From contig QEVR01000002.1 of NCBI GenBank assembly GCA_003576745.1, positions 175,884 to 239,883 of the forward strand: a stretch of DNA of 64,000 bases, written 5' to 3'. The DNA is from Candidatus Uhrbacteria bacterium. Its GTDB lineage: Bacteria > Patescibacteriota > Patescibacteriia > 2-12-FULL-60-25. This document shows, in pieces, positions 1-64,000 of the stretch. The notes beneath the pieces are model-generated. The model saw nothing but the letters and a program-made list of their open reading frames with translations. It was not told the origin of the DNA and made no database searches. Position 1 is the first letter of the stretch, and each line of letters begins with the position of its first letter. The translations under genes were made by a program, and so were the position numbers.

Positions 1-137
1 GCGCCCTACATCCTACTCCCCACACTCCCTATTCCGCATCCTACGCACCACGCCTACGTACTCTCTTCGCATCCCGCAACCCGCATACCGCATGGCTCAC
101 GGCCCATGGCTCACGTCCCCCTACTCCCGACTCCCTT
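1..137. repeat. dispersed word repeat, copy 1
   Basis: Low-complexity DNA made of short words (cctacgtactct, cgcataccgcatggctcacgg). About 45 bp near its start recur in reverse complement around 6859-6908 with one single-base gap. The minus-strand znuB gene ends inside it. Confidence 0.8.
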
Positions 138-924
138 TCCCCACAAGGCTTGCCGCAAACATGAGAAGGGCGATAACAACGATGGTTCCGCCGCTTGGGA
201 TATCCAGATAAAAAGATGCAAAGAGGCCGGCAATGACAGCGATCAAGGAGAGAGCGATGGAATGGACCGTCGTCTTGAAAAAACTTTTGCTGAATTGCGA
301 GGCCGTAAGCACAGGGATCACCATGAGCGCGCCCACCAAAAGCACGCCGACCACGCGAATAGACAAGGAAACGGTAATGCCGGCAAGCAGCATAAGCGCC
401 GTATTCAGCGCGCGCACGGGCAGGCCGCCGGCTTTGGCAAGCTCCTCATCATAGGCGACAACGAATATTTTTCTGAACAGCAGTATCGTGGCGGCGAGCA
501 CGGCAACGCCGAGAACGGCGACAAGACGGACATCTCCCGCGGAAACGGTCGCGATACTGCCGAATAAGTACGAAAAAATATTTACGTTCAGATTATGCGA
601 AACGCCGAGCAACACAATAGCCAGCGCGAGACTGCCGGATAAAAAGAGCGCCAGCACGGATTCTCCGAACATTTTTCGTTTTTCCCGCAGCCGGTCGATG
701 CCAAGCGCCGCGAGGACGGACACGGCAATGGCGCCGACCATGGGATTGAAACGAAAAACCGCTCCGGCCGCCACACCGAGCAGCGACACATGCGACAGCG
801 TGTCGGCGAGCAGGGAGTATCGGCGAACAACCAAAAAGACGCCGATAAGGGGTGCGATGACGGCAACCACGATCCCCGCCAGAAACGCGCGGATCATGAA
901 GTCATACTGGAAGATCAGCGGCAT
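121..924 (-). CDS. znuB: metal ABC transporter permease (ZnuB/MntB family)
   Basis: Membrane permease of a Zn/Mn uptake ABC transporter (ABC-3 family), 267 aa, with about eight hydrophobic segments and the family N-terminal region around RRYSLLADTLSHVSLLG. It is the last gene of a znuA-znuC-znuB operon on the minus strand and starts 1 nt after znuC stops. The final residues (KGSRE and the TAG stop) lie in the dispersed repeat, so the native C-terminus has been replaced or extended by repeat sequence. Zinc versus manganese cannot be settled from the permease. Family assignment is firm. Confidence 0.9.
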   Translation of the reverse strand: MPLIFQYDFMIRAFLAGIVVAVIAPLIGVFLVVRRYSLLADTLSHVSLLGVAAGAVFRFNPMVGAIAVSVLAALGIDRLREKRKMFGESVLALFLSGSLALAIVLLGVSHNLNVNIFSYLFGSIATVSAGDVRLVAVLGVAVLAATILLFRKIFVVAYDEELAKAGGLPVRALNTALMLLAGITVSLSIRVVGVLLVGALMVIPVLTASQFSKSFFKTTVHSIALSLIAVIAGLFASFYLDIPSGGTIVVIALLMFAASLVGKGSRE

Positions 925-925
925 A

Positions 926-1681
926 TTACGAATGACGGTGAATATGCGTTATCTTCCGGCCGTACAGTTTTTCGATAATCTGCGGTTCATGGAGCAGGGA
1001 GGGCTTTCCATAACAGAGCAGGCCGCGATTCAGACAAATGACGGACTTCACTTCCTCGGCAATCACGTCGATATCATGCGAGACGAACAGGATAGTTAAT
1101 TTTTCCTTCAGATTCAGCTCGCGGAGAAAATCGTAAAAATCCTTTTGCGCGGCAATGTCGATGCCGACGAATGGCTCGTCCAGAATCAGCATCTTCGGAT
1201 TGGCGGCGAGCGCGCGCGCCACATATACGCGCTGGCGCTGTCCGCCCGACAAACGGCTCATGCGTTGGTCTTTCAAATCCGCGATGCGCGCGATCTTGAG
1301 CGCCTTTTGAACGGCTCGCGCATCCTCGCTCCCGAATCGGCCGAAGACACCGAGCGCCGCCGTCCGACCGCTTTCCACCACCTCGGAAACCGTTACCGGA
1401 AATGAGGCGGTCTCCGTTGCGATCCTCTGCGGGACATATCCGATCTCAAACTTTTTTTCATACACATCGAGGGACATGCCGTCGATGCGGACACTCCCCG
1501 ATTCCGGCCTAAGAAGACCGACGAGAATCTTCAGCAGAGTCGTTTTCCCGCTTCCATTCGGACCGATAATCCCGACATAATCCCCTTTCTCGACCGAAAA
1601 TGACACGTGCTCAATCACGGGATTGCGGCCGTAGCGGAAGCTCACGTCCTGAACCTCTATGAGGGGCTGTTTTCCTGACAT
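926..1681 (-). CDS. znuC: metal ABC transporter ATP-binding protein
   Basis: ATPase subunit of the Zn/Mn importer, 251 aa, normal length. Walker A GPNGSGKTT is at residues 40-48, the signature LSGGQRQR near 144-151 and Walker B LILDEP near 165-170, followed by the switch His in FVSHD. It overlaps the 3' end of znuA by 25 bp, so translation is probably coupled. No good Shine-Dalgarno sequence is visible at its ATG. Confidence 0.93.
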   Translation of the reverse strand: MSGKQPLIEVQDVSFRYGRNPVIEHVSFSVEKGDYVGIIGPNGSGKTTLLKILVGLLRPESGSVRIDGMSLDVYEKKFEIGYVPQRIATETASFPVTVSEVVESGRTAALGVFGRFGSEDARAVQKALKIARIADLKDQRMSRLSGGQRQRVYVARALAANPKMLILDEPFVGIDIAAQKDFYDFLRELNLKEKLTILFVSHDIDVIAEEVKSVICLNRGLLCYGKPSLLHEPQIIEKLYGRKITHIHRHS

Positions 1682-2619
1682 GTGAGTGCGGTCTTTAGAT
1701 TGCTGAGATTCTCGAGCATGACACTCACGTAACTCTTTCCTGCCCGCAATTCCTCTTCGGTCAGGCCTTCCAATGGATTCAATACGAGGGTTTCTGCTCC
1801 GATCTCATTCGCGATTGTTTGCGCGATCTTCGGGCTCACCAGCGTTTCGAAAAATATAACCTTGATCCCTCGAACCTTTGCGAGGTCCGCGATTTCTGCA
1901 AGACGCCTGGGAGACGGATCTTCGTCGGGCGACAATCCTAAAATATATTCCGTATCGAGCGCATATTGCCGCGCAAGATACCTGAAGGCATTATGGGTTG
2001 TCACGATAGTCCGGCTGGCGCATTGTTCCAAACCGCTTCGATAGGCCTGATCCAATTCCGTGAGCGTTTGGATATATGCGTCGCGATTGGCCTCGTATGC
2101 GCCGGCGCCGTCGGGATCCGCATCCGAGAGCAGTTTGGCGGTCAATCCGATGATTTTTTGCGCATTTCGCGGATCAAGCCAGATATGCGGATCATACGCC
2201 TCTCCCTCATCATCTGTATCCGTTTCGAGAACGTCAACCTGATCGCTCATCCTCGATACAATGACTCCCTTCGACCGGATGTCATCCGCCAGACGATCGG
2301 CCCATCCATCGATGCCATTCCCGTTATACAGAAATAATTTCGCTTTGTAGACGCCCGCGATCTCGAGAGGGGTCGGTTCATATTCATGCGGTTCTGTCCC
2401 GGGAGGCGTGATGTTCACGACCCGAACCCGATCTCCTCCCACCCGTGCCGCAAATTCCGCCAAAGGATAAAAACTCGCCACGACGGTTATTGTCCCCTCG
2501 GTCGTATTAGCGTTTAACGGCGCTCTACGAGCGACTGCCAGCCAAAGAGCGGCGACGAACACGGCCGCTAAACCGAGAAACAGGGCAAGTAATACAGCTC
2601 GCTTTTTTATATTCGCCAT
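1657..2619 (-). CDS. znuA: metal ABC transporter substrate-binding protein (ZnuA/TroA family)
   Basis: Extracytoplasmic metal-binding protein, 320 aa. An N-terminal membrane segment (about residues 7-30) has no lipobox Cys, so it looks like an anchored or cleaved signal. Expected ligands are present: His78 (TEPHEYEP), His145 (DPHIWLDP), His209 (TTHNAF) and an acidic residue near 278 (FFETLVSP). Instead of the His-rich loop of true zinc ZnuA proteins there is a short acidic stretch (ETDTDDEGE) just before DPHIW, so either Mn or Zn is possible. First gene of the operon. Confidence 0.9.
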   Translation of the reverse strand: MANIKKRAVLLALFLGLAAVFVAALWLAVARRAPLNANTTEGTITVVASFYPLAEFAARVGGDRVRVVNITPPGTEPHEYEPTPLEIAGVYKAKLFLYNGNGIDGWADRLADDIRSKGVIVSRMSDQVDVLETDTDDEGEAYDPHIWLDPRNAQKIIGLTAKLLSDADPDGAGAYEANRDAYIQTLTELDQAYRSGLEQCASRTIVTTHNAFRYLARQYALDTEYILGLSPDEDPSPRRLAEIADLAKVRGIKVIFFETLVSPKIAQTIANEIGAETLVLNPLEGLTEEELRAGKSYVSVMLENLSNLKTALTCQENSPS

Positions 2620-2651
2620 GCCGACAGTCTAAATCAAGAGGGCGTATCTGC

Positions 2652-3986
2652 CTAGAATGAGAATTTCTCGAAATGAATGCGTCCGGGACTCACGCCGAGC
2701 TCGCGCAAGGCCTTTCGCAATGACGCGAGCATGGGCGGCGGCCCGCAAAGATACGCTTCCCGATCGGCGATGTCGGGTACCAACCGCGATAGTTTGTCTG
2801 CGTCAATCGTTCCCTTCTCTCCCGGATGCTCCGGTTCATGGCTTAAAACGTAATGGAGAGGAAAACGGTATCGGGACGACAGATGGTCCAACTCTTTCCG
2901 AAAAATGATATCGTCCGATGTCTTGCTCCCATACACAAGCACTGCATCATTGCTTGGCGCAATCTGTTCGATGAGGGGGCGTATAGGCGTGATACCCACC
3001 CCGCCGGCGATAAACGCGTACTTCTTTCCGGGCGTCGGATCGGCAGTAAATACGCCATACGGGCCGTCCACGATCACGCGCGTTCCCGGCCTGAGATTGG
3101 GAATGGCGGACGTGAAATCTCCGGACTGTTTGATGGTGAACCGAAGCCGATTCCCTTCCGGGATGGCAGACAGCGAAAACGGATGCTCCTGCCACCAAAA
3201 ACCTTTTTGGAGAAAACGGAGGATGAAAAACTGGCCGGGCAATGCGCGGAAGCGCGATACATTACTGCCCTCGATCATGACGGAATTCGTATCATGCGTT
3301 TCGGGGACAATGCCGCTGACGCGGAAACGCTGCGTCCATGACTGCCGAACCGGTTTTGCGAAGCGGAACAAGAGCACATTACCGAAGACGAATATATACA
3401 ACCCGTACCAGTATGCGGTAAAGACCCCACTCTGCAGAAAGTCCCCGCCAAGCGGCAACTGGTGGAAAAAGGCCAGCCCGACCACGGCGTATGTGAGCAG
3501 ATGCGCGTAATACCATGTTTCATACTTCAAGCGCCGCCGCACAATGGCAATGGAAAGAAGAACCACGCCAATGAGGAGAATTACGGCAATGGCCGCCGCA
3601 AGCAGGCTTGCGTCTCCCGTCACGAGATGAACGAACTGTCGGAGAGGATTCGCTCGGACGAAATCCGCATACGCAAGCGTAATAAAGAGCGGATGCGCCA
3701 AGACAAACCCGAACGTGGCATATCCGTTCCACGCGTGCACGCGCGTAAGTTTATCCAGCCCAAAGAGACGTTCGATCCAAACGGCTCTGCCGATAAGCAT
3801 AAATTGCAGCAGAATGCCGGAAACCGCGAGGAGACCGAAAAGCCTCCCCAGCGCGAGCATCGACCCCGCAGCCATTCCGCGAAAGAGCGCTGAGGATCCT
3901 TGCCACCAAAACCATGCAATCACCAAAAAGTGTGCGGCCAAGAGGAGAATGACAGCGAATCCCCACATGCGATGACGCAAGTTCAT
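2652..3986 (-). CDS. ferric-reductase-like flavohaem oxidoreductase
   Basis: Membrane cytochrome b-type domain fused to a ferredoxin-reductase domain, 444 aa. Six or so membrane helices span residues 8-205. Candidate haem ligands are His84, His98, His162 and His175, in two pairs about 13 apart. The FAD site HPFSLS is at 268-273, the NAD(P) motif AGGVGITP around 327-334 and CGPPPM at 414-419. The family (FRE/NOX-like) passes electrons from NAD(P)H across the membrane to metal ions or oxygen; the acceptor is unknown here. It lies between a metal importer and a cupredoxin gene, which fits metal reduction. Confidence 0.85.
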   Translation of the reverse strand: MNLRHRMWGFAVILLLAAHFLVIAWFWWQGSSALFRGMAAGSMLALGRLFGLLAVSGILLQFMLIGRAVWIERLFGLDKLTRVHAWNGYATFGFVLAHPLFITLAYADFVRANPLRQFVHLVTGDASLLAAAIAVILLIGVVLLSIAIVRRRLKYETWYYAHLLTYAVVGLAFFHQLPLGGDFLQSGVFTAYWYGLYIFVFGNVLLFRFAKPVRQSWTQRFRVSGIVPETHDTNSVMIEGSNVSRFRALPGQFFILRFLQKGFWWQEHPFSLSAIPEGNRLRFTIKQSGDFTSAIPNLRPGTRVIVDGPYGVFTADPTPGKKYAFIAGGVGITPIRPLIEQIAPSNDAVLVYGSKTSDDIIFRKELDHLSSRYRFPLHYVLSHEPEHPGEKGTIDADKLSRLVPDIADREAYLCGPPPMLASLRKALRELGVSPGRIHFEKFSF

Positions 3987-4002
3987 AACTTGTGATTGGG
4001 AA

Positions 4003-4101
4003 AAAAGGGCTAAGGGAAACGGGTTATGGGTTATTGGTTACTACGGGGCGCATGGCTCACGGCGCATGGCCCAAGGCTCACGACTAACCCTCCCCACTCC
4101 C
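4003..4101. repeat. 99-bp inverted repeat, left arm
   Basis: Identical over 99 bp to the reverse complement of 6904-7002. It contains the words aagggctaaggg, ggttatgggttattgg and catggctcacggcgcatgg of the dispersed family. The cupredoxin gene reads into it from the other strand. Confidence 0.95.
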
Positions 4102-4603
4102 CCATCTGGCGGTGAGCGCCAACACTGCAGTAGTACTCGAAACTTCCCGCCTTATCGGCGACGAATTCCACGTCATACCTTTCGCCGGTCTTATTCGGAG
4201 CAAAGTCAACATTGAATTCATCGAGGACAAAATTATGAAAGCCCCCGGCATTCACGAAATGAATCTTGACCGTATCGCCTTTTTTCACGCGGATCTCATC
4301 CGGCGTGAACCAAAAATTTCCTCCTGCCACGTCGAATGTCAGGACCGTTGGCTCATGTAATGCCGCGCCGGCTTCAAGCTGCCTGGCCTGCACATCCGTG
4401 AGCTCCAAAGGTTCCGTGGGCGCCATTTGGCCATTCGGTTTTGGCGTATCATTCTCCGGCGTTGCGGAGGATTCGACGGCCGTCGGCGCATCTTCGGCCG
4501 GCGCGGCGGGCTGTTCGTTTGCCAAAGGCGCGCATCCGGCGCCGGTGATAAGCAAGGTTGAAATGGCGATCGAATGGACGATGCCATGGAACGGATTCTT
4601 CAT
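4031..4603 (-). CDS. cupredoxin-domain lipoprotein
   Basis: Small blue-copper-type protein, 190 aa from ATG 4603; an upstream in-frame ATG at 4681 would place extra residues before the signal sequence. Lipobox LITGAGC puts the lipidated Cys at residue 24, followed by a Pro/Ala/Glu-rich linker to about 70. The cupredoxin fold occupies about 85-178 with type-1 copper ligands His123 (GFHNF), Cys159, His164 and Met167 (CSVGAHRQM). Likely an extracytoplasmic electron carrier. Residues 168-190 and the stop are encoded entirely by one arm of the 99-bp inverted repeat; the first of them, GEWGGLVVS, resembles a normal final cupredoxin strand. Confidence 0.85.
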   Translation of the reverse strand: MKNPFHGIVHSIAISTLLITGAGCAPLANEQPAAPAEDAPTAVESSATPENDTPKPNGQMAPTEPLELTDVQARQLEAGAALHEPTVLTFDVAGGNFWFTPDEIRVKKGDTVKIHFVNAGGFHNFVLDEFNVDFAPNKTGERYDVEFVADKAGSFEYYCSVGAHRQMGEWGGLVVSLGPCAVSHAPRSNQ

Positions 4604-4884
4604 AGGAACGTGTATATGTTTAACGAATGAGTGACGAAAAAACGATCCCTTGTCGCACGGCTTTGAACTGTGCAAGGACATTTTTCTCGATAAGGTTGTA
4701 TCATGAAATCATCTCGTCTTCCATTCTGCAAGCATCGGAGATACTCCGCGGCAAACTATTCTGTTTGAAACGATACGTCTTCCGGCGGGAATCCCATGCG
4801 CCTCCCTCTGAACGGCCCGTTTCCAATGTACCATTCAGGCACATTCGGGATACGCTCTCAACGCATATTACCGTTCTGCCTTGA

Positions 4885-5370
4885 ATGCCCTTCACAGAAT
4901 CGTCTATGACACCTGCAAAATCCTCACTCCGTGTGCCATTTTTCCGCCAAAGAACGGAATACACCTGCGGCCCGCGCGCACTGCAGATGGTGTTGGCATA
5001 TTATGGAACCCGGGTGACAATCAGCGCTCTGCTGAAAATATGCAAGGCCAAAAAAAGTACAGGAACGGAAAGAAAGCATCTTATCGCCGCCGCCTCGTCG
5101 TTCGGATATCGCGTGCACGCAAAGAACGACTCGAACATTTCAGCCGTCTGCTCCTATGTCGCACGCGGCATACCGGTGATAGTGAATTACCGGCACATTT
5201 CTTCGGAGGGCCATTATGCCGTTGTCGTGGGATGCACCCGGACCGATCTGATATTGAATGATCCCTGGTATGGTGCGGGATGGCGCATTTCCAAACAGGA
5301 TTTTCTCAAACGGTGGTATGGCTACCATGTCAATAAACATACGCGCTGGATGATGGCCGTATATACATAA
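4885..5370 (+). CDS. C39-like cysteine peptidase domain protein
   Basis: Single-domain papain-like protein, 161 aa. The triad positions are visible: Cys28 in YTCGPRA, His110 in EGHYAVVVG and Asp126 in LNDPW. No transporter, leader peptide gene or signal peptide is near, so this is not a bacteriocin-exporting C39 transporter; stand-alone versions act on unknown substrates. An alternative start is at 4906. It lies within the 99-bp inverted-repeat segment. Confidence 0.7.
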   Translation: MPFTESSMTPAKSSLRVPFFRQRTEYTCGPRALQMVLAYYGTRVTISALLKICKAKKSTGTERKHLIAAASSFGYRVHAKNDSNISAVCSYVARGIPVIVNYRHISSEGHYAVVVGCTRTDLILNDPWYGAGWRISKQDFLKRWYGYHVNKHTRWMMAVYT

Positions 5371-5464
5371 AAACGCGGACGTATGCGTCCATGCCAGTTT
5401 TGAATCGATCCGCGGAAGGTCTTCTCGCTTGACAGATGCCGCCGACGCGTACATCAAACCACCA

Positions 5465-5473
5465 TGCTATGAT
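5465..5473 (+). promoter_or_regulatory. extended -10 box
   Basis: TGC followed by TATGAT, 16 nt before the ATG at 5490. No matching -35 was recognised. Confidence 0.45.
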
Positions 5474-5489
5474 GGGAGCTCGCGAACCT

Positions 5490-5903
5490 ATGGACGCATC
5501 GGCAATGGGGCGGCAATTCCTGACGCTCACGGCAAAAACTCTTCTTGCCGTCATGCTTTTTTTGACGCTGATCCTGGTAACGGCCCCGAACTGCCACATC
5601 CGGCACCCATCGAACGCCCATCAGCAATGGCAGCATTTGGCCTGTCACGCCGATAGCATCACGCTTCCGTTCCTGGATGTGGTGCATCTTTTCGGCAATA
5701 TGCATCTCCCGAATCTGGCGGAGCTCCTGCTCCTGCTTGTCGCCGCGGCCGCCATTGCCGTAGCGGGAGGCCGCAAGGAAAATGCCGAGCCTCCGAATAT
5801 CAGAATCCGCCACCGCCGACTCCGTTGGATTTGGGCCCGGCGTCTTCCATTTTCCGATCCTGCAACCAGTTTATTTTATTTTGTGGCACAACGCGATGCG
5901 TGA
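5490..5903 (+). CDS. small His/Cys-rich membrane protein
   Basis: Not recognised. From ATG 5490 it gives 137 aa with two membrane helices (about 10-32 and 76-94). Between them is a short loop unusually rich in metal-ligand residues: Cys35, His36, His39, His44, His49, Cys52, His53, then His66 and His72. The C-terminal tail is basic. Starts at 5436, 5469 or 5505 are also possible. Its place between a C39-like gene and dsbA, close to a cupredoxin, suggests a metal or redox role, but that is inference. It ends 49 nt before dsbA. Confidence 0.55.
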   Translation: MDASAMGRQFLTLTAKTLLAVMLFLTLILVTAPNCHIRHPSNAHQQWQHLACHADSITLPFLDVVHLFGNMHLPNLAELLLLLVAAAAIAVAGGRKENAEPPNIRIRHRRLRWIWARRLPFSDPATSLFYFVAQRDA

Positions 5904-5952
5904 CCTCGTCCCGCGTTTGATTCTTCCAATTCGTTATTCCTCATCAGACGAT

Positions 5953-6732
5953 ATGTCATTGTTATCTCAAAAACCTATGCCACAACAGTCTTTTCTCGAC
6001 TCCATGCCGCCCAAACAAAGTTTTTACTTCGGTCTTATTTCGGGCATTGGCGGCATGGCAATCGCCGGTCTCCTCTTTACCATGACGGGAGGATTCGCCT
6101 CCGGTGGATCCCCGCTCGCCAAGGCAACTGCGCCCTCGGCGCCGAGCCCGACCGCTGCAGCGCTCGCGCCCTCGCCCACACCCTCGCCCACACCCACTGC
6201 CGCGGACATGCCGCCCGTAACAGATGCGGACTGGGTGCGCGGAGACGTGAATAAAGCGCAAGTGGTTCTCGTCGAATATTCCGATTACGAATGTCCGTTC
6301 TGCCAGCGCCATCATCCGACCATGCAGAAAATCATGCAGGACTACGGAGACAAAGTCGCCTGGGTATACCGCCACTTCCCGCTCACAAGTATTCACCCGC
6401 AGGCTAATCCGGCGGCGCTTGCCGCAGAGTGCGTCGGCGAGCAAAAAGGGAATGACGGCTTCTGGAAATTTACGGACGCCATGTTCGATAACCAGGATCA
6501 GCTCGGCGATACCTTCTATGAACAGACGGCGAAATCGCTTGGCGTAAATGTCGACACATATACGTCCTGCTACACCTCCAAAAAGTACGCTCAAAAAGTT
6601 AGCGAACAATACAATGGAGGCGGAGCCGCGGGCGTATCAGGCACGCCGGCAACCTTCGTGAACGGCCAGCTCGTATCCGGGGCTGTCCCCTATGAGCAGT
6701 TCCGGTCAATCATCGATTCGATCTTGAACTAA
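5953..6732 (+). CDS. DsbA-family thiol oxidoreductase, membrane-anchored
   Basis: Thioredoxin-fold protein, 259 aa from ATG 5953; an upstream in-frame ATG at 5782 would overlap the previous gene. One membrane anchor (about 23-46), a Pro/Ala/Ser/Thr linker to about 85, then the DsbA domain with active site CPFC (Cys114, Cys117) and cis-proline loop SGTPATF (Pro222). It probably forms or exchanges disulfides outside the membrane, useful for the many Cys-rich exported proteins in this window. Followed by a strong terminator. Confidence 0.9.
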   Translation: MSLLSQKPMPQQSFLDSMPPKQSFYFGLISGIGGMAIAGLLFTMTGGFASGGSPLAKATAPSAPSPTAAALAPSPTPSPTPTAADMPPVTDADWVRGDVNKAQVVLVEYSDYECPFCQRHHPTMQKIMQDYGDKVAWVYRHFPLTSIHPQANPAALAAECVGEQKGNDGFWKFTDAMFDNQDQLGDTFYEQTAKSLGVNVDTYTSCYTSKKYAQKVSEQYNGGGAAGVSGTPATFVNGQLVSGAVPYEQFRSIIDSILN

Positions 6733-6741
6733 CCAAGCCGC

Positions 6742-6771
6742 AAAACGCCTCCACGTCACGGGGGCGTTTTT
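6742..6771 (+). terminator. terminator after dsbA
   Basis: Stem aaaacgcctcc/gggggcgtttt (one G-T pair) with loop acgtcac, then further T. Confidence 0.85.
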
Positions 6772-6784
6772 GCGTTGGACGTGG

Positions 6785-7045
6785 GAGAATTGGGAAGTAG
6801 GGAGTTGGTCGTGAGCCTTGGACCTTGGGCCATGCGGTATACGGGATGCACCATGCGGTATGCGGAAAGAGTACGTAGGACGTGGTGCGTAGGATGCGGA
6901 ATAGGGAGTGGGGAGGGTTAGTCGTGAGCCTTGGGCCATGCGCCGTGAGCCATGCGCCCCGTAGTAACCAATAACCCATAACCCGTTTCCCTTAGCCCTT
7001 TTCCCCGCAACCCGCTCACCGCATTCCGCCCTCTCCTCCCTACCT
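6785..7045. repeat. dispersed word repeat with right arm of the 99-bp inverted repeat
   Basis: Reverse-oriented words (cgtgagccttgggccatgcg, gtacgtaggacg). 6904-7002 is the perfect reverse complement of 4003-4101. No gene is present from 6733 to 7124 apart from the terminator and a promoter box at 7055. Confidence 0.9.
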
Positions 7046-7054
7046 CCCCGAACC

Positions 7055-7063
7055 TGCTATACT
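7055..7063 (+). promoter_or_regulatory. extended -10 box at the repeat edge
   Basis: TGC TATACT within gaacctgctatact. The same 14 bases occur at the edge of another repeat copy upstream of the gene at 15850. Confidence 0.5.
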
Positions 7064-7124
7064 TCAAACGAACGCCCGATTCTTCGCGGATTCGGGGATA
7101 TCATTCATTAGTATTGCCCTTCAT

Positions 7125-7376
7125 ATGTCAAAGTTCGATGCGAATAAACTCGCCCTCGCTGGCGCAATAACGGCCGCGCTGTGCATGATGCTCTTGAGCA
7201 TCCTGAACGGCCTCGGTCTGTATCAAGGAGCCACGAATCAAATGATGTCGTGGCATATGTATTACAGCCCGACCGTGGGCGGAACCGTGAGCGGCATGGT
7301 AGAGGCCGCCGTTATTACCTATGTCGTCCTCTTTGTGTTTGCATGGGTGTATAACGCGCTCGGCGCAAAAAAATAG
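7125..7376 (+). CDS. DUF5676-like two-helix membrane protein
   Basis: 83 aa with two membrane helices (about 10-32 and 55-78) and the N-terminal pattern KLALAGAITAALCMML, which matches my memory of DUF5676 proteins. Function unknown; such proteins are often found near heavy-metal and redox genes, as here. A bidirectional terminator follows. Confidence 0.75.
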   Translation: MSKFDANKLALAGAITAALCMMLLSILNGLGLYQGATNQMMSWHMYYSPTVGGTVSGMVEAAVITYVVLFVFAWVYNALGAKK

Positions 7377-7396
7377 CGTTCATCCGCATACGAAAT

Positions 7397-7421
7397 AAGC
7401 CCCCGAAGAACGGGGGCTTTT
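7397..7421 (+). terminator. bidirectional terminator
   Basis: Stem gcccccg/cgggggc with loop aagaa and TTTT, between two convergent genes. An A-rich flank on the other side allows it to serve yvcK as well. Confidence 0.85.
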
Positions 7422-7424
7422 GAT

Positions 7425-8402
7425 TCAGAACGCGGACACGATGGCGTTCGCGAGCTTGTCGGGGTCGTGCCGCAAAAGACTGCGCTTCACGTCATCGCTC
7501 GGATCATGCTGCACATCGCCATCGGCAAGCAGTCCGCAGCGGATAATGCGAAACGATTCGTTCGCAAAGTCGTCTTTTACGACGGGCTCGCCGGCGGCCA
7601 AATACCGTTCGAAGAGTTCCGACGGAATCGGTTCGCTGTTCACGATAACCGCGTCGAGGGCGGCGGGTTTTACATGATCCTGCACCACGTGGACAAAGCG
7701 TTTCGCCGTAAAATCGTCTGTCTGCCCGGCTTTCCAGGCGAGATTCAATACGAAGACGATCTTCGCATCCGTTTCGGCCAGGGCCTGACGGATGCCTTTT
7801 ACAAGAAGCACCGGAATGATACTGGTGTAAAGGTCGCCCGGCCCGAGAACGACAAGATCCGATTCCGCGATGGCGGAAAGCGCATCGCGGTTTGCGCGGA
7901 CGGACGGAGACAGGAAGACGCTCCGGATCGGCGCGCGATCCGTTCTCGGTTCGTCGATGGAATGTTCCCCATCCACGACAGTTCCGTCTTCAAGACGAGC
8001 GCAAAGATTCGTGGCGTGGACGGATGCCGGAATCACTCTTCCCCGAACATTCAGCAGGCGATGCGCGTGCCGGATAGCCTCCGACCGGTCGCCGTAGATA
8101 ATCTCGAGAGCGGAGAGGATGAGATTCCCGCAGTTCTGGCCGCGCAGTCCTCCTTCTGGAAATCGGAACGTAAAAAGCCGACGAACCACATCATCGGCCG
8201 ATGAAAGCGCGACGAGACATTGCCGCAGATCGCCCGGCGGCAGCACGCCCAGCTCGTCGCGAAGCAGTCCGGTGGAACCTCCGTTGTCCGCAATCGAAAC
8301 AATGGCCGATAGATCCACGGGATGTTTTTTCAAACCGAGCAGGGCCGTATACGTCCCCGTGCCGCCGCCAAGGACGGTAATGCGTTTCAATTGTCCATCC
8401 AT
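7425..8402 (-). CDS. yvcK: YvcK/CofD-family protein (gluconeogenesis factor)
   Basis: 325 aa, typical length. The N-terminus has the Rossmann motif VLGGGTGTYTALLGLK, then SIADNGGSTG and PPGDLRQCL, all characteristic of the YvcK subgroup. In Bacillus YvcK links central carbon use to cell-wall synthesis and binds UDP-GlcNAc-type ligands. The ATG is preceded by a good Shine-Dalgarno (CGGAGGAATGGC). Confidence 0.92.
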   Translation of the reverse strand: MDGQLKRITVLGGGTGTYTALLGLKKHPVDLSAIVSIADNGGSTGLLRDELGVLPPGDLRQCLVALSSADDVVRRLFTFRFPEGGLRGQNCGNLILSALEIIYGDRSEAIRHAHRLLNVRGRVIPASVHATNLCARLEDGTVVDGEHSIDEPRTDRAPIRSVFLSPSVRANRDALSAIAESDLVVLGPGDLYTSIIPVLLVKGIRQALAETDAKIVFVLNLAWKAGQTDDFTAKRFVHVVQDHVKPAALDAVIVNSEPIPSELFERYLAAGEPVVKDDFANESFRIIRCGLLADGDVQHDPSDDVKRSLLRHDPDKLANAIVSAF

Positions 8403-8484
8403 GCCATTCCTCCGATTATCCTGTATATGAATGAGTCAATGTGCGTGTGGTATATATCCAATACGACATGCGGCGTCAAACAAA

Positions 8485-8511
8485 AACACGGCTTCAACAT
8501 GAAACCGTGTT
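8485..8511 (-). terminator. terminator for the gene at 8546-8929
   Basis: Minus-strand stem AACACGG/CCGTGTT followed by TTTTGTTTG. Confidence 0.75.
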
Positions 8512-8545
8512 CGAACGTGCGCCGGACAGGCGCGAGAAAGCCGTT

Positions 8546-8929
8546 TTAGTCGCCAGGTTTCCGAAACGCGCGCAAGGGCGGAATATCCGGAAAACGCATG
8601 GACTCACCTGCGTCGGGAATAGTACTCTGCATGGGCCGCAATGACGGCGGAATGGACAAAGAGTCTTTCGCTTCGACGCGGAGCACGAAATCCGTATGAA
8701 GGACCGCGGCGCCGAGCTGAAAACAGAGTCTGCACGTTCCATTCAGACGACTGGCTACTTCGGCGAGCGAAATGAGCGTCTGATAGTCATTGCCGACAAC
8801 GGCGCCGATGACCGGCTTCACCAGGAGCTTATGCTCCTCCAGTTCCCCGTACTCCTTGTCGAATACCGCCCCGCAGTACCCATTGGCAACGGCATAAATG
8901 TACTTTGCTGTGTGGTAATACGTAACCAT
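8546..8929 (-). CDS. hypothetical protein
   Basis: 127 aa from ATG 8929. That start is favoured over an upstream ATG at 9007 because GGAGGCGGAGGG lies just before it. No signal peptide or membrane helix. The N-terminal two thirds (about 1-85) look like a compact alpha/beta domain with a CRLCF motif near 69-73, while the last 30 residues are Pro/Arg-rich and probably disordered. No family recognised. It has its own terminator. Confidence 0.7.
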   Translation of the reverse strand: MVTYYHTAKYIYAVANGYCGAVFDKEYGELEEHKLLVKPVIGAVVGNDYQTLISLAEVASRLNGTCRLCFQLGAAVLHTDFVLRVEAKDSLSIPPSLRPMQSTIPDAGESMRFPDIPPLRAFRKPGD

Positions 8930-9030
8930 CCAGTCCCTCCGCCTCCTATGTATCGTTTTTGGAATAAATACGCAACCGGAAGACGGCAAGCGGTATGCTC
9001 TATGCAATGTTCACGCTCGCGCGTCATTCC

Positions 9031-9039
9031 TGTTACCCT
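9031..9039 (+). promoter_or_regulatory. extended -10 box, possible leaderless promoter of ung
   Basis: TGT TACCCT ends 9 nt before the ung ATG. No Shine-Dalgarno sequence lies between. Confidence 0.5.
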
Positions 9040-9048
9040 GATTCCGCC

Positions 9049-9771
9049 ATGCCGCATGCGAATGCCGTCCACATCAATATCAACGCATCCTGGAAGGATG
9101 CCCTGAAGGAAGAAATCGAAAAACCGTATTTCAGGCATTTGATGCAATTCGTAAAACACGCGTATAGGACAAAGACCGTCTATCCCCCGCCGAAGGAGAT
9201 ATTCCGCGCTTTTGATGCAACGCCATTCAACAAGGTGAAGGCAGTGATTATTGGACAGGATCCGTATCACGGCGCGCATCAGGCGAACGGATTGTGTTTT
9301 TCGGTGAACAAAGGCGTGCGTCAGCCGCCCTCGCTCCAAAACATTTTTAAGGAAATCTGCCGAGACGTGGGAATCCCCATTCCCACAAGCGGTAATCTCC
9401 AGCATTGGGCGGAACAGGGAGTACTCTTGCTGAATGCAGCGCTGACGGTGGAGGGCGGAAAGGCGGGTTCGCATCAGCATCGCGGCTGGGAGAAATGCAC
9501 GAATGCCGCCATCAAAGCGTTGTCGGACAAGCGCGAACACCTAGCATTTCTGCTCTGGGGCGCCTACGCAAAAAGCAAAATGCCCCTGATCGATGCAAAG
9601 AAACATTTGATCCTCGCGGCAGCGCATCCGTCGCCGCTCTCGGCGAACAAAGGGTTTTTCGGCTGTCGCCATTTCAGTAAAGCGAATACCTATCTGAAAA
9701 CGCATGGCAAAACGCCGATCGATTGGTCGGTTCCCGAATCCGCCCGCGTTCATAAACGCCGTTCAGACTGA
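9049..9771 (+). CDS. ung: uracil-DNA glycosylase, family 1
   Basis: Removes uracil from DNA as the first step of base excision repair. 240 aa from ATG 9049. The water-activating motif GQDPYHG is at residues 69-75, the uracil-binding LLLNAALTV near 129-137 and the DNA-intercalating loop HPSPLSA around 195-201. An upstream in-frame ATG at 8995 would add 18 unrelated residues. A promoter box sits 9 nt before the chosen start. Confidence 0.95.
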   Translation: MPHANAVHININASWKDALKEEIEKPYFRHLMQFVKHAYRTKTVYPPPKEIFRAFDATPFNKVKAVIIGQDPYHGAHQANGLCFSVNKGVRQPPSLQNIFKEICRDVGIPIPTSGNLQHWAEQGVLLLNAALTVEGGKAGSHQHRGWEKCTNAAIKALSDKREHLAFLLWGAYAKSKMPLIDAKKHLILAAAHPSPLSANKGFFGCRHFSKANTYLKTHGKTPIDWSVPESARVHKRRSD

Positions 9772-9777
9772 TACAAT
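9769..9777 (+). promoter_or_regulatory. extended -10 box, possible leaderless promoter
   Basis: TGA TACAAT, with 9 nt to the ATG at 9787. It overlaps the ung stop codon. Confidence 0.5.
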
Positions 9778-9786
9778 ACGTTTTCC

Positions 9787-10737
9787 ATGCAAACACTCAT
9801 CGCGCTCATGCCCCAAGGCATTGTCGGACATATCGTTTTCGCCATGGTTCTTACCGTCCTGCTCCATCTTACGCGCCCCGTATATTTGGCGTTCCGAAGA
9901 CAAAAAACGGGTTACGGCGTGGTGTTCAATAGCGTCACGGGGCTCCCCATGGACCTTGTGACGGTCCGGCTCATCGACGAACACGGACAAACGGTAAGCT
10001 CGGCGGTAAGCGATAAACACGGCCGCTACCGCATTGCCGCTCGGCCCGGGGAATTCACGGTGGATGTGGCAAAACAAGGCTATACATTCCCTTCGCAATA
10101 TCTCAAAAAACACAGCACCGTATACGCCAATATTCTGCCGACGGCTCGGATTCGGGTGAAAGACTACGGCATTATTACAAAAAATATTCCCATCGATCCG
10201 GCAGCGGCCGGCAGATCGAAAGTATTCGGTGTTCGCATTGCCCTGGGAAAAAATACGCAATACCTCCTTGCCTATCTCAGCCCTTTCGTTGTGATCGCCT
10301 ATCCTCTCATACGGGGAGGCATTCTCCCGTGGATACTGTACGGCCTGTATCTCGGCGCGCTTCTTGTGCGCTTGCTGACGTTTAAGCCCGGAAAGCCTGC
10401 ATTTGGCACCATTACGGATGCGGAAACGGAACGTCCCGTTTCCCAGGCCGTTGTCCGCATCTTTGACGCGAAATTCAATAAGCTTAAGGAAACGCAGGTG
10501 ACGGCAGGCACGGGTCGCTATGCATTTGTTGTCAGTCCCGGAGCGTATTATGTCCTTATTCACAAACCCGGATATAAACGCGTCCGCCTGAATTTTCCCG
10601 ACATCAAACGCGAAGGATTTACCCTGACATACGACGTAAAACTCAAACGTCTTCCAATGCCCGTGGCACGGACAAACATCGACACACAGGCGCCTGCCGC
10701 CCCTACGCAAAACATTGCGTATGGCGATATGGGATAA
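9787..10737 (+). CDS. membrane protein with two carboxypeptidase-regulatory-like domains
   Basis: 316 aa. A first membrane helix (about 10-30) is followed by a beta-sandwich domain (about 40-115; TGYGVVFNSVTGLPMDLVTV, then DKHGRYRIAARPGEF). A central hydrophobic pair of helices (about 160-200) precedes a second similar domain (about 205-300; GTITDAETERPVSQAVVRI, GTGRYAFVVSPGAY). The DxxGRYxxxxxPGxY pattern is typical of CarboxypepD_reg/SpaA-like folds. Function unknown; probably surface-related. Confidence 0.75.
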   Translation: MQTLIALMPQGIVGHIVFAMVLTVLLHLTRPVYLAFRRQKTGYGVVFNSVTGLPMDLVTVRLIDEHGQTVSSAVSDKHGRYRIAARPGEFTVDVAKQGYTFPSQYLKKHSTVYANILPTARIRVKDYGIITKNIPIDPAAAGRSKVFGVRIALGKNTQYLLAYLSPFVVIAYPLIRGGILPWILYGLYLGALLVRLLTFKPGKPAFGTITDAETERPVSQAVVRIFDAKFNKLKETQVTAGTGRYAFVVSPGAYYVLIHKPGYKRVRLNFPDIKREGFTLTYDVKLKRLPMPVARTNIDTQAPAAPTQNIAYGDMG

Positions 10738-10790
10738 CGCTTGATATTTCGCGGAATCTTCGGGTAAGCTGAACCTGCATCTGGATTTCT

Positions 10791-11906
10791 ATGCTGTACG
10801 CGGAACGGCATGCGAGAGCGCTGCTAAAGGAATTCGATATCGAAATCAACGGCTCCCGGCCGTGGGATATTCGCGTCCACAATCCGAAACTCTATGGACG
10901 CGCGCTGTCCATGGGATCGCTTGGATTCGGGGAAGCCTACATGGACGGATGGTGGGACTGCGATGCTCTCGACGAGCTCTTTTTTCGCCTGCTCCGGAAG
11001 GATATTCGCGAACGCATCAAGAACAATTGGCCGGTTCTTCTGCACGGCATCGTGAGCCGCCTTTTTAACCTTCAACGCAAATCCCGCGCCTTTCACATCG
11101 GCGAAAAACATTATGATGTGGGAAATGACCTGTATCAGGGTATGCTGGATCGCCGCATGGTGTATACATGCGGGTACTGGAAGGATGCAGCGAATCTCGA
11201 CCAGGCGCAGGAAGCAAAACTGGATCTTGTCTGCAAAAAAATCCACCTCCTGCCCGGACAGCGCGTGCTCGATATCGGTTGCGGCTGGGGAAGTTTTGCG
11301 AAATTCGCCGCAGAACGGTATGGCGCCCACGTTGTGGGGATAACCGTTTCCAAGGAACAGGTTGCTCTCGGCCAAAAGCTCTGCGCGGGATTGCCTGTGG
11401 AAATACGTCTTCAAGATTATCGCGACGTGAATGAAACGTTCGACCATATTATTTCGCTCGGCATGTTCGAGCATGTCGGTTACAGGAATTACCGGCTCTT
11501 TTACGACCTCGTGTCGAAAAACCTGAAGGACGACGGACTGTTCCTTCTGCATACGATCGCCGGCCCGTCGTCCACCACCGGAACCGATCCTTGGATTCAT
11601 AAATATATTTTTCCGAACTCCATGCTCCCTTCAGCCGTACAGCTCGCGCGCGCGGCAGAAGGACGGTTTATCACGGAAGACTGGCATAACTTCGGCTCGG
11701 ATTATGACAAAACGCTTCTGTCATGGTCGAAAAATGTGGAATCGGCGTGGAACGGCTTGAAGGATCGCTATTCAGAGCGATTTCACCGAATGTGGCGTTA
11801 TTATCTCCTTTCCTGCGCCGGATTGTTCAGAGCAAGACAGGCGGAACTGTATCAAATCGTCTATTCAAAACACGGTGTTCTCGACGGATACATTTCTGTT
11901 AGATAA
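10791..11906 (+). CDS. cfa: cyclopropane-fatty-acyl-phospholipid synthase
   Basis: SAM-dependent enzyme that adds a methylene bridge to unsaturated phospholipid acyl chains. 371 aa, full length. The SAM site RVLDIGCGWGSFA is at about 158-170, preceded by the family segment HYDVGNDLYQGMLD near 107-120 and followed by SLGMFEHVGYRNY. It matches the lipid-modifying theme of cardiolipin synthase and the GT at 17.9-20.8 kb. Confidence 0.93.
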   Translation: MLYAERHARALLKEFDIEINGSRPWDIRVHNPKLYGRALSMGSLGFGEAYMDGWWDCDALDELFFRLLRKDIRERIKNNWPVLLHGIVSRLFNLQRKSRAFHIGEKHYDVGNDLYQGMLDRRMVYTCGYWKDAANLDQAQEAKLDLVCKKIHLLPGQRVLDIGCGWGSFAKFAAERYGAHVVGITVSKEQVALGQKLCAGLPVEIRLQDYRDVNETFDHIISLGMFEHVGYRNYRLFYDLVSKNLKDDGLFLLHTIAGPSSTTGTDPWIHKYIFPNSMLPSAVQLARAAEGRFITEDWHNFGSDYDKTLLSWSKNVESAWNGLKDRYSERFHRMWRYYLLSCAGLFRARQAELYQIVYSKHGVLDGYISVR

Positions 11907-11934
11907 ACAATTTACAATTGGAAGTCGGTAAAGG

Positions 11935-12290
11935 GGCTAAGGGTACAAGTGAGCGGTGAGTAGTAAGTGGGATTTTTAATTATGCGTTATGGGCGCATAA
12001 CTCACGACTTACGAACTTACGAACCTACTGATTTACAGACCTACGGACTTTCAGACACAAGAGCTAAGGACTGCGGGTTTCGGGCGCATGACGCAAGGCG
12101 CACGGCGCATACCTCACCCCCTACGCTCTACATCCTACGCCCTTCTCCCTCCTCCCGTGTGACTCACGACCCATACCTCACGACTCACGCCCTACGGACC
12201 TACTGACTTACAGACCTACGATCTTACAGACCCACGAACCTACGGACCCGCTCGGGTTTCGGGCGCACGGCGCACGGCGTCTCCCGCAAC
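11935..12290. repeat. dispersed word repeat, longest clean copy
   Basis: About 350 bp of tandem-like words with a spacing near 10 bp: acgaacctac, ggacttacag, acctacgatc, ttacagaccc. It also holds the gagtagtaagtgg and gggtttcgggcgca modules. It fills the gap between cfa and the next gene. No coding, tRNA or CRISPR structure is seen. Confidence 0.9.
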
Positions 12291-12332
12291 TCCTGAATAG
12301 CGATTCCCCTGTTTTTCGTGTATGAAGGACGC

Positions 12333-13598
12333 ATGTCCGATACGGCGCTTCCGCCACAATCCCGAAAAACCGCGCATGCCATAATTTTCGCGGCAGTCGT
12401 GATTTTCGCTGCGTTCTCATTCCTCGGCTTTGCCGCCTACCGCTCCGGCGCTCGTGGCGCCCTGCCGGCGGAAAGCATCGGCGGCGGAAGCCAGAACCCC
12501 TCCCCTGCCGCCGAACCGGAGCCGAAACCAGAGAAGATTCGCCATGTCCCCATGCCCGACGAAGTCCGTGGCATCTACTGGACGGCGCAGACGGCGGGAG
12601 GTGAACGCGGTCAAGAATTGCTCGCCTATATGAAACGATACGGACTGAATACGGCGGTGATTGATCTTAAAATGGACAATGGCGAACTTGCGTTCGATCC
12701 CCATTCGGATGCCATGAAAGCGACGGTGATGGATGATCCTGTCATACGCGATCTGGATGCCCTCCTACACAAACTCGCTGATGAGGATATCTATCGCATT
12801 GCCCGCATCGCCGTCATGCGGGACGGCGCCTTTGCGAAGATTCATCCGGAGCTCGCCCTCAAACGCGCGGGAGGCGGCATCTGGAAGGACAATATCGGCT
12901 CAATATGGCTGGATCCTGCGGCAGATGAACCCCGGCTCTACGGCATAGAGCTGGCACGGGAAGCGTATAAACGGGGCTTTGACGAAATACAATTTGATTA
13001 TGTCCGTTTTCCCTCTGACGGGGCCATCGGCGCCATTCAGTATCCCATATGGAGCCAAACGACATCCACGAAAGTTCAAGTGATGCAAGACTTTTTTGCA
13101 GAGGTTGGCGGAACGCTCGCGCGGGAAGGCATCCCCGTTTCCTTTGATGTATTCGGCATGACATTCATCTCCCTATCGGATTTCAATATCGGACAGCGGC
13201 TCGCGGACGTTTATCCATATGCCGATGCCATTTCCCCAATGGCATACCCGTCGCATTATCCGAACATGTTCCGCGGATATCCAAATCCCTCGCTCGTCCC
13301 ATACGAGATCGTGAAGCTGACACTGGATGAAGGCGCACGCATTATGGAAAACCTTTACGGCGTCCCGGAGGAAGAGAGCCGACCGAAATTCCGCCCCTGG
13401 CTGCAGGACTTCGACATCGGGGCCGTCTATACGCCTGAACGGATCGAGGCGCAAATTCGCGCGACGCGCGATGCCGGCGCATCCGGCTGGTTGCTGTGGA
13501 ATGCGCGGAATGTGTACGAACCGGCAAACTATCTCCCCCCGAAAGAAACTGAGATACGAAAACGCGACGAAGAGAAAAACGCTCCCATCCTCGAGTGA
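12333..13598 (+). CDS. putative glycoside hydrolase, DUF4015-type, membrane-anchored
   Basis: 421 aa. ATG 12333 is chosen over 12318 because GAAGGA lies 4-9 nt before it. N-terminal anchor (about 18-38), a Pro/Glu linker to about 72, then a TIM-barrel-like domain with PDEVRGIYWTAQTAG, NTAVIDLKMDNGEL, FDEIQFDYVRFPSDG (acidic catalytic-type cluster) and PVSFDVFGM. These match the DUF4015 putative glycosyl hydrolase family. Substrate unknown; likely extracytoplasmic polysaccharide. The stop lies inside the terminator stem shared with the convergent gene. Confidence 0.82.
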   Translation: MSDTALPPQSRKTAHAIIFAAVVIFAAFSFLGFAAYRSGARGALPAESIGGGSQNPSPAAEPEPKPEKIRHVPMPDEVRGIYWTAQTAGGERGQELLAYMKRYGLNTAVIDLKMDNGELAFDPHSDAMKATVMDDPVIRDLDALLHKLADEDIYRIARIAVMRDGAFAKIHPELALKRAGGGIWKDNIGSIWLDPAADEPRLYGIELAREAYKRGFDEIQFDYVRFPSDGAIGAIQYPIWSQTTSTKVQVMQDFFAEVGGTLAREGIPVSFDVFGMTFISLSDFNIGQRLADVYPYADAISPMAYPSHYPNMFRGYPNPSLVPYEIVKLTLDEGARIMENLYGVPEEESRPKFRPWLQDFDIGAVYTPERIEAQIRATRDAGASGWLLWNARNVYEPANYLPPKETEIRKRDEEKNAPILE

Positions 13599-13611
13599 GG
13601 ACGGGAGCGTT
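13578..13611 (-). terminator. terminator between convergent genes
   Basis: Fifteen-base stem with one mismatch around loop gagt. On the minus strand it is followed by TTTTTCTC, so it mainly serves the gene at 13624-14727; its plus side overlaps the glycoside hydrolase stop. Confidence 0.85.
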
Positions 13612-13623
13612 GAAAGGCTACTG

Positions 13624-14727
13624 TCAGGTGGGTTCGGCGTCGATGTCATCTTCGACGCGGGCGAGGTAATCCTCGAGCCATATTTCGAGCACGCGTTTGC
13701 GCGAGGCGTCCAAGGACGACTTTCGGATCATGTGCAAAATCCTGTTCCGCCGCGTGCGAGGCCTTCCGTTGTCGAAACGTTCATCCGCATGCAGATCGGC
13801 GACAACCGCGAATTGCCACGGCTCGCGGGCCATGGCGAGCGCCGTCTCCCATGGGAGATGTTCGATCGCCGCGGCATACCCTTTGTCGCCCTTGTCATCG
13901 TCCTCCGTGTCCCGATCGATCTGTTCCAGAAGAAACCGGTGGCGGTTGAGGGTTTCCGGCTTCATCGGAACGCATTCGGCGATATATCCGCGCCGGGCTC
14001 GTTCAATGAGCTCATGGAATGACGAAGGGATGGATCGCACATCCGGCTCTCGCGGCCGTTCCAGGGAGTCGCTGCAGCGCTGTAACCGCTTCATGCGGAC
14101 TCGGAGAACGGCGGGACGGTTCGATTGGATCACCTCTGCGCGGATCGCGACGATGGTCGTTCGAATCCCGGAGATATCGCCGTTTCTCCCGATGAGAACT
14201 TCACGCGTATAGATTGCGCCAACCGCTTTTCTCCCGACTCGGATACACGCGGAAGGCGCATCAGCATCGTTTTGCGGGTACCGCGGAAGTCTTCTGCCGG
14301 GCAACGCATGTTCCCATGCGGCATAGCAATCTTTTTCAGATCGGAGGAATGGAAGGCACCATCGCGGAATTTCTTGGCTCTCGCCGGAGGACATGCGGCT
14401 GAATTGCCCCTTCCCTTCCCGAAACAGACAAACGTGGTATCTCCGTTTCAAGGAGGCGGGCTCGATCCGAACGGACAGCGGCAACGGCCGACGCAGAAAT
14501 TCCGTATTCCGCGCCAGCATGTCGGAGCACGTCATGTTCCTGAATCGTTTTTCCGGCCGCTGGACATAGCATCTGCCGCGGCCGCCATGCACAACAAGGA
14601 GCGGATGCTCCAAGAGTTCATTGGGCAGGCGGCGGCAATACAGAAATGCTTGCGCTTCGGATTCGAAGGCCAACGCGGGAATCACGAGGCTCGTGGATCG
14701 TGCATTGGCAACGAGCTGGAGTTCCAT
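13624..14727 (-). CDS. hypothetical protein, basic, soluble
   Basis: Not recognised. 367 aa from ATG 14727, which has GAGG about 9 nt upstream; a GTG at 14736 is an alternative. No signal peptide or helix. Strikingly Arg-rich, ending in an acidic tail (ARVEDDIDAEP). The mid section (about 165-215) alternates short hydrophobic strands with Arg. It lies 151 nt downstream of the AAA-ATPase gene on the same strand but a terminator separates them. Confidence 0.7.
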   Translation of the reverse strand: MELQLVANARSTSLVIPALAFESEAQAFLYCRRLPNELLEHPLLVVHGGRGRCYVQRPEKRFRNMTCSDMLARNTEFLRRPLPLSVRIEPASLKRRYHVCLFREGKGQFSRMSSGESQEIPRWCLPFLRSEKDCYAAWEHALPGRRLPRYPQNDADAPSACIRVGRKAVGAIYTREVLIGRNGDISGIRTTIVAIRAEVIQSNRPAVLRVRMKRLQRCSDSLERPREPDVRSIPSSFHELIERARRGYIAECVPMKPETLNRHRFLLEQIDRDTEDDDKGDKGYAAAIEHLPWETALAMAREPWQFAVVADLHADERFDNGRPRTRRNRILHMIRKSSLDASRKRVLEIWLEDYLARVEDDIDAEPT

Positions 14728-14825
14728 GATATTCACCTCGTCTCATATAGATGCTCTGAATATGGAAAGGCCGACTGACATGCCACGATAAAAAATTTCT
14801 CGCCTTCTGTCAAGAAGGGCATACA

Positions 14826-14854
14826 AAAAGGAGCTCCCGAATGGAAACTCCTTT
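14826..14854 (-). terminator. terminator after the AAA-ATPase gene
   Basis: Stem AAAGGAG/CTCCTTT on the minus strand, followed by TTGT. Confidence 0.55.
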
Positions 14855-14878
14855 GTTTCGATGGGGCGGAGGCGTGTG

Positions 14879-15583
14879 TTACCCTACCTTTGACCCCGAG
14901 AGGGCTCCTTCAGATGAACGCGAGCCCGGTACCGCCTTCTGTGTAGTAAGCGGTATCTCCCTCAAAAACGTGCGAATGGCGACGATGACAGCCTTTTTCT
15001 TTTCATCCCAATCCTGACTGTACGGGATGAAAAGGAAACGCGAGTGGTCCTGCCACAGCGCGCCGAGACCATGGGCCCGCTCTACCGCTATGGGGAATGC
15101 GGAGGGTCGGTATTCTTTCTGTTCTGCGCGCTGATTGTATGTTTCTTTTCCCGCCTGTTCGTGATACAGGACGAGATCGTATCGGCGGTATTCGCGATCC
15201 CTTGTCGTTCCGCAGAGCCTTCCCCATTCCTCATACCCGCCGGGCAGGTATACGGCTCCACATAAGGTTCCGCGATCAAGGACGACCGCCCGCTGTCCCC
15301 GACGAAAGGCCGTGATGTCTGCCAGGCTCTCGCACTCTTTTTGAATGCGGAAGAGGCGATACTGGAATTCACGGATCTCGTCGGCATCCTCCACATTCGG
15401 ACGTATCCCCATGTATTCCCGCAACAGCGAGGATACCTCCGGGACACAGAGCACTTCGGTGCCAAAGTGGCGCCGGAGCTCTTCCATCATCTCGCTCTTT
15501 CCGGAGCACTGACCTCCCGCGAGGAGGATACGCGGAACGTATTGTTGCTCCGGACTACTGGTGTTGCCTGTCTCTGAATGCAT
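14879..15583 (-). CDS. AAA_28/NadR-like P-loop ATPase
   Basis: 234 aa. Walker A GGQCSGKS at about 23-30 within RILLAGGQCSGKSEMMEEL, a Walker-B-like VVLDRGTLCG near 99-108 and ITAFRRGQRA ahead of it. The arrangement matches AAA_28-type kinase-like ATPases related to the NadR C-terminal domain (nucleoside or nucleotide kinases), but the substrate is not clear. The C-terminal 20 residues are probably disordered. A good promoter is at 15627-15654. Confidence 0.72.
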   Translation of the reverse strand: MHSETGNTSSPEQQYVPRILLAGGQCSGKSEMMEELRRHFGTEVLCVPEVSSLLREYMGIRPNVEDADEIREFQYRLFRIQKECESLADITAFRRGQRAVVLDRGTLCGAVYLPGGYEEWGRLCGTTRDREYRRYDLVLYHEQAGKETYNQRAEQKEYRPSAFPIAVERAHGLGALWQDHSRFLFIPYSQDWDEKKKAVIVAIRTFLREIPLTTQKAVPGSRSSEGALSGSKVG

Positions 15584-15626
15584 CCCTCATGCCTTCCTGT
15601 GTTGTACGGACAATGCACCTTAGGCG

Positions 15627-15654
15627 ACCATAGCAGTCTTATTCGTCTTGTCAA
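15627..15654 (-). promoter_or_regulatory. sigma70-type promoter of the AAA-ATPase gene
   Basis: TTGACA, 16 nt, TATGGT preceded by TGC. It lies 44 nt before the ATG. Confidence 0.65.
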
Positions 15655-15694
15655 CAGTCGTGGAAAATCGGTGTGCGGAACGTGAAAATAGGTT

Positions 15695-15800
15695 TCGAGG
15701 TTGCGTTCGTAAGTCCGTAGGTCTGTAGATCTGTAAGTCCGTAGGTCGTGTGGCATGGGTCGTGCGATCGAAACCTGTAACCACTCACCACGAACCTGCT
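15695..15800. repeat. dispersed word repeat, reverse orientation
   Basis: Words gtaagtccgtaggtctgtag and gtccgtaggtcgtg, the reverse complement of the acctacggacttac module, ending in accactcaccacgaacc. Confidence 0.85.
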
Positions 15801-15805
15801 ATACT
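15797..15805 (+). promoter_or_regulatory. extended -10 box at the repeat edge
   Basis: TGC TATACT, 44 nt before the ATG at 15850. The sequence gaacctgctatact is shared with 7051-7063. Confidence 0.5.
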
Positions 15806-15849
15806 CGAACAATGAACAGAGGAATATACGAAACAAAAAGAAGTCACAT

Positions 15850-16653
15850 ATGACGACACACGCGACGTTCACATACGTTATGACCTATGTCCGCATCGTC
15901 TTCATCATGGTGCTTAGTATGCTCTTCGTTTTTGTCATTCCGTTTTTGGGTCTGGAAGCGCGCGATGTCCTTCTGGAAAATGTCGTGCATATGGGCATTC
16001 TGTATGCCATCATCGTCGGTTTTCTCATGTCTATCGCCATCCAGCGAAAACAGACGTTGGATCATGATATTTCCTTGGAACTGAACAAAATCCGTCGCAT
16101 GTACCATCTCGGACTCCATCTCGCCCGCGAGGAATCGAGGCTCGAACCGTGGTTTACCGAACTCAAAGAACATTTGCATGCGTATCTCGGCATGTTTCGG
16201 GAAGTCAGTTTTCAGGTATATGAGCGCGGAAGCGACCTTTTTCGGAGCGTTACGTATACCGTGTACCGGCTCCCCGCCGATCATACGCCATACAATCGCG
16301 AACTCTATCTTTCCCTGCTGGATGCTACCGCGACCGTTACAGAGGCGCGCGAAGACATCCGATCAAAAAAGGACCAGACCATCGGCTATTTTCAGTGGCT
16401 CGTCATTCTCGTCGTAACGCTGACCTTTAGCTGGCTGATTACCTCCGCGGTCCCCCCGAGCCCGAATGCGCGCATTGTGGCGGCCATCATTGTATTTAAT
16501 TTATTCCTCGTGCTCGATCTGCTCTACGAATACGATCGATTCAACGATAAAAAGCTCCGGTATATCGCTGACAAGTACGCGACGAATCTCGATCATCTCG
16601 AGGAACTGCGCCCGTCGTCCCGTGCGCAAGGGAAGAAAAAGGGCGGAAGGTAA
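15850..16653 (+). CDS. four-helix membrane protein, DUF4239/bestrophin-like topology
   Basis: 267 aa with two N-terminal helices (about 14-36 and 46-66), a long cytoplasmic helical region and two more helices near 178-200 and 205-228. The topology and the charged region after helix 2 resemble DUF4239 (bestrophin-like) proteins, but the match is by shape only. The C-terminal tail is Lys/Arg-rich. ATG 15850 has a weak purine tract (AAAAAGAAG) upstream. Confidence 0.65.
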   Translation: MTTHATFTYVMTYVRIVFIMVLSMLFVFVIPFLGLEARDVLLENVVHMGILYAIIVGFLMSIAIQRKQTLDHDISLELNKIRRMYHLGLHLAREESRLEPWFTELKEHLHAYLGMFREVSFQVYERGSDLFRSVTYTVYRLPADHTPYNRELYLSLLDATATVTEAREDIRSKKDQTIGYFQWLVILVVTLTFSWLITSAVPPSPNARIVAAIIVFNLFLVLDLLYEYDRFNDKKLRYIADKYATNLDHLEELRPSSRAQGKKKGGR

Positions 16654-16704
16654 GGTTTTGAGAACATGGGTGAGAAAATTTCCCGTGTTCTCGGGATAAA
16701 AACA

Positions 16705-16713
16705 TGCTATCCT
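16705..16713 (+). promoter_or_regulatory. extended -10 box
   Basis: TGC TATCCT, 18 nt before ATG 16732. The same nine bases serve the gene starting at 60727. Confidence 0.45.
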
Positions 16714-16731
16714 GAACACACCTCCACATGT

Positions 16732-17358
16732 ATGGCCTCTGAATTGCAGTATTTCGTTAAAGAATCCCTGGAACGAGGGCAGTCGCGAAAGAGCGTCAAA
16801 GACGTTCTGCGGAAAGCCGGTTGGCCTCTTGATGAAATCTCCACGGCGCTGGATGCCTATGCCGAAGTGGATTTTCCCGTGCCTGTCCCGAGACGCAAAC
16901 CTTATTTGTCCGCGCGCGAGGCATTCATGTATTTGGTCATGTTTCTTACTCTGTATATCAGCGCCATCAGCTTCGGCACGCTCCTCTTCCAATTTATCAA
17001 TAAATGGTATCCGGACCCCCTGCTCTACCTTACGCCGAATATCAGCGCCATCCGTGAAGCGGCCTCATCGCTCATTATCGCCTATCCCGTGTTTCTCTTT
17101 GTCGCCCTCCGGCTGGAACGCGCCATCCGCAAGGATCCGGAAAAACGCACATCGAAGATCCGAAAATGGCTCACGTATGTCACGCTCTTCATTGCCGCCG
17201 GTGTCATTATCGGCGACCTCATTACCCTTGTCTCGAATTTGCTGCGAGGCGATCTCACCACGCCATTCGTTTTGAAAGTCCTCGTTGTCGGCGCCATCGC
17301 CGGAACGATTTTCGGATATTACCTTCTTGATCTCCGTACGGAGGAAAAACCCGTATGA
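16732..17358 (+). CDS. DUF5671 domain membrane protein
   Basis: 208 aa from ATG 16732. An N-terminal soluble segment (about 1-45) looks like a short helical domain (VKESLERGQSRKSVKDVL), then SAREAFMYLVMFLTLYISA opens the first of four membrane helices. This is the DUF5671 layout, frequent in CPR genomes; function unknown. The next gene overlaps it by 4 nt (ATGA), so the two are translationally coupled. Confidence 0.8.
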   Translation: MASELQYFVKESLERGQSRKSVKDVLRKAGWPLDEISTALDAYAEVDFPVPVPRRKPYLSAREAFMYLVMFLTLYISAISFGTLLFQFINKWYPDPLLYLTPNISAIREAASSLIIAYPVFLFVALRLERAIRKDPEKRTSKIRKWLTYVTLFIAAGVIIGDLITLVSNLLRGDLTTPFVLKVLVVGAIAGTIFGYYLLDLRTEEKPV

Positions 17359-17810
17359 AACTCGCCACCAAACGTGTGTTCGTCATAGTTCTGACCGTCC
17401 TTGTTTCCGCCGCCCTGGCGTATGGCATATACCTTGCCGGATCTCCGGGACAGGAACGTCTGCACAGACTGGATGAACAGCGCGTTTCACATCTCCAGCA
17501 GATCGCATCCAGCGTTGATTCCTTTTACACGCAAGAAGCCCGACTCCCCTCTTCGCTGGACGAGCTTCGCACAAGCCGCTTCACATATCTTACCTCCGTC
17601 GCAGACCCGGAAACGGACATACCGTATGAATACCGCATGACGGCCGACAAAGCCTATGAGCTTTGCGCCGTTTTCAATCTTCCAACGCCCGACATGCCAA
17701 AGGATTATGGTCCGACGCCGGATTTTTGGAGGCACGAAGCGGGACGGATGTGTTATGTTTTTGACGTTCGCACGCTCGACGTGCTGAAGCCGGCACTTCC
17801 CGTGCGCTAA
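17355..17810 (+). CDS. hypothetical single-helix protein coupled to DUF5671
   Basis: 151 aa with an N-terminal membrane helix (about 8-28) and an extracytoplasmic domain. The region after the helix (HLQQIASSVDSFYTQEARLP, then YRMTADKAYELCAVF) resembles the alpha-helix plus short sheet of type-II-secretion pseudopilin-like domains, but there is no prepilin motif. It overlaps DUF5671 by 4 nt; probably a partner protein. Confidence 0.75.
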   Translation: MKLATKRVFVIVLTVLVSAALAYGIYLAGSPGQERLHRLDEQRVSHLQQIASSVDSFYTQEARLPSSLDELRTSRFTYLTSVADPETDIPYEYRMTADKAYELCAVFNLPTPDMPKDYGPTPDFWRHEAGRMCYVFDVRTLDVLKPALPVR

Positions 17811-17829
17811 TGTGCTGTTGGTAATTCAA

Positions 17830-17965
17830 CAAGGGGAACACGTGAATGGTTCGTGGTGAGTGGTTACGGGTTTCGAGCGCACGACACATGCCTCACGACC
17901 TACGGACTTACGAACCTACGGACCCGTTCGGGTTATTGGTTTCGGGCGCACGGCTTATGGCCGCC
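17830..17965. repeat. dispersed word repeat
   Basis: Words gtgagtggttacgggtttcg, cctacggacttacgaacc and tttcgggcgcacggcttatgg, ending a few bases before the cls promoter. Confidence 0.85.
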
Positions 17966-17974
17966 TGATATACT
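17966..17974 (+). promoter_or_regulatory. extended -10 box, likely leaderless promoter of cls
   Basis: TGA TATACT, then 6 nt, then ATG. Transcription would start at or next to the initiation codon. Confidence 0.6.
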
Positions 17975-17980
17975 GTAGGT

Positions 17981-19414
17981 ATGGATATTTTCCTCTGGGC
18001 GGCGACGCACGCGGGAACGGCAGCGGCAATTCTCTTTATCCTCAACCTCTGTTTTGTCGGAGTCGTTTTGTTGCTGGAAAATCGCGAACCGGAAAAATCC
18101 ATCGGGTGGCTCTTGGCGCTTATCGCTTTTCCGATTATCGGTTTCATCCTCTACCTATTCTTCGGCCATAATTGGCATAAACAAACATACCAGGATCGAC
18201 GGCTCGTGCATTACGCCATGAATGAACGCAAGCGCATGGCAGAGGAAGATGCCGGGCAAGTATCCGATCCTCAGGCTGCCGCTTTCCATTACTTCGCAAC
18301 GAACGCGTCGGGTTTTCGACTGACCAAGGGCAATGCGGTCCGCATTCTCACGGACGCTCATGAAAAATATGCAAGGATGTTCGCGGAACTTCGCAAAGCA
18401 AAAACAAGCATCGATGTGGAGTATTTTATTTTCCGTTATGACCGTACAGGGCTAGAGATGATCAATATTTTAAAACAAAAAGCGAAAGAGGGCGTTCGCG
18501 TTCGATTTCTCGTTGACGGAATGGGTAGTTTGGGATTCGGTCGAAAAGCGTTTTCGGATATGCGCGCCGCCGGCATTCAGGCGCATTACTTTGCCCCGTT
18601 GATTACGATTTTCTTTTTTTTCAAGGCGAATTATCGCGATCACAGAAAAATCGTCGTGATCGACAATGAAATTGCGTACACGGGCGGCATCAATATTGGC
18701 AATGAGTATCTCGGCGAAAGCCGAAAAGGATTTTGGCGCGACACCTCACTGGAACTTCGCGGACCATGCGTCAGGCAATTTGCCGAATTATTCCAGGAAG
18801 CATGGGGCAGAACCGTCGGTTCTTCGGCAAAGCCGGATCTTCCGCGCCCAAAGCATCAACCGGAACAGGAAACGGTTAGCGTCATTCCCAGCGGCCCGGA
18901 TACAGACTGGCTTGCTATCCATCAGCTCTACCTTGCCATGATCCACGGCGCAAGAACGCGCATACGCATTCAGACGCCGTATTTTATTCCGGACGAAAGC
19001 ATTCATGCCGCCCTGTTAAATGCGGCGTTGCGCGGCGTGGATGTGCAAATTATGCTCCCCAGAAATCCCGATTATGCCTATCTCCGCTGGGTTGCGAATA
19101 CGTATCTCGAAGAAATTCTGCGGGCGGGAGGGCGCGTATTCGAATACGTGAACGGGTTCCTCCATCCGAAAGTTATTCTCGTGGATGATCGGATTGCCAC
19201 GATCGGCACCTGCAACATCGACATACGCAGTTTTCGCCTCGACTTTGAAGTGAACATCCTGACAAGCGGGTCAAAAACCGTAAGGCATTTGTTGGAAGAT
19301 TTCGAGCACGACCTCGGGAACTGCGAAGAAATCGACTATCTCGAATTCATCGACCGGCCTCTCGGCAAGCGCATAAAGGAATCCGTCGCCCGCCTCATCG
19401 CGCCTCTGCTGTAG
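17981..19414 (+). CDS. cls: cardiolipin synthase (phospholipase D family)
   Basis: Condenses phosphatidylglycerol molecules into cardiolipin. 477 aa, normal length. Two N-terminal membrane helices (about 10-30, 40-58) are followed by two PLD domains with HKD motifs: HRKIVVIDNEIAYTGG near 221-236 and HPKVILVDDRIATIGT near 393-408. Forms a lipid cluster with the glycosyltransferase 33 nt downstream. Confidence 0.93.
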   Translation: MDIFLWAATHAGTAAAILFILNLCFVGVVLLLENREPEKSIGWLLALIAFPIIGFILYLFFGHNWHKQTYQDRRLVHYAMNERKRMAEEDAGQVSDPQAAAFHYFATNASGFRLTKGNAVRILTDAHEKYARMFAELRKAKTSIDVEYFIFRYDRTGLEMINILKQKAKEGVRVRFLVDGMGSLGFGRKAFSDMRAAGIQAHYFAPLITIFFFFKANYRDHRKIVVIDNEIAYTGGINIGNEYLGESRKGFWRDTSLELRGPCVRQFAELFQEAWGRTVGSSAKPDLPRPKHQPEQETVSVIPSGPDTDWLAIHQLYLAMIHGARTRIRIQTPYFIPDESIHAALLNAALRGVDVQIMLPRNPDYAYLRWVANTYLEEILRAGGRVFEYVNGFLHPKVILVDDRIATIGTCNIDIRSFRLDFEVNILTSGSKTVRHLLEDFEHDLGNCEEIDYLEFIDRPLGKRIKESVARLIAPLL

Positions 19415-19429
19415 AAACAAAAGGAAACA

Positions 19430-19438
19430 TGGTATTCT
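19430..19438 (+). promoter_or_regulatory. extended -10 box, possible leaderless promoter
   Basis: TGG TATTCT, 9 nt before ATG 19448. An overlapping TATACT lies only 2 nt before the ATG and is less plausible. Confidence 0.45.
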
Positions 19439-19447
19439 GTATACTCT

Positions 19448-20791
19448 ATGGGGCAAAGAAAACAGAAGGCGTGGATTATTTCAGCAAACATGGGCTATGG
19501 GCATGACCGGGCAGCTCATGGACTCGAAGAAATTGCGGTGGACAACTCGTTTATCACTTCCAATACATACCCGGGCATCCCGAAACAGGACCGAAAACTC
19601 TGGAAAGAAACGCGGACGCTATATGAAACCATTTCGCGCCTCAAACCCGTACCAATTCTCGGGCACTTGCTCTTTGAGGCCATGGATCGCTTTCAGGAAA
19701 TCCCGCCTTTTTACCCACGGCGTGATTTGTCCGATCCGAATCTTCAGCTTCAGGGCATGTACCGGTTTATTAAGAAGGGCTTGGGAAGACATCTGACCGA
19801 TAAACTCAATAAAGATCCCCGTCCGGTCGTCTGTACGTTCCCGCTCACGGCCTTTGCCATGGAATATCACGGCTACAGCGAGAATATCTATGTGGTCGTG
19901 ACGGATACCGACATGAGCAGGGCGTGGGTGCCCCTCGATCCGAAAAAGAGCAAGCTCCAGTACCTCGCGCCGACGGGACGCGTGGTGGAGCGTCTCAAGC
20001 TCTATGGCGTGAGCAATGACCGTATTTTCCATACCGGCTTTCCCCTGCCGAAAAGCATCATCGGGGGAACGGATTCAACTATCGCCAAAAAAGACATTGC
20101 CCGGCGCATCTGCAATCTGGATCCGAACGGAATTTTCCTGAACAGGTATTGGCGCACGCTCCGGGCGGAACTCGGTCTCGGAAGCTGTCTGCGGCTCAAA
20201 AGCATGAAACGATCGCCGGTCACTGTTACCTTCGCCGTCGGCGGCGCGGGAGCGCAAAAACAAATCGGCGCGGCCATTCTCCGAAGTCTTCGGGAAAAAA
20301 TTCGCCGGAAAGAAATGCGCCTCATCCTCGTTGCAGGAACACGGAAGGTGGTTGGGGATTATTTTATCGAACATGCGCGTCAGGCGCGTCTCGGGCCCGA
20401 ACTCGGGAAAGGCGTTGTCGTATATTACAATGAAGACCGGCATGCGTATTTCCACGGCTTTGATAAGATTCTGCGTGAGACGGACATTTTATGGACAAAG
20501 CCGTCTGAACTTTCCTTCTATACCGGAGCGGGCATCCCTATTCTCATGGCTCCGCCTGTCGGTTCCCAGGAGGAATTCAACAAACTCTGGCTCCTGAACG
20601 TGGGCGGCGGCATTGCCATGCACGAACCGGAAACCTGCGATGAGTGGCTCACAGACTGGATACAAAGCGGCGCGCTCGCCAGGATGGCCTGGAATGGCTA
20701 TATCGAAGCGCCAACCCACGGTACCTATCGCATCGAAAGCATTATTACAGGGATTAAAGTCGAAGTGGAACAATTGCCATTGATCGTATAG
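19448..20791 (+). CDS. GT-B-like glycosyltransferase (MGDG-synthase-like), tentative
   Basis: 447 aa, soluble. The N-terminus IISANMGYGHDRAAHGLEEI resembles the acceptor-domain start of MGDG synthase/diacylglycerol glucosyltransferases (GxGH motif). VVCTFPLTAFAMEY, YVVVTDTDMSRAWVPLDP and a VTFAVGGAGAQKQIG segment near 255-270 fit the two Rossmann lobes of GT-B enzymes. A late SELSFYTGAGIPILMAPPVG resembles the donor-binding loop. Proximity to cls supports a lipid sugar-transfer role. Family placement is from pattern only. Confidence 0.65.
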   Translation: MGQRKQKAWIISANMGYGHDRAAHGLEEIAVDNSFITSNTYPGIPKQDRKLWKETRTLYETISRLKPVPILGHLLFEAMDRFQEIPPFYPRRDLSDPNLQLQGMYRFIKKGLGRHLTDKLNKDPRPVVCTFPLTAFAMEYHGYSENIYVVVTDTDMSRAWVPLDPKKSKLQYLAPTGRVVERLKLYGVSNDRIFHTGFPLPKSIIGGTDSTIAKKDIARRICNLDPNGIFLNRYWRTLRAELGLGSCLRLKSMKRSPVTVTFAVGGAGAQKQIGAAILRSLREKIRRKEMRLILVAGTRKVVGDYFIEHARQARLGPELGKGVVVYYNEDRHAYFHGFDKILRETDILWTKPSELSFYTGAGIPILMAPPVGSQEEFNKLWLLNVGGGIAMHEPETCDEWLTDWIQSGALARMAWNGYIEAPTHGTYRIESIITGIKVEVEQLPLIV

Positions 20792-20879
20792 AACGGTCAT
20801 CGATTCTTCGCTTGAGGAACACGGGTTTCGGATTTCGGGACTCTAAGCCAGGGAGGAAATTGTGTCTGAGAGCTATTTG

Positions 20880-21020
20880 CTTTCGTTATTCGCTATTAGA
20901 ATTGGTGAAAGGGAACACGTGAGTGGTGAGTAGTGAGTGGTTACAGGTTTCGGGCGCGTGACTCACGACCTACGAACCTACGGACTTACAGATACAAGAG
21001 CCAAGGACTACGGGCATCGG
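20880..21020. repeat. dispersed word repeat
   Basis: gtgagtggtgagtagtgagtgg, ttacaggtttcgggcgc, cctacggacttacagatacaagagccaagg (shown in parts). Closely matches copies at 12.0 and 48.0 kb. The gap 20792-21130 holds nothing else clear. Confidence 0.85.
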
Positions 21021-21130
21021 CTTTTGGATGCAAACCGCATTCTTATTCAATAAATATTTTTTATTTCATGCTCACGTGTGTTAGAATATATTCGTCGAAT
21101 GGTGCATCCCGAACCTTCAAAGGAGTTCGC

Positions 21131-21604
21131 ATGGGTCTCGAGGACAAATGTTGCCGTATCTGCGAATGCTTTCTGAGGGAAGACGGCCAATGCTCAAACC
21201 CTCATTGTTCGACGCATCGGACAACGGTCCGCGCGCCGGAACATACGGCATGCACCGAAAGCGGCTTTTCACACAAGCCGACTCGGAAAATTTCCTATCG
21301 CGACCTTGTTCGACGTAAGAAAAAACTCCCCGCCGGCGTATATACGCTACTGGAATTGGAGGGCGCAGCCGTGCCTCCGCCCCCGCTTGTGCCGGAGCTC
21401 GATATCGTCACTCCGGAAACATCCGGAACGGATGATGAAGGCGATCGGCCGACTCCCGTGGAAGTTCCTGTGGCCAGAGACGAAATGCCTCACGCGCCCG
21501 CGAACGCCAAATCCGCAACGAGAACCCATAGCGGGATGCGCAAACGCGCATGCCTCAACGAAGTCATCGCCGACCTCGACAAAGAAAAAGCCGGAAACGG
21601 CTGA
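21131..21604 (+). CDS. small Cys-rich zinc-ribbon-like protein, hypothetical
   Basis: 157 aa from ATG 21131, fixed by a textbook AAGGAG 5 nt upstream. The N-terminus has six Cys and two His within the first 27 residues (KCCRICECFLREDGQC, then NPHCSTH), a likely structural zinc site. The rest is polar and Pro/Glu-rich, probably flexible, with a basic C-terminal helix. No family recognised. A clear terminator follows. Confidence 0.7.
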   Translation: MGLEDKCCRICECFLREDGQCSNPHCSTHRTTVRAPEHTACTESGFSHKPTRKISYRDLVRRKKKLPAGVYTLLELEGAAVPPPPLVPELDIVTPETSGTDDEGDRPTPVEVPVARDEMPHAPANAKSATRTHSGMRKRACLNEVIADLDKEKAGNG

Positions 21605-21614
21605 ATCTCTCAAA

Positions 21615-21644
21615 CGTCGATCCTTATCTTGGATCGGCGTTTTT
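21615..21644 (+). terminator. terminator
   Basis: Stem cgtcgatcc/ggatcggcg (one G-T pair), loop ttatctt, then TTTTT. Confidence 0.85.
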
Positions 21645-22267
21645 CCATTATGTAATTCTCAATCAACAAAATGCCTCAGCCGGCATCATATCGGCGAAAG
21701 TACGTATAGCCATCGAGAAAAGTTCACATCGTCTACCTCGCTTCGCTTGTCGTCCTTTCACAGATACCCTCCCTCTCAGTTTCTCGTGATCCGCTCCCTT
21801 TGCAGGGGTTCGGAGATTCTCTCACTCCCCCGAAACCTTCCGCTCGCGGTCCGGGGCGGCTCTGCACTGGCCCGCCGCTAGCAGGCCTCTCTCCGCCCGT
21901 TCGATTCATCCCTCCAAGCACCAAATAAAAATCCCGCCGTATAGCGGAATTTTTATTTGGCAGACCAACCCCCAACTTTTGGAACCAGCTCATCTCTGAG
22001 CTGAAACAGTTTTATGCCATCGATTTTAAAGCTAAAAAGGCTGATTTTGTAGGCTCAAGACTACCCCATTACAGAGTAGAATTATGCAGAATGAGCAGGA
22101 ATGAGCGGGCATGGGACAGGTATAAGCGGGTTGACATGAAGGCGAAAAACTGATAGAAAGCTATGTCATCCTGACCCCTACGGCAGGGAAAGCCGAGACC
22201 TTTCACAATTAGAGGTGATCCCATCGCGAACACTCATCAGACGGCAAGCGCCTCGCCGCGCTTTCCC
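21645..22267. other. accessory gap with gene remnant and hairpin
   Basis: Mostly non-coding. 21921-21960 is a 40-nt near-perfect hairpin (ccaaataaaaat arms). From about 21930 to 22152 one plus frame is open but has no start codon (reads NFWNQLISELKQFYAIDF near its beginning, ends in AKN), so it looks like a 3' remnant of a lost gene. The part before 21921 shows no recognisable feature. Confidence 0.4.
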
Positions 22268-22438
22268 ATGGCGAACCGCGCTTACCATCCTACGGGTTAC
22301 GACCTGTGGTGGTGGCAAGGACGACGGGCAGCCGAGGAAGAAAAGCCACGGGAGCCACCCTTTTTGTTTGGCTACGGCTACGACGTGAGCTGCTGGCTCG
22401 ATGGCTACGACAACGTGCGACAGGAGGAGACGATATGA
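22268..22438 (+). CDS. 56-aa protein, faintly RMF/CrpP-like
   Basis: Short ORF overlapping the next gene by ATGA. Composition Trp/Tyr/Gly/Arg-rich: GYDLWWWQGRRAAEEEKP, then GYDVSCWLDGYDN. The spacing of a GRRAA helix and a C-terminal CWxxGYxN motif is reminiscent of ribosome modulation factor/CrpP-type mini-proteins, but this is a weak resemblance. No Shine-Dalgarno is visible at the ATG, so the start is uncertain. Confidence 0.5.
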   Translation: MANRAYHPTGYDLWWWQGRRAAEEEKPREPPFLFGYGYDVSCWLDGYDNVRQEETI

Positions 22439-22911
22439 GCATCGACACGTTCAAGAAGGCCGGTATCTACCTCCGCTATTGCCGCTTCGCGGTAGTTCCC
22501 GAGATTCCGTACGCGCAGGATGTGCTCTACGCCCTGCGACTCTCGGAGGAGGAGAAATGCTACACGTTTTGTGTGTGCAACCACGCCACCTATGTGGTGA
22601 ATGTAGGCCTCATCATCGCGGCGGTCGGCTACGACGTGCTCTGCATGGAGCGGTACGACGAGGCCAAAGCCCGCAAGATCATCGCGCAGGCGATCCTCAG
22701 CCTCACCGCAGACGAGGACAAGTGCCTGTTCAACTTGGCACTCGCCGAGGCGACGGAGACGGTTACGGGACAGCCCGCGCCGTACCGCCTGAAGCGCGAC
22801 GCCACTCTCGCGATGTGCGAATGCGCGTCGTGCAAGGAACGCAAGGCACCCCTCGATCCGTTCGACGACGGAAGCGAAATCGAAGGTCGAGGCTTCGATC
22901 TCTACGACTGA
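22435..22911 (+). CDS. hypothetical Cys-rich protein of the accessory patch
   Basis: 158 aa from ATG 22435, set by AGGAGG 7 nt upstream. No signal peptide. Two Cys clusters: CYTFCVCNH near 42-50 and CECASCKE near 135-142, so a metal-binding or zinc-finger-like fold is possible. No family recognised. Codon choice looks different from the neighbours (many CTC/CGC/GAG), suggesting later acquisition. Coupled to the 56-aa ORF and followed by a terminator. Confidence 0.7.
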   Translation: MSIDTFKKAGIYLRYCRFAVVPEIPYAQDVLYALRLSEEEKCYTFCVCNHATYVVNVGLIIAAVGYDVLCMERYDEAKARKIIAQAILSLTADEDKCLFNLALAEATETVTGQPAPYRLKRDATLAMCECASCKERKAPLDPFDDGSEIEGRGFDLYD

Positions 22912-22930
22912 TATCGCGCATCCGTGCGGC

Positions 22931-22969
22931 AAAGAGCACACTCGCTCTCGCCGCTCGGGTGCGCTCTTT
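22931..22969 (+). terminator. terminator of the accessory operon
   Basis: Stem aaagagc(a)cac.../...gtgc(g)ctcttt followed by ctttctttac. Confidence 0.7.
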
Positions 22970-23016
22970 CTTTACAAAAAAAACAAATCCACCTCGTTGG
23001 TACGAAGCGGATTTGC

Positions 23017-23091
23017 TGGCAGCCCCTGGGGGAATCGAACCCCCGTTTTCAGGATGAGAACCTGACGTCCTAACCACTAGACGAAGAGGCC
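23017..23091 (-). tRNA. tRNA-Glu (CTC)
   Basis: Cloverleaf on the minus strand: acceptor ggcctct/aggggct, D arm with gtctagtggttaggac, anticodon loop ttCTCat between tcagg and cctga, T arm gggggttcgattccccc, and encoded CCA. Its 3' end faces the accessory patch at 21.6-23.0 kb. Confidence 0.93.
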
Positions 23092-23182
23092 TGGAAAGCT
23101 GGCGGCCGTCGCTGAAGCCGGAAGCCTGCAGGCGGGAGATTAGTGAAGTTTAAAGACCTCCACAATAACGAACGATGTGCTC

Positions 23183-24502
23183 TTAGGGACGATGTATCCA
23201 ATCCTTCGTCATACGCACCAAAAGAAACGGCGCCTGCAAGGGTTCGGCCATAAGTTCCTTTACCACCTTTTCCATGCGCGATCCCTGCGAACCTTTTACA
23301 AGAATCAGATCTCCCTGCCGGATAAGTCCTTGGAGGAACAGGCCGCCCTCTGCGCTCGTGTCAAAAGAATGAATACGCTCAGCGGACATTCCGGCCTCTT
23401 GCGCGGCGGCCGCAATGGCGCGCGCGAGTGTACCACATGTCACCAGTTCGTCAATGCCGAGCGCAGCCGCTTCGTGTCCGACGGAACGATGCGCCTCATC
23501 GGAATACTCCCCGAGTTCACGCATGTCACCGAATGCCGCAATGCGGCGTTGGCCTTCTCCCACGGGTATGCCTGCCAAATCTCGAAGCGCAGAGATCACG
23601 GCGGTTGCGGACGCCGCATTGTAGGAGTCGTCAATGAGATACGTGCCTTTAATGCCTTTGATAATGCGCGTACGCCCGGGAATGCCGTGATAATCCCGTT
23701 CCAGACGCTCAAGCGCTTTCGCCGCAGGAATATCGAGTTTGGTGGCTACGGCAAGGGCCGCGGCTGCAGCATAGGCCTGCGGCCGGCCAACCGTCCCTCG
23801 AAGCTCAAGAGCATATTCCTTTCCGAGGACGGCAAACGAAACCACAAGGCCGACAGGAAAAATATGACCAAGCTCATTGGTTTCCGTGAGCGTCTGCGCA
23901 TCCACGATACGGACATCGCTCCCTTCCGACGTGCCGAAATATGCGCATTCCGTCCGGCACTCCTTGCGCATGGCGGTAACGCGGCTGTCATCGTTATTCA
24001 AAACGCCGAGTCCGTCTGCCGGCAAAGCCCGTATAAGCGTTGCTTTTTCATTCGCGACATCGTCTACGGTGCCAAAAAATTCTGTATGCGCCGGAGCAAC
24101 GGCCGTGATGACAGAAATTGACGGCGGAGCAATGCCGACAAGCCATGCCAGATCGCCCTTATGATCCGCGCCCATCTCTAAAATGAGAGTCGTTGCGCCT
24201 ATTCTCCCGAATCCCCATCCGAGCCAAAGCGTCCTCCATAACACCAGAAGCCATTTCAAAGGGTCGCGACCGGGCGTCTGAACATTCAAAATGGTAAAGG
24301 GAACGCCGTACTCGTTATTATAATTTTTCAACGAAGCGCGAACGGACGATCCCGCCTCGCGAGCTCCCAGCGCGGCGGCAATGGTTTCTTTTGCCGATGA
24401 TTTCCCGACAGAGCCTGTAACGGCGATAATGAATGGCTTTTCACGTCGTATCGCCCGCCTGGCAGCGGCGGCGAAGATCGTAATAATGACAGATTTCAGC
24501 AT
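23183..24502 (-). CDS. murF: UDP-N-acetylmuramoyl-tripeptide--D-Ala-D-Ala ligase
   Basis: Adds D-Ala-D-Ala to the peptidoglycan precursor. 439 aa from ATG 24502, which begins 4 nt after the PBP2 stop and has GAGGG upstream; a longer form from 24685 would overlap that gene. ATP site AVTGSVGKSSAKETIAAAL at about 28-46, the NNDD and DHKGDL segments and YLIDDSYNAASATAVISAL (near 290) are characteristic of Mur ligases. Forms an operon with the transpeptidase upstream. Confidence 0.93.
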   Translation of the reverse strand: MLKSVIITIFAAAARRAIRREKPFIIAVTGSVGKSSAKETIAAALGAREAGSSVRASLKNYNNEYGVPFTILNVQTPGRDPLKWLLVLWRTLWLGWGFGRIGATTLILEMGADHKGDLAWLVGIAPPSISVITAVAPAHTEFFGTVDDVANEKATLIRALPADGLGVLNNDDSRVTAMRKECRTECAYFGTSEGSDVRIVDAQTLTETNELGHIFPVGLVVSFAVLGKEYALELRGTVGRPQAYAAAAALAVATKLDIPAAKALERLERDYHGIPGRTRIIKGIKGTYLIDDSYNAASATAVISALRDLAGIPVGEGQRRIAAFGDMRELGEYSDEAHRSVGHEAAALGIDELVTCGTLARAIAAAAQEAGMSAERIHSFDTSAEGGLFLQGLIRQGDLILVKGSQGSRMEKVVKELMAEPLQAPFLLVRMTKDWIHRP

Positions 24503-24506
24503 AATG

Positions 24507-26486
24507 TTATCCCTCGGGCGGCGGCGTGGTCCTTCCATCCGATTCTCCGGACGGAGAATGATTCTGCGCGGGGTCCTCATTCTGTACACCTTCCTGTCCA
24601 TTATTTCCAGAGCTCTCCAAAACAGACCCGTTTTCCGTGTCGATGGATACGGCATCAGGAGCCGTGGACAAGTCCGCCGGAACATCAGGAATCACGGAAG
24701 ATTCGGGCACGGCGTTCAGATCGCGCTCCGTGGGCACTTCCAAATACGCAAGAACGAATGTCGCAAGTTCGCTCCAGAGCGGAGCAGATGTGACTTCAGC
24801 GAATTTTCCCGCGAGGGGCCTGTCGAATTTCACAAGCATGACAAAAGCGGGATTATCCGCAGGCGCAAACCCAACGAACGTATTTTCATACACGCCGTCA
24901 AGATACCCCGCTCCACGCGGATTCGCCATTTGCGCCGTCCCCGTTTTGCCCGCCACATAATACCCGGGAACGCGCGCGCGTTTTCCATGCCCCCGCTCCA
25001 CAACGGATACGAGCATGCCTGTAACAAGCTGCGCTGTCCGGGCGCTGATGGGTGTTCCTATGGATGCAGGTTCCGTTTTTTGGCGGGTTCCGTCCGGATG
25101 GAGGATTTCATCCACGATATGCGGCTTCATGAGCCTCCCGCCGTTTGCGAGTGCCGCGAACGCCGTAATGAGCTGAATAGGCGTTACGCTTATCCCCTGG
25201 CCGAACGAGGCTGTTGCATAATACACATCGGCTTTTTTGGCCAGACCGAGAATATTCCCCTCTGCCTCCGGGGTAAGTTCTATTCCGGTCTTCTTCCCGA
25301 ATCCAAATGCCCGCACACCGGCGGCAAATGCTTCTTTTCCGATCAGCCGCTGCACAAAAATCGTTCCGGTGTTCAGCGACTCCTCGAGTACCTGGGTCAT
25401 GGTTTTAACGCCGTGGGACTGTTTATCGAAATTTTTTATTTCAAAATCGTCTATTTTTTCCACGCCGGGATCATTGTAGGTTGTATTGGGAGATATAACA
25501 TTTCGTTCAATACCGATAGCCATGGTAAAAGGCTTAAATACCGAACCCGGTTCATACTGCGCGAAGGTATTCGGATTATTGAATATTGCGAGATTTTTTA
25601 CATCTCCGTAACGGGCCGGATCGAAATCCGGGACGGAGCACATGGCAATCATCGCACCCGTATCGGGATTCATGATGATGACGGAACCGCCGGCCGCTTC
25701 ATAGCGCGCCACGGCCGCCTCGAGTCTTCTGCACGTTTCATACTGGATTGTCCGGTCGATGGTAAGGATGACGTCTGCGCCGTTCACTGCCTCGCGTATA
25801 TCTCCCCCGCCGAGCATAAGCCTTCTGCCTCCAGCATCTTTTTGCGCCGTTACATATCCGGGCTTGCCTGCCAGTACATCGTCGAATGACCCTTCGATCC
25901 CGTACACGCCTTTTCCCAGCCCGTTCTCTTCCGTCCGCACAAACCCGACCACATGCCCGCCGATATGCTGTTCCGGATAAAAACGCGCCCATCCTTTTAC
26001 AAGCCCCACGCCTGCAAGACGAAGCGCCTCGATTTCCCTTGCCTGTTCCGTGGACAAGCTCTTCGCGAGCGGGTCGTATGGATCGTCTGGATTTGAGGTC
26101 CAGCGTTCCACGAGTTCAGCCTCCGTTTTATCTACATATGACGCAAGACTCCGAGCAACCTCGCCGGGATTGTCCATGGCCTTCGGAACGCCATAGAGCA
26201 GCCACGCGTCTCTGTTCGTTGCGAGCGGATGCAATGTATCGTCCGCACGGTCACGGACAAGAATTCTTCCGCGAACGGGAACGAGTAATTCCTGAAGCTC
26301 GTGCTGGCTCGTTGCCAAAAGGCGATAAGTTTTTCCATTCCATATCTGAAGATAATACAGGCGTCCGACAATAAGGATGCCCAGGGCCAAAAAAATGTAT
26401 TGGAGCGCCTTCAGCCGTTCACCGGACGCTCCTCCAAGCTTTGACCGCTGTTCTACCCTCCAGCCTGCCGCACCGTATGCACTCAT
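24507..26486 (-). CDS. class B penicillin-binding protein (FtsI/PBP2 family)
   Basis: Membrane-anchored D,D-transpeptidase that cross-links peptidoglycan. 659 aa. One membrane helix (about 27-47), a dimerisation domain, then the transpeptidase domain with catalytic SVFK (PGSVFKPFTM), SLN (EESLNTG) and KTG (VAGKTGTAQ). The C-terminal 70 residues after the domain are Pro/Ser/Asp/Glu-rich and probably disordered. FtsI versus elongation PBP2 is not decided; murF and a hypothetical anchored protein flank it. Confidence 0.93.
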   Translation of the reverse strand: MSAYGAAGWRVEQRSKLGGASGERLKALQYIFLALGILIVGRLYYLQIWNGKTYRLLATSQHELQELLVPVRGRILVRDRADDTLHPLATNRDAWLLYGVPKAMDNPGEVARSLASYVDKTEAELVERWTSNPDDPYDPLAKSLSTEQAREIEALRLAGVGLVKGWARFYPEQHIGGHVVGFVRTEENGLGKGVYGIEGSFDDVLAGKPGYVTAQKDAGGRRLMLGGGDIREAVNGADVILTIDRTIQYETCRRLEAAVARYEAAGGSVIIMNPDTGAMIAMCSVPDFDPARYGDVKNLAIFNNPNTFAQYEPGSVFKPFTMAIGIERNVISPNTTYNDPGVEKIDDFEIKNFDKQSHGVKTMTQVLEESLNTGTIFVQRLIGKEAFAAGVRAFGFGKKTGIELTPEAEGNILGLAKKADVYYATASFGQGISVTPIQLITAFAALANGGRLMKPHIVDEILHPDGTRQKTEPASIGTPISARTAQLVTGMLVSVVERGHGKRARVPGYYVAGKTGTAQMANPRGAGYLDGVYENTFVGFAPADNPAFVMLVKFDRPLAGKFAEVTSAPLWSELATFVLAYLEVPTERDLNAVPESSVIPDVPADLSTAPDAVSIDTENGSVLESSGNNGQEGVQNEDPAQNHSPSGESDGRTTPPPEG

Positions 26487-26495
26487 GGGAATGTA

Positions 26496-27557
26496 TTAAT
26501 ACAACTCTCGCTTTTTCCGAACCTGTTCCAGATATTGGCCGAAAACGTCATAGGCATCCTGCCGTTGGCCGGCTGGAGGCGCCGTGCTCGTTGGAATGAG
26601 AACCTCTCCCTGACGGATTTCCGCGGGCGTAAAGCTCCGAAGTCCGAGCTGCACAATGCGGCCTGTCAGATCCATACGTTCCTCCGGAAGATCGGTATTC
26701 ACCGAGGCATTCCATCCGGAAAAAGCAAACTCGGCCGTAATATGTCCAATCTCATTTCCCGCGTCGTCCAGCATGGGCCACGATCCCTGCAAAGAACGGA
26801 ATGTTCTGGAGTCTCGATCGATCGAGGCATACCACGTTCCTTTTGCCGCGCCGGCGGCGCTCCGTTTTACCCAGGCGACTTCGTCTGGATGAGGATTGCG
26901 GAGATTCCAAGCGCCCACAAGCGACAAAAGAACTGTCTCAACCGCAGCGGGTTGTATGCGCAAGGACATGTTCAGAACGCGACGGCCCTGCTCTGCGGTT
27001 TCCGCAACCGACCCTATGGGAACGGCGACGGATGAAATGCCCGAAGCCTTCAAGGCAGCGCGTATATCGGAACCGTTTCCCGTTGAACGGAAGGCTTTCA
27101 TGCCCGCTTTGTCAAGAAGAATATCGCGGTCGAATGAAAACCAGCGTGCGTTCGTTGAGGTTGCCGCAAGCGTGCGGACATACTCTTCCGTCCCCGTTGA
27201 TACCTCGCGCAAACGAAACGCCACAGCATCGGAAGCGAGAACCGCGTCGAAACTCTGAAAACCGTCTGCACGGCCGTTTTGACTGAATCCGGCCACGCCA
27301 CGAAGCCTCGGGCGAGCAGGGTCGCGAAGATCGGCGCTGCCGGCAAAGGACAGCCATTTATCCAGAACAAACCCGCCACCCGACGCGCGGATATCCCAAA
27401 AAACGCTCGCCTGCACGGTTTGCGCCGTTTGCGCAATGGACAGGTTTTGAAACGCATCCTGAATGGCCTTCTCCGGCGTCACCCGAAAGACGAAATACCA
27501 AAGCATCCCGCCGCCGACAGCCAGCAGAAACACAAGAAAAACGATGAGACGTTTCAT
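26496..27557 (-). CDS. hypothetical membrane-anchored extracytoplasmic protein
   Basis: 353 aa, N-terminal signal anchor (about 4-24, MKRLIVFLVFLLAVGGGMLW). The remainder is a beta-rich domain with repeats of charged strands (FVLDKWLSFAGSADL, WYASIDRDSRTFRSLQGSW), reminiscent of LolA/LppX-like or DUF-type lipid-binding folds only in general character. It lies 9 nt upstream of PBP2 on the same strand, so a cell-envelope role is likely. It has a very close promoter at 27564-27572. Confidence 0.75.
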   Translation of the reverse strand: MKRLIVFLVFLLAVGGGMLWYFVFRVTPEKAIQDAFQNLSIAQTAQTVQASVFWDIRASGGGFVLDKWLSFAGSADLRDPARPRLRGVAGFSQNGRADGFQSFDAVLASDAVAFRLREVSTGTEEYVRTLAATSTNARWFSFDRDILLDKAGMKAFRSTGNGSDIRAALKASGISSVAVPIGSVAETAEQGRRVLNMSLRIQPAAVETVLLSLVGAWNLRNPHPDEVAWVKRSAAGAAKGTWYASIDRDSRTFRSLQGSWPMLDDAGNEIGHITAEFAFSGWNASVNTDLPEERMDLTGRIVQLGLRSFTPAEIRQGEVLIPTSTAPPAGQRQDAYDVFGQYLEQVRKKRELY

Positions 27558-27563
27558 GACCCA

Positions 27564-27572
27564 ATGATAGCA
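27564..27572 (-). promoter_or_regulatory. extended -10 box, likely leaderless promoter
   Basis: Minus-strand TGC TATCAT, then 6 nt (tgggtc), then ATG 27557. Confidence 0.6.
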
Positions 27573-27580
27573 GAATTGCT

Positions 27581-28867
27581 CTACCCCTGCCCGCTCTTCG
27601 GCTTCTTCTCCTTATAATACACGCTTCCCTTCAGGATCTCCGGCAAATAGTCCTGCTTCACGGGTTCGTCAAAGGCGGGATTATACATATAACCTTTGCC
27701 ATATCCGAGATTCTTCATAAGCTTCGTCGTGGCGTTCCGAATATGCAATGGCACCGGTGCATTCGGCTTTTGTCTCACATCCTGCGCAGCTGCGCCATAA
27801 GCTTCGTAGAGCGCATTGGACTTCGGAGCCTTTGCTAAATATACCGTGCATTGCGCAAGAATGACATTGCACTCCGGCATACCGAGAAAGTGGCAGGCCT
27901 GATAGCAGGCGACGGCCTGTACAAGGGCTTCCGGATCGGCCATGCCGATATCTTCGGATGCGAAACGAACGAGGCGTCGCGCGACATACAGCGGATCTTC
28001 GCCCGCCTCGAGCATGCGCGCAAGCCAGTAGAGGGCGGCGTTTTCGTCGGAACCGCGCAATGATTTGTGCAGAGCGGAGATGATGTTGTAATGCTCCTCA
28101 CCTTTTTTGTCGTAGAGATAATGCGAACGCTGGAACGCATCGTGCAGGCGCTCCGCCGACAGAATGACGGTTCCGTCTTTTTCGCGGGAAGATGCGTTCA
28201 CGGTGAGTTCCAGAGCATTCAGCGCCGTACGCGCATCGCCGTCGGCAAGGGCGAGGAGTTCGTCCATGACGTCGTCGGTAACGCGGACGCGGAGATTCCC
28301 GAGACCGCGGACCGTATCGTTCAGTGCGCGCGCAATGATGGCGCGCATGCCGTCCTCACCTACTTTTTCGAGCACGAACACTTTACACCGGGAAAGAAGT
28401 GCGGCATTCATTTCAAAACTTGGATTTTCCGTTGTCGCGCCGATAAGAATGATGGTGCCGCGCTCGACATGCGGAAGAAAGGCATCCTGCTGCGCTTTAT
28501 TAAAACGGTGGATCTCATCAATAAAGAGCACGGTGCGCTTTCCATGATACCCGAGCTGTATCTCCGCTTCTTTCACTACATTCCTGACCTCCTGAATGCC
28601 GCTCGTGACGGCGGAGAGTTCGACAAAATGGCTTTTGGTCATGCCAGCGATGAGTTTGGCTATCGTGGTTTTTCCGGAACCGGGAGGGCCCCAAAATACC
28701 ATGGAAGGAATGCAATCTCGTTCAATCAGAAGGCGGAGCGGCTTTTCCCTCCCGACAAGCGCATCCTGTCCCACGATTTCATCGAAACTCGCCGGCCGTA
28801 TGCGGTCGGCAAGCGGGGCGAATCCCTTGCGGCGTTGTTCGGCCGCGGCATCGAAAAGCCCTGGCAT
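27581..28867 (-). CDS. rarA: replication-associated recombination ATPase RarA/MgsA
   Basis: AAA+ ATPase acting at stalled replication forks. 428 aa from ATG 28867; upstream in-frame codons derive from the dispersed repeat and are not expected to be translated. Walker A GPPGSGKT at 60-67, Walker B LFIDEIHRF near 107-115, sensor-1 GATTENPSF, then the tetramerisation C-terminal domain with SFEDIGMAD-like ASEDIGMADP. Confidence 0.93.
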   Translation of the reverse strand: MPGLFDAAAEQRRKGFAPLADRIRPASFDEIVGQDALVGREKPLRLLIERDCIPSMVFWGPPGSGKTTIAKLIAGMTKSHFVELSAVTSGIQEVRNVVKEAEIQLGYHGKRTVLFIDEIHRFNKAQQDAFLPHVERGTIILIGATTENPSFEMNAALLSRCKVFVLEKVGEDGMRAIIARALNDTVRGLGNLRVRVTDDVMDELLALADGDARTALNALELTVNASSREKDGTVILSAERLHDAFQRSHYLYDKKGEEHYNIISALHKSLRGSDENAALYWLARMLEAGEDPLYVARRLVRFASEDIGMADPEALVQAVACYQACHFLGMPECNVILAQCTVYLAKAPKSNALYEAYGAAAQDVRQKPNAPVPLHIRNATTKLMKNLGYGKGYMYNPAFDEPVKQDYLPEILKGSVYYKEKKPKSGQG

Positions 28868-28959
28868 ACCGTATAGAACAAATTTAGAACGGGCGACCGG
28901 AAAAAGCAACTGCCTGACGGCGCGAGGGTTACGGGGAAGATTACAGATGATGGCTTTTG

Positions 28960-29215
28960 GCAATTGGTGAAAAGGAACAAGCGAGTAGTGAGTGGTTACA
29001 GGTTTCGGGCGCAAGGCTCACGGCGCATGGACTTTGCACCCTCTACGCCCTACGTCCTACGCAACTCCACCATGGCTCACGACCCATACCTCTCGACCTA
29101 CGTCCTACGCAACCACGTCCTGCGTACTCTTTTCGCATCCCGCAACCCGCATACCGTATGGCGCAAGGCTCACGGCTCACGGCCACCCCTCCACTCCCCA
29201 CTCCCCAATCTTGCG
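28960..29215. repeat. dispersed word repeat
   Basis: Plus-oriented modules gcgagtagtgagtggttacag, ggctcacggcgcatgg, ccctacgtcctacgcaac and cgcatcccgcaacccgcat. The gap 28868-29225 between uppS and rarA contains nothing else recognisable. Confidence 0.85.
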
Positions 29216-29225
29216 AACCCCCTTG

Positions 29226-29915
29226 CTAAACTCCAAACCGTCTTTTCCGAAGCGCATACTCGGCAAGGGCGGCATCAAGTTCCGCTTCATCAAAATCCGG
29301 CCAATATTTCTTCGAAAAAAAGAATTCGGAATACACAGCCTGCCATGTGAGAAATCCGGAGACGCGTTCTTCCCCGGATGTTCGAATCACCAATTCCGGT
29401 TCCGGCATGTCGGGCCAGTACATCCGAGCCGTGATCGCATCTTCATCAATACGATCCGCGGAAATACCGTCTTCGACGATACGTTTGACGGCATCGACGA
29501 TTTCATACCGTCCTCCGTAATTGATGCAGATGCAAAGCGTTCCCTTTGTGAGATCTTCCGTTTGTTTTTCCGCTTGTTCGATTGCTTCAACGACGGATGC
29601 GCGAAGTCCGTCGCGGCGGCCGAGCACGCGAATGCGCACCCCCCTGCTTTTAAAATGCTCGAGCTCGTTCCGGAGCGCGAATTCGATAAGCTCCATGAGA
29701 TAGCCGACTTCCTCCTGCGTCCGTTTCCAGTTTTCCGTGGAGAACGCAAAAACCGTCAGGACTTCGATCCCGCGATCCAAACAGAGATCTCCGATTGTTT
29801 TCAGCGTGTCGTAGCCGGCTTTATGTCCCTGGAGCGTCGGAAGGCCGCGCTCTTTGGCCCATCGCCGGTTCCCATCCATGATAATCGCCAGATGTCGTAC
29901 GGGTGTTTCGGGCAT
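29226..29915 (-). CDS. uppS: isoprenyl transferase (undecaprenyl diphosphate synthase)
   Basis: Cis-prenyltransferase that makes the C55 lipid carrier for cell-wall synthesis. 229 aa, normal length. IMDGNRRWAKERG carries the catalytic Asp14; HKAGYDTLK, FAFSTENWKR and the late RTSGEERVSGFLTWQ motif (usually RTSGExRxSNFxxWQ) are all present. Confidence 0.94.
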   Translation of the reverse strand: MPETPVRHLAIIMDGNRRWAKERGLPTLQGHKAGYDTLKTIGDLCLDRGIEVLTVFAFSTENWKRTQEEVGYLMELIEFALRNELEHFKSRGVRIRVLGRRDGLRASVVEAIEQAEKQTEDLTKGTLCICINYGGRYEIVDAVKRIVEDGISADRIDEDAITARMYWPDMPEPELVIRTSGEERVSGFLTWQAVYSEFFFSKKYWPDFDEAELDAALAEYALRKRRFGV

Positions 29916-30011
29916 ACGAGAAGCGGAGCAAGTGTACGCGTTTTCAGTCCTACGGTCAATCGGGTCGCAAAGCCACGGCCCTTCCGGGACGCGGTTATTG
30001 AGGCGTATTGA

Positions 30012-30983
30012 TTAGGGAGAGGAATTCAATGCTGCCTGTTCTGCCGCAAAGGACGGGGGGAAAGAATTTACCGTCTCAAAATGCGGCATTGCCGACTGGC
30101 ATTCCACAAAACATTCCTGTCGTGCACGGCTACAGGCTCCCCGCCCTTCCGCATCGCCTTCGGCTATGGCAAGGCAGGTGTTCCGCGCTTCCGCGCATCG
30201 CGCTGCACAGGAAGCGCGCGTTTCCGACGGTTTCAGCAAACCGAGTCTGAAAAGCATAGTGTCGTCGCATACAGCAGTGTTGCACTGTTCAGCTCTTGTG
30301 CGACAGGCATCCTGCAGAACTACATTGTATTGCGATCCCGCAAGGCAGGCGCTAAGACCGATCCCGCATTGCGCATGGCATAACGCAGGAGGAATTTGTT
30401 CGATATTGCCGCCTCCGCCGCCGCATCGATCCAGGCATGCAAGATTTTTTCCACGGCAAAGAGCGAGGGCCTCCTCATCGTCCTGTGACGACTGTATGCA
30501 TCCGTCAAGCTCCACTCCGCATGAGACCTCGCAACGGACCGCCGGCTCCGCGGAAGGACTGCAGGCCGACGCGCATTTCTGATACGAAGATCCGCAGGAA
30601 GCCAAGCCCTCATCCGTCCGATAGACGATCAGCGCATCTGTTGCCGACGTTTTATTGTCCTCGAATTCCGCGCGCAATGCAGAAAAACGAATTTCCTGGC
30701 ATTGGCGCAGGGCGTCACGGCATGCGCGCAAGCATTCCGGTATCCCGTTCTGGAATGTCTCGCGCCGAATAGGGACATGCTCCGTCGACTCGGCTGCTGT
30801 ATACGCCAAGGTAGAAGAAATACGAACTTCCGGCGCCTCCGTTGCGCCGGCCAGAGAAGCGAACACGAGGATGGGCGCAACCACGACAGCGACTAGCATG
30901 AGCATGATGGTGGGAAAAGAAAATGACACCCGGTGCCCCGTGGCGCGAATGCTCCTGCTCCGAGATCCTGCTTTGGCAGGCAT
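30012..30983 (-). CDS. secreted Cys-repeat protein, unknown function
   Basis: 323 aa from ATG 30983; longer readings would run through tRNA-Pro. Signal/anchor helix at about 24-46. The mature part carries about eight Cys clusters of the type CxxxCx6-7C: CLRACRDALRQC, CGSSYQKCASAC, CEVSCGVELDGC, CLDRC, CHAQCGIGLSAC, CAARCAEARNTC and CSRARQECFVEC. The repetition suggests stacked disulfide-bonded helical hairpins. No family recognised. A DsbA-type enzyme encoded at 5953 could oxidise it. Promoter only 6 nt before the ATG. Confidence 0.78.
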   Translation of the reverse strand: MPAKAGSRSRSIRATGHRVSFSFPTIMLMLVAVVVAPILVFASLAGATEAPEVRISSTLAYTAAESTEHVPIRRETFQNGIPECLRACRDALRQCQEIRFSALRAEFEDNKTSATDALIVYRTDEGLASCGSSYQKCASACSPSAEPAVRCEVSCGVELDGCIQSSQDDEEALALCRGKNLACLDRCGGGGGNIEQIPPALCHAQCGIGLSACLAGSQYNVVLQDACRTRAEQCNTAVCDDTMLFRLGLLKPSETRASCAARCAEARNTCLAIAEGDAEGRGACSRARQECFVECQSAMPHFETVNSFPPSFAAEQAALNSSP

Positions 30984-30989
30984 AGAAAA

Positions 30990-30998
30990 AGTATACCA
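30990..30998 (-). promoter_or_regulatory. extended -10 box, likely leaderless promoter
   Basis: Minus-strand TGG TATACT, 6 nt (ttttct), ATG 30983. Confidence 0.62.
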
Positions 30999-31080
30999 CG
31001 TCATGGCGGCGAACAGATTGTCATTTTTTCCGTCCTCTGATACGCTCCGCCAAACCCAGAGAGAAATTGTATCATCGCAT

Positions 31081-31157
31081 CGGGCTATAGCGCAGTTGGC
31101 TAGCGCGCCACGTTCGGGACGTGGAGGTCGTGGGTTCAAGTCCCACTAGCCCGACCA
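31081..31157 (+). tRNA. tRNA-Pro (CGG)
   Basis: Acceptor cgggcta/tagcccg, D arm tagcgcagttggctagcgc, anticodon stem ccacg/cgtgg with loop ttCGGga, T arm gtgggttcaagtcccac, CCA encoded. Confidence 0.95.
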
Positions 31158-31159
31158 GG

Positions 31160-31188
31160 AAAAAGCACTGAGATCGTCAGTGCTTTTT
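31160..31188 (+). terminator. terminator of tRNA-Pro
   Basis: Stem aaaaagcactga/tcagtgcttttt, loop gatcg. Confidence 0.9.
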
Positions 31189-31353
31189 GATACGCGCGTC
31201 CCGGTTTCGCCAAGAACGTCGTAGCGCCTCCCGCTCATGGCAGAAGGAGCGCTCACCCGCATTCTACGAAAACATGGGGCGTGCCGCCCCCTACTTCCCA
31301 CTTCCCGCTTTCCCTCTTCCCCGATTGTTCCGTGCGGATGTTTCAGATGAAAA

Positions 31354-31377
31354 GAGCGGAGCTTGTGTGCTCCGCTC
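31354..31377 (-). terminator. terminator of the 37-aa gene
   Basis: Perfect minus-strand stem GAGCGGAGC/GCTCCGCTC with a 6-nt loop, followed by TTTTC. Confidence 0.85.
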
Positions 31378-31390
31378 ATGCGGGACGGGA

Positions 31391-31504
31391 CTATTCCGTG
31401 TCCTCGTCTCCGGCCTCTTCTTCGCCCTCCTCGCCGCCTTCTTCCGCGTCCGCATCACCCATCATGTCGTCGTCGGAAGAGTCGAAGTCGTCGTCGAACC
31501 ACAT
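31391..31504 (-). CDS. 37-aa acidic mini-protein
   Basis: Almost wholly Asp/Glu/Gly: begins MWFDDDFDSSDDDMM and ends AGDEDTE. Its own sigma70-type promoter (31546-31574) and terminator (31354-31377) make it a real transcription unit despite its size. No Shine-Dalgarno is visible. Function unknown; disordered acidic proteins can act as metal buffers or chaperone-like partners, but nothing here decides. Paired with a similar unit just upstream. Confidence 0.7.
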   Translation of the reverse strand: MWFDDDFDSSDDDMMGDADAEEGGEEGEEEAGDEDTE

Positions 31505-31545
31505 AGGTCGATCCGATGATATTAAGAGTTAACTGTAACGGCGGA

Positions 31546-31574
31546 ATCCTAAAATCCTGCACAAATGACGTCAA
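31546..31574 (-). promoter_or_regulatory. promoter of the 37-aa gene
   Basis: TTGACG, 17 nt, TAGGAT on the minus strand; the spacer contains gtgcagg, a string also found in the neighbouring promoter. Confidence 0.7.
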
Positions 31575-31599
31575 GAAAACCTGTGAATAAGTACAAACA

Positions 31600-31627
31600 A
31601 AAAGAGCCCCGTCAAACGCGGCTCTTT
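31600..31627 (-). terminator. terminator of the 50-aa gene
   Basis: Stem AAAGAGCC/GGCTCTTT on the minus strand followed by TTGTTTG. Confidence 0.8.
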
Positions 31628-31639
31628 CGGGTCCCGGTC

Positions 31640-31792
31640 CTACATGGACGGGGCGTCGCCGGAAGGCTCTTCACCACCTTCGGCAGGAGCTTCCGGAGCT
31701 TCTTCTGGTGCAGGCGCGCCGCCTTCTGCCGGCTGATCGCCCGCCGGCATGTCGCTGCCGGGTGCACCCTGTGGCATGTCGTCAAACAACAT
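31640..31792 (-). CDS. 50-aa acidic Pro/Ala/Gly-rich mini-protein
   Basis: Starts MLFDDMPQGAPGSDMPAGDQ and continues with runs of Pro, Ala, Glu and Gly, ending DAPSM. The N-terminal MxFDD pattern echoes the 37-aa protein downstream, so the two may be distant paralogues. Flanked by a good promoter and a terminator. No Shine-Dalgarno. I recall similar low-complexity mini-proteins in other CPR genomes, but no function. Confidence 0.7.
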   Translation of the reverse strand: MLFDDMPQGAPGSDMPAGDQPAEGGAPAPEEAPEAPAEGGEEPSGDAPSM

Positions 31793-31827
31793 AACAATTG
31801 TCACATGGGTTAAGAATTAGTTGGTCG

Positions 31828-31856
31828 AGAATACCTGCACAGGAAAAATGGGTCAA
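31828..31856 (-). promoter_or_regulatory. promoter of the 50-aa gene
   Basis: Minus-strand TTGACC, 17 nt ending gtgcagg, TATTCT. Confidence 0.75.
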
Positions 31857-31912
31857 GATTTTTGTCAACCGTTTCCCTGGCCTTGTCCAAATAATTCGGC
31901 TACGCTCCTGCC

Positions 31913-32323
31913 ATGGGCAATTCGCGGCCGAAGGTCGGCGTAGGCGCCATCATCCTCCATGAGGGTAAGGTCCTCATGCAAAAACGACGGAATGCGCACG
32001 GAGACGGCACATGGAGCTTTCCGGGCGGTCATCTTGAGTTTGGAGAGACGCCGGAAGCCTGCGCGGCACGCGAGGTCATGGAGGAGCTAAACTGCCGTAT
32101 TCGCCGCGCACGACGAGGTCCGTTTACGAACGACGTGTTCGCAAGAGAAGGTAGGCACTATATCACGATCTTCGTACTGGCCGAATATGATTCCGGCGAC
32201 ATCCGTATTATGGAGCCGGATAAAACCGAGGCCTGGCAATGGGCCTCGTGGGAGGAGATGCCGCGACCTCGCTTTCTTCCCATTGAGAATCTGCTCGCAC
32301 AGGGGTTTTCGCCGTTCAGGTAG
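31913..32323 (+). CDS. Nudix hydrolase (MutT/NUDT15-like)
   Basis: Cleaves a nucleoside diphosphate linked to another group, possibly oxidised dNTPs. 136 aa. Complete Nudix box beginning GGHLEFGE near residue 40 and ending REVMEEL near 60. The N-terminal VGVGAIILHEGKVLMQKRR and the WxWASWEEMP end are typical of the NUDT15-like group. It lies upstream of a DNA-repair fusion gene on the same strand, consistent with nucleotide-pool and DNA sanitation. Confidence 0.9.
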   Translation: MGNSRPKVGVGAIILHEGKVLMQKRRNAHGDGTWSFPGGHLEFGETPEACAAREVMEELNCRIRRARRGPFTNDVFAREGRHYITIFVLAEYDSGDIRIMEPDKTEAWQWASWEEMPRPRFLPIENLLAQGFSPFR

Positions 32324-32416
32324 GCCGGTAGATTGTATGAACGCAGTTCACTGGTCTGTGGGTTGCTCTGCCGAACATTCGTAACAGAGCGCCACGGCAA
32401 AGGGACAAACGGACCC

Positions 32417-33337
32417 ATGAACGTCGGACCTGCGTCTACCTGCATGACGAATACCGAAATCGTTTTTCGCATCGTTTCCCACATCCCGATGGGGTGCGTT
32501 TTGACATACGCCGATGTCGCACGGCTCGCGGGCATGAAGAGTCCGCGCGTCATCGGGAATATTCTTCATACGAATCAAGACCCGGTCGCAGTCCCCTGCC
32601 ATCGCATCGTGAACGCATCCGGACGCGTGTCGGATGCCTACTCGATGGGAGGCGCGAAGATACAGCAAACCAGACTGCGTGACGAAGGAGTACGGATGCA
32701 CGGATTACGTGCGAATCTCGCGCAACGGTGGAAGCCCTCCAAAGAATACGCGTCCTATCTTCGCCTGCTTCGCCGGTTCGGAGATCCAGGACCCTGGCCA
32801 TGGTTCGGAAAAGATCGGCCGCATACGCCCGATGAAATCGCCATAGGCGCCATTCTCACACAAAACACGAGCTGGCGGAATGTCGAACAAGCGCTCGTAA
32901 ACCTCCGCCGCGAGGGTGTCGAGACGCTTTCTGCCATCCCAAGGTTCTCCGAGCGCCGCTTGCAGGAACTCATACGTCCGTCCGGCTTCTTCAATCAAAA
33001 AGCGGACAGATTAAAACGTTTTGCCGCATGGATCGACAGAGAATATTCCTCGCTCGAGCATTTCCTGCAACTCCCCGTCTTACGCGCGCGTGCCGAGCTT
33101 TTATCCTTCAAGGGCATCGGCCGGGAAACGGCGGACACCATTCTCCTGTATTGCGGCACAAATCCCATCTTTGTGATCGACGCATATGCAAAACGATTTT
33201 CGACTGCCCTGAATCTTTCCCCAGAGACGGCTTACGAATCCCTTCAGACGCATTTCATGGACAGGCTCCCGACGCACCTGGGGCTTTTTCGAGAATATCA
33301 CGCCCTGATCATTGCCTGGGGGCAATCCGAAAAATAA
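32417..33337 (+). CDS. fusion: O6-alkylguanine alkyltransferase domain + HhH-GPD DNA glycosylase
   Basis: 306 aa from ATG 32417 (32444 also possible). Residues about 10-95 are an Ogt/MGMT DNA-binding and active-site domain: VLTYADVARLAG and the nucleophile motif PCHRIV are intact. Residues about 100-306 are an endonuclease-III-like HhH-GPD fold: IGAILTQNTSWRNVEQAL, then hairpin SFKGIGRETADTILLY and VIDAYAKRF carrying the conserved Asp. The usual catalytic Lys of endonuclease III (GRKTA) is Glu here and the four-Cys Fe-S loop is absent, which recalls monofunctional 3-methyladenine glycosylases of the MagIII type. Likely role: combined repair of alkylated bases. Confidence 0.85.
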   Translation: MNVGPASTCMTNTEIVFRIVSHIPMGCVLTYADVARLAGMKSPRVIGNILHTNQDPVAVPCHRIVNASGRVSDAYSMGGAKIQQTRLRDEGVRMHGLRANLAQRWKPSKEYASYLRLLRRFGDPGPWPWFGKDRPHTPDEIAIGAILTQNTSWRNVEQALVNLRREGVETLSAIPRFSERRLQELIRPSGFFNQKADRLKRFAAWIDREYSSLEHFLQLPVLRARAELLSFKGIGRETADTILLYCGTNPIFVIDAYAKRFSTALNLSPETAYESLQTHFMDRLPTHLGLFREYHALIIAWGQSEK

Positions 33338-33340
33338 AAA

Positions 33341-33359
33341 CGCGGCTGAATGGGCCGCG
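33341..33359 (-). terminator. terminator of the DEAD-box helicase gene
   Basis: Minus-strand stem CGCGGC/GCCGCG, loop 7 nt, then TTTTTATTTTT. Confidence 0.85.
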
Positions 33360-33391
33360 CGAGCAAAGCGCCTTTTGTATTGGACGAATGC

Positions 33392-34609
33392 CTATTGCCA
33401 CCTGCGACGACGCGGGCCTCCCGCCTGCCTTTTCTGTGGATGCGGATAACGCGGCTTTTCGGCAATCGGGGCGCGATGCGGCGGAAGCAACGGAAGATTC
33501 TTTTTTGGAAGCGCGGCGCGGATGAGCCGTTCAATAGCGCGTACATCGCCCATTTGGTCCGGCGTTGCAAAAGAAATGGCGCGTCCTTCGCGGCCGGCGC
33601 GTCCGGTTCGTCCGATGCGATGAACGTAGTCCTCGGCATTGTCCGGAAGATCGAAATTAATCACGAGTTCGATGCCGGTAACATCGATACCGCGCGCCGC
33701 GATGTCAGTAGCCACGAGAACGCGATATTTTCCCGTTTTAAATCCGTCGAGAGCTTCACGTCGTTGCGCAAGCGACCGATTTGAGTGGATTTCCGCGGCC
33801 TTATGCCCCATGGCGCGTACAGCGCGGGCAATTTTTTTGGCGCCATGTTTGGTCCGTGAAAAGACGAGCACGGATCCGCGGTATTCTCCGAGCAATCGGT
33901 CAAGCAGGCGCGGCTTATCCTCTTTTCGGACGACATATAATTCTTGACTGACGCGTTCGGCGGCCGTGCCGGAGCGCGCGATTTCCACCCGGACAGGGAG
34001 CTTCATATGTCCCGCCGCGATCCGCGCAATCTCTCCGGGCATCGTCGCGGAAAACAGCATGGTTTGGCGATCTTTCGGAACCGCAAGGAGTATTCTGTTT
34101 ATTTGCGGAGCAAAACCCATATCGAGCATCCTATCTGCCTCATCCAGCACCAGAACCTTCACTTCGTGTAATTTGATGGTCTTCTGCTCCAGATGATCGA
34201 TGAGGCGGCCGGGCGTTGCAATAATGACATGCGGATTTTTCTTGATGTGCTGCATCTGCACATGCATGGACGCGCCGCCGATGAGAACGGCGGTGCGCAA
34301 ACCAATGGGCCGTCCGATTTTCTGGAACGTTTCGTCAACCTGCAAGGCAAGTTCCCGCGTGGGCAGGATGACAAGGCCGCGACCCTTTGTTTGCGCGAGT
34401 CGCTGAATCATGGGAATGCCGAATGCGAGAGTCTTTCCGGTTCCTGTCTGCGCGATTCCAATAAGGTCCTTCCCCTCAATGGCAACGGGAATGGATTTTT
34501 GCTGGATCGGCGTGGGCGTCGCGTATTTCAAATGATCCAATATCTCAAGCAATTTCGGGGCAATACCGAGCCCGTAAAAAATTGGTGTGGTGGAGAATTG
34601 TTTGTGCAT
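33392..34609 (-). CDS. DEAD-box RNA helicase (RhlE-like)
   Basis: Unwinds structured RNA. 405 aa from ATG 34609; the 166 in-frame codons upstream have no helicase similarity and end at a typical helicase N-terminus (FYGLGIAPKLLEILDHLKY). Motifs in order: Q TPTPIQQKSIP, I AQTGTGKT, Ia PTRELALQ, II DEAD, III SAT, IV VFSRTKHGA, V ATDIAARGID, VI HRIGRTGR. Basic Arg-rich C-terminus. Confidence 0.93.
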   Translation of the reverse strand: MHKQFSTTPIFYGLGIAPKLLEILDHLKYATPTPIQQKSIPVAIEGKDLIGIAQTGTGKTLAFGIPMIQRLAQTKGRGLVILPTRELALQVDETFQKIGRPIGLRTAVLIGGASMHVQMQHIKKNPHVIIATPGRLIDHLEQKTIKLHEVKVLVLDEADRMLDMGFAPQINRILLAVPKDRQTMLFSATMPGEIARIAAGHMKLPVRVEIARSGTAAERVSQELYVVRKEDKPRLLDRLLGEYRGSVLVFSRTKHGAKKIARAVRAMGHKAAEIHSNRSLAQRREALDGFKTGKYRVLVATDIAARGIDVTGIELVINFDLPDNAEDYVHRIGRTGRAGREGRAISFATPDQMGDVRAIERLIRAALPKKNLPLLPPHRAPIAEKPRYPHPQKRQAGGPRRRRWQ

Positions 34610-34864
34610 TCGGGTTGGTCTCGGATAGATAGCTTCCGCGGGATCCGTCGGCTCTTCGGAAGAAGTATCTGCTGAAATGACGCGTTCGTCAATGCACTTA
34701 TGCGAACTTCTATGGAGCGTGCCGTTCGGGCAACGTCCTGAAATACAAACCACGTCGCACGCGCATGTCCCTGATCCGTTGCCCGATCCGACGCGGCAAG
34801 ACTCCTTGACGAACCCTGCAAAGTACGCCATTCTCTTCCTTCCCCTTTGCGTGTCCGCTAGTCT

Positions 34865-36019
34865 ATGCCAATGCGATTCGTCCGCGACACTCAGATGACA
34901 TTCGCCTTCATCGGTGCGGCGCTCCTCGTGCCGGTTTTTGCGTTCGCACAGGACTCGGGGCCGACCATCAATAACACCTCGTACGGAACCTATGAATCCG
35001 CTCGCGTGTTGGACGTGCGTATTGAATCGATCGGCACGGAACAAGGCGCCGCACAAAAGGAAGTCTACGATATTGAATTCAGGAGCGGGAGTCGTAAAGG
35101 CGCGCATCAGACGATTTCTAGCGACGTGGAATCAAATCCCTACCAAATCGATCCGAAGCCGGGAGACTCCGTGGTCGTACTGATCCAGCCGAGCGACCAA
35201 GGAGACCAGTACTATCTGGAGGGATTCGACAGGCGATTTCCGCTCAGCCTGCTCATTGCCCTCTTTGTCCTTACCTTGTTCGTGCTTGCGGGCTGGCAGG
35301 GACTCAAAGTCGCCGTATCGATTATTCTTTCCGTTCTCATTATCGGGTGGGTGCTCATTCCTTCCTTTTTGCAGGGGGCGAATCCAGTTCCCATCGCCAT
35401 GGCGTTGTCGACGATTCTGATTTTTCTGACGACGGGAATGTCTGTGGGATGGAACCGCAAAGCGGCGGTCACGGCGATCGGCAGCCTTGGCGGCGTTATT
35501 GTCGCCTATTTCATTTCCCTGATCTTCAGCGACTGGTCGCATTTGTCCGGGCTCTCGACAGAAGATGACCGGCTCTTTTTCAGCCAAAACCCCAATCTGA
35601 ATCCGCGCGGATTGTTATTCGCCGGGATTATCGTTGCCGCCATGGGCGTTGTGGAGGACGTGGCCGTCTCCATCGCCTCTGGCGTCGCAGAAGTATCGAA
35701 AGTGAATCGACATCTGACGTTCAAGGAGCTGTTCCGCGCAGGCATGGTGGTTGGCAAAGACCACATGAGCGCGCTCGCGAATACGCTCGTGTTCGCGTAC
35801 GTGGGCGGATCGCTGTCAACGCTTCTCCTCTATACACAGTACGGCGGATCATGGCTTAAATTTTTGAATTTCGATGCGGTCACGGACGAAGTCATTCGTT
35901 CCATGGCTGGCACCATCGGCTTGGTGTTTACCGTTCCTATTACGGCGCTCCTTGCCGCGTGGTTCGCCTTCAAAGGGAATGCGCGCGCAAAAGCAAAAAC
36001 GCTCGTTCACCATCAATAA
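34865..36019 (+). CDS. YibE/F family membrane protein
   Basis: 384 aa. Signal sequence (about 8-29), a small extracytoplasmic beta domain (about 35-120, with VYDIEFRSGSRKG and PGDSVVVLI), then seven or so membrane helices from 123 on containing LLFAGIIVAAMGVVEDVAVS, the family's most conserved part. Function unproven; related proteins are proposed transporters. A start at 34895 is possible. Divergent from the helicase gene. Confidence 0.88.
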   Translation: MPMRFVRDTQMTFAFIGAALLVPVFAFAQDSGPTINNTSYGTYESARVLDVRIESIGTEQGAAQKEVYDIEFRSGSRKGAHQTISSDVESNPYQIDPKPGDSVVVLIQPSDQGDQYYLEGFDRRFPLSLLIALFVLTLFVLAGWQGLKVAVSIILSVLIIGWVLIPSFLQGANPVPIAMALSTILIFLTTGMSVGWNRKAAVTAIGSLGGVIVAYFISLIFSDWSHLSGLSTEDDRLFFSQNPNLNPRGLLFAGIIVAAMGVVEDVAVSIASGVAEVSKVNRHLTFKELFRAGMVVGKDHMSALANTLVFAYVGGSLSTLLLYTQYGGSWLKFLNFDAVTDEVIRSMAGTIGLVFTVPITALLAAWFAFKGNARAKAKTLVHHQ

Positions 36020-36245
36020 GCTACAGGTTACGGGAGAGAGTATAGCTGGAATCTATTGGCAATTGGGAAAAGGGCACAGGGCTAAGGGAAGAGACGGGGT
36101 TCGGGTCTAGGATGAAACCGCTTGCCTACGAACCTACGGTCTTATTGCACATGGGCAAAAGAAACGGGGTTCGGGGAAGATTCTGCTCCCCCTACGCAAC
36201 TACGTCCTACACACCCTACTCCCCACTCCCTACTTCCTACTCCCT
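36020..36245. repeat. dispersed word repeat
   Basis: aaagggcacagggctaagg, ttcggggaagattctgctccccc, ctacgcaactacgtcctac and ctccctacttcctactccc. Its last 16 bases encode the C-terminus and stop of the convergent nuclease gene. Confidence 0.87.
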
Positions 36246-37708
36246 TCCCAAGGATACGGAGGATCATACGCCGCGAGTTCGGATGCATACTGGGTGAGCC
36301 AGTCACGAAGAAAAGCCGTTGCCCTCACATCGTCTTCGTTGTACTCCAGAATCTGCCGGAGATCCTCCTCATCCCCCTTTTCGCACCACCGTTCGAACCA
36401 ATCAATGCTTTCTCCGCCGCTTTTAATATTTCCGCGCCAATGAAATCCAAGAAATGTGCAAATATATTTCAAGCCATAAAAGTACAAAGGGTAGGTAACA
36501 CGCTTCGTTGCGTAAGGCTTAAGATCGATAAAGCGAGATCGAAAACGGTCGAGCCATATTGAACCGCCATATCTCTCTTCGAGAATGGCGAGCCGCATGG
36601 GCTCGTATGGAGCGTAATGGTATACGATGAATTCCGACGGAAGCGTCTCCAGCCAAGCAAGAAATGACGTCCACATTTCCTTTTCGTCCTCGGGTTTTCG
36701 GGCAAGAAAGGAGCGATATTCTTCTTTCCCCTCATGACGGATCAGAATCCCGTAAAGATAATCGACATCATTCGGCGGATCGCTTTCGATATCAAAGTGT
36801 ATTTCGAACGGCGTTGCCGAAAACTCGACTGGTTCTTTAATAAATACCGTTCCGCGGATCAGCGACTGCGCTTGGAATTTTATGGATTCCAGCGCATGCG
36901 CCGTGAGTCCCGGAGCTGCGCCGGCAAGCGATTCAATATGCATCTCTGCGGCATCGTCAACGGTTCGTATGCCGAGCAAACGCAAGGCAGTCAATTTTTT
37001 GACATCCACGTTGTACAAAAGCGCGATATCATTCGCCGCTTTTGCCTGAGCTTCGCAGGCTCTCCCCCACGGACTGGTGTCAAAACAGGCTTTCCGGAGC
37101 ACGAGATCCGGCTTGTCTCCCTGCCGAATGGATTCAAGGCGGCCGAGGATGTTTTCGAAGTCCGTGAAATCGGTTCGAGGATCGAACCAGTGCTCTTCCT
37201 GATCATTATTGATGATACCTGCCTTTTCTGGGAACACGTCCTGAATGCGTTCCAGCAAAATGCTGTAAAACATGAGCTGATAGCGATGTGAAGGCTTGAG
37301 AACATGCGCCGCCTTAATATCAACGGGAATATAGTGCCAGTTGCCGAGCGATGAGGAACCGTCCGTTTTTATGAGAATATCCGGACGCCCTTGCCAATCG
37401 CCGCTTATGAGCGTCCCTTGATAGATAATCTCCGCGCCGCTTTCCATGGCGTGCGTTGTTTCCCGAAACAGCGTCTCCGGATTTCCTGTTGATGAGAGCT
37501 CTGTAACGCCTCTGCCCCCGAACACCTGTTCCATGACGCGCTTCTCATGGGCGACCCCGTCATCCCAACGCCTGATTTCTCCGGGGGTCTGCTCACGTTT
37601 GAGTGCCGCCTCGCCCTCTGAGGCAAAACGATCGAGCCATGGCCAATGAGGACAGGTGAGAAATTTATAGAAATCCGTCGCAGTCAAATAGTCCTTCCGG
37701 CGTTTCAT
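36230..37708 (-). CDS. TM0106-family RecB-like nuclease with RNase-H-like exonuclease domain
   Basis: 492 aa. The N-terminal half is a RecB-type (PD-(D/E)XK) nuclease: FYKFLTCPHWPWLDRF, QGRPDILIK and YIPVDIKAAHVLKPSHRYQL carry the D and DIK catalytic elements. The middle (DVKKLTALRLLGIRTVDDAA) is a helix-hairpin-like segment. The C-terminal domain has IHFDIESDP and YNEDDVRATAFLRDW, the ends of a DEDD 3'-5' exonuclease fold. Overlaps the lipoprotein gene by 4 nt. The last residues GSRK and stop are repeat-derived. Confidence 0.83.
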   Translation of the reverse strand: MKRRKDYLTATDFYKFLTCPHWPWLDRFASEGEAALKREQTPGEIRRWDDGVAHEKRVMEQVFGGRGVTELSSTGNPETLFRETTHAMESGAEIIYQGTLISGDWQGRPDILIKTDGSSSLGNWHYIPVDIKAAHVLKPSHRYQLMFYSILLERIQDVFPEKAGIINNDQEEHWFDPRTDFTDFENILGRLESIRQGDKPDLVLRKACFDTSPWGRACEAQAKAANDIALLYNVDVKKLTALRLLGIRTVDDAAEMHIESLAGAAPGLTAHALESIKFQAQSLIRGTVFIKEPVEFSATPFEIHFDIESDPPNDVDYLYGILIRHEGKEEYRSFLARKPEDEKEMWTSFLAWLETLPSEFIVYHYAPYEPMRLAILEERYGGSIWLDRFRSRFIDLKPYATKRVTYPLYFYGLKYICTFLGFHWRGNIKSGGESIDWFERWCEKGDEEDLRQILEYNEDDVRATAFLRDWLTQYASELAAYDPPYPWEGSRK

Positions 37709-38334
37709 GGAATGGGAGAGATATCGGGCGGATATTCGCTCGCGTCAACCGACCGGAGATCCAGCGAGTCGATGGCCGTTTTACAGGCATTCCACATAAA
37801 TGAACGATCGGCATCGAACCCCACACGGCATTCCGCAAAATAGAACGCTTTCCCGGGATTTTCGGGATCCGGAACGAACATTTTCAGAATCGACGCCTTG
37901 AGCACGGGATGATTTACAAGCAGAAGATACCGGGTGTCTCCGGCGTCGGCATACACAACGTCATGGATGTCCGAATCTTTCTGCCTGCGAAATTCCCCCT
38001 CGGGTCCGGTATTCGCGAAATACTGAACCCGAATGTGATTGATGCTATCGTCCTTCGAGGGCCTCCACACCGGTCCGCTCCCCGTCCACGCATCCGGAAT
38101 GCGAAGGCTCATTTGTTTGCCGGCTTCCGTGTCGAGATATACGCGGACTATTGCGTGTTCGATGGAATTCGCGCGGCCATATTCTTTCCATGCGCTCGAA
38201 GGAGCCTTGATATTCTGGCGGCCTCCCTCCTCTAAAATGGCACTCTTCGATTCCTGCCGGCATCCGACGCCAAGAATGGTCAGTCCGGCGACAACAATCA
38301 CCGCGAGATATGGACGGTTCGCAATTTTTTTCAT
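37705..38334 (-). CDS. hypothetical lipoprotein
   Basis: 209 aa from ATG 38334. Lipobox LTILGVGC gives lipidated Cys25. The mature part is a single globular alpha/beta domain (SLRIPDAWTGSGPVWRPS, YLLLVNHPVLKASIL, FYFAECRVGFDADRSF) reminiscent of small PsbP/DUF-type envelope proteins, but no family can be named. Its ATG is 1 nt from the preceding gene's stop and it overlaps the nuclease gene (ATGA), so three genes form one operon. Confidence 0.78.
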   Translation of the reverse strand: MKKIANRPYLAVIVVAGLTILGVGCRQESKSAILEEGGRQNIKAPSSAWKEYGRANSIEHAIVRVYLDTEAGKQMSLRIPDAWTGSGPVWRPSKDDSINHIRVQYFANTGPEGEFRRQKDSDIHDVVYADAGDTRYLLLVNHPVLKASILKMFVPDPENPGKAFYFAECRVGFDADRSFMWNACKTAIDSLDLRSVDASEYPPDISPIP

Positions 38335-38335
38335 A

Positions 38336-38692
38336 TCAGGAAGACCATAGAGAGGATGGTTTTTCGTCATCGACGACGAGCCCTTTCTTGTCTAATGATA
38401 CATAATGCATGATACGCACGAGGCTTTGCAAGCCGATCATTGCGCCGGAAAGCGCACTCGTAAAAAGAAGCGCCGCAAGAAATGCCGGATGCCGCGGAAG
38501 GGCGTTCAGCCATCCGGAAAGCCCCGATGACGCGAGAATGCCGAGCCATGCGAACAGGATTCCGAAACCGAGCATAACGAGCGTCGGCACAAGCACTAAA
38601 AGGACGGCAACAAACATATTCTTCGGCCTCGGCAGCGTCGGAAGCGGATGCGGCGGCTTTGCACGAAGCGACGGAGATTTCAGCCACGCCAT
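38336..38692 (-). CDS. hypothetical two-helix membrane protein
   Basis: 118 aa from ATG 38692 (38710 possible). Basic N-terminus, then helices at about 26-50 and 68-92, and a short charged C-terminus. Unrecognised. First gene of the operon with the lipoprotein and TM0106-type nuclease. Confidence 0.68.
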   Translation of the reverse strand: MAWLKSPSLRAKPPHPLPTLPRPKNMFVAVLLVLVPTLVMLGFGILFAWLGILASSGLSGWLNALPRHPAFLAALLFTSALSGAMIGLQSLVRIMHYVSLDKKGLVVDDEKPSSLWSS

Positions 38693-38721
38693 ACACTTAG
38701 CGTAGCGCATATGTGAAATAG

Positions 38722-38746
38722 AACAAAACCCCGGAGGGGTTTTGTT
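38722..38746 (-). terminator. terminator of rpmG
   Basis: Minus-strand stem AACAAAACCCC/GGGGTTTTGTT, loop TCC; overlaps the rpmG stop. Confidence 0.85.
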
Positions 38747-38915
38747 ACTTCGTCTCTTTGTACCACGTATGTTTCCGTGCGATGGGATTGAATTTTTTCA
38801 GGCGAAGGCGTTCCTTTAGTTTTTTCTTATTCTTTTGCGAATACAAAATGTGGCCCTTGCCAACCCCCCGTTCGTCCCCTTCGGATTCGAGTTTGATAAG
38901 CGTTTCTTGAGACAT
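38745..38915 (-). CDS. rpmG: 50S ribosomal protein L33
   Basis: 56 aa, usual length. SQETLIKLESEGDERG at the N-terminus, then YSQKNKKKLKERLRLKKFNP and ARKHTWYKETK at the end, the standard L33 C-terminal signature. The Cys pairs of zinc-binding L33 forms are missing, so this is the zinc-independent type. Monocistronic with its own terminator. Confidence 0.93.
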   Translation of the reverse strand: MSQETLIKLESEGDERGVGKGHILYSQKNKKKLKERLRLKKFNPIARKHTWYKETK

Positions 38916-39004
38916 AGATTGAAGATTTGCCCTGCCACCGCCTTACAGCTGGCTAATCCGCACGCGGACCGCATCCGGTTCCGGCAATGCCGAAAACGAG
39001 ATAA

Positions 39005-39081
39005 TGGAGCCAGCGGCGGGAGTCGAACCCACGACCTACGGTTTACAAAACCGTCGCTCTAACCAACTGAGCTACGCTGGC
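39005..39081 (-). tRNA. tRNA-Thr (TGT)
   Basis: Acceptor gccagcg/cgctggc, D arm tagctcagttggttagagc, anticodon stem acggt/accgt with loop ttTGTaa, T arm gtgggttcgactcccgc, CCA encoded. Confidence 0.94.
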
Positions 39082-39149
39082 AAGGGGCAAAAGTAGTGGG
39101 ATCATACGCAAACAGCCCTGTTTTGTCAATGGGAAAACATCGGGTCAGG

Positions 39150-39310
39150 AGGTCGCTATTCGCAATGAGGTGCGGGGCTCGGGTTATGGGGTACGGAGAG
39201 ATTGTAACTGGGGGCTTCTATATGGCAATTAGCAAAAGGGCAAAGGGTTCGGGGAGAATTATGCTCCCCCTACGCAACTACGTACTCTTCCTCCCTCCGC
39301 AACCATGCAA
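39150..39310. repeat. dispersed word repeat
   Basis: Includes hairpin-forming ggggagaattatgctcccc and ctacgcaactacgtactctt. About 30 bases around the hairpin are identical to the copy at 62.6 kb. Confidence 0.85.
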
Positions 39311-39324
39311 CGACGTTCCTCATT

Positions 39325-40014
39325 CTAGCTTCGAATTTCTCGATCAAGCCTATCAAGCCAGGCACGCGCTTTGTCCTGTCCGCCGAGGCCGAAAGCAAGT
39401 CCGCCCGCAATAGCGAGCATGGCAATGAAGCCTGTAAACAATGTCTGAATAAGCGCGGCAGCGACATGAAGCTGAACAAGCGCGGCAAGAAGCGCAAAGA
39501 TGATAATCGACCACTTTGCCACAGCGCTCAAGGGACCGGCGGCCGTTGCGGGAATTTTTGAAGCCTCCGCAGCCTTATGGACAACCTGTCGAACGAAATT
39601 TCCGGCGACAATACCAATGGTAAGGATAACAATGGCGGCGATGACATTCGGGATATACAGAGCGACGTCCTGCAGGAACAGCGTCACCTGTCCGATATTG
39701 AGGATATCAACGACAGCAATCAATGTTGCGATGATCAAGAACCATTTGACGATCCAGCCGAGCAGTTTCGAGAGAGAAAACGAAATGCCGATTTTACGGA
39801 ATTCATCCGTTACGCCCGTACTCTGGACCAGGTTGTCGACCTTCGCCATGGCAATAACGCGGGCGGCCAGCTTTCCAAGCATGCCGGCGACGATGACCCC
39901 GACGATCAGAACAATGATCGCCCCGAGAATTTGAGGAAGGAAACCGAGCAGCTGAATCCACAAGTTTTGGAGAGACGCGACAATGGTCGCACCCCAAAGA
40001 TTGAGATAATTCAT
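39325..40014 (-). CDS. mechanosensitive-channel-like TM-helix protein
   Basis: 229 aa, almost entirely membrane helices. Two copies of the conserved TM_helix pattern are visible: PQILGAIIVLIVGVIVAGML (about 27-46) and PNVIAAIVILTIGIVAGNFV (about 121-140), each followed by a short amphipathic stretch. Ends AFGLGGQDKARAWLDRL. These are the features of small CPR-type proteins related to MscS N-terminal regions without the beta domain. Probably a pressure-relief or ion channel. Confidence 0.82.
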   Translation of the reverse strand: MNYLNLWGATIVASLQNLWIQLLGFLPQILGAIIVLIVGVIVAGMLGKLAARVIAMAKVDNLVQSTGVTDEFRKIGISFSLSKLLGWIVKWFLIIATLIAVVDILNIGQVTLFLQDVALYIPNVIAAIVILTIGIVAGNFVRQVVHKAAEASKIPATAAGPLSAVAKWSIIIFALLAALVQLHVAAALIQTLFTGFIAMLAIAGGLAFGLGGQDKARAWLDRLDREIRS

Positions 40015-40079
40015 ATGAAAAATAAGGTGTGAATAGATTGTACGAGCCCCTTAGGGACATAATACATACCGGACAGGGA

Positions 40080-40430
40080 GGGGGCAAAACTCGGCAGAGA
40101 GGCGATGGCAACTCATATTACGGGTCTCGAGTTACGCGTCTAGGATAAAACCACTTACCTACAAACCTACGGTCTTACGGACCTACGAACGTACTGGCCA
40201 AGGGCAAAGGGTTAAGGGCAAAGGGAACGGGGATCGGGTTTAGGATGAACAGCACATCCTACAAACCTACGGTTTTACGGACCTACGATTCTACAGACCT
40301 AGGGCAAAGGGCAATTATGTTCCCCCTACGCAACCACGCAACTACGTCCTACGTACTCTTCGCATCCCGCATACCGCATGACCCAAGGCTCATGGCCCAC
40401 GGCCAACCTCCCCCACTCCCGAATACAATA
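40080..40430. repeat. dispersed word repeat, two blocks
   Basis: Fills almost all of 40015-40457: cctacggtcttacggacc, aagggttaagggcaaaggg, ctacgtcctacgtactcttc, ccgcataccgcatgacccaagg and ggcccacggccaacc. Nothing else is seen in the gap. Confidence 0.88.
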
Positions 40431-40457
40431 ACACGCCCCATTTCAGGGACGCGCTAT

Positions 40458-40543
40458 TGGTGGGTGGGGAAGGGTTCGAACCTTCGAAGGCGAATGCCAG
40501 CAGATTTACAGTCTGCCCCGTTTGACCACTTCGGTACCCACCC
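40458..40543 (-). tRNA. tRNA-Tyr (GTA)
   Basis: Class II tRNA with long variable arm: acceptor gggtggg/cccaccc, anticodon loop ctGTAaa between caga and tctg, variable arm ctggcattcgcc, T arm gaaggttcgaacccttc, CCA encoded. Confidence 0.94.
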
Positions 40544-40544
40544 A

Positions 40545-40620
40545 TGGAGCCGTTGACCGGACTTGAACCGGTGACCTTCTCCTTACCATGGAGATGCTCT
40601 ACCAACTGAGCTACAACGGC
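40545..40620 (-). tRNA. tRNA-Thr (GGT)
   Basis: Acceptor gccgttg/caacggc, D arm tagctcagttggtagagca, anticodon stem tctcc/ggaga with loop atGGTaa, T arm accggttcaagtccggt, CCA encoded. One nt from tRNA-Tyr. Confidence 0.94.
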
Positions 40621-40686
40621 GTGAAAATGTCGTGTTCTGAAGTACCGCGAGCCGCATTCCTACGATGGCCGGCGACACTCTTCCCG

Positions 40687-41568
40687 CTACGCTCTTCCCA
40701 GAGGCAGCGCATCAATTTTTTCCTGCAGGCTTTGGAGTTTGGAGCGATCGTGGCTCACAAGCCGCAGCCGGTCATACCGGCGCTCTGCTTCGGCGCGATC
40801 GCGGACGAGTATAGCAGTTTCCACGGATAATTCAAGGAAGCGAGGCGACTTTGGATCCAATTCGCAGGCTTTTTTTGCATGAACCCAGGCATATTCGGGA
40901 GATCCGTATTTTACATAAAACTGGGCGAGTTCGGCATGACGCTTCGCGAGTCGCGGATTTTTCTCAAGAGCCTTTTTCCGCATGTGTTCCGCTTGTCCAA
41001 GATCGCCTTCAGCTTCTTCAATATCTCCAAGACCCGCATAGGTCGAATCATCATCACCGTGGATGCGGATAAGAAAATGAAACAGTTCCTTTGCCTGTTT
41101 ATATTGTTTTGTTTGCAAATACAGCAGGGCGAGCCCCCGATAGCCCTCGATGCTCCTTTTATCCCGTTTTAAAATTTCGAGAAACGCCCGCTCCGCCTCC
41201 GCCCACTTTCCGTCGCGGAGCAATGCGCGCGCCTCCTGCAGCTTGCTCTTCATGTCCCGCGCGTCTCCGTCATCATTACTGCCGGCCATCGATGCGCCGG
41301 CGGCCTTCGCAAGACGTGACTCCATCCGGCGATACCGCTGCTTAAACGCCGCGACGGCGCGCCTTCCCGCCTGCCCGAGCGGCGCGGTCAATACCCGCAA
41401 CCTCCTCTGAAAACGATCCCGCACCATCCTGTCACGCGCCTTGCGTTCCTGCTCCGCCCGAATGGTCTCCGGATTCAGCAGGCGAATTTCTCCCCAATGC
41501 TTTACAAGCACCAAAGCAATCACGCCAGCGGCGAGGAGTGCAAGAACGAGCGATGCCCACAACAGCAT
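40687..41568 (-). CDS. membrane-anchored TPR protein
   Basis: 293 aa. N-terminal helix (about 3-23), a basic coiled region (about 35-95), then at least three TPR units: ARALLRDGKWAEAERAFLEI, GLALLYLQTKQYKQAKELF, GDIEEAEGDLGQAEHMRKKA and a fourth weaker one. A protein-protein scaffold at the membrane; partner unknown. Start ATG has AAAGGA upstream. It lies 30 nt downstream of tpiA. Confidence 0.82.
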   Translation of the reverse strand: MLLWASLVLALLAAGVIALVLVKHWGEIRLLNPETIRAEQERKARDRMVRDRFQRRLRVLTAPLGQAGRRAVAAFKQRYRRMESRLAKAAGASMAGSNDDGDARDMKSKLQEARALLRDGKWAEAERAFLEILKRDKRSIEGYRGLALLYLQTKQYKQAKELFHFLIRIHGDDDSTYAGLGDIEEAEGDLGQAEHMRKKALEKNPRLAKRHAELAQFYVKYGSPEYAWVHAKKACELDPKSPRFLELSVETAILVRDRAEAERRYDRLRLVSHDRSKLQSLQEKIDALPLGRA

Positions 41569-41598
41569 ATTTCCTTTGGTGTAATGAAAGCGGGCCTT

Positions 41599-42357
41599 TT
41601 ATGCGGGGACGGCCGAACGACACAGGAGGGCAAAGGTCCTCGGATCAAGCGACGCACCGCCGACCAGGGCTCCGTCGATTCCCGTGGTCGTCATATAGGC
41701 ATGGATATTCCGATCCGTTACGGATCCGCCGTAAATGATACGGATTTCATCCTTTATCCTTGGTCCCCAGGCTGACCCAATAACATCGCGTATGACGTCA
41801 TGAGCTTCCTTCGCCATCACCGGATCGCAGGGTTTGCCGCTCCCTATTGCCCACACGGGTTCATAGGCGATGACGGCAGGAGCCCTGCCGTCCGGTTTCA
41901 GATCGGCGACAGCCTTCGCTACCTGTTTTTTGATGATGCTTTTCGTCTGTTTCTTTTTGCGTTCGACTTCCGTTTCCCCCACGCAGACAACCGGAACGAT
42001 ACCGGCTTTTTGCAGAGCCGCGGCCTTTTTTGCCGTCATGTCATCCGTTTCCCCCAAATACCGGCGCCGTTCACTGTGCCCCACGAGGCACAACGATACG
42101 CCAAATTCAACAAGCATGGTCGGAGAAATTTCGCCGGTGTACGCTCCTTCCTTCTCCCAAAAAACGTTTTGCGCGCATAGCGCCGGAATCGTCGCGCGGC
42201 CGAGCGATGCCCGCGCAGCGGCGAGCGACACGGACGGTACCGCGATGCCGATATCCAAATCCTTCGGCAAACGCTCCCGCCGGAATGCGCGGACCCAGGC
42301 GCCGGCCTTCACCGGACCATAATACATTTTCCAGTTCGCGATGATGAGTTTGTTCAT
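41599..42357 (-). CDS. tpiA: triose-phosphate isomerase
   Basis: Interconverts DHAP and glyceraldehyde-3-phosphate. 252 aa from ATG 42357. NWK at 8-10 (Lys10), electrophile His in VGHSERR, catalytic Glu in YEPVWAIGSG, phosphate loops IYGGSV and GALVGGASL. Sixteen nt after the M16 peptidase gene. Confidence 0.96.
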   Translation of the reverse strand: MNKLIIANWKMYYGPVKAGAWVRAFRRERLPKDLDIGIAVPSVSLAAARASLGRATIPALCAQNVFWEKEGAYTGEISPTMLVEFGVSLCLVGHSERRRYLGETDDMTAKKAAALQKAGIVPVVCVGETEVERKKKQTKSIIKKQVAKAVADLKPDGRAPAVIAYEPVWAIGSGKPCDPVMAKEAHDVIRDVIGSAWGPRIKDEIRIIYGGSVTDRNIHAYMTTTGIDGALVGGASLDPRTFALLCRSAVPA

Positions 42358-42373
42358 ACAAAGCGAATTGGTT

Positions 42374-43657
42374 TTACTCCATTTTGAATATTTTTTCAAG
42401 AGCAGACGTGTTTCTGAACGGACCGATCACCGAGGCCGCCATGGCATGAGGACGGAAGATATCTCGCGCAACGCGACGAATGTCCCCCGCCGTCACGTTC
42501 TGAATGCGTGTCATGCGTTCCTCCGGCGTTTCTATTTTGTTCAAAAACATCAGCTGTTTACCGTACCAGTCTGCCTGAAACTGCGATTCTTCAAACGCGA
42601 GGGTTACACGGCCGCGGATATTCTGTTTCGCCTGTCGAAGCTCCTTAGGCGACACCGGCACGCGCTGTATCTTCTTCAATTCGTCAAAAATGGTTTTCAC
42701 TGCTTCCGGAAGACGGCGTTTATCAAGACCCGACAGAATACTGAAGATGCCCGTATCTTCCAATGGCTGATGGCCTGCCTGAATGGAGTAGCAAAGTCCG
42801 CGCCGTTCGCGGACCTGAATAAAAAGACGGGAAGACATGGTCCCACCGAGAATCGTGGCGAGGAGCGTTGCTGCCGGAACGTCACTGTGATGGAGCGGCA
42901 GACCGTAAAAGGCCATGCCTATCTGCACTTGTTCCGTATTCTTTTCCTGTATTTTTAGCGGCGACGTTAATGCTCGTGGCGCCTGAAACGGCCGATAATC
43001 CGCATCATACCGTTGCACAGGCCGCGGCACGGATCCGAATGTCCGATCGAGCAGGGACATGATGTTTTCCGCGACGTTTCCCGCAATGACGACCGTCAGC
43101 CGTTCCGGAATATAATACGCGTCGCGATATTCGATGAGTTTTCGCCGCGGGACAGTACGGATAACCTCCCTGGGACCGGCGATATTCCAACCAAGCGTGG
43201 ATCCGGGAAACAGCGCTTCTTCCAGCAAATCCTCGATATGCATGCGTGGATTATCTTCGTACATGTTGATCTCCTCGATGATGACACCCCGTTCTCTGTT
43301 GATTTCTTTCGACGCGTATGTCGAATGGAACAGCATGTCGTGGAGCAAATCTACCGCAAGCGGCGTCTGCGACGCATCTATTTTTACGTAATATCCCGTG
43401 TAATCCTTTGACGTCATGGCATTGTATTCCGCGCCATACTGATCCAAAAGACGCGTAAGCACTTGCGTATCCTTGCGACGCCTCGTCCCCTTAAACATGA
43501 GATGCTCAATAAAATGCGAGGCGCCGTTGATGTCTTTCGTCTCATACCTAGACCCCACGCGGCAAAACACGAATACCGTCATGGAGGCCGCGCCTTTCTG
43601 CGGGCTCAAAATGACCGGAATGCCGTTTTTCAGATGTCTAATGATGGGTTTTTTCAT
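42374..43657 (-). CDS. M16-family zinc peptidase
   Basis: 427 aa, a single pair of M16 domains. The inverted zinc motif HFIEH is at 48-52 (His48, Glu51, His52), with the distal Glu in REVIEEINMYEDNP near 126. C-terminal inactive half from about 210 (MAFYGLPLHHSDVPAATLL). Typical of processing-peptidase-like enzymes; substrate unknown. Followed closely by tpiA. Confidence 0.9.
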   Translation of the reverse strand: MKKPIIRHLKNGIPVILSPQKGAASMTVFVFCRVGSRYETKDINGASHFIEHLMFKGTRRRKDTQVLTRLLDQYGAEYNAMTSKDYTGYYVKIDASQTPLAVDLLHDMLFHSTYASKEINRERGVIIEEINMYEDNPRMHIEDLLEEALFPGSTLGWNIAGPREVIRTVPRRKLIEYRDAYYIPERLTVVIAGNVAENIMSLLDRTFGSVPRPVQRYDADYRPFQAPRALTSPLKIQEKNTEQVQIGMAFYGLPLHHSDVPAATLLATILGGTMSSRLFIQVRERRGLCYSIQAGHQPLEDTGIFSILSGLDKRRLPEAVKTIFDELKKIQRVPVSPKELRQAKQNIRGRVTLAFEESQFQADWYGKQLMFLNKIETPEERMTRIQNVTAGDIRRVARDIFRPHAMAASVIGPFRNTSALEKIFKME

Positions 43658-43671
43658 AGAAGAAGCGACTG

Positions 43672-43805
43672 GGACTCGGGTTACGGGGAAGAATGAACAA
43701 AAGGGCTAATAAGGGCGAAGAGAACGGGTTACGGGTTTCGGGGCGCAAGGCTCACGGCTCATGGCCCACGTCCTCCTCCCCAGCTCCTACCTAATCCCTA
43801 CGTCC
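43672..43805. repeat. dispersed word repeat
   Basis: aagggctaataagggcg, gaacgggttacgggtttcgg, ggctcacggctcatggcccacg and aatccctacgtcctacc. glyS reads into it from the minus strand. Confidence 0.85.
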
Positions 43806-45158
43806 TACCTTATCCGCGATCCACGAGGGGATATCCCGAAGCGCTACGCGCTCTTGGCTCATGGCATCGCGGTCGCGAATCGTAGCAGTATGATCGTCCG
43901 CGGTCTGCGGATCCACGGTTATGCACCATGGAGTTCCGATTTCATCCTGGCGGCGATACCGCTTGCCGATGGATCCCGTCTCATCGTATTCAACGGACCA
44001 TCCTGCGCCACGCAGGGTGGCGGCAAGCTCGGTTGCGGCCGCAACCAGGGGCTCTTTTTTCTGCAAAGGAAGAATGGCAGCCTGTACGGGCGCAAGACGC
44101 GGAGGTAGCCGCAATACCATACGCGGCTCCTTTTCTCCTTCCGCCGTTTTTGCCTCGTCGATGTCCAGATGCTCGAGCAATACGGCGAGCACGCTCCGAT
44201 CCGCCCCCCATGTGGGTTCGATAACATACGGTAGGAAACGCTCATTCGTGTCGGGATCCAGATACCGCAAATCTTCTCCGCTCGCATCCTGATGCCGTGA
44301 AAGGTCATAGTCCGTCCGATTGGCGAGACCGTATAGTTCCTTTTGGCCGAATGGATATCGGTATTCGATGTCCACGGTACGCGCGGAATAATGCGCAAGC
44401 TCCTCTCTGGGAATGTCCTTATACACGACACGGGAAGACGACAGATGCAACACATCGGCAACCCATGATTTCATTTCCTGAAGCCACATGTCGAAGGCTT
44501 CGGATGCCTTGCTCGGATGGACGAAATACTCGATTTCCATTTGTTCGAATTCCCTCGTGCGGAAAATGAAATTCCCCGGCGTAATCTCATTGCGGAAGGC
44601 TTTACCGATCTGCGCGATTCCGAACGGCAAGCGGCGATGTAAAGAGTCGCGGACGTTCTTCCAGGCCACGAACATGCCGCCGGCCGTTTCTGGACGAAGA
44701 AATGCCGCGCTGGACGCATCTTCGGTGACGCCCACGAATGTCTTGAACATCAAATTGAACTGACGGATGTCCGTAAGCTCGCCTCCGCAATTCGGACAGC
44801 GTATGCCGGAAAGATCGAGGGTTTTTTCCTCTTCCGCATCAACGAGCTGATCGGCACGGAACCGGTGTTTGCATTTCTTGCAGTCCACAAGCGGATCCGT
44901 AAACGTCTCGAGATGGCCGGAGGCCTCCCATGCTTTCGGATTCATGATAATGGGCGTTTCCAGGCCATACACGTCTGCGCGGCCGTGAACAAAGCGCGAC
45001 CACCAGGCGTCTCGGATATTCCGCTTCAACTCGACGCCGTATGGGCCGTAGTCCCAGGAATTCGCAAACCCTCCGTAAAGTTCCGAACCGGGATAGATAA
45101 AACCGCGCCGCTTGCACAGCGACACGAGTTGATCCATACGATCGCGAGCTCCCTCCAT
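43791..45158 (-). CDS. glyS: glycyl-tRNA synthetase (alpha2 type)
   Basis: Class II aminoacyl-tRNA synthetase, 455 aa (start at 45137 also possible). RRGFIYPGSELYGGFANSWD opens the domain, a zinc ribbon CKKCKH...CPNC lies at about 97-130, motif 2 FRNEITPGNFIFRTREFEQ near 187-205 and the anticodon domain from about 355. The C-terminal VGRRD and its TAG stop lie within the dispersed repeat. It is followed by no gene on this strand before 43657. Confidence 0.94.
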   Translation of the reverse strand: MEGARDRMDQLVSLCKRRGFIYPGSELYGGFANSWDYGPYGVELKRNIRDAWWSRFVHGRADVYGLETPIIMNPKAWEASGHLETFTDPLVDCKKCKHRFRADQLVDAEEEKTLDLSGIRCPNCGGELTDIRQFNLMFKTFVGVTEDASSAAFLRPETAGGMFVAWKNVRDSLHRRLPFGIAQIGKAFRNEITPGNFIFRTREFEQMEIEYFVHPSKASEAFDMWLQEMKSWVADVLHLSSSRVVYKDIPREELAHYSARTVDIEYRYPFGQKELYGLANRTDYDLSRHQDASGEDLRYLDPDTNERFLPYVIEPTWGADRSVLAVLLEHLDIDEAKTAEGEKEPRMVLRLPPRLAPVQAAILPLQKKEPLVAAATELAATLRGAGWSVEYDETGSIGKRYRRQDEIGTPWCITVDPQTADDHTATIRDRDAMSQERVALRDIPSWIADKVGRRD

Positions 45159-45160
45159 GC

Positions 45161-45712
45161 TTAGACGGTCAATACCTCCTGCTCCTTTCGTTCCGCGAGC
45201 GACTCGATGCGTTCATTATACTCCTTCACAAGCTTGTCCAGATCGTCTTGTAGCCGATACTTTTCATCTTCGGATATCTCTTTCGCCTTTTCCTTCTTCT
45301 GAATACTGTCGCGCACGGACTCTCGAAGATTGCGAATGCGTATTTTTGCCTGTTCGGCCTTTTCATGAACCTGTTTTACCTGCCGCTGGCGATTTTCTTC
45401 CGTCATAGGAGGCATGGAGAGCCGAATGATTGCGCCGGCGACATTCGGCTGCATGCCGAGATCGGCTACGATCAAGGCCTTTTCAACGGCTTTCGCCAAA
45501 TCTTTGTCCCAGGGTTCTATCTGGATAGTCTTCGGATCCGGGACGCTGATCGATGCGATATTTTTCATCGGCATATGTCCATCATAGGCTTCCACGCTCA
45601 CATCCTCAACGAGCGACGCATGCGCGCGGCCGGACCGGATTCCATGCAATTCCGTTTCTAGAAATTCGACTGTCCGGTCAAATTCTGGCTTGCTTTCTTG
45701 TATCAGAGACAT
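45161..45712 (-). CDS. frr: ribosome recycling factor
   Basis: Splits post-termination ribosomes with EF-G. 183 aa from ATG 45712. LHGIRSGRAHASLVEDV, the MPMKNIASISVPDPKTIQI domain II and QKKEKAKEISEDEKYRLQDD are all characteristic. It ends 2 nt before glyS starts, so the two genes are probably one operon. Confidence 0.95.
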   Translation of the reverse strand: MSLIQESKPEFDRTVEFLETELHGIRSGRAHASLVEDVSVEAYDGHMPMKNIASISVPDPKTIQIEPWDKDLAKAVEKALIVADLGMQPNVAGAIIRLSMPPMTEENRQRQVKQVHEKAEQAKIRIRNLRESVRDSIQKKEKAKEISEDEKYRLQDDLDKLVKEYNERIESLAERKEQEVLTV

Positions 45713-45783
45713 ACGAAAAAGTATCCGAATGTTCTCATAGACCGGACTTCTCGTCAATTCTGCACGGAAGTGGACGGAACGTC

Positions 45784-46848
45784 TTATTGCTGTGTTGCCG
45801 GACCCATGCCGATATACAGCGTGCCGCCGTTTTCTGGGTCAACAAGAAGCGCATCGGCGCGACGCGTACTTGGCAATTTTTTCACCGTCCACGTGATTCC
45901 TCCGTCCGAGCTAAAATTGATAGTGTTCTTCGTGATATACGTTAATTCCTTCGTATTCCGCGGATTGATAACGAAACCCCGGATATCAACCGTATTGGGC
46001 TGGCTCGTGAGCGGAACCGGCGACCAGGTATTTCCCGCATCGGTTGATACGAGAATGCCGTACGGAGAAGTGATATACAGACGGTTCGTATCCTGCGGAT
46101 CAATGTCGATGTCGGTGACGCGTCGGGCATTTTCGAAGTCCTGCAGCGGATCGCGAATCCGCATCCAGGTATTTCCGCCGTCAAGCGTTTTCCAAAGCCC
46201 GTCTCCGCGCGCGCCAATATAGACCATTCGCGAATCTTTCGGATCAATACCGATAGAGGTGACGGGACCATTTACCCGCTGCGATACAAGCCAGCTTAAT
46301 CCCGCATCGGTGGACTTAAAAATGTCCCCTTCCGATGTTCCGGCATACAGAATGGTTGGGTTGTACCAATCCACGGCAAGTGCCGTAAAGACCTTATCCG
46401 TTTTCGGATCAAAAAATATGCGGCTCCAGTCACGGCTGCAATTTTCCGTTTTATAAATGCCGTTTTTTATTGCGGCGTACACCACGCACTTGTTTTTGTA
46501 ATCCACGGCAATCGCACTGATGTTTCCCTTTAGATTCGCGCTCGCTTCCTGCCAAGAATCTCCTCCATTCAACGTGAAGAGTAATCCCCGTTCGGATGTT
46601 CCAGCATAGACCGTGTTTCGATCCTGCGGATCGAACATGAGCAGGGTTATAGCGTCATTTCCGAGGGAAATCGCCTTCGGCCCCTGCAATAAAACCCGTT
46701 TTTGCGTCCATGCTTCACCGCGATCGGTGGTCTTGAATACGCCGCCGTCCGGACCGGTCGATGCGCCGCCCCCGTTCAGACAGCCCTGCCCAAAGATAAC
46801 CAGTCCGAGGAGCACCAGGCTAAAGCGTATAATGTACTTGTTCATCAT
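45784..46848 (-). CDS. lipoprotein with BNR/VPS10-like beta-propeller repeats
   Basis: 354 aa. Lipobox VIFGQGC, lipidated Cys23. About six repeats of a propeller blade: GVFKTTDRGEAWTQ, LLFTLNGGDSWQEA, GIYKTENCSRDWSR, DIFKSTDAGLSWLV, GLWKTLDGGNTWMR, GILVSTDAGNTWSP and INFSSDGGITWTV, each with DxGxxW. Such Ycf48/sortilin-type propellers usually bind proteins or sugars at the cell surface. Overlaps holB by 4 nt. Confidence 0.88.
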   Translation of the reverse strand: MMNKYIIRFSLVLLGLVIFGQGCLNGGGASTGPDGGVFKTTDRGEAWTQKRVLLQGPKAISLGNDAITLLMFDPQDRNTVYAGTSERGLLFTLNGGDSWQEASANLKGNISAIAVDYKNKCVVYAAIKNGIYKTENCSRDWSRIFFDPKTDKVFTALAVDWYNPTILYAGTSEGDIFKSTDAGLSWLVSQRVNGPVTSIGIDPKDSRMVYIGARGDGLWKTLDGGNTWMRIRDPLQDFENARRVTDIDIDPQDTNRLYITSPYGILVSTDAGNTWSPVPLTSQPNTVDIRGFVINPRNTKELTYITKNTINFSSDGGITWTVKKLPSTRRADALLVDPENGGTLYIGMGPATQQ

Positions 46849-47822
46849 AGATCGAGTGGATAGGGATACGGGGACGCCAACAGCTCCGGAAACGGCGATA
46901 GTTTTCCTTCGGTTAAGCGGACGAGACCGAGTTCAATGAAAACGCGCGGTGAAACCGGCCCGCCGAGCGCGCGTTCTGCGACAAGAAGGATATTGCCGAG
47001 GTGTATCACGCGTTCGGACTCCGTTCCCCGGAGATGGCGTCGGAGCGAACGGCACCACAAGTGTAACGTTTCTCGCCAAGCTTGAACAGCATCATCATTC
47101 GATTCCGCGCGATCCGCTTGTTCTCGGATGGCGGCGAAGGCGCCTCCGGCAGATGCTGCTGTAAGACAGGCATCAACGGCTTTGTCCGCTTGCCGAATCG
47201 CTTCACGCAATCCCGCATCCTGAAGATACCTTGCGGCATGCCCCGGCCGTCCTTCAGCAAAAAATAATGCCTCCTGAAGAAGATCCGGTACCTCATGATG
47301 CGCGCGTGCAAACTTCATCATATCTTCATGCGAGAGCGGAGAAAGACGGAGGCGATGCACGCGGCTCCAGAACGTATCCGGCAAGCGGGCCTCCTGTGAT
47401 ACAACACACACGAAAACCGCGCCGGCGCGCGGCTCTTCGAGACATTTGAGAAGCGCATTCACGCCCTCTTCATTCAATGTATCGGCTTCCGGCACATAGG
47501 CGACGATGCGTTCAGCAAGCACGGGTCGTTGCGCCATGCGAACGCGAAGGTGCCGTACGGATTCCACGGAAATCTGCGCGCGCATTTTCCCGGATTCCGA
47601 CGGCTGCCGTTCAAGAATGGCGATATCCGGATGACCGCTAAACGGACGATCACCCGGAAGTCCCGCAAGTCCTCGAACAAAACGCTCAGCCACAAGATGG
47701 CGACCCACGCCCTTGGGTCCGAGAATGCAATAGGCCTGCCCGGGGCGAATCAGCGCGCGCCGGAGCAGCGTTTTTGCCGCCTCATGGCCGAAAATATCTT
47801 GAAAAATATCGTTGGTCGGCAT
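46845..47822 (-). CDS. holB: DNA polymerase III delta' subunit
   Basis: Clamp-loader subunit, 325 aa. The Walker A is degenerate, GPKGVGRH, as expected for delta'. ERIVAYVPEADTLNEEGVNALLKCLEEPRAGAVFVCV (in parts) and FWSRVHRLRLSPL correspond to the conserved SRC-type sensor region, although the Cys is replaced by Val. A TACAGT box lies 7 nt before the ATG. Confidence 0.88.
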   Translation of the reverse strand: MPTNDIFQDIFGHEAAKTLLRRALIRPGQAYCILGPKGVGRHLVAERFVRGLAGLPGDRPFSGHPDIAILERQPSESGKMRAQISVESVRHLRVRMAQRPVLAERIVAYVPEADTLNEEGVNALLKCLEEPRAGAVFVCVVSQEARLPDTFWSRVHRLRLSPLSHEDMMKFARAHHEVPDLLQEALFFAEGRPGHAARYLQDAGLREAIRQADKAVDACLTAASAGGAFAAIREQADRAESNDDAVQAWRETLHLWCRSLRRHLRGTESERVIHLGNILLVAERALGGPVSPRVFIELGLVRLTEGKLSPFPELLASPYPYPLDL

Positions 47823-47909
47823 AGGACAGACTGTATCGCAGTGTAGCAGATGGGTAAGGCGGAAGGTAATGATTCGTATTCAAGAGAGTCAGAGTTTTAG
47901 CGTAGTGGG

Positions 47910-48110
47910 GTAGGTGCAATAAGCAAAAGGGCTAAGGGAACAAGTGAGTGGTGAGTGGTTTAGAGGAAAAGCATGCACCTCCTACCTCCTATGCCCTACT
48001 CCCTTTGTCCCATGACCTACGAACTTACAGACACAAGAGCTGAGGACTACGGGTATCGGGTTACGGGTTTCGGGACGCATGGCAATGGCTCACGGCCAAC
48101 CCCCCCCTGC
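47910..48110. repeat. dispersed word repeat, left copy flanking the MopE unit
   Basis: Includes the 41-nt stretch 47951-47991 that is perfectly inverted at 52018-52058, then cctacgaacttacagac and acaagagctgaggactacgg. The gap 47823-48239 contains only this and a terminator. Confidence 0.9.
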
Positions 48111-48154
48111 TTCCCCCTTCACATCCCTCTTTCCTCACGATATGCAACAAAAAA

Positions 48155-48191
48155 GCCGCCCCGGGTGGAGGAGAAGATCACCCGAGGCGGC
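48155..48191 (-). terminator. terminator of the first MopE gene
   Basis: Minus-strand stem GCCGCCTCGGGTG/CACCCGGGGCGGC (one mismatch), 11-nt loop, then TTTTTTG. Confidence 0.9.
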
Positions 48192-48239
48192 ATGCGCCGT
48201 ACTATACGACTAGCGCGAACCAGTTATTCGAACGCACGA

Positions 48240-49847
48240 TCAGCTGAAAGGAGCGGTGAATCGCACCCGGCAGGCCGGAGTGCCCCCGGGCTGCGGCCAC
48301 GATTCGATGGCGTAATCGATCGGCTTGCCGAAACGATCACGGATGAACAGGGTTCCGTTCACGGGCCCTGACGCTGCCGCGCACGCCCAATACATGGCGC
48401 CCTGATTGTAGTAATGCGGATTGGCTCGAACCACCGAACTTGCGGGAACGTGGACCGTGCATTGAATCGTATTCTTATTCAATGCCTCGCACCTGTTCGC
48501 GTTGCAGTCCCAGGCCACGCTCCAGCCGAAGGCGCCCGTGGATGACGTGGTACCGCAAGGCCCGTAGGGCGGCGTGCGATTGAGAATGTTCCCCGCGGCA
48601 TCCTTGGCCTCGTGGAAGATCTCTACCACTCCGTAAGGTATGGCGCCCGGCGACGTGTACGTGTATGTGATTTCCGCATAGCCGTTGCCGGAAGGCGGAT
48701 TCGGATTGGGATTGCCCCCGCACCCTTCGTCTATGACGCCGTCGCAGTCATTGTCGCGACCATCGCCGCAGATTTCCGGAGCTCCGACGTACACGAACTT
48801 GTTCATGTCATCACAGTCATTCACCGTGCGGAGGTGCCCGTCGCCATCAGCATCGTCATCGCAGGCGTCGCCATAGGCGTCGTTGTCCAGATTCGTCTGC
48901 GGCGGATTGTACACCTGCGGACAGTTGTCGACCCAGTCCACGATGGTATCGCAGTCCAGGTCATTCGCGCAGCCTTGCGACGGACCGCCGGACGAGCCGC
49001 CGATGCCGCCCGTACCGCTGGCGCAGCCTTCGTCGATCAGACCGGCGCCGGGGAACCCCGGACACTGATTGTCCTTGCCGTCGCAGAGCTCCGGCATGAA
49101 AGGCGCCACAGTGGCATCCCAGTCATTGCAGTCGTACAGGGCAGGGGTCTGGTCTCCGTCTTTGTCGGGATCGCACGCATCTCCCTGGCCGTCTTTATCC
49201 AGGTCTTCCTGGCCCGGATTCGACGTCCACGGGCAATTGTCCGATGCGTTCACCCACGAATCGCAGTCCCAGTCATTCGGACAGCCGCCGGCGCCGCCCG
49301 AGCCGGCATTGCCGCCGAAGCCTGAGCTTCCTCCGCCTGACGGAGTTCCGCCTGATCCGGACGATCCGCCGCTTCCGCCCTGCCCGTTACACACGGACTG
49401 ACAGTAGGCCTGCGGATTGTTGAAACATGTACAGTACTCCACGCAGGTTCCGCATCCGACGCAAAGGTCGCCAGCGGTGCATGCGGGATTGCCGCCCGAG
49501 CCGCCGGAACCCGAGCTTCCGCCCATTCCGCCGTCGGCAGCCGGAACACAATCCGGCTCGTCGATTGACTCGTCACAGTCGTCGTCCTTGCCGTTGCCGC
49601 AGACTTCTTCTGCAGCTTCGTTCACGGACGGATCGCTATCGTCGCAATCCCCTTTGGTGCTCCCGGGCGGCTGGGCGGTTTGCCCGTCGCCGTCGCAGTC
49701 ATTCGGCGGATTCTTGCACGCGCCGTTACCGGTCGCGCCTCCGCCCGTGGATTCCTGCCCCTCTTTCCCGAGCGGCGTGCCGAGGCACGCGGCGACGGAC
49801 AAGAGAATCAAGACGCTCCACAAGGCGAACTTTGCCTTGATCTTCAT
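48240..49847 (-). CDS. MopE/thrombospondin-3 calcium-binding lipoprotein, unit 1
   Basis: 535 aa from ATG 49847, fixed by AGGAGG 6 nt upstream. Lipobox LSVAAC, Cys21. At least three MopE-type metal-binding units (DCDDSDPSVNEAAEEVCGNG, ELCDGKDNQCPG, EICGDGRDNDCDGVIDEGC) alternate with thrombospondin-type-3 repeats (NCPWTSNPGQEDLDKDGQGD, NCPQVYNPPQTNLDNDAYGD). A Cys-rich knot (CVGCGTCVEYCTCF) and long Gly/Ser linkers lie between. A C-terminal domain (about 430-535) is beta-rich with paired Cys. MopE motifs are known as surface metal/Ca ligands. Partner of the upstream coiled-coil/barrel gene. Confidence 0.9.
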   Translation of the reverse strand: MKIKAKFALWSVLILLSVAACLGTPLGKEGQESTGGGATGNGACKNPPNDCDGDGQTAQPPGSTKGDCDDSDPSVNEAAEEVCGNGKDDDCDESIDEPDCVPAADGGMGGSSGSGGSGGNPACTAGDLCVGCGTCVEYCTCFNNPQAYCQSVCNGQGGSGGSSGSGGTPSGGGSSGFGGNAGSGGAGGCPNDWDCDSWVNASDNCPWTSNPGQEDLDKDGQGDACDPDKDGDQTPALYDCNDWDATVAPFMPELCDGKDNQCPGFPGAGLIDEGCASGTGGIGGSSGGPSQGCANDLDCDTIVDWVDNCPQVYNPPQTNLDNDAYGDACDDDADGDGHLRTVNDCDDMNKFVYVGAPEICGDGRDNDCDGVIDEGCGGNPNPNPPSGNGYAEITYTYTSPGAIPYGVVEIFHEAKDAAGNILNRTPPYGPCGTTSSTGAFGWSVAWDCNANRCEALNKNTIQCTVHVPASSVVRANPHYYNQGAMYWACAAASGPVNGTLFIRDRFGKPIDYAIESWPQPGGTPACRVRFTAPFS

Positions 49848-49926
49848 GTTTACCTCCTGAACTGGTTCGCGTCTGAACATTCCCCAGGGTACTGGGGAGC
49901 GGTTCTTATCGAAAGAACGCGACGGC

Positions 49927-49947
49927 ATTCAACGAATTTCGTTGAAT
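49927..49947. promoter_or_regulatory. perfect palindrome upstream of the first MopE gene
   Basis: attcaacgaa/ttcgttgaat around one central base, about 80 nt before the ATG at 49847. It could be an operator or a small RNA hairpin. Confidence 0.45.
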
Positions 49948-49975
49948 ACTATTGTGTTCCTTTGAAAAGGGGTGA

Positions 49976-50007
49976 TGCGGCGGATATGCACGAGCATATC
50001 CGCCGCA
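49976..50007 (-). promoter_or_regulatory. intercistronic GC-rich hairpin, unit 1
   Basis: Perfect 14-bp stem tgcggcggatatgc/gcatatccgccgca, 4-nt loop, between the barrel-like gene and the MopE gene. No T run follows, so it is not a clear terminator; it may protect or separate the two messages. Confidence 0.7.
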
Positions 50008-50071
50008 CGAGTAACCTTCACTTGCTGACCGAAACGGATCCCGCTCCGCTCATAGAGCCCATTGTTGGAGA

Positions 50072-51544
50072 CTAGCTATTTCCTGAAGAGGATGGACTCC
50101 TTCGTGGGCCGTCCCAGAATGCTACCCCGGCAAAACCCTGTACGGCAACGCCGAATTGGTTCACCACGCCTCTGTCCGCTACGTCGCTCCGCATAACCCC
50201 GAAAGGTGCGCGGATCGTGAATATGGGTGAAAAACTGTTTCCGTCGCGATACAGCGGCAGCCAGCTCACGTGGAGGCCGGATCCGTAGAAATTCAGCTTC
50301 GAGGACTCGTTGTCCCGATAGTAGTGCTCCCCGTACAGGTCGATGCCGAATCGAAGGGTCGGCGAGACGAGATAGGAGAAGCCTGCTCCGAGATCCATGA
50401 CGGCGCTGTTCGAGCCGCTCATTTCGGAAGAGTATCCGACGCCGACGAACAAGTTCATGGCGAACCGGTTCGAGAGGCAGGGCATCCAGCCGCCTTCGGC
50501 ACCGAGGAATGCCGCCGTCTCATCGAGCACGGGCGTTCGAATGATGTGGGCCGACGCGAGCGCGCCGGCGCGGAGCATGGCAGAACAGCGCCGCGATCCT
50601 TCCAATCCGGCAAGCTTCATCCGATTTCCTTCCGCGAGCGCGAGAGCATTGTCCGCCGTAACGCGGACTTTGCTGATTTCTTTGCGATTCTCTTCCACCT
50701 GAATCGCCATTCGCGCACAGCGGTCAATGAGGCCGGGCGTGCCGCCGTCCTTTTTCCCTTTATCGCGGATTTGCTGAGGCGTCATGTCGCTCGCCTCCGC
50801 CGGACGGCACATCCATTCGAGCGCGGTTTCAATGCGGCTGAATCGCTCCATGAAGTCTGGCGGGAGCCGCATGCCGGAAAGCGCGCGGAGGTCGTCCAAT
50901 TGCTTTTTGGTGAGACTCCCGCCGTTCTTCTTCAGATCAGTAATCTGGTCCTGCAGCTCGACGATCCATGTGTAGGCGTGTTCGAGGGTAAAACAGCTCT
51001 TCTTACTGTGATACTCCCCCTTCTCGTCCTCCACCTGCATGTCCACCCACACACCGCCCGCGGCCTTGCATCTTTCTTCATCGCTTTTTGGCGGAGGGGG
51101 GAGGTCGGGTTCGCCGTGAGGATCGCCTTTCGGTTCCGTTCCCGGCGGATGCGTCTTGCCCGGTTCCTCCGACGACGGTTTTGCCGGCGGCATGACGGCC
51201 GGAGAGCGCGGCGTTTTCTTGGCCGCCGACGGCGCAACGGTTCCGGGCGCCGCCTGCGTACATGAAGAAGATGCATTGCCGCATGCGCGGCAGAAATCAC
51301 CAAGAGCGGTTTTTCCGTCCTTGGGGACGCCGGCGCATTTTGCATCCTTTTGGATGCACTCGGAAAAATCATCGAAGGTGATGCACCCGACCTTGCCCTT
51401 TGCCTCGAGCTGAGACGTACAGGCGGTGATGCACTGATGGTATTGTTTGTCGACGGCAATAACGCCTTGCGCAAAAGCTTGGCGCGGCAGGAGCACGCAC
51501 AGGCATGCCCACATAGACGCCAAGATCACGACGATAGATTTCAC
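50072..51544 (-). CDS. secreted coiled-coil protein with C-terminal beta-barrel-like domain, unit 1
   Basis: 490 aa from GTG 51544, chosen because AGGAGG lies 6 nt upstream and a signal peptide follows at once (residues 2-26, cleavage near AFA-QG). A Cys-rich N-terminal region (CITACTSQLEAKG, CRACGNASSSC), a Pro/Lys linker (about 95-155), a helical and coiled-coil region (about 185-320) and a C-terminal beta-rich domain (about 340-480) with alternating strands such as NLFVGVGYSSEMSG, FGIDLYGEHYYRD and AVQGFAGVAFW. The last domain looks like an outer-membrane-type barrel. Unrecognised otherwise. Confidence 0.8.
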   Translation of the reverse strand: MKSIVVILASMWACLCVLLPRQAFAQGVIAVDKQYHQCITACTSQLEAKGKVGCITFDDFSECIQKDAKCAGVPKDGKTALGDFCRACGNASSSCTQAAPGTVAPSAAKKTPRSPAVMPPAKPSSEEPGKTHPPGTEPKGDPHGEPDLPPPPKSDEERCKAAGGVWVDMQVEDEKGEYHSKKSCFTLEHAYTWIVELQDQITDLKKNGGSLTKKQLDDLRALSGMRLPPDFMERFSRIETALEWMCRPAEASDMTPQQIRDKGKKDGGTPGLIDRCARMAIQVEENRKEISKVRVTADNALALAEGNRMKLAGLEGSRRCSAMLRAGALASAHIIRTPVLDETAAFLGAEGGWMPCLSNRFAMNLFVGVGYSSEMSGSNSAVMDLGAGFSYLVSPTLRFGIDLYGEHYYRDNESSKLNFYGSGLHVSWLPLYRDGNSFSPIFTIRAPFGVMRSDVADRGVVNQFGVAVQGFAGVAFWDGPRRSPSSSGNS

Positions 51545-51722
51545 GATATTCCTCCTGTCGGTTGTGAGTCGATCATTCCTGGCGTGGCCAGAGTGAAGTG
51601 TTTCTGTCGAAAGTTCGATCGAGACATTCCTCATGGTCCCCATCTCTCGGAGACAGAAACCGGAGGAAGGCCCCGAAAATTCGCTTGATACAGGCCAAAA
51701 ACCCGGACAAACGAATCATCTC

Positions 51723-51751
51723 GATGTATCAAAAATAGGCCTTATTGTCAA
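51723..51751 (-). promoter_or_regulatory. promoter of unit 1
   Basis: Minus-strand TTGACA, 17 nt, TACATC, with spacer end TTTTTGA. GCCTT and AAGGC flank the -35 as an inverted repeat. Same architecture as the unit-2 promoter at 55878. Confidence 0.6.
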
Positions 51752-51789
51752 GCGAAAGGCTTGATTGAGGGAAAAAAGGACCATGGACT

Positions 51790-52150
51790 TGGATACGTTA
51801 GGGAGTTGGAAGTAGGTCGTGAGTCGTGTGGTGGTGGGGAGTAGGAGTGCGTAGGACGTAGGTCTGTAGGTCGTGCGGACGGGATGTGCCTTGCGCCGTG
51901 CGGTATGCGCCCGAAACCCGTACCCCGAGACCCGAGCGGTCAGTAGGTTCGTAAGTCCGTAAGTCTATAAGTTCGTAGGTTATGGGACAAAGGGAGTAGG
52001 AAGTGGGAAGTAGGGCGTAGGAGGTAGGAGGTGCATGCTTTTCCTCTAAACCACTCACTTGGTCCCTTCATAGGACAAAGGGAGCAGGACGTGAGTCATG
52101 AGTCATGCGCCAAAAACCCGTAACCCAAAACTCATAACCTGCTCATTACC
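51790..52150. repeat. dispersed word repeat, right copy flanking the MopE unit
   Basis: Mostly reverse orientation (gtgcgtaggacgtagg, gtaagtccgtaagtc, gtaggaggtaggaggtgc). 52018-52058 is the perfect reverse complement of 47951-47991; similarity continues to about 51965 with a 12-nt insertion. Apart from a promoter and terminator the gap 51545-52257 is this repeat. Confidence 0.9.
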
Positions 52151-52186
52151 ATTTGCGAACAGCCAAAAGCCAATAGCCAAAAAGAA

Positions 52187-52223
52187 AACGCCCCCGACAA
52201 TCTTTCGATCATCGGGGAACGTT
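52187..52223 (-). terminator. terminator of the 52258-55594 cluster
   Basis: Minus-strand hairpin with CCCCGA/TCGGGG core and AACG/CGTT base, followed by TTTTCTTTTT. Confidence 0.75.
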
Positions 52224-52257
52224 AAGGAGTTGCGGGGCGCGGGATTGCGTCCCTATG

Positions 52258-52737
52258 TTACTTGTTGCCGGCCACCTGCTCCGCCGGCTTGCACTGACAG
52301 GCGCAAAGGTCGACCTCGTCGCCGACCGGCTTGATCTTTCCGCCGCCGGAACAGTCCAGAACCTCGCCGCCCGCCGTGATCTCATCCGTTCCCTTCATGT
52401 TACTCATGAAGTATGACCACGAAACCTTGCGGCAGTCCTGGATTTCTGCACATGGGCGGGCGAACTCGTTGGGCTTTCCCGTTGGTTCGACGACGGATGC
52501 CGCCGGCGCACTTGCTGATGGATCCGCCTTGGGCTTTTCCGTTGGTTCGACGACGGATGCCGCCGGCGGATCGACTGGTGCGGCCGATGTTCCGGACGAG
52601 CCCATGCGGTAGCCGACGTACAAGGCGACGACGGCGATCACGGAGCAGACGGAAAAGGCGAGAAACGCCTTTACCCCATTCGAGAGGCGTGCGGTCGCTT
52701 GCTGACCCGGCCCCTCCTGATGAGCATGTTCTGTCAT
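52258..52737 (-). CDS. small membrane-anchored Cys protein
   Basis: 159 aa. One membrane helix (about 23-45) ending GYRMGSS, then a linker with a duplicated AASVVEPTxKP unit from a 60-bp tandem DNA repeat. The C-terminal 70 residues form a compact domain with six Cys (PCAEIQDCRKVSW, LDCSGGG, LCACQCKP), probably disulfide-bonded. Family unknown. Third gene of unit 2, with AAAGGA upstream of its ATG. Confidence 0.72.
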   Translation of the reverse strand: MTEHAHQEGPGQQATARLSNGVKAFLAFSVCSVIAVVALYVGYRMGSSGTSAAPVDPPAASVVEPTEKPKADPSASAPAASVVEPTGKPNEFARPCAEIQDCRKVSWSYFMSNMKGTDEITAGGEVLDCSGGGKIKPVGDEVDLCACQCKPAEQVAGNK

Positions 52738-52817
52738 CGTTTTTCCTTTCCTTTTGGAAGGTTTGAGGTTTGATTCCGGCCCAATGCGTTGGCATCAGGC
52801 CGGAACCGATGTGCCGG

Positions 52818-53903
52818 TCAGAACGAGAAGCCGTAGTTGCAGCCGCCGTTGCTGCCGACGGAGCCGTTGGACTTCGCGTAGCCGTTCCAGGTGGCGACCA
52901 CCTGGCCGTTCACCTTGGTGGTGCCCCAATCGCGCCAGCACTGCGACGGCTGAATGCAGCGCTGGGAAACAGGGTCGTAGCCGGACTGCCCGACGGCCTT
53001 CAGGGCGTCTTCGCCCTTGAGCTCGTAGCAGGCCCACTGGACCTTGGTCTTGGACGGGAGCGACAGCTGAATGTCGCCGTAGTGGGTTTCGACCTGAAGA
53101 TCGATTGGACCCGGCGGGGGCAGTTTGACGGTGCACGAGAACGTACGTCCGTCCACGGCGACTTCGTTGTACGCGACATCGCAGAGATGCACGAACTTGT
53201 CTGCCGCGTAGTGCGGAACGTAGCCTGCGAACAGAACCTTGTTCACGGGAACCGGCGCATCCTGTGGGAGCGTGAACGCAAGATATACGTCCACCATTCC
53301 CGTGGAACCTCCGGAGCCGCCCGTGCCGCCGGAACCGCCACAACCTTCGTCGATCTGCCCGTTGCAGTTGTCGTCCACGCCATTGCAGATTTCCACCTGC
53401 CCCGGGTAGATGAACTTGTTCTGGTCATTGCAGTCTGGACCCCCGACTTGCTGGCCATTGAACCCGTCTCCGTCGCAGTCGGTGCACTGCTGCTGGCAGC
53501 CTTCGTCGATCTGCCCGTTGCAGTTGTTGTCCTTGCCGTCGCAAACCTCGTTCGCACCGGGATGAACCGTGGCGTCCGCGTCATTGCAGTCAGGACCGTT
53601 CGCCTGCGGGCCGGCATAGTGATCGCCGTCGCAGTCGTCCGGATGAATGCAGTCCGCGTTCTTGCAGTCCGGGTCGGCTGCGTCGATTTTGCCGTCGCAG
53701 TCGTCGTCCTTGCCGTTGCCGCAGACCTCGTTCGCGCCGGGGTGAACCAGCGGATCGTTGTCGTCGCAATCGAACGGGGGCACGAACGTGTCACCGTCTT
53801 TGTCGTCCTGCGACGGAGTTTCCTTAACCTGATCGGCCGGACCGAGACAGGCGCTCACCAATGCCGCTCCAGCGAGGAGCAGCGCGAGGGGATACTTTTT
53901 CAT
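52818..53903 (-). CDS. MopE-type metal-binding lipoprotein, unit 2
   Basis: 361 aa. Lipobox LVSAC, Cys19. Four consecutive MopE motifs: NEVCGNGKDDDCDGKIDAAD, NEVCDGKDNNCNGQIDEGC and VEICNGVDDNCNGQIDEGC plus DCDGDHY/DCDGDGF half units, each Asp-rich and suited to Ca binding. A Gly/Ser linker (about 195-207) leads to a C-terminal beta domain with Cys pairs, similar in position and character to that of the unit-1 protein. No TSP3 repeats. About 300 nt downstream of its barrel-like partner. Confidence 0.9.
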   Translation of the reverse strand: MKKYPLALLLAGAALVSACLGPADQVKETPSQDDKDGDTFVPPFDCDDNDPLVHPGANEVCGNGKDDDCDGKIDAADPDCKNADCIHPDDCDGDHYAGPQANGPDCNDADATVHPGANEVCDGKDNNCNGQIDEGCQQQCTDCDGDGFNGQQVGGPDCNDQNKFIYPGQVEICNGVDDNCNGQIDEGCGGSGGTGGSGGSTGMVDVYLAFTLPQDAPVPVNKVLFAGYVPHYAADKFVHLCDVAYNEVAVDGRTFSCTVKLPPPGPIDLQVETHYGDIQLSLPSKTKVQWACYELKGEDALKAVGQSGYDPVSQRCIQPSQCWRDWGTTKVNGQVVATWNGYAKSNGSVGSNGGCNYGFSF

Positions 53904-53989
53904 CTTCTTGTCTCCCTGTTGCTTGCCTCACCCGCAAAAGCGGTGAGGTTGTTGTGGTTGAAGTGTTTAATTGTCGAAGGGTGGTCAGA

Positions 53990-54070
53990 TGACCTCATGA
54001 GACGGCCGATGGTCCTCGCACGCGTATGATATTGAAATGCGTATTTGAGGACGACCGTCTCGTGAGGTCA
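53990..54070. promoter_or_regulatory. long imperfect inverted repeat in the unit-2 intercistronic gap
   Basis: Arms tgacctcatgagacgg.../...ccgtctcgtgaggtca with two mismatches and a 3-4 nt bulge, enclosing an inner gcgtat pair. The gap 53904-54205 holds only this, a second stem at 54068-54100 (caggcgac/gtcgcctg) and the hairpin at 54123. Confidence 0.6.
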
Positions 54071-54122
54071 GGCGACGACACATGCCGTCGCCTGAAAAAA
54101 TCTTGTCTGCAATGTTGGGAGA

Positions 54123-54160
54123 TGCGGCGGCCGGGAGAATGAACGCTCCCGGCCGCCGCA
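54123..54160 (-). promoter_or_regulatory. intercistronic GC-rich hairpin, unit 2
   Basis: Perfect 15-bp stem tgcggcggccgggag/ctcccggccgccgca. Same position and same gatgcggcgg start as the hairpin of unit 1. No T run. Confidence 0.75.
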
Positions 54161-54205
54161 CAGATCGGCTTCACGGTGAACGGTATTAGCCGCTCCCCAT
54201 GAGGT

Positions 54206-55594
54206 TTACCACTCCCCGAACACGCCGAGGCGCGGTGCGAGGGCAAACCCATCCCCGTGCTGGGAACGACCGTCGATCTCGGCGGAAATAGCCGAATAGC
54301 CTCCGCCGAAATAGGCGCCGAATCCTAGACCCGCTCCCTTGGGCGCAAACTCGAGGCCGAGCTCGCCCATGGCATTGAATGCCGCGTTGGAGGGGAAGCT
54401 TGGTTCGCCTCCCAGCCAGCCGCCGACGATGAGACGCGTGGTCTTTTCGTCATTCAACGGTGCCACGTAGCCGAGACCGCCGCCGACCAACAGATGGTCT
54501 GCGTTCGGTTCCCAGCCGCGGCCGTATCCGGCGAATCCACGGACGAGCAGGCCAGCCTTTCGATCCTTCCCCCATCCGATGAATCCAACGTCGATCTGGC
54601 CGCCCCACGTATGCCGGCCGCCACTGTCGAGACGGAGCACGGGAGCAAATGACACGCCGACGCGCGGGGACATGCCTCCGGGAAATACTCCCGCGAGGAA
54701 ATCCTGACGGGCCTTCTTGCAGGCCTCCGGAAGGGTCTGACCTTCCTTCGGCTCGCAAAGATTTGCGAGGGCCTCGTCGTGCGTGCCCACCTTTGCCTCG
54801 AGGTCATCGAGACGTTTCTCGATAGCCTCGATGCGCTGGGTGTTGTCTTCCACCCTGGTGACCATGAGCCACCAGCTCGATGCCGTGAGGGGCGGTTTGC
54901 CTTTGGCTTCGAAGGACCGTTTCCATTCGAGCACCTCGTAGAGATAGCTCTTGGTACGGCCGCACTCGCCCTTCAGGGCGGCGCGTTCCTTCTTGACCGG
55001 GGCAGGCGCGTCGAAGTCCGCGTCGAAGTCCGCCGAATCGCAATGCTCCTTGAGCCTCTTGTCGATCTCGGCGTGCATTTTGAGCACGTCGTCGTACGTG
55101 ACGGCGCAGAAACCGAGGACGCTGCCGTCCTTCTTCCGCATTTCCTGCGCGGCTACTGGGCCGTCATATCCCTCGCCGAGCTTCGGCTGAGGGCATTCGC
55201 AGACGCCCTTTGCCTGGTTCGGAACGGCATCGCCGACGCACTCGACGATGACGATTTTTGGCTTTTTGGGCGTGGGCGGAGCGACAGGCTTCTCACCTGG
55301 CGGCTTGGGCTTCTTTTTCAGATCCTCGGGTTTCGAGGATGCCACGCCGCATTGCGACGCAAGCGCGGCGTAGGCCTCGCGTGCGATGGTGTTAAGCTCT
55401 TTGAACTTCTCGAGCTCTGCGGGGCAATCCTTTCCGTCGAGCGCAGCGCGCAGCCGTTTGGCATCCGCCGCGTCTACCGTGATTCGCATCTCGCCGCCGT
55501 TCTTCGCCAACGCCATCGGAACGCCGCCGAACCACGACGGAATTCCGACGGAGAACATGGCCGCGAGGGCCACGAGTCGGATGAAATTCCTCAT
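54206..55594 (-). CDS. secreted coiled-coil protein with C-terminal beta-barrel-like domain, unit 2
   Basis: 462 aa from ATG 55594 with GGAGG 5-9 nt upstream. Signal peptide (about 1-30, ending MALA). Helical region, Pro/Lys linker (about 85-110), a Cys-containing region, a coiled coil with clear heptads (VEDNTQRIEAIEKRLDDLEA, about 245-275) and a C-terminal domain (about 310-462) of amphipathic strands: VGVSFAPVLRL, GGQIDVGFIGW, AGLLVRGFAGYGRG, LGFGAYFGGGYSAI, ending RLGVFGEW. A final aromatic strand end is typical of outer-membrane barrels. Same layout as the unit-1 protein though the sequences have diverged. Confidence 0.8.
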   Translation of the reverse strand: MRNFIRLVALAAMFSVGIPSWFGGVPMALAKNGGEMRITVDAADAKRLRAALDGKDCPAELEKFKELNTIAREAYAALASQCGVASSKPEDLKKKPKPPGEKPVAPPTPKKPKIVIVECVGDAVPNQAKGVCECPQPKLGEGYDGPVAAQEMRKKDGSVLGFCAVTYDDVLKMHAEIDKRLKEHCDSADFDADFDAPAPVKKERAALKGECGRTKSYLYEVLEWKRSFEAKGKPPLTASSWWLMVTRVEDNTQRIEAIEKRLDDLEAKVGTHDEALANLCEPKEGQTLPEACKKARQDFLAGVFPGGMSPRVGVSFAPVLRLDSGGRHTWGGQIDVGFIGWGKDRKAGLLVRGFAGYGRGWEPNADHLLVGGGLGYVAPLNDEKTTRLIVGGWLGGEPSFPSNAAFNAMGELGLEFAPKGAGLGFGAYFGGGYSAISAEIDGRSQHGDGFALAPRLGVFGEW

Positions 55595-55877
55595 CTTTCC
55601 TCCGTTGCCCCAAAGGGGCGTCTCTAGACACACCCTGTGGGTTGTCGGGTTATCGACGTTCCTCTGCGCGAGCGTATTCCCGCGTTGCAGACAAGTTGTC
55701 GAATGTTCGGTACCTGCATCCCTCTCCGGAAAATTCCGGATATGAATTCAGGCACTTGAGCCGTCCCGCACATGAGCAGAAGGAGGAAAATCTGCTCAAG
55801 AACGGGCCGGCTGAAGCGCCCGATACTCCTCCGTATCTGTCCTCCTTGTCCCTTCTTTGTCCCAGAATGAACCGAGG
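55595..55877. other. leader region of unit 2, no gene seen
   Basis: About 280 nt between promoter and ATG with no convincing ORF or family-level RNA structure. The length suggests an untranslated leader. Confidence 0.4.
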
Positions 55878-55906
55878 ACTATATCAAAAACCCCCTATTT
55901 TGTCAA
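55878..55906 (-). promoter_or_regulatory. strong promoter of unit 2 with overlapping hairpin
   Basis: Minus-strand TTGACA, 17 nt, TATAGT: close to consensus. CCCCC just before the -35 and GGGGG in the spacer pair around it, and TTTTT follows. Confidence 0.8.
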
Positions 55907-55989
55907 GGGGGCTATACAATCAAAAAAGCTTTAAAAAAAGGGGGTAAAAATTAATGAAAACGACGATTCCTGACCTATTGTCTATCAAA

Positions 55990-56095
55990 AAAATGACAAA
56001 CCCGCGACCATAAAACCTACGGACCTACGAACATATTCCGCGCCCTACGCACCACGAGGGCGCGACATGCCGCACCCCTCGCCCCCTTTATTCCC
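55990..56095. repeat. dispersed word repeat
   Basis: cgcgaccataaaacctacgg, acctacgaacatattcc, gcgccctacgcaccacg. The Wzz-like gene ends at its border. Confidence 0.8.
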
Positions 56096-56690
56096 TCACC
56101 CTCCAAAGTACCCACGACAAACCAAGGAGAATTCCTACGATAGCGCCGAAAGCCGCATTCACGAGAAAATTAGGTTTTGCAAAAAATCTCGATGGAAGCG
56201 GCGCATCAATAACCTGAACGCGCACGGAAAACCCGAAAAAGTTCGGAGCTTGAATGGCGAGCTCTTTTGCAGTTCGCACTGCCAAGGTTGTCGCCTGATT
56301 CCGATTCGGATGATAAGCCGTAATCGTCATGATCCCCGTTCCAGGCACAACGCTGGATTCTACGGTATTCTGCCATGTTTTTCGGCGATCGATGTCGTCT
56401 TCCGGAAAATATCCGGCGTCCACAGATTCATCATTCACGACCGTGTCAAAAAATGCGGTCGTATAAACAATCTCGGAAAGATTCTGCGCAATACGTTCCG
56501 TGGACTTGATTGCGGTATACGGATCCAACCCCGTGGGATTGGTTTGCGTAATAAGCAATTTCACGGAGCTGGAATATTTCAGGGGCTGAACCAAAGAAAT
56601 AGCGAGCGTAAGCACCACCCCCATAAGCGTGGTAAGAACGAGCTGCCGCCAGGACCGGACGATTAGGCGGATGTAATTCGGCGCGGACAT
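56088..56690 (-). CDS. Wzz/YveK-like polysaccharide chain-length protein
   Basis: 200 aa. Two membrane helices (about 18-38 and 177-196) bracket an extracytoplasmic domain, with VKLLITQTNPTGLDPYTA after the first helix and the Pro-rich IDAPLPSRFFAKPNFLVNA before the second, as in Wzz/CapA proteins. No kinase domain is attached. Likely controls exopolysaccharide length; no polymerase or transferase genes are adjacent. Confidence 0.85.
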   Translation of the reverse strand: MSAPNYIRLIVRSWRQLVLTTLMGVVLTLAISLVQPLKYSSSVKLLITQTNPTGLDPYTAIKSTERIAQNLSEIVYTTAFFDTVVNDESVDAGYFPEDDIDRRKTWQNTVESSVVPGTGIMTITAYHPNRNQATTLAVRTAKELAIQAPNFFGFSVRVQVIDAPLPSRFFAKPNFLVNAAFGAIVGILLGLSWVLWRVRE

Positions 56691-56734
56691 GCGAGATAAA
56701 TTTCTTTATGCGGAACGTCGGACGGGGAACGGGT

Positions 56735-56850
56735 CTCGAAGCTGGGGTGAACGGCACATGACCTGCGGACCTACGAACTTATAGACACAAGCGCTAAGAG
56801 CAAAGGGGAAACGGGTTTCGGGGCGCATGGCTTATACCTCACGGCCCGCT
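56735..56850. repeat. dispersed word repeat
   Basis: cacatgacctgcggacctac, gaacttatagacacaagcgc, aaacgggtttcggggcgcatgg. Confidence 0.82.
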
Positions 56851-56872
56851 TTCTGATTTCCTGCCATCACCG

Positions 56873-58036
56873 TCATTTAAGCTCTCTGCTCACCACGACG
56901 CTTCCCAGCGTTACCGGAATGTCGATGACTTCGCCGTTTCGGATAACCGCAAGGGTGACATCCGAACCCGGCTTGTACTGCGCAAGGATCTCGGCAAGAT
57001 CGGCCGTCCCATCAAGAATATCACGATCGATGCGTTGAATCACGTCGTACTCTTTTAATCCCGCGACGGCTGCGGCCGATCCCCGGTCGATGGCTGGAAG
57101 GGAAGCCGCTTTGTCCCGCAGCAGCCACGCGCCACGTTTCGGCATATGTTCCTCCGGACGGAGAAGCCGGAGATACACCAGATCGGCCGCACGTACGCCG
57201 AGATCGGCGTGCATCACCTTCTCTCCAAGAAGGACATACGAGAGCGACGGTGACCATGCGGAGGCGGGCAAAACACGAAGCGGCTCATCAGGCCCTGAAT
57301 CCACAATGCCAAGAAGAGTGCCATTCATTCCCCATACCGGCGCTCCCGTATCTCTATCTCGGCTTAGGCCGGTTAACAGGAGGCGACGGAAGACTCGACG
57401 ACTCGTTCGTCCCTGGAGATTGTCCGCGTCGTCATTTAGCGCGGTGACGGATACGGCCTCAAAACTTCCGCTCCGGCGCTCGAGCCAGGCGGCCAGACCG
57501 CGAGAGACGTCCTGATATCTTGCGAATGCTGGAGATGTGAGACTGTCCAGATCCGTTTTGAAAAAGATTACGCCACCGCGGTCGTCGGCGACGGCCTTCG
57601 TGGCCGTCGCCACCCTGCCGTCATGCCAAAACAGGAGGTCTTCAATTCGCCGATCCTCAATAGCGTCCTGCGGAGCAACAAACCATCCGTCCGATGTGAT
57701 GGCGACTGCCAATGTAAGCACATCTTCACGCAGCAGCAGGTCAGATGCATTTTTCGAAGGATGCACCGCATAGACCGTAGCGATAGACGATGTCCTCCGC
57801 TCTGCGAAGGCCGGAGGAACGATCGGTTCCAAGGGCGTACGGTCTACCGGAATAACCTTGATATCCGGCATCGGCGCCGTCCCCGTTGTCTGACTCGGTA
57901 CGGCAATCAAAATTTCATTTGGAAGAACCGGGGCTTGCACGAACATCCACCCGGCAATGGAACCCGCAAGGGCTCCCGCGATGATCGATGCGACGAGGGT
58001 AAAAAGCGCCTGCCGAAATTCTCCCGAGATGGTCAT
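56873..58036 (-). CDS. HtrA-like protein with PDZ domain, catalytic triad apparently lost
   Basis: 387 aa. One membrane anchor (about 10-32), a linker to about 85, a trypsin-like fold (about 85-285) and a PDZ domain (about 300-378; SAAAVAGLKEYDVIQRIDRD). Where HtrA has its His the text reads WFVAPQDAIED, the Asp position reads GGVIFFKTD, and GNSGGP is replaced by RDTGAPVWGMNG. So the fold seems kept while the active site is gone. Possibly a binding or regulatory pseudo-protease. Confidence 0.78.
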   Translation of the reverse strand: MTISGEFRQALFTLVASIIAGALAGSIAGWMFVQAPVLPNEILIAVPSQTTGTAPMPDIKVIPVDRTPLEPIVPPAFAERRTSSIATVYAVHPSKNASDLLLREDVLTLAVAITSDGWFVAPQDAIEDRRIEDLLFWHDGRVATATKAVADDRGGVIFFKTDLDSLTSPAFARYQDVSRGLAAWLERRSGSFEAVSVTALNDDADNLQGRTSRRVFRRLLLTGLSRDRDTGAPVWGMNGTLLGIVDSGPDEPLRVLPASAWSPSLSYVLLGEKVMHADLGVRAADLVYLRLLRPEEHMPKRGAWLLRDKAASLPAIDRGSAAAVAGLKEYDVIQRIDRDILDGTADLAEILAQYKPGSDVTLAVIRNGEVIDIPVTLGSVVVSRELK

Positions 58037-58107
58037 AAGAATATCCTCCGCAGTATACGAACATTAGCGGCTTCCGTCGAGAAACCTCCGTCAAAAGCGT
58101 CTTTTTC

Positions 58108-58869
58108 TTATACCCAGGCGGCCGTAGAAAGAATCAGGACCAAAAACAGCGCGACGCTCGCGCCTTCGAGAATGATGATTTTCTTCGGGATAACGGGGGC
58201 GATGAGGTATCGCCGCGAACGCAGGGCGAGCGATACGGTGACGGCGGCAACCGTTCCATGCAGCATCAAATTGAACGGCAAGACGGCGCACAGGATGCCT
58301 ACCTGAAACCCCATCCAAGCGCCGAGCATCATCCATCGCCGCTGTTCGGCGGGCGCAGATTCAACATGGGACGTGGACCAGAACAGCACGGAAACCGCAG
58401 CCGTCATGACCGCGACCGGCAGAACGCGCGTCATGTTCAAAAATACCGTGAGCCCCACGGATGTAAACGCAAGGAACCACAGCGTTATGGGAACGAGCGA
58501 AAGATTTAGATGAGACAGGCCGTTCACGGGATACCGTGATGGCAGGTACACGGACAAAAACATGAGCTCCAAGCAGAGAAAACTCGCGAGACCGACAAAC
58601 ACGGGTAGGACGACCTGCGCAAAGACACCTTCCGCAAGAAGCATGGTGTATGCCGCGGCCGAAACGGCGAGGAGGCTCGGAATGCTCCGTTGAAAGAGCG
58701 CTGCGCCCTGATGCCTTTTCCACCCTATCAAAAGGACGCTCGCCACGAGAAGTACCGGGGAGATAGCGACAATCCACGGATAGCTTGCCGGATAACGGGA
58801 TTGGGCGACAAACAGCGCGGCGTTCAAGATGCCGAGAAGAAAAGGAAGGAAGCGTAAAAAAAGCAACAT
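58108..58869 (-). CDS. polytopic membrane protein, unknown
   Basis: 253 aa, seven to eight membrane helices with very short loops and no conserved charged motif that I recognise. Between the pseudo-HtrA gene and a DUF2993-like gene on the same strand. Could be a transporter fragment or a 7-TM sensor; no evidence decides. Confidence 0.68.
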   Translation of the reverse strand: MLLFLRFLPFLLGILNAALFVAQSRYPASYPWIVAISPVLLVASVLLIGWKRHQGAALFQRSIPSLLAVSAAAYTMLLAEGVFAQVVLPVFVGLASFLCLELMFLSVYLPSRYPVNGLSHLNLSLVPITLWFLAFTSVGLTVFLNMTRVLPVAVMTAAVSVLFWSTSHVESAPAEQRRWMMLGAWMGFQVGILCAVLPFNLMLHGTVAAVTVSLALRSRRYLIAPVIPKKIIILEGASVALFLVLILSTAAWV

Positions 58870-58942
58870 GAAAATTCTCTCCCCTGCTTACCATCCTCTC
58901 CGCGTATTTTGAATAGCGTATACATTTCCTTCCTGTGGATGG

Positions 58943-59668
58943 TCACGGGGACGGCGACAAACCGATGGTGAGCATACCGTCCTGAAGCTCTATGGATGCG
59001 GGCCGGAACTCGCCGAATGACAAATCCCAGGCCAATACATCTCGTTTCAGCACGGCTCCTGCGGCAGACAAGGCGAGCTCCGACGGAATAGGGATCGCAC
59101 CGAGCCTGGTCTGAACCGGCTCAAAGCGGATACGTCCGTTTTCTACGCGAACAGCGACGCGCATAAGGATGTCATACGTCAAAGCGCCGCGGATATACCT
59201 TCCCGACACCTCAAGGCTGTCGGGCAAAATGACGATCTGGGGCTGTTCCGCAATAATCTTCGTGGCTTGCGCATGTTCGACGAGCACGCCTTTCCACGCC
59301 GCGGTCAGGTCTTGCTCCGTGAGAATGACGCGATAGGGCGGACGAGACCCTGACCGAAGGCTCTTGCCCACATCATTGCTGACGCGCTCGAGAATGCCGT
59401 CGCGGGAAAGCGTGCCTGCCGCAATAACGCGCGTGGGAGACGGACGCCGATACAGCGCAGAAAAGACGGGAATATGCACGAGTCCGCTTTCGGCAACGGC
59501 AAGCATTACGAGCGCCAATACCAAGAATATGCTTCCGGCAATAGCTGCCAAACATGAACAGCTCCGCCATCCGTATGTTCTTTTCACACGCGGTGGCGTT
59601 CCCGAATTCCCCCACGTCGCTGAATGATTAGGCGCGGCCGGCGGCGTATGCAACGGGGAAACGGACAT
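58943..59668 (-). CDS. membrane-anchored protein, possibly DUF2993/LmeA-like
   Basis: 241 aa. A cytoplasmic N-terminus with Pro residues, one membrane helix (about 40-62) and an extracytoplasmic beta domain. VILTEQDLTAAWKGVL, LEVSGRYIRGALTYDILMRV and RFEPVQTRLGAIPIPSEL resemble DUF2993 lipid-binding (BPI-like) proteins. Sixteen nt after the AI-2E permease stop... its own ATG precedes that gene in order on the minus strand only downstream, so it is the second gene of the pair. Confidence 0.65.
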   Translation of the reverse strand: MSVSPLHTPPAAPNHSATWGNSGTPPRVKRTYGWRSCSCLAAIAGSIFLVLALVMLAVAESGLVHIPVFSALYRRPSPTRVIAAGTLSRDGILERVSNDVGKSLRSGSRPPYRVILTEQDLTAAWKGVLVEHAQATKIIAEQPQIVILPDSLEVSGRYIRGALTYDILMRVAVRVENGRIRFEPVQTRLGAIPIPSELALSAAGAVLKRDVLAWDLSFGEFRPASIELQDGMLTIGLSPSP

Positions 59669-59683
59669 TGAAAGACTGCATGC

Positions 59684-60727
59684 TTAGGTGCCTTTCCGCT
59701 GAAAACGGTAAAATTCCATCACCGCAACGGACAGGGCGGTTGCAACGGGAATGGACAAGATGGCACCGACGATGCCGAAGAGTTTTGCCCCCACGAGCAG
59801 GGCGACAATAGAAATAACGGGATTCAGGCCAACGGCCTTCTGCATGATTTTGGGCACGAGCACGTGATTCTCGAGCTGCTGGACAACAACGAACAGCACG
59901 ATCACGAGAAGGGCGACGGCCGGCGACTGGGAAAGCGCGACCACGAACGCAAATGCGCCGCTTAAAATCGGTCCGAGATACGGAATGATCTCCGCAAAAC
60001 CCCCGAAAACCGCAATGACGAGCGCGCCTTCCACCCCGAGCAAACGAAGGCCGATATAATACAGGGTGCCGACGATGATGCTTAACAACAGCTGACCCGC
60101 GAACCACCGTCCGAATTTTTCCTGCACGCGCGTCAGCATGCCTGCGGTAAATGCCTGGTACTCCTCTGGAATGATGTTCTTAAACCACTGGGCGGCCTCC
60201 TGCTCTTCCACCACCATATAATAGGCAATCACGAGGACGAGGACGAAGGTTGCGAATCCCCCGAGAATTCCCGTGACGGTCGTAAAGAGACCCGATGCAA
60301 CGGATCCGAAATAGTCCTGCAACGCCGTGATACCAGCTTCAAGATTGCTCGTAAGTCCGTACTGGGCGCTCAAATCTCGAATAACCACCACGCCGCCCGA
60401 GACCGCCTTCCACGATTTGGTAATAACGACGCCGAGTCTTGCTCCCTGTTCGATGAGTTGAGGCAGCATAAGAGCGAACGCCAGAATGAATCCGCCGATA
60501 AATACGATATAGAACAACAGGACGGAAAGGCTCGGAGGGATTTTGAATTTCCTCGCCCATGTGGAAAACGGCGTCATGAGCGCGGCCAGAATGAGCGCGG
60601 TAAACACAATGGCCAAAACATCGCGAACGGCCCAGAGAAAACCAAGAATGATCACAACCGCGATGACTTTGAAAATCGCGGCCGTGGATATGGAGACAAC
60701 TCGTTCATTATTCGCCATACTCGACAT
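59684..60727 (-). CDS. AI-2E family permease
   Basis: 347 aa from ATG 60727 (60718 also in frame). Eight membrane helices; the family's conserved pieces are VLAIVFTALILAALMTPF near the N-terminus and GVEGALVIAVFGGFAEIIPYLGP followed by VVQQLENHVLVPKIMQKAVG. Members export diverse small molecules or act as Na+/H+ antiporters; AI-2 transport itself is not implied. An extended -10 box sits 13 nt upstream. Confidence 0.92.
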   Translation of the reverse strand: MSSMANNERVVSISTAAIFKVIAVVIILGFLWAVRDVLAIVFTALILAALMTPFSTWARKFKIPPSLSVLLFYIVFIGGFILAFALMLPQLIEQGARLGVVITKSWKAVSGGVVVIRDLSAQYGLTSNLEAGITALQDYFGSVASGLFTTVTGILGGFATFVLVLVIAYYMVVEEQEAAQWFKNIIPEEYQAFTAGMLTRVQEKFGRWFAGQLLLSIIVGTLYYIGLRLLGVEGALVIAVFGGFAEIIPYLGPILSGAFAFVVALSQSPAVALLVIVLFVVVQQLENHVLVPKIMQKAVGLNPVISIVALLVGAKLFGIVGAILSIPVATALSVAVMEFYRFQRKGT

Positions 60728-60740
60728 GACGGTTGTTCTA

Positions 60741-60749
60741 AGGATAGCA
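60741..60749 (-). promoter_or_regulatory. extended -10 box of the AI-2E gene
   Basis: Minus-strand TGC TATCCT, 13 nt before ATG 60727. Confidence 0.45.
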
Positions 60750-60789
60750 TGGCTCGCAGACTCCGGGAATGCGCCGGTTCTGCACGCAC

Positions 60790-61230
60790 ATGGAGCCCTT
60801 TGCCGAAAACCGCAAGGCGCGGCATGCCTATGAGACCCTCGAGACATTCGAGGCCGGTTTAATGCTGTCGGGCCAGGAAGTAAAATCTGTCCGCGACAGC
60901 GGCGCGAATTTGACCGGAAGCTATCTTTCGTTCCGGGGCGGCGAACTGTACCTTGTGGGCACGCATATTGCCCCATATCGAAAGGCCGGCTCCCTTCCCG
61001 GGTATAACCCTGATCGTCCGCGAAAAGCCCTTCTCCGCAAGAAAGAACTTCGGAGTTTGCTCGGAAAAACAGAGCAAAAAGGCTTGACATTGGTCCCGTT
61101 TTCCCTGTATGCTCGTGGCCGTCACATTAAACTCCGGTTCGGGCTGTGCCGCGGGAAAAAAACCCATGAAAAGAAAGAGGCGTTGAAACAACGGGACATT
61201 GACCGCGACATACGCCGACACCTCGAATGA
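60790..61230 (+). CDS. smpB: SsrA-binding protein
   Basis: Partner of tmRNA in ribosome rescue. 146 aa from ATG 60790. NRKARHAYETLETFEAGLML, the GQEVKSVR motif, SYLSFRGGELYLVGTHIAPY and the basic KLRFGLCRGKKTHEKKE tail are diagnostic. Immediately upstream of the ssrA gene. Confidence 0.95.
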   Translation: MEPFAENRKARHAYETLETFEAGLMLSGQEVKSVRDSGANLTGSYLSFRGGELYLVGTHIAPYRKAGSLPGYNPDRPRKALLRKKELRSLLGKTEQKGLTLVPFSLYARGRHIKLRFGLCRGKKTHEKKEALKQRDIDRDIRRHLE

Positions 61231-61259
61231 GAAATAAGAGACGGGGACGCGCGAAGATC

Positions 61260-61733
61260 GAGAGATGGGATCGCTATGCCGATCGCCGGCGCTCTCGCTT
61301 CCGATCCCTTTCTCCGGCCTTCTTTGCTCAAGGGGATGCCGAGAATTGATGGACTGTTCATTCCATTTCCGCAGACCGAGTGCCGGGATCACTCGTGAAA
61401 CCCTCCCGACAAAGACAACTGCCAACGTCTTCAACAAGATGAAGGAAGCGGTCGCGTCAGCGTTCCGTGCTCCGGCATCTGCCATGGCTATCGCCTAAAC
61501 GATACGTCCATGCCGATCCGCCGCCATCCGCCCGAGGATGCGGCCCAGATCGTCATTTTCTCGGGATTGCTCTCCGGGCGCGTCACCGCGCGGGGAGGAC
61601 TCGGCTCGTGACAACGGAATTCCGGTCTTGTCCGTTTTTTACGGAATTCCGCAATCCGAACGGACTATGTCTGTGAACGAGGAAGTGGTCTGACGGGACC
61701 AGACGGGGGTGCGACTCCCCCCATCTCCACCAC
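61260..61733 (+). ncRNA. ssrA: transfer-messenger RNA (tmRNA)
   Basis: The 3' end is a tRNA-like half: T arm gggggtgcgactccccc, acceptor catctcc, then A and CCA. The 5' partner agagatg is at 61261-61267 (six of seven bases pair), so the 5' end is approximate. A tag frame from about GCC 61421 to TAA 61496-61498 encodes 25 residues beginning ANVFNKMKEAV and ending SAMAIA, a hydrophobic degron-like end. Pseudoknot-type pairs such as gtccgtt/aacggac follow it. Adjacent to smpB. The usual TTCGAC D-loop motif was not found. Confidence 0.82.
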
Positions 61734-61789
61734 CATCCGACATTCGTTAACGCGGATCGAGGATGCAATCGATACCCTCATATACACCA

Positions 61790-62344
61790 ATGCGAATTCA
61801 TTACCGACGCCGAAAACCGCAACAGCATGATGTCGGTCTTCAGTTCCGCGCGAATCAGGCCATCCGGTCGCCCGAAGTGCGCGTGATCGGCGCCGATGGC
61901 GCGGATCTTGGCATTATGAGCATCGGCGACGCGCTCAATGTCGCGCGTGAACAGGAGCTCGATCTGGTGGAAGTCGCTCCGAAAGCCCAGCCGCCCGTAT
62001 GCCGCATCCTCGAATACGGCCAGTTCAAATATCAGAAAGAAAAGGAGCAGAGGGCAAAAAAAGTGAAAGCGAAAAAGGTGGAAGTGAAGGGCATCCGTCT
62101 TTCCGTAAAAATGGGAGAGCACGATCTGGATGTCCGGCGCGGCAAAGCGGAAGATTTTCTGGAAGAAGGTCACAAACTCAAGATTGAAATCGTCATGCGC
62201 GGGCGGGAAAAGGCCCATACGGATATTGCGGCGCAGCGCATTGAATCATTCATCAATACCCTCAAAGAAAAACACGATCTATTCATCGAACAGCCCGTGA
62301 AGCGGCAGGGCGGAACCGTTTCCGCCATTGTCGGACGGAAATAA
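61790..62344 (+). CDS. infC: translation initiation factor IF-3
   Basis: 184 aa from ATG 61790 (61763 also possible). N-domain RIHYRRRKPQQHDVGLQFRA with IRSPEVRVIGADGADLGIM, the basic linker FKYQKEKEQRAKKVKAKKVE and C-domain GEHDLDVRRGKAEDFLEEGH and VMRGREKAH are standard. First gene of infC-rpmI-rplT. Confidence 0.95.
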   Translation: MRIHYRRRKPQQHDVGLQFRANQAIRSPEVRVIGADGADLGIMSIGDALNVAREQELDLVEVAPKAQPPVCRILEYGQFKYQKEKEQRAKKVKAKKVEVKGIRLSVKMGEHDLDVRRGKAEDFLEEGHKLKIEIVMRGREKAHTDIAAQRIESFINTLKEKHDLFIEQPVKRQGGTVSAIVGRK

Positions 62345-62351
62345 CATATAT

Positions 62352-62543
62352 ATGAAGCAGAAGACAAAGAAGACCGTATCAAAACGTTTTCGCGTGAGCG
62401 CGAAGGGCAAGCTCCTGCGACGCAAAGGCGGCCAAGATCACTTTAACAGCCGCGAACCCGGCAAGGTAAAACGGAATAAACGCCGCGATGAAACCATGTC
62501 GGATTCGTACAAAAAAAGCATTAAGATGCTCATGAATGTCTAA
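62352..62543 (+). CDS. rpmI: 50S ribosomal protein L35
   Basis: 63 aa from ATG 62352. MKQKTKKTVSKRFRVSAKGK, then RRKGGQDHFNSREPGKVKRN, the normal L35 sequence and length. Seven nt after infC. Confidence 0.95.
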   Translation: MKQKTKKTVSKRFRVSAKGKLLRRKGGQDHFNSREPGKVKRNKRRDETMSDSYKKSIKMLMNV

Positions 62544-62680
62544 GGATCACGGGCTTAGGGCTAAGGGCATAGGCAAAGGGAACGGGTCTCGGGGTTCGGG
62601 GAGAATTATGCTCCCCCTACGCAACCACGCAGCTACGTCCTACGCAACCCTACTCCCTACTTCCTACTCCCCTCCCATTA
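62544..62680. repeat. dispersed word repeat inside a ribosomal-protein operon
   Basis: cacgggcttagggctaaggg, ggggagaattatgctcccc hairpin, ctacgcaaccacgcagctac and ctccctacttcctactccc. It separates rpmI from rplT and resembles the copies at 36.2 and 39.2 kb. Confidence 0.88.
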
Positions 62681-62690
62681 ACCTACCCAT

Positions 62691-63029
62691 ATGCCACGAG
62701 TAAAACGAGGAACATCCCACGTCAAACGCAGAAAAAACATTCTGGCCCGCACCAAGGGCATGATGTGGGGGCGAAAGTCCAAGATCAAGCTGGCCAAGAC
62801 AGCTGCCGTGAAAGCCGGGGCCAATGCCTATCGCGATCGCCGGGCGAAGAAACGGCTGAACCGCGGCCTCCAGAATATCCGCATCAATGCCGCCGCGCGC
62901 GATGCGGGAACCACCTATTCCAAACTTATAGGCGATCTGAAAAAACGAAACATCGCCCTCGACCGGAAGGTTTTGAGCGAATTGGCTGCAAAACATCCCA
63001 ATATTTTCAAAAACGTGATCCGGGCCTAA
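62691..63029 (+). CDS. rplT: 50S ribosomal protein L20
   Basis: 112 aa. MPRVKRGTSHVKRRKNILAR at the start, then KGMMWGRKSKIKLAKTAAVK, YRDRRAKKRLNRGLQNIRIN and DRKVLSELAAKHP: full-length L20. Normally close behind rpmI; here 147 nt of repeat intervene. In other bacteria L20 autoregulates this operon. Confidence 0.95.
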   Translation: MPRVKRGTSHVKRRKNILARTKGMMWGRKSKIKLAKTAAVKAGANAYRDRRAKKRLNRGLQNIRINAAARDAGTTYSKLIGDLKKRNIALDRKVLSELAAKHPNIFKNVIRA

Positions 63030-63035
63030 GCAAAC

Positions 63036-63056
63036 TCCCCCTCGCAGGGGATTTTT
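63036..63056 (+). terminator. terminator of rplT
   Basis: Stem tcccc/gggga, loop ctcgca, then TTTTT. Confidence 0.8.
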
Positions 63057-63064
63057 GCTACCAT
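63056..63064 (+). promoter_or_regulatory. extended -10 box, possible leaderless promoter
   Basis: TGC TACCAT directly after the rplT terminator; 8 nt then ATG 63073. Confidence 0.5.
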
Positions 63065-63072
63065 GAACGCGT

Positions 63073-64000
63073 ATGCCAAGACGCAGAAACGTGTTTGAAG
63101 AACCTTCATCGCCCGAGGATATCGGACCGGGTTCCGAAGCTCCCAAGAAAAAAGCAAAGCGCCCCCTTGAGCTCATCGCCGGAACCAAGGGGCCTGAACG
63201 CGAAAGGCGTCTTCGGCGGCGGACAATGAAAGCCGAAAAACCGGAAGCGCTTGAAGCCGAGGTGGAAGCCGGTCTGGCCAAACTGGAAGAAGGCGATCGC
63301 AAACGCCGCGATGAAGCGCTTCGTGAAGAACTGTCCTATGTGGAGCATCGTGCGCTCGCGGACATCGCCAATGCGCGCGCCGCTTTTCATTCGAGCAATA
63401 TCGATTCGGGCAGGCTCACGAGCGACAATGCCTGGCAGATACTCGCGGAACTCCGAAAAACAGAAATTCAACTGCAGGAAGCCTTGGAAGAAGCGTGGAA
63501 GCGCCCCGAGGCTGATGCGAGCCTGCCAGCAGCGGAAGCAGAGCGGCAGGCCCTTCTTCATGCGCAATGGGGGGTGCGGGATGTTATCAATTCGGTCAAT
63601 AAACGCGTAGAAGAGCTGGCCGGCCATGATCCACAGGCATACGAACATGAACTCGCCGATGCGCAGTCGAAAGCTTATAAGGTGTATGAAAGCGAGATTC
63701 GGGACGCGCAGGCGTTTGTTGCAGATATGCGCGCGCACCGCACCACGCCGGAAGCGCGCGAACAGGTTCTTCAAACGCTCGAAGCGCGAGCGGGCGCCAT
63801 TGAATCCTCCATCGAAGATCTTGAACGGCTGGACGTACAAACGGCGCAGGAGCCGGAACACCTGGCCGCCCACATTGCGGCAACATACGCGTTTAACGAA
63901 CTCCGGCAAGTAATTTTCGAAATCCGCGAGCAGGTTCTGCAGGATCGGGGCATATCTGAAGCAATGGAGGAGGCTCTGCCGACCGAACGAATGATGGCGG
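63073..64000 (+). CDS. coiled-coil protein, incomplete at window end
   Basis: 309 codons visible with no stop before the window ends, so the 3' end is missing. Soluble, rich in Glu, Ala, Arg and Lys, with long heptad-like helices: LEAEVEAGLAKLEEGDRKRR (about 57-76), then AELRKTEIQLQEALEEAWKR and ARAGAIESSIEDLERLDV. The first 50 residues are basic and Pro/Glu-rich. No domain recognised; could be a structural or secretion-related protein. Confidence 0.7.
   Translation, partial: MPRRRNVFEEPSSPEDIGPGSEAPKKKAKRPLELIAGTKGPERERRLRRRTMKAEKPEALEAEVEAGLAKLEEGDRKRRDEALREELSYVEHRALADIANARAAFHSSNIDSGRLTSDNAWQILAELRKTEIQLQEALEEAWKRPEADASLPAAEAERQALLHAQWGVRDVINSVNKRVEELAGHDPQAYEHELADAQSKAYKVYESEIRDAQAFVADMRAHRTTPEAREQVLQTLEARAGAIESSIEDLERLDVQTAQEPEHLAAHIAATYAFNELRQVIFEIREQVLQDRGISEAMEEALPTERMMA

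Follow-up and report, generated by a model that had tools for sequence, protein, structure and literature searches.

The perfect 99-bp inverted repeat at positions 4003-4101 and 6904-7002 of the window (the whole 64,000-nucleotide stretch of DNA analyzed here) most probably consists of two members, close together and in opposite orientations, of a dispersed intergenic repeat family, a reading to which we give a probability of about 0.8. The arms had been read from the sequence alone as the dedicated boundary of a 2.8-kb redox segment; they are instead two of about 211 such elements, which cover 37,014 bp (3.5%) of the 1.06-Mb genome and make up about 21% of all non-coding bases. A single repeat family with strict polarity can take up a fifth of the non-coding DNA of a small genome, and this polarity is tied to the direction of replication, not to genes.

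The inverted repeat and the genes around it

The two arms are reverse complements at 99 of 99 positions, as the sequence-only reading had said, and these inverted identical arms flank a spacer of 2802 nt. A chance match of this length is impossible, yet related sequence abounds in the genome. Across its 4 contigs (1,064,618 bases, 97% complete) there are 47 matches to the arm at E ≤ 1e-3, and the 64-kb window alone contains 12 inverted repeat pairs as well as 18 families of direct repeats, most of them of the arm type. Ranked by alignment score, the arm pair comes only about 29th among the repeat pairs of the genome, where pairs of 110-240 bp at 90-97% identity are common and many are longer than the arm pair. 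The arms and their parent elements comprise the following features:

4003-4101, + strand: left arm in canonical orientation, running from G-rich heptads (AAAAGGGCTAAGGGAAACGGG) through GCGCATGG/CTCACGG heptads to CCCTCCCCACTCCC; exact reverse complement of 6904-7002
6904-7002, - strand: right arm, the same 99 bases in opposite orientation; exact reverse complement of 4003-4101
about 6791-7098, - strand: whole right-hand repeat element holding the right arm, from the k-mer element census and its flanks
3998-4023, + strand: G-quadruplex-type motif, (G3N1-7)x4, at the head of the left element
6989-7013, - strand: G-quadruplex-type motif spanning the outer end of the right arm

Both arms follow the module order of the family. 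The left arm makes up nearly all of its element, and repeat-like sequence extends beyond both ends of the right arm within the right-hand element. Of the four flanks, only two look typical of the family: the one at the head of the left copy and the one at the tail of the right copy. This pattern may be a weak hint of exchange, as expected from a swap by recombination or by the assembler.

The genes beside and between the arms are listed below:

2652-3986, - strand: ferric-reductase-like/FAD/NAD oxidoreductase (Pfam Ferric_reduct, FAD_binding_8 and NAD_binding_1)
4031-4681, - strand: cupredoxin (plastocyanin/azurin-type) open reading frame (Pfam Copper-bind, 2.9e-7)
4885-5370, + strand: peptidase C39-like protein (Pfam)
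5436-5903, + strand: His/Cys-containing membrane-type open reading frame without a Pfam family
6004-6732, + strand: DsbA/thioredoxin-4 protein (Pfam)

The gene content first proposed for the segment is correct except that the cupredoxin gene does not lie wholly between the arms, its 3' end being inside the left arm. In the in-frame translation of the arm, the last codons of this gene (from GEWGGLVVSLG... on) and its TAA stop (4031-4033) are left-arm sequence, and the resulting C-terminus fits its protein family (compare the GMKGTMIVQ end in G019). The overlap would be tolerated since translation of the arm still yields an acceptable final beta strand (GEWGGLVV). The start codon of the oxidoreductase is located about 17 bp from the left arm. 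By their Pfam assignments, the proteins encoded within and beside the segment include no dedicated recombinase.

A family of heptad-periodic intergenic elements

For the element census, intergenic-enriched 11-mers were collected and the family was delimited by k-mer rules. Genes were called with a rough home-made gene finder (940 genes, 83% coding), hence the element counts are approximate. The elements are mostly intergenic in 205 of 211 cases and have a median length of 169 bp. Other family members in the window are the following:

11994-12274, + strand: family member
15705-15805, - strand: family member
28925-29207, + strand: family member
40158-40420, + strand: family member
47890-48101, + strand: family member
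51812-52141, - strand: family member

Positions 15720-15796 form an inverted pair with 17848-17924 (77 bp, 90%), as do positions 47951-48003 with 52006-52058 (53 bp, 96%).

Family members are degenerate quasi-tandem arrays of 7-nt, partly 8-nt, units with modules in a fixed order. Self-match at a lag of 7 nt reaches 0.456 in the elements, compared with 0.273 in other intergenic DNA and 0.248 in genes; additional peaks occur at lags 14, 21 and 28, and self-match at lag 8 is 34.6%. With this 7-nt periodicity in dispersed intergenic arrays, the family belongs among the heptameric repeats. Its heptads vary (AAAGGGC, TTACGGG, CGCATGG, CTCACGG, CCTACGC, CCCTACT) and are accompanied by octads (CCTACGGA/CTTACGAA); units differ both between and within modules, and no near-uniform unit such as GGGNATC was found. 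On one strand, the modules run from TTGG-type and GGG heptads to octads, CATGG/CACGG heptads or a GGGGAG-CTCCCC stem, then to CTACG heptads and finally to CCCTACTCCC. This order is nearly invariant: G-heptads precede CCTACGC heptads in 69 of 69 cases and CCCTACTCCC in 51 of 51, and a further main module pair keeps its order in 29 of 29. The elements have no conserved palindromic stem-loop unit, since folding z-scores are near 0 and a 16-nt palindromic core is present in only 12 of 211. A search of the window against Rfam matched tRNAs and tmRNA only.

Other repeats were also observed. A pair of about 350 bp and 91% identity (C2 237150-237501 and scaffold C3 275489-275836 of the assembly) lies outside the heptad family; parts of it recur near C3 278540, and it is possibly another repeat or a mobile element. 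The window also contains a 60-bp tandem duplication at 52469-52568 (40 nt at 98%) and a CAGTCGTCGTCC-type coding sequence repeated around 48.7-53.8 kb.

Element orientation follows the replication strand

Among gaps of at least 100 bp, co-directional, divergent and convergent ones hold elements in proportion to their numbers, and 39 of the 211 elements lie between divergent genes, as expected from gap numbers. The median distance of elements is 18 bp to gene 3' ends and 72 bp to gene starts, and 50 gene 3' ends fall inside elements against one gene start. Where the coding GC skew is positive, elements are in the '-' orientation in 90 of 125 cases; where it is negative, they are in the '+' orientation in 68 of 86 (p = 2.3e-13), an association with odds of about 10 to 1. 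Within the two skew classes, gene direction had no effect on element orientation (p = 0.72 and 0.50). Element orientation follows the sign of the coding GC skew and therefore the replication strand, not transcription.

The elements also concentrate the G-quadruplex motifs of the genome: 116 of 163 (71%) are located in elements, 98 of these 116 on the canonical strand. A canonical-strand motif is present in 84 of 211 elements, which gives the family a predicted G-quadruplex potential.

The arm length coincides with the overlap length of the assembly

The longest maximal exact repeats genome-wide are five pairs of exactly 99 bp, with none longer, and two of these five pairs are contig ends. C3 contains a 10-N gap; the 99 bases that precede it are identical to the end of C2, and the 99 that follow it, which form the start of the window, are identical to the first 99 of C3:

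1-99, + strand: de Bruijn contig-overlap signature; first 99 bases after the 10-N gap, identical to the first 99 of scaffold C3

Three internal exact 99-bp repeats were observed, where the tail of shorter repeats predicts 0.11 (p = 2e-4). Contigs from metaSPAdes, MEGAHIT and IDBA_UD overlap at their ends by the maximal k-mer length (metaSPAdes, MEGAHIT) or this length minus one (IDBA_UD), which is 99 bp at common settings (PMC10914622). The arm length of 99 is technical, as from a de Bruijn assembly with k = 99 or 100, and a genuine exact 99-bp repeat would look identical. Since exact repeats and contig-end overlaps all stop at 99, the assembly could hardly show a longer exact repeat. The joins at the 99-mer of the arm presumably fell on an ambiguous node, and a segment that ends on each side in this 99-mer, in opposite orientations, fits either way round without contradiction. 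The assembly fixes neither the true length of the arms nor the direction of the 2.8-kb segment. Because 99 is the contig-overlap length of the assembly and the longest exact repeats pile up at this value, the perfection and length of the arms carry no special meaning. A perfect inverted repeat as long as the assembler overlap is no sound basis for inferring recent conversion or a switch.

The two other internal exact 99-bp repeats (C2 90059-90157/91298-91396 and C3 136053-136151/159426-159524) are possibly assembly joins at shared 99-mers, like the arm pair. The window starts with a contig start after the 10-N gap at scaffold C3 175,874-175,883, and the sequence preceding the gap is the end of a repeat element. 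Comparison with other elements suggests that perhaps just one base is missing from the middle of this element (GGCATGC/GCGCCC palindrome).

Distribution of the repeat and of the segment genes in relatives

The size of the genome and its relatives suggest a Patescibacteria-like lineage of small genomes. The arm had no match in 56 other genomes, of which 35 belong to the same family and three to the same genus. A search of 379 other genomes of the class with the core consensus gave a single 24-nt heptad match, and the exact 21-mer core was absent from GTDB r220 and IMG/VR, where near records may be left out. The 24-nt match and three others are short heptad arrays between genes, some forming hairpins (GTTACGGGTTACGGGTTACGGG and similar). 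Short intergenic heptad arrays, often inverted hairpins (TTACGGG, GGATGTA, ACTACGN), were seen at L136, L137, L138, L082 (about 1500-1570) and L098 (about 18,590-18,700). Such short arrays are not limited to the same family: other families have them too, as does another class of the phylum. Heptad arrays occur elsewhere, then, and the long, oriented, composite family appears to be confined to this genome among those searched.

A comparison with relatives had been suggested as a check on the segment, and neither of its orientations was found there. Around the oxidoreductase, cupredoxin, dsbA and CofD genes, relatives show no conserved gene order. The cupredoxin has a match in 5 of 40 other genomes of the family, with no shared gene order, and at the oxidoreductase loci of eight relatives no conserved gene order indicated the orientation of the segment.

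Alternative explanations

The left arm, or the join at it, could be an assembly artefact, with contigs sharing a 99-bp end wrongly joined. The pile-up of exact match lengths at 99 and the contig ends that share exactly 99 bases are consistent with this, and the left copy barely exceeds the 99-mer and on one side borders directly on coding sequence. However, its other flank (TTGTGATTGGGAA) is typical of the heads of other elements, family members often overlap gene 3' ends (50 cases), and the arm encodes a cupredoxin C-terminus that fits the protein family; we consider an artefact unlikely, though worth keeping in mind. Perfect homology over 99 bp could serve homologous recombination. RecA-type recombination between the arms would flip the 2.8-kb segment and swap the genes downstream of cupredoxin and dsbA, and the arms are indeed inverted, exact and long enough, with flanks that hint at an exchange (left head and right tail typical, the other two not). 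We judge this the least probable of the explanations considered here. The cupredoxin protein would be unchanged by inversion because its open reading frame ends inside the arm, and inversion would swap only what lies downstream; moreover, many similar repeat pairs exist genome-wide, the gene order of the segment is found in neither orientation in any relative, the arm length equals the k limit of the assembly and no recombinase gene adjoins. Inversion of the segment is possible but unproven, and a dedicated switch, of which there is no sign, is unsupported.

Other explanations concern the family as a whole. Movement of the elements by a transposase, as non-autonomous REP/BIME- or MITE-type transposons, would account for hundreds of dispersed copies and for a replication-strand bias, as for single-strand transposons, and the palindromic core of 12 elements also points that way. 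We regard it as quite improbable, since copies are periodic mosaics and not units with constant ends. A transposase-driven REP family was rejected because no Y1_Tnp (RAYT) domain was detected in the 97%-complete genome, while control genomes gave matches, and a retro-element was rejected because the genome has no reverse transcriptase. Less probable again are intrinsic terminators or structured RNAs after genes, the arm pair being two terminators. Their proximity to gene 3' ends, the short GGGGAG..CTCCCC stem of some elements and the hairpins formed by heptad arrays of other genomes would fit such a role, but folding of the elements hardly beats that of shuffled sequence (mean z -0.28 and -0.72 for the two strands; +0.39 for the arm), the number of elements between divergent genes is what gap numbers predict, and element orientation ignores transcription. 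With fold z-scores near 0, identity with a structured RNA or terminator was rejected.

Plausible local copying between neighbouring elements

Exact stretches of at least 45 bp are common to 11 of 454 pairs less than 10 kb apart (2.4%) versus 68 of 21,701 distant pairs (0.3%; p = 6e-7). The effect of proximity is still seen without the arm pair (p = 4e-6), and neighbours share such stretches about 8 times more often than distant pairs. Among near pairs, an excess of inverted over direct ones was not significant (7/178 versus 4/276, p = 0.12). Local copying or conversion between neighbouring members is plausible, and the arm sequences support the view that the two are homologous and related by one of these processes. 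The earlier proposal of recent copying or gene conversion may still be right, as neighbours share more exact stretches, although perfection over 99 bases is no proof of it.

Judging from orientation and distance only, short-range copying or gene conversion would both spread the members and keep them alike, probably while one strand is single at the replication fork. As for the arm pair, the left copy would be a piece of the right-hand element, or both would come from a common source, and it would have come to overlap the 3' end of the cupredoxin gene. The present orientation of the 2.8-kb segment would be the choice of the assembler or scaffolder at the shared 99-mer, and may or may not be real or the only one. 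No enzyme for the spread of elements was identified, the genome having neither a Y1/RAYT transposase nor a reverse transcriptase. A speculative extension, which we hold to be rather doubtful, is that these small genomes harbour an undescribed class of intergenic DNA: heptad-periodic composites spread by a replication-linked, transposase-free process, e.g., template switching at forks. Such a process would orient the elements by strand, homogenise them locally and enable them to rewrite the 3' ends of genes, and their seeds would be the short heptad hairpins of other families and of another class of the phylum.

Comparison with known repeat systems

Literature searches returned no description of this repeat, nor of such repeats in these bacteria, and the family appears to be unpublished and undescribed. 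Invertible phase-variation segments consist of inverted identical arms around a gene segment. The segment studied here is alike in this arrangement, but no recombinase adjoins it, no reading frame is switched and the arms are a genome-wide repeat. The STRR heptamers of cyanobacteria are heptamer direct repeats located between genes at many loci. TAACTGA heptamers are intergenic direct repeats of Beggiatoaceae, Cyanobacteria and Bacteroidetes, which form uniform arrays and in the type genome lie mostly just before start codons (PMC4679880). The present family resembles both STRR and TAACTGA repeats as heptamer direct repeats, intergenic, at many loci and with no known propagation mechanism; unlike in the TAACTGA repeats, its units vary and gene starts are avoided, and it also departs from them in its composite build and in an orientation set by the replication strand. 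With REP/BIME elements and their RAYT transposases (PMC2817692) it shares hundreds of short intergenic mosaic repeats in both orientations, but it has no RAYT/Y1 transposase, no strong stem-loop, and heptad periodicity instead of palindromes. Heptamer repeats are known in cyanobacteria and other bacteria without a mechanism, and if the polarity holds in related strains, this family would offer a tractable case for how they arise and spread.

The closest known kind is the heptad repeats of Xanthomonas and Nostoc. These G-quadruplex repeats (GGGNATC and GGGGA(C/T)T) have one unit type per array, a preferred number of four units, and are under-represented between divergent genes (PMC4692102). The present elements are similar in having a 7-nt period with a G-tract every 7 nt and a genome-wide, mostly intergenic distribution, and in lying near or overlapping stop codons without being tied to mobile elements. 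They differ in that several degenerate unit types follow one another in fixed order, with 8-nt stretches as well, that they are present in proportion between divergent genes, and that their orientation follows the replication strand.
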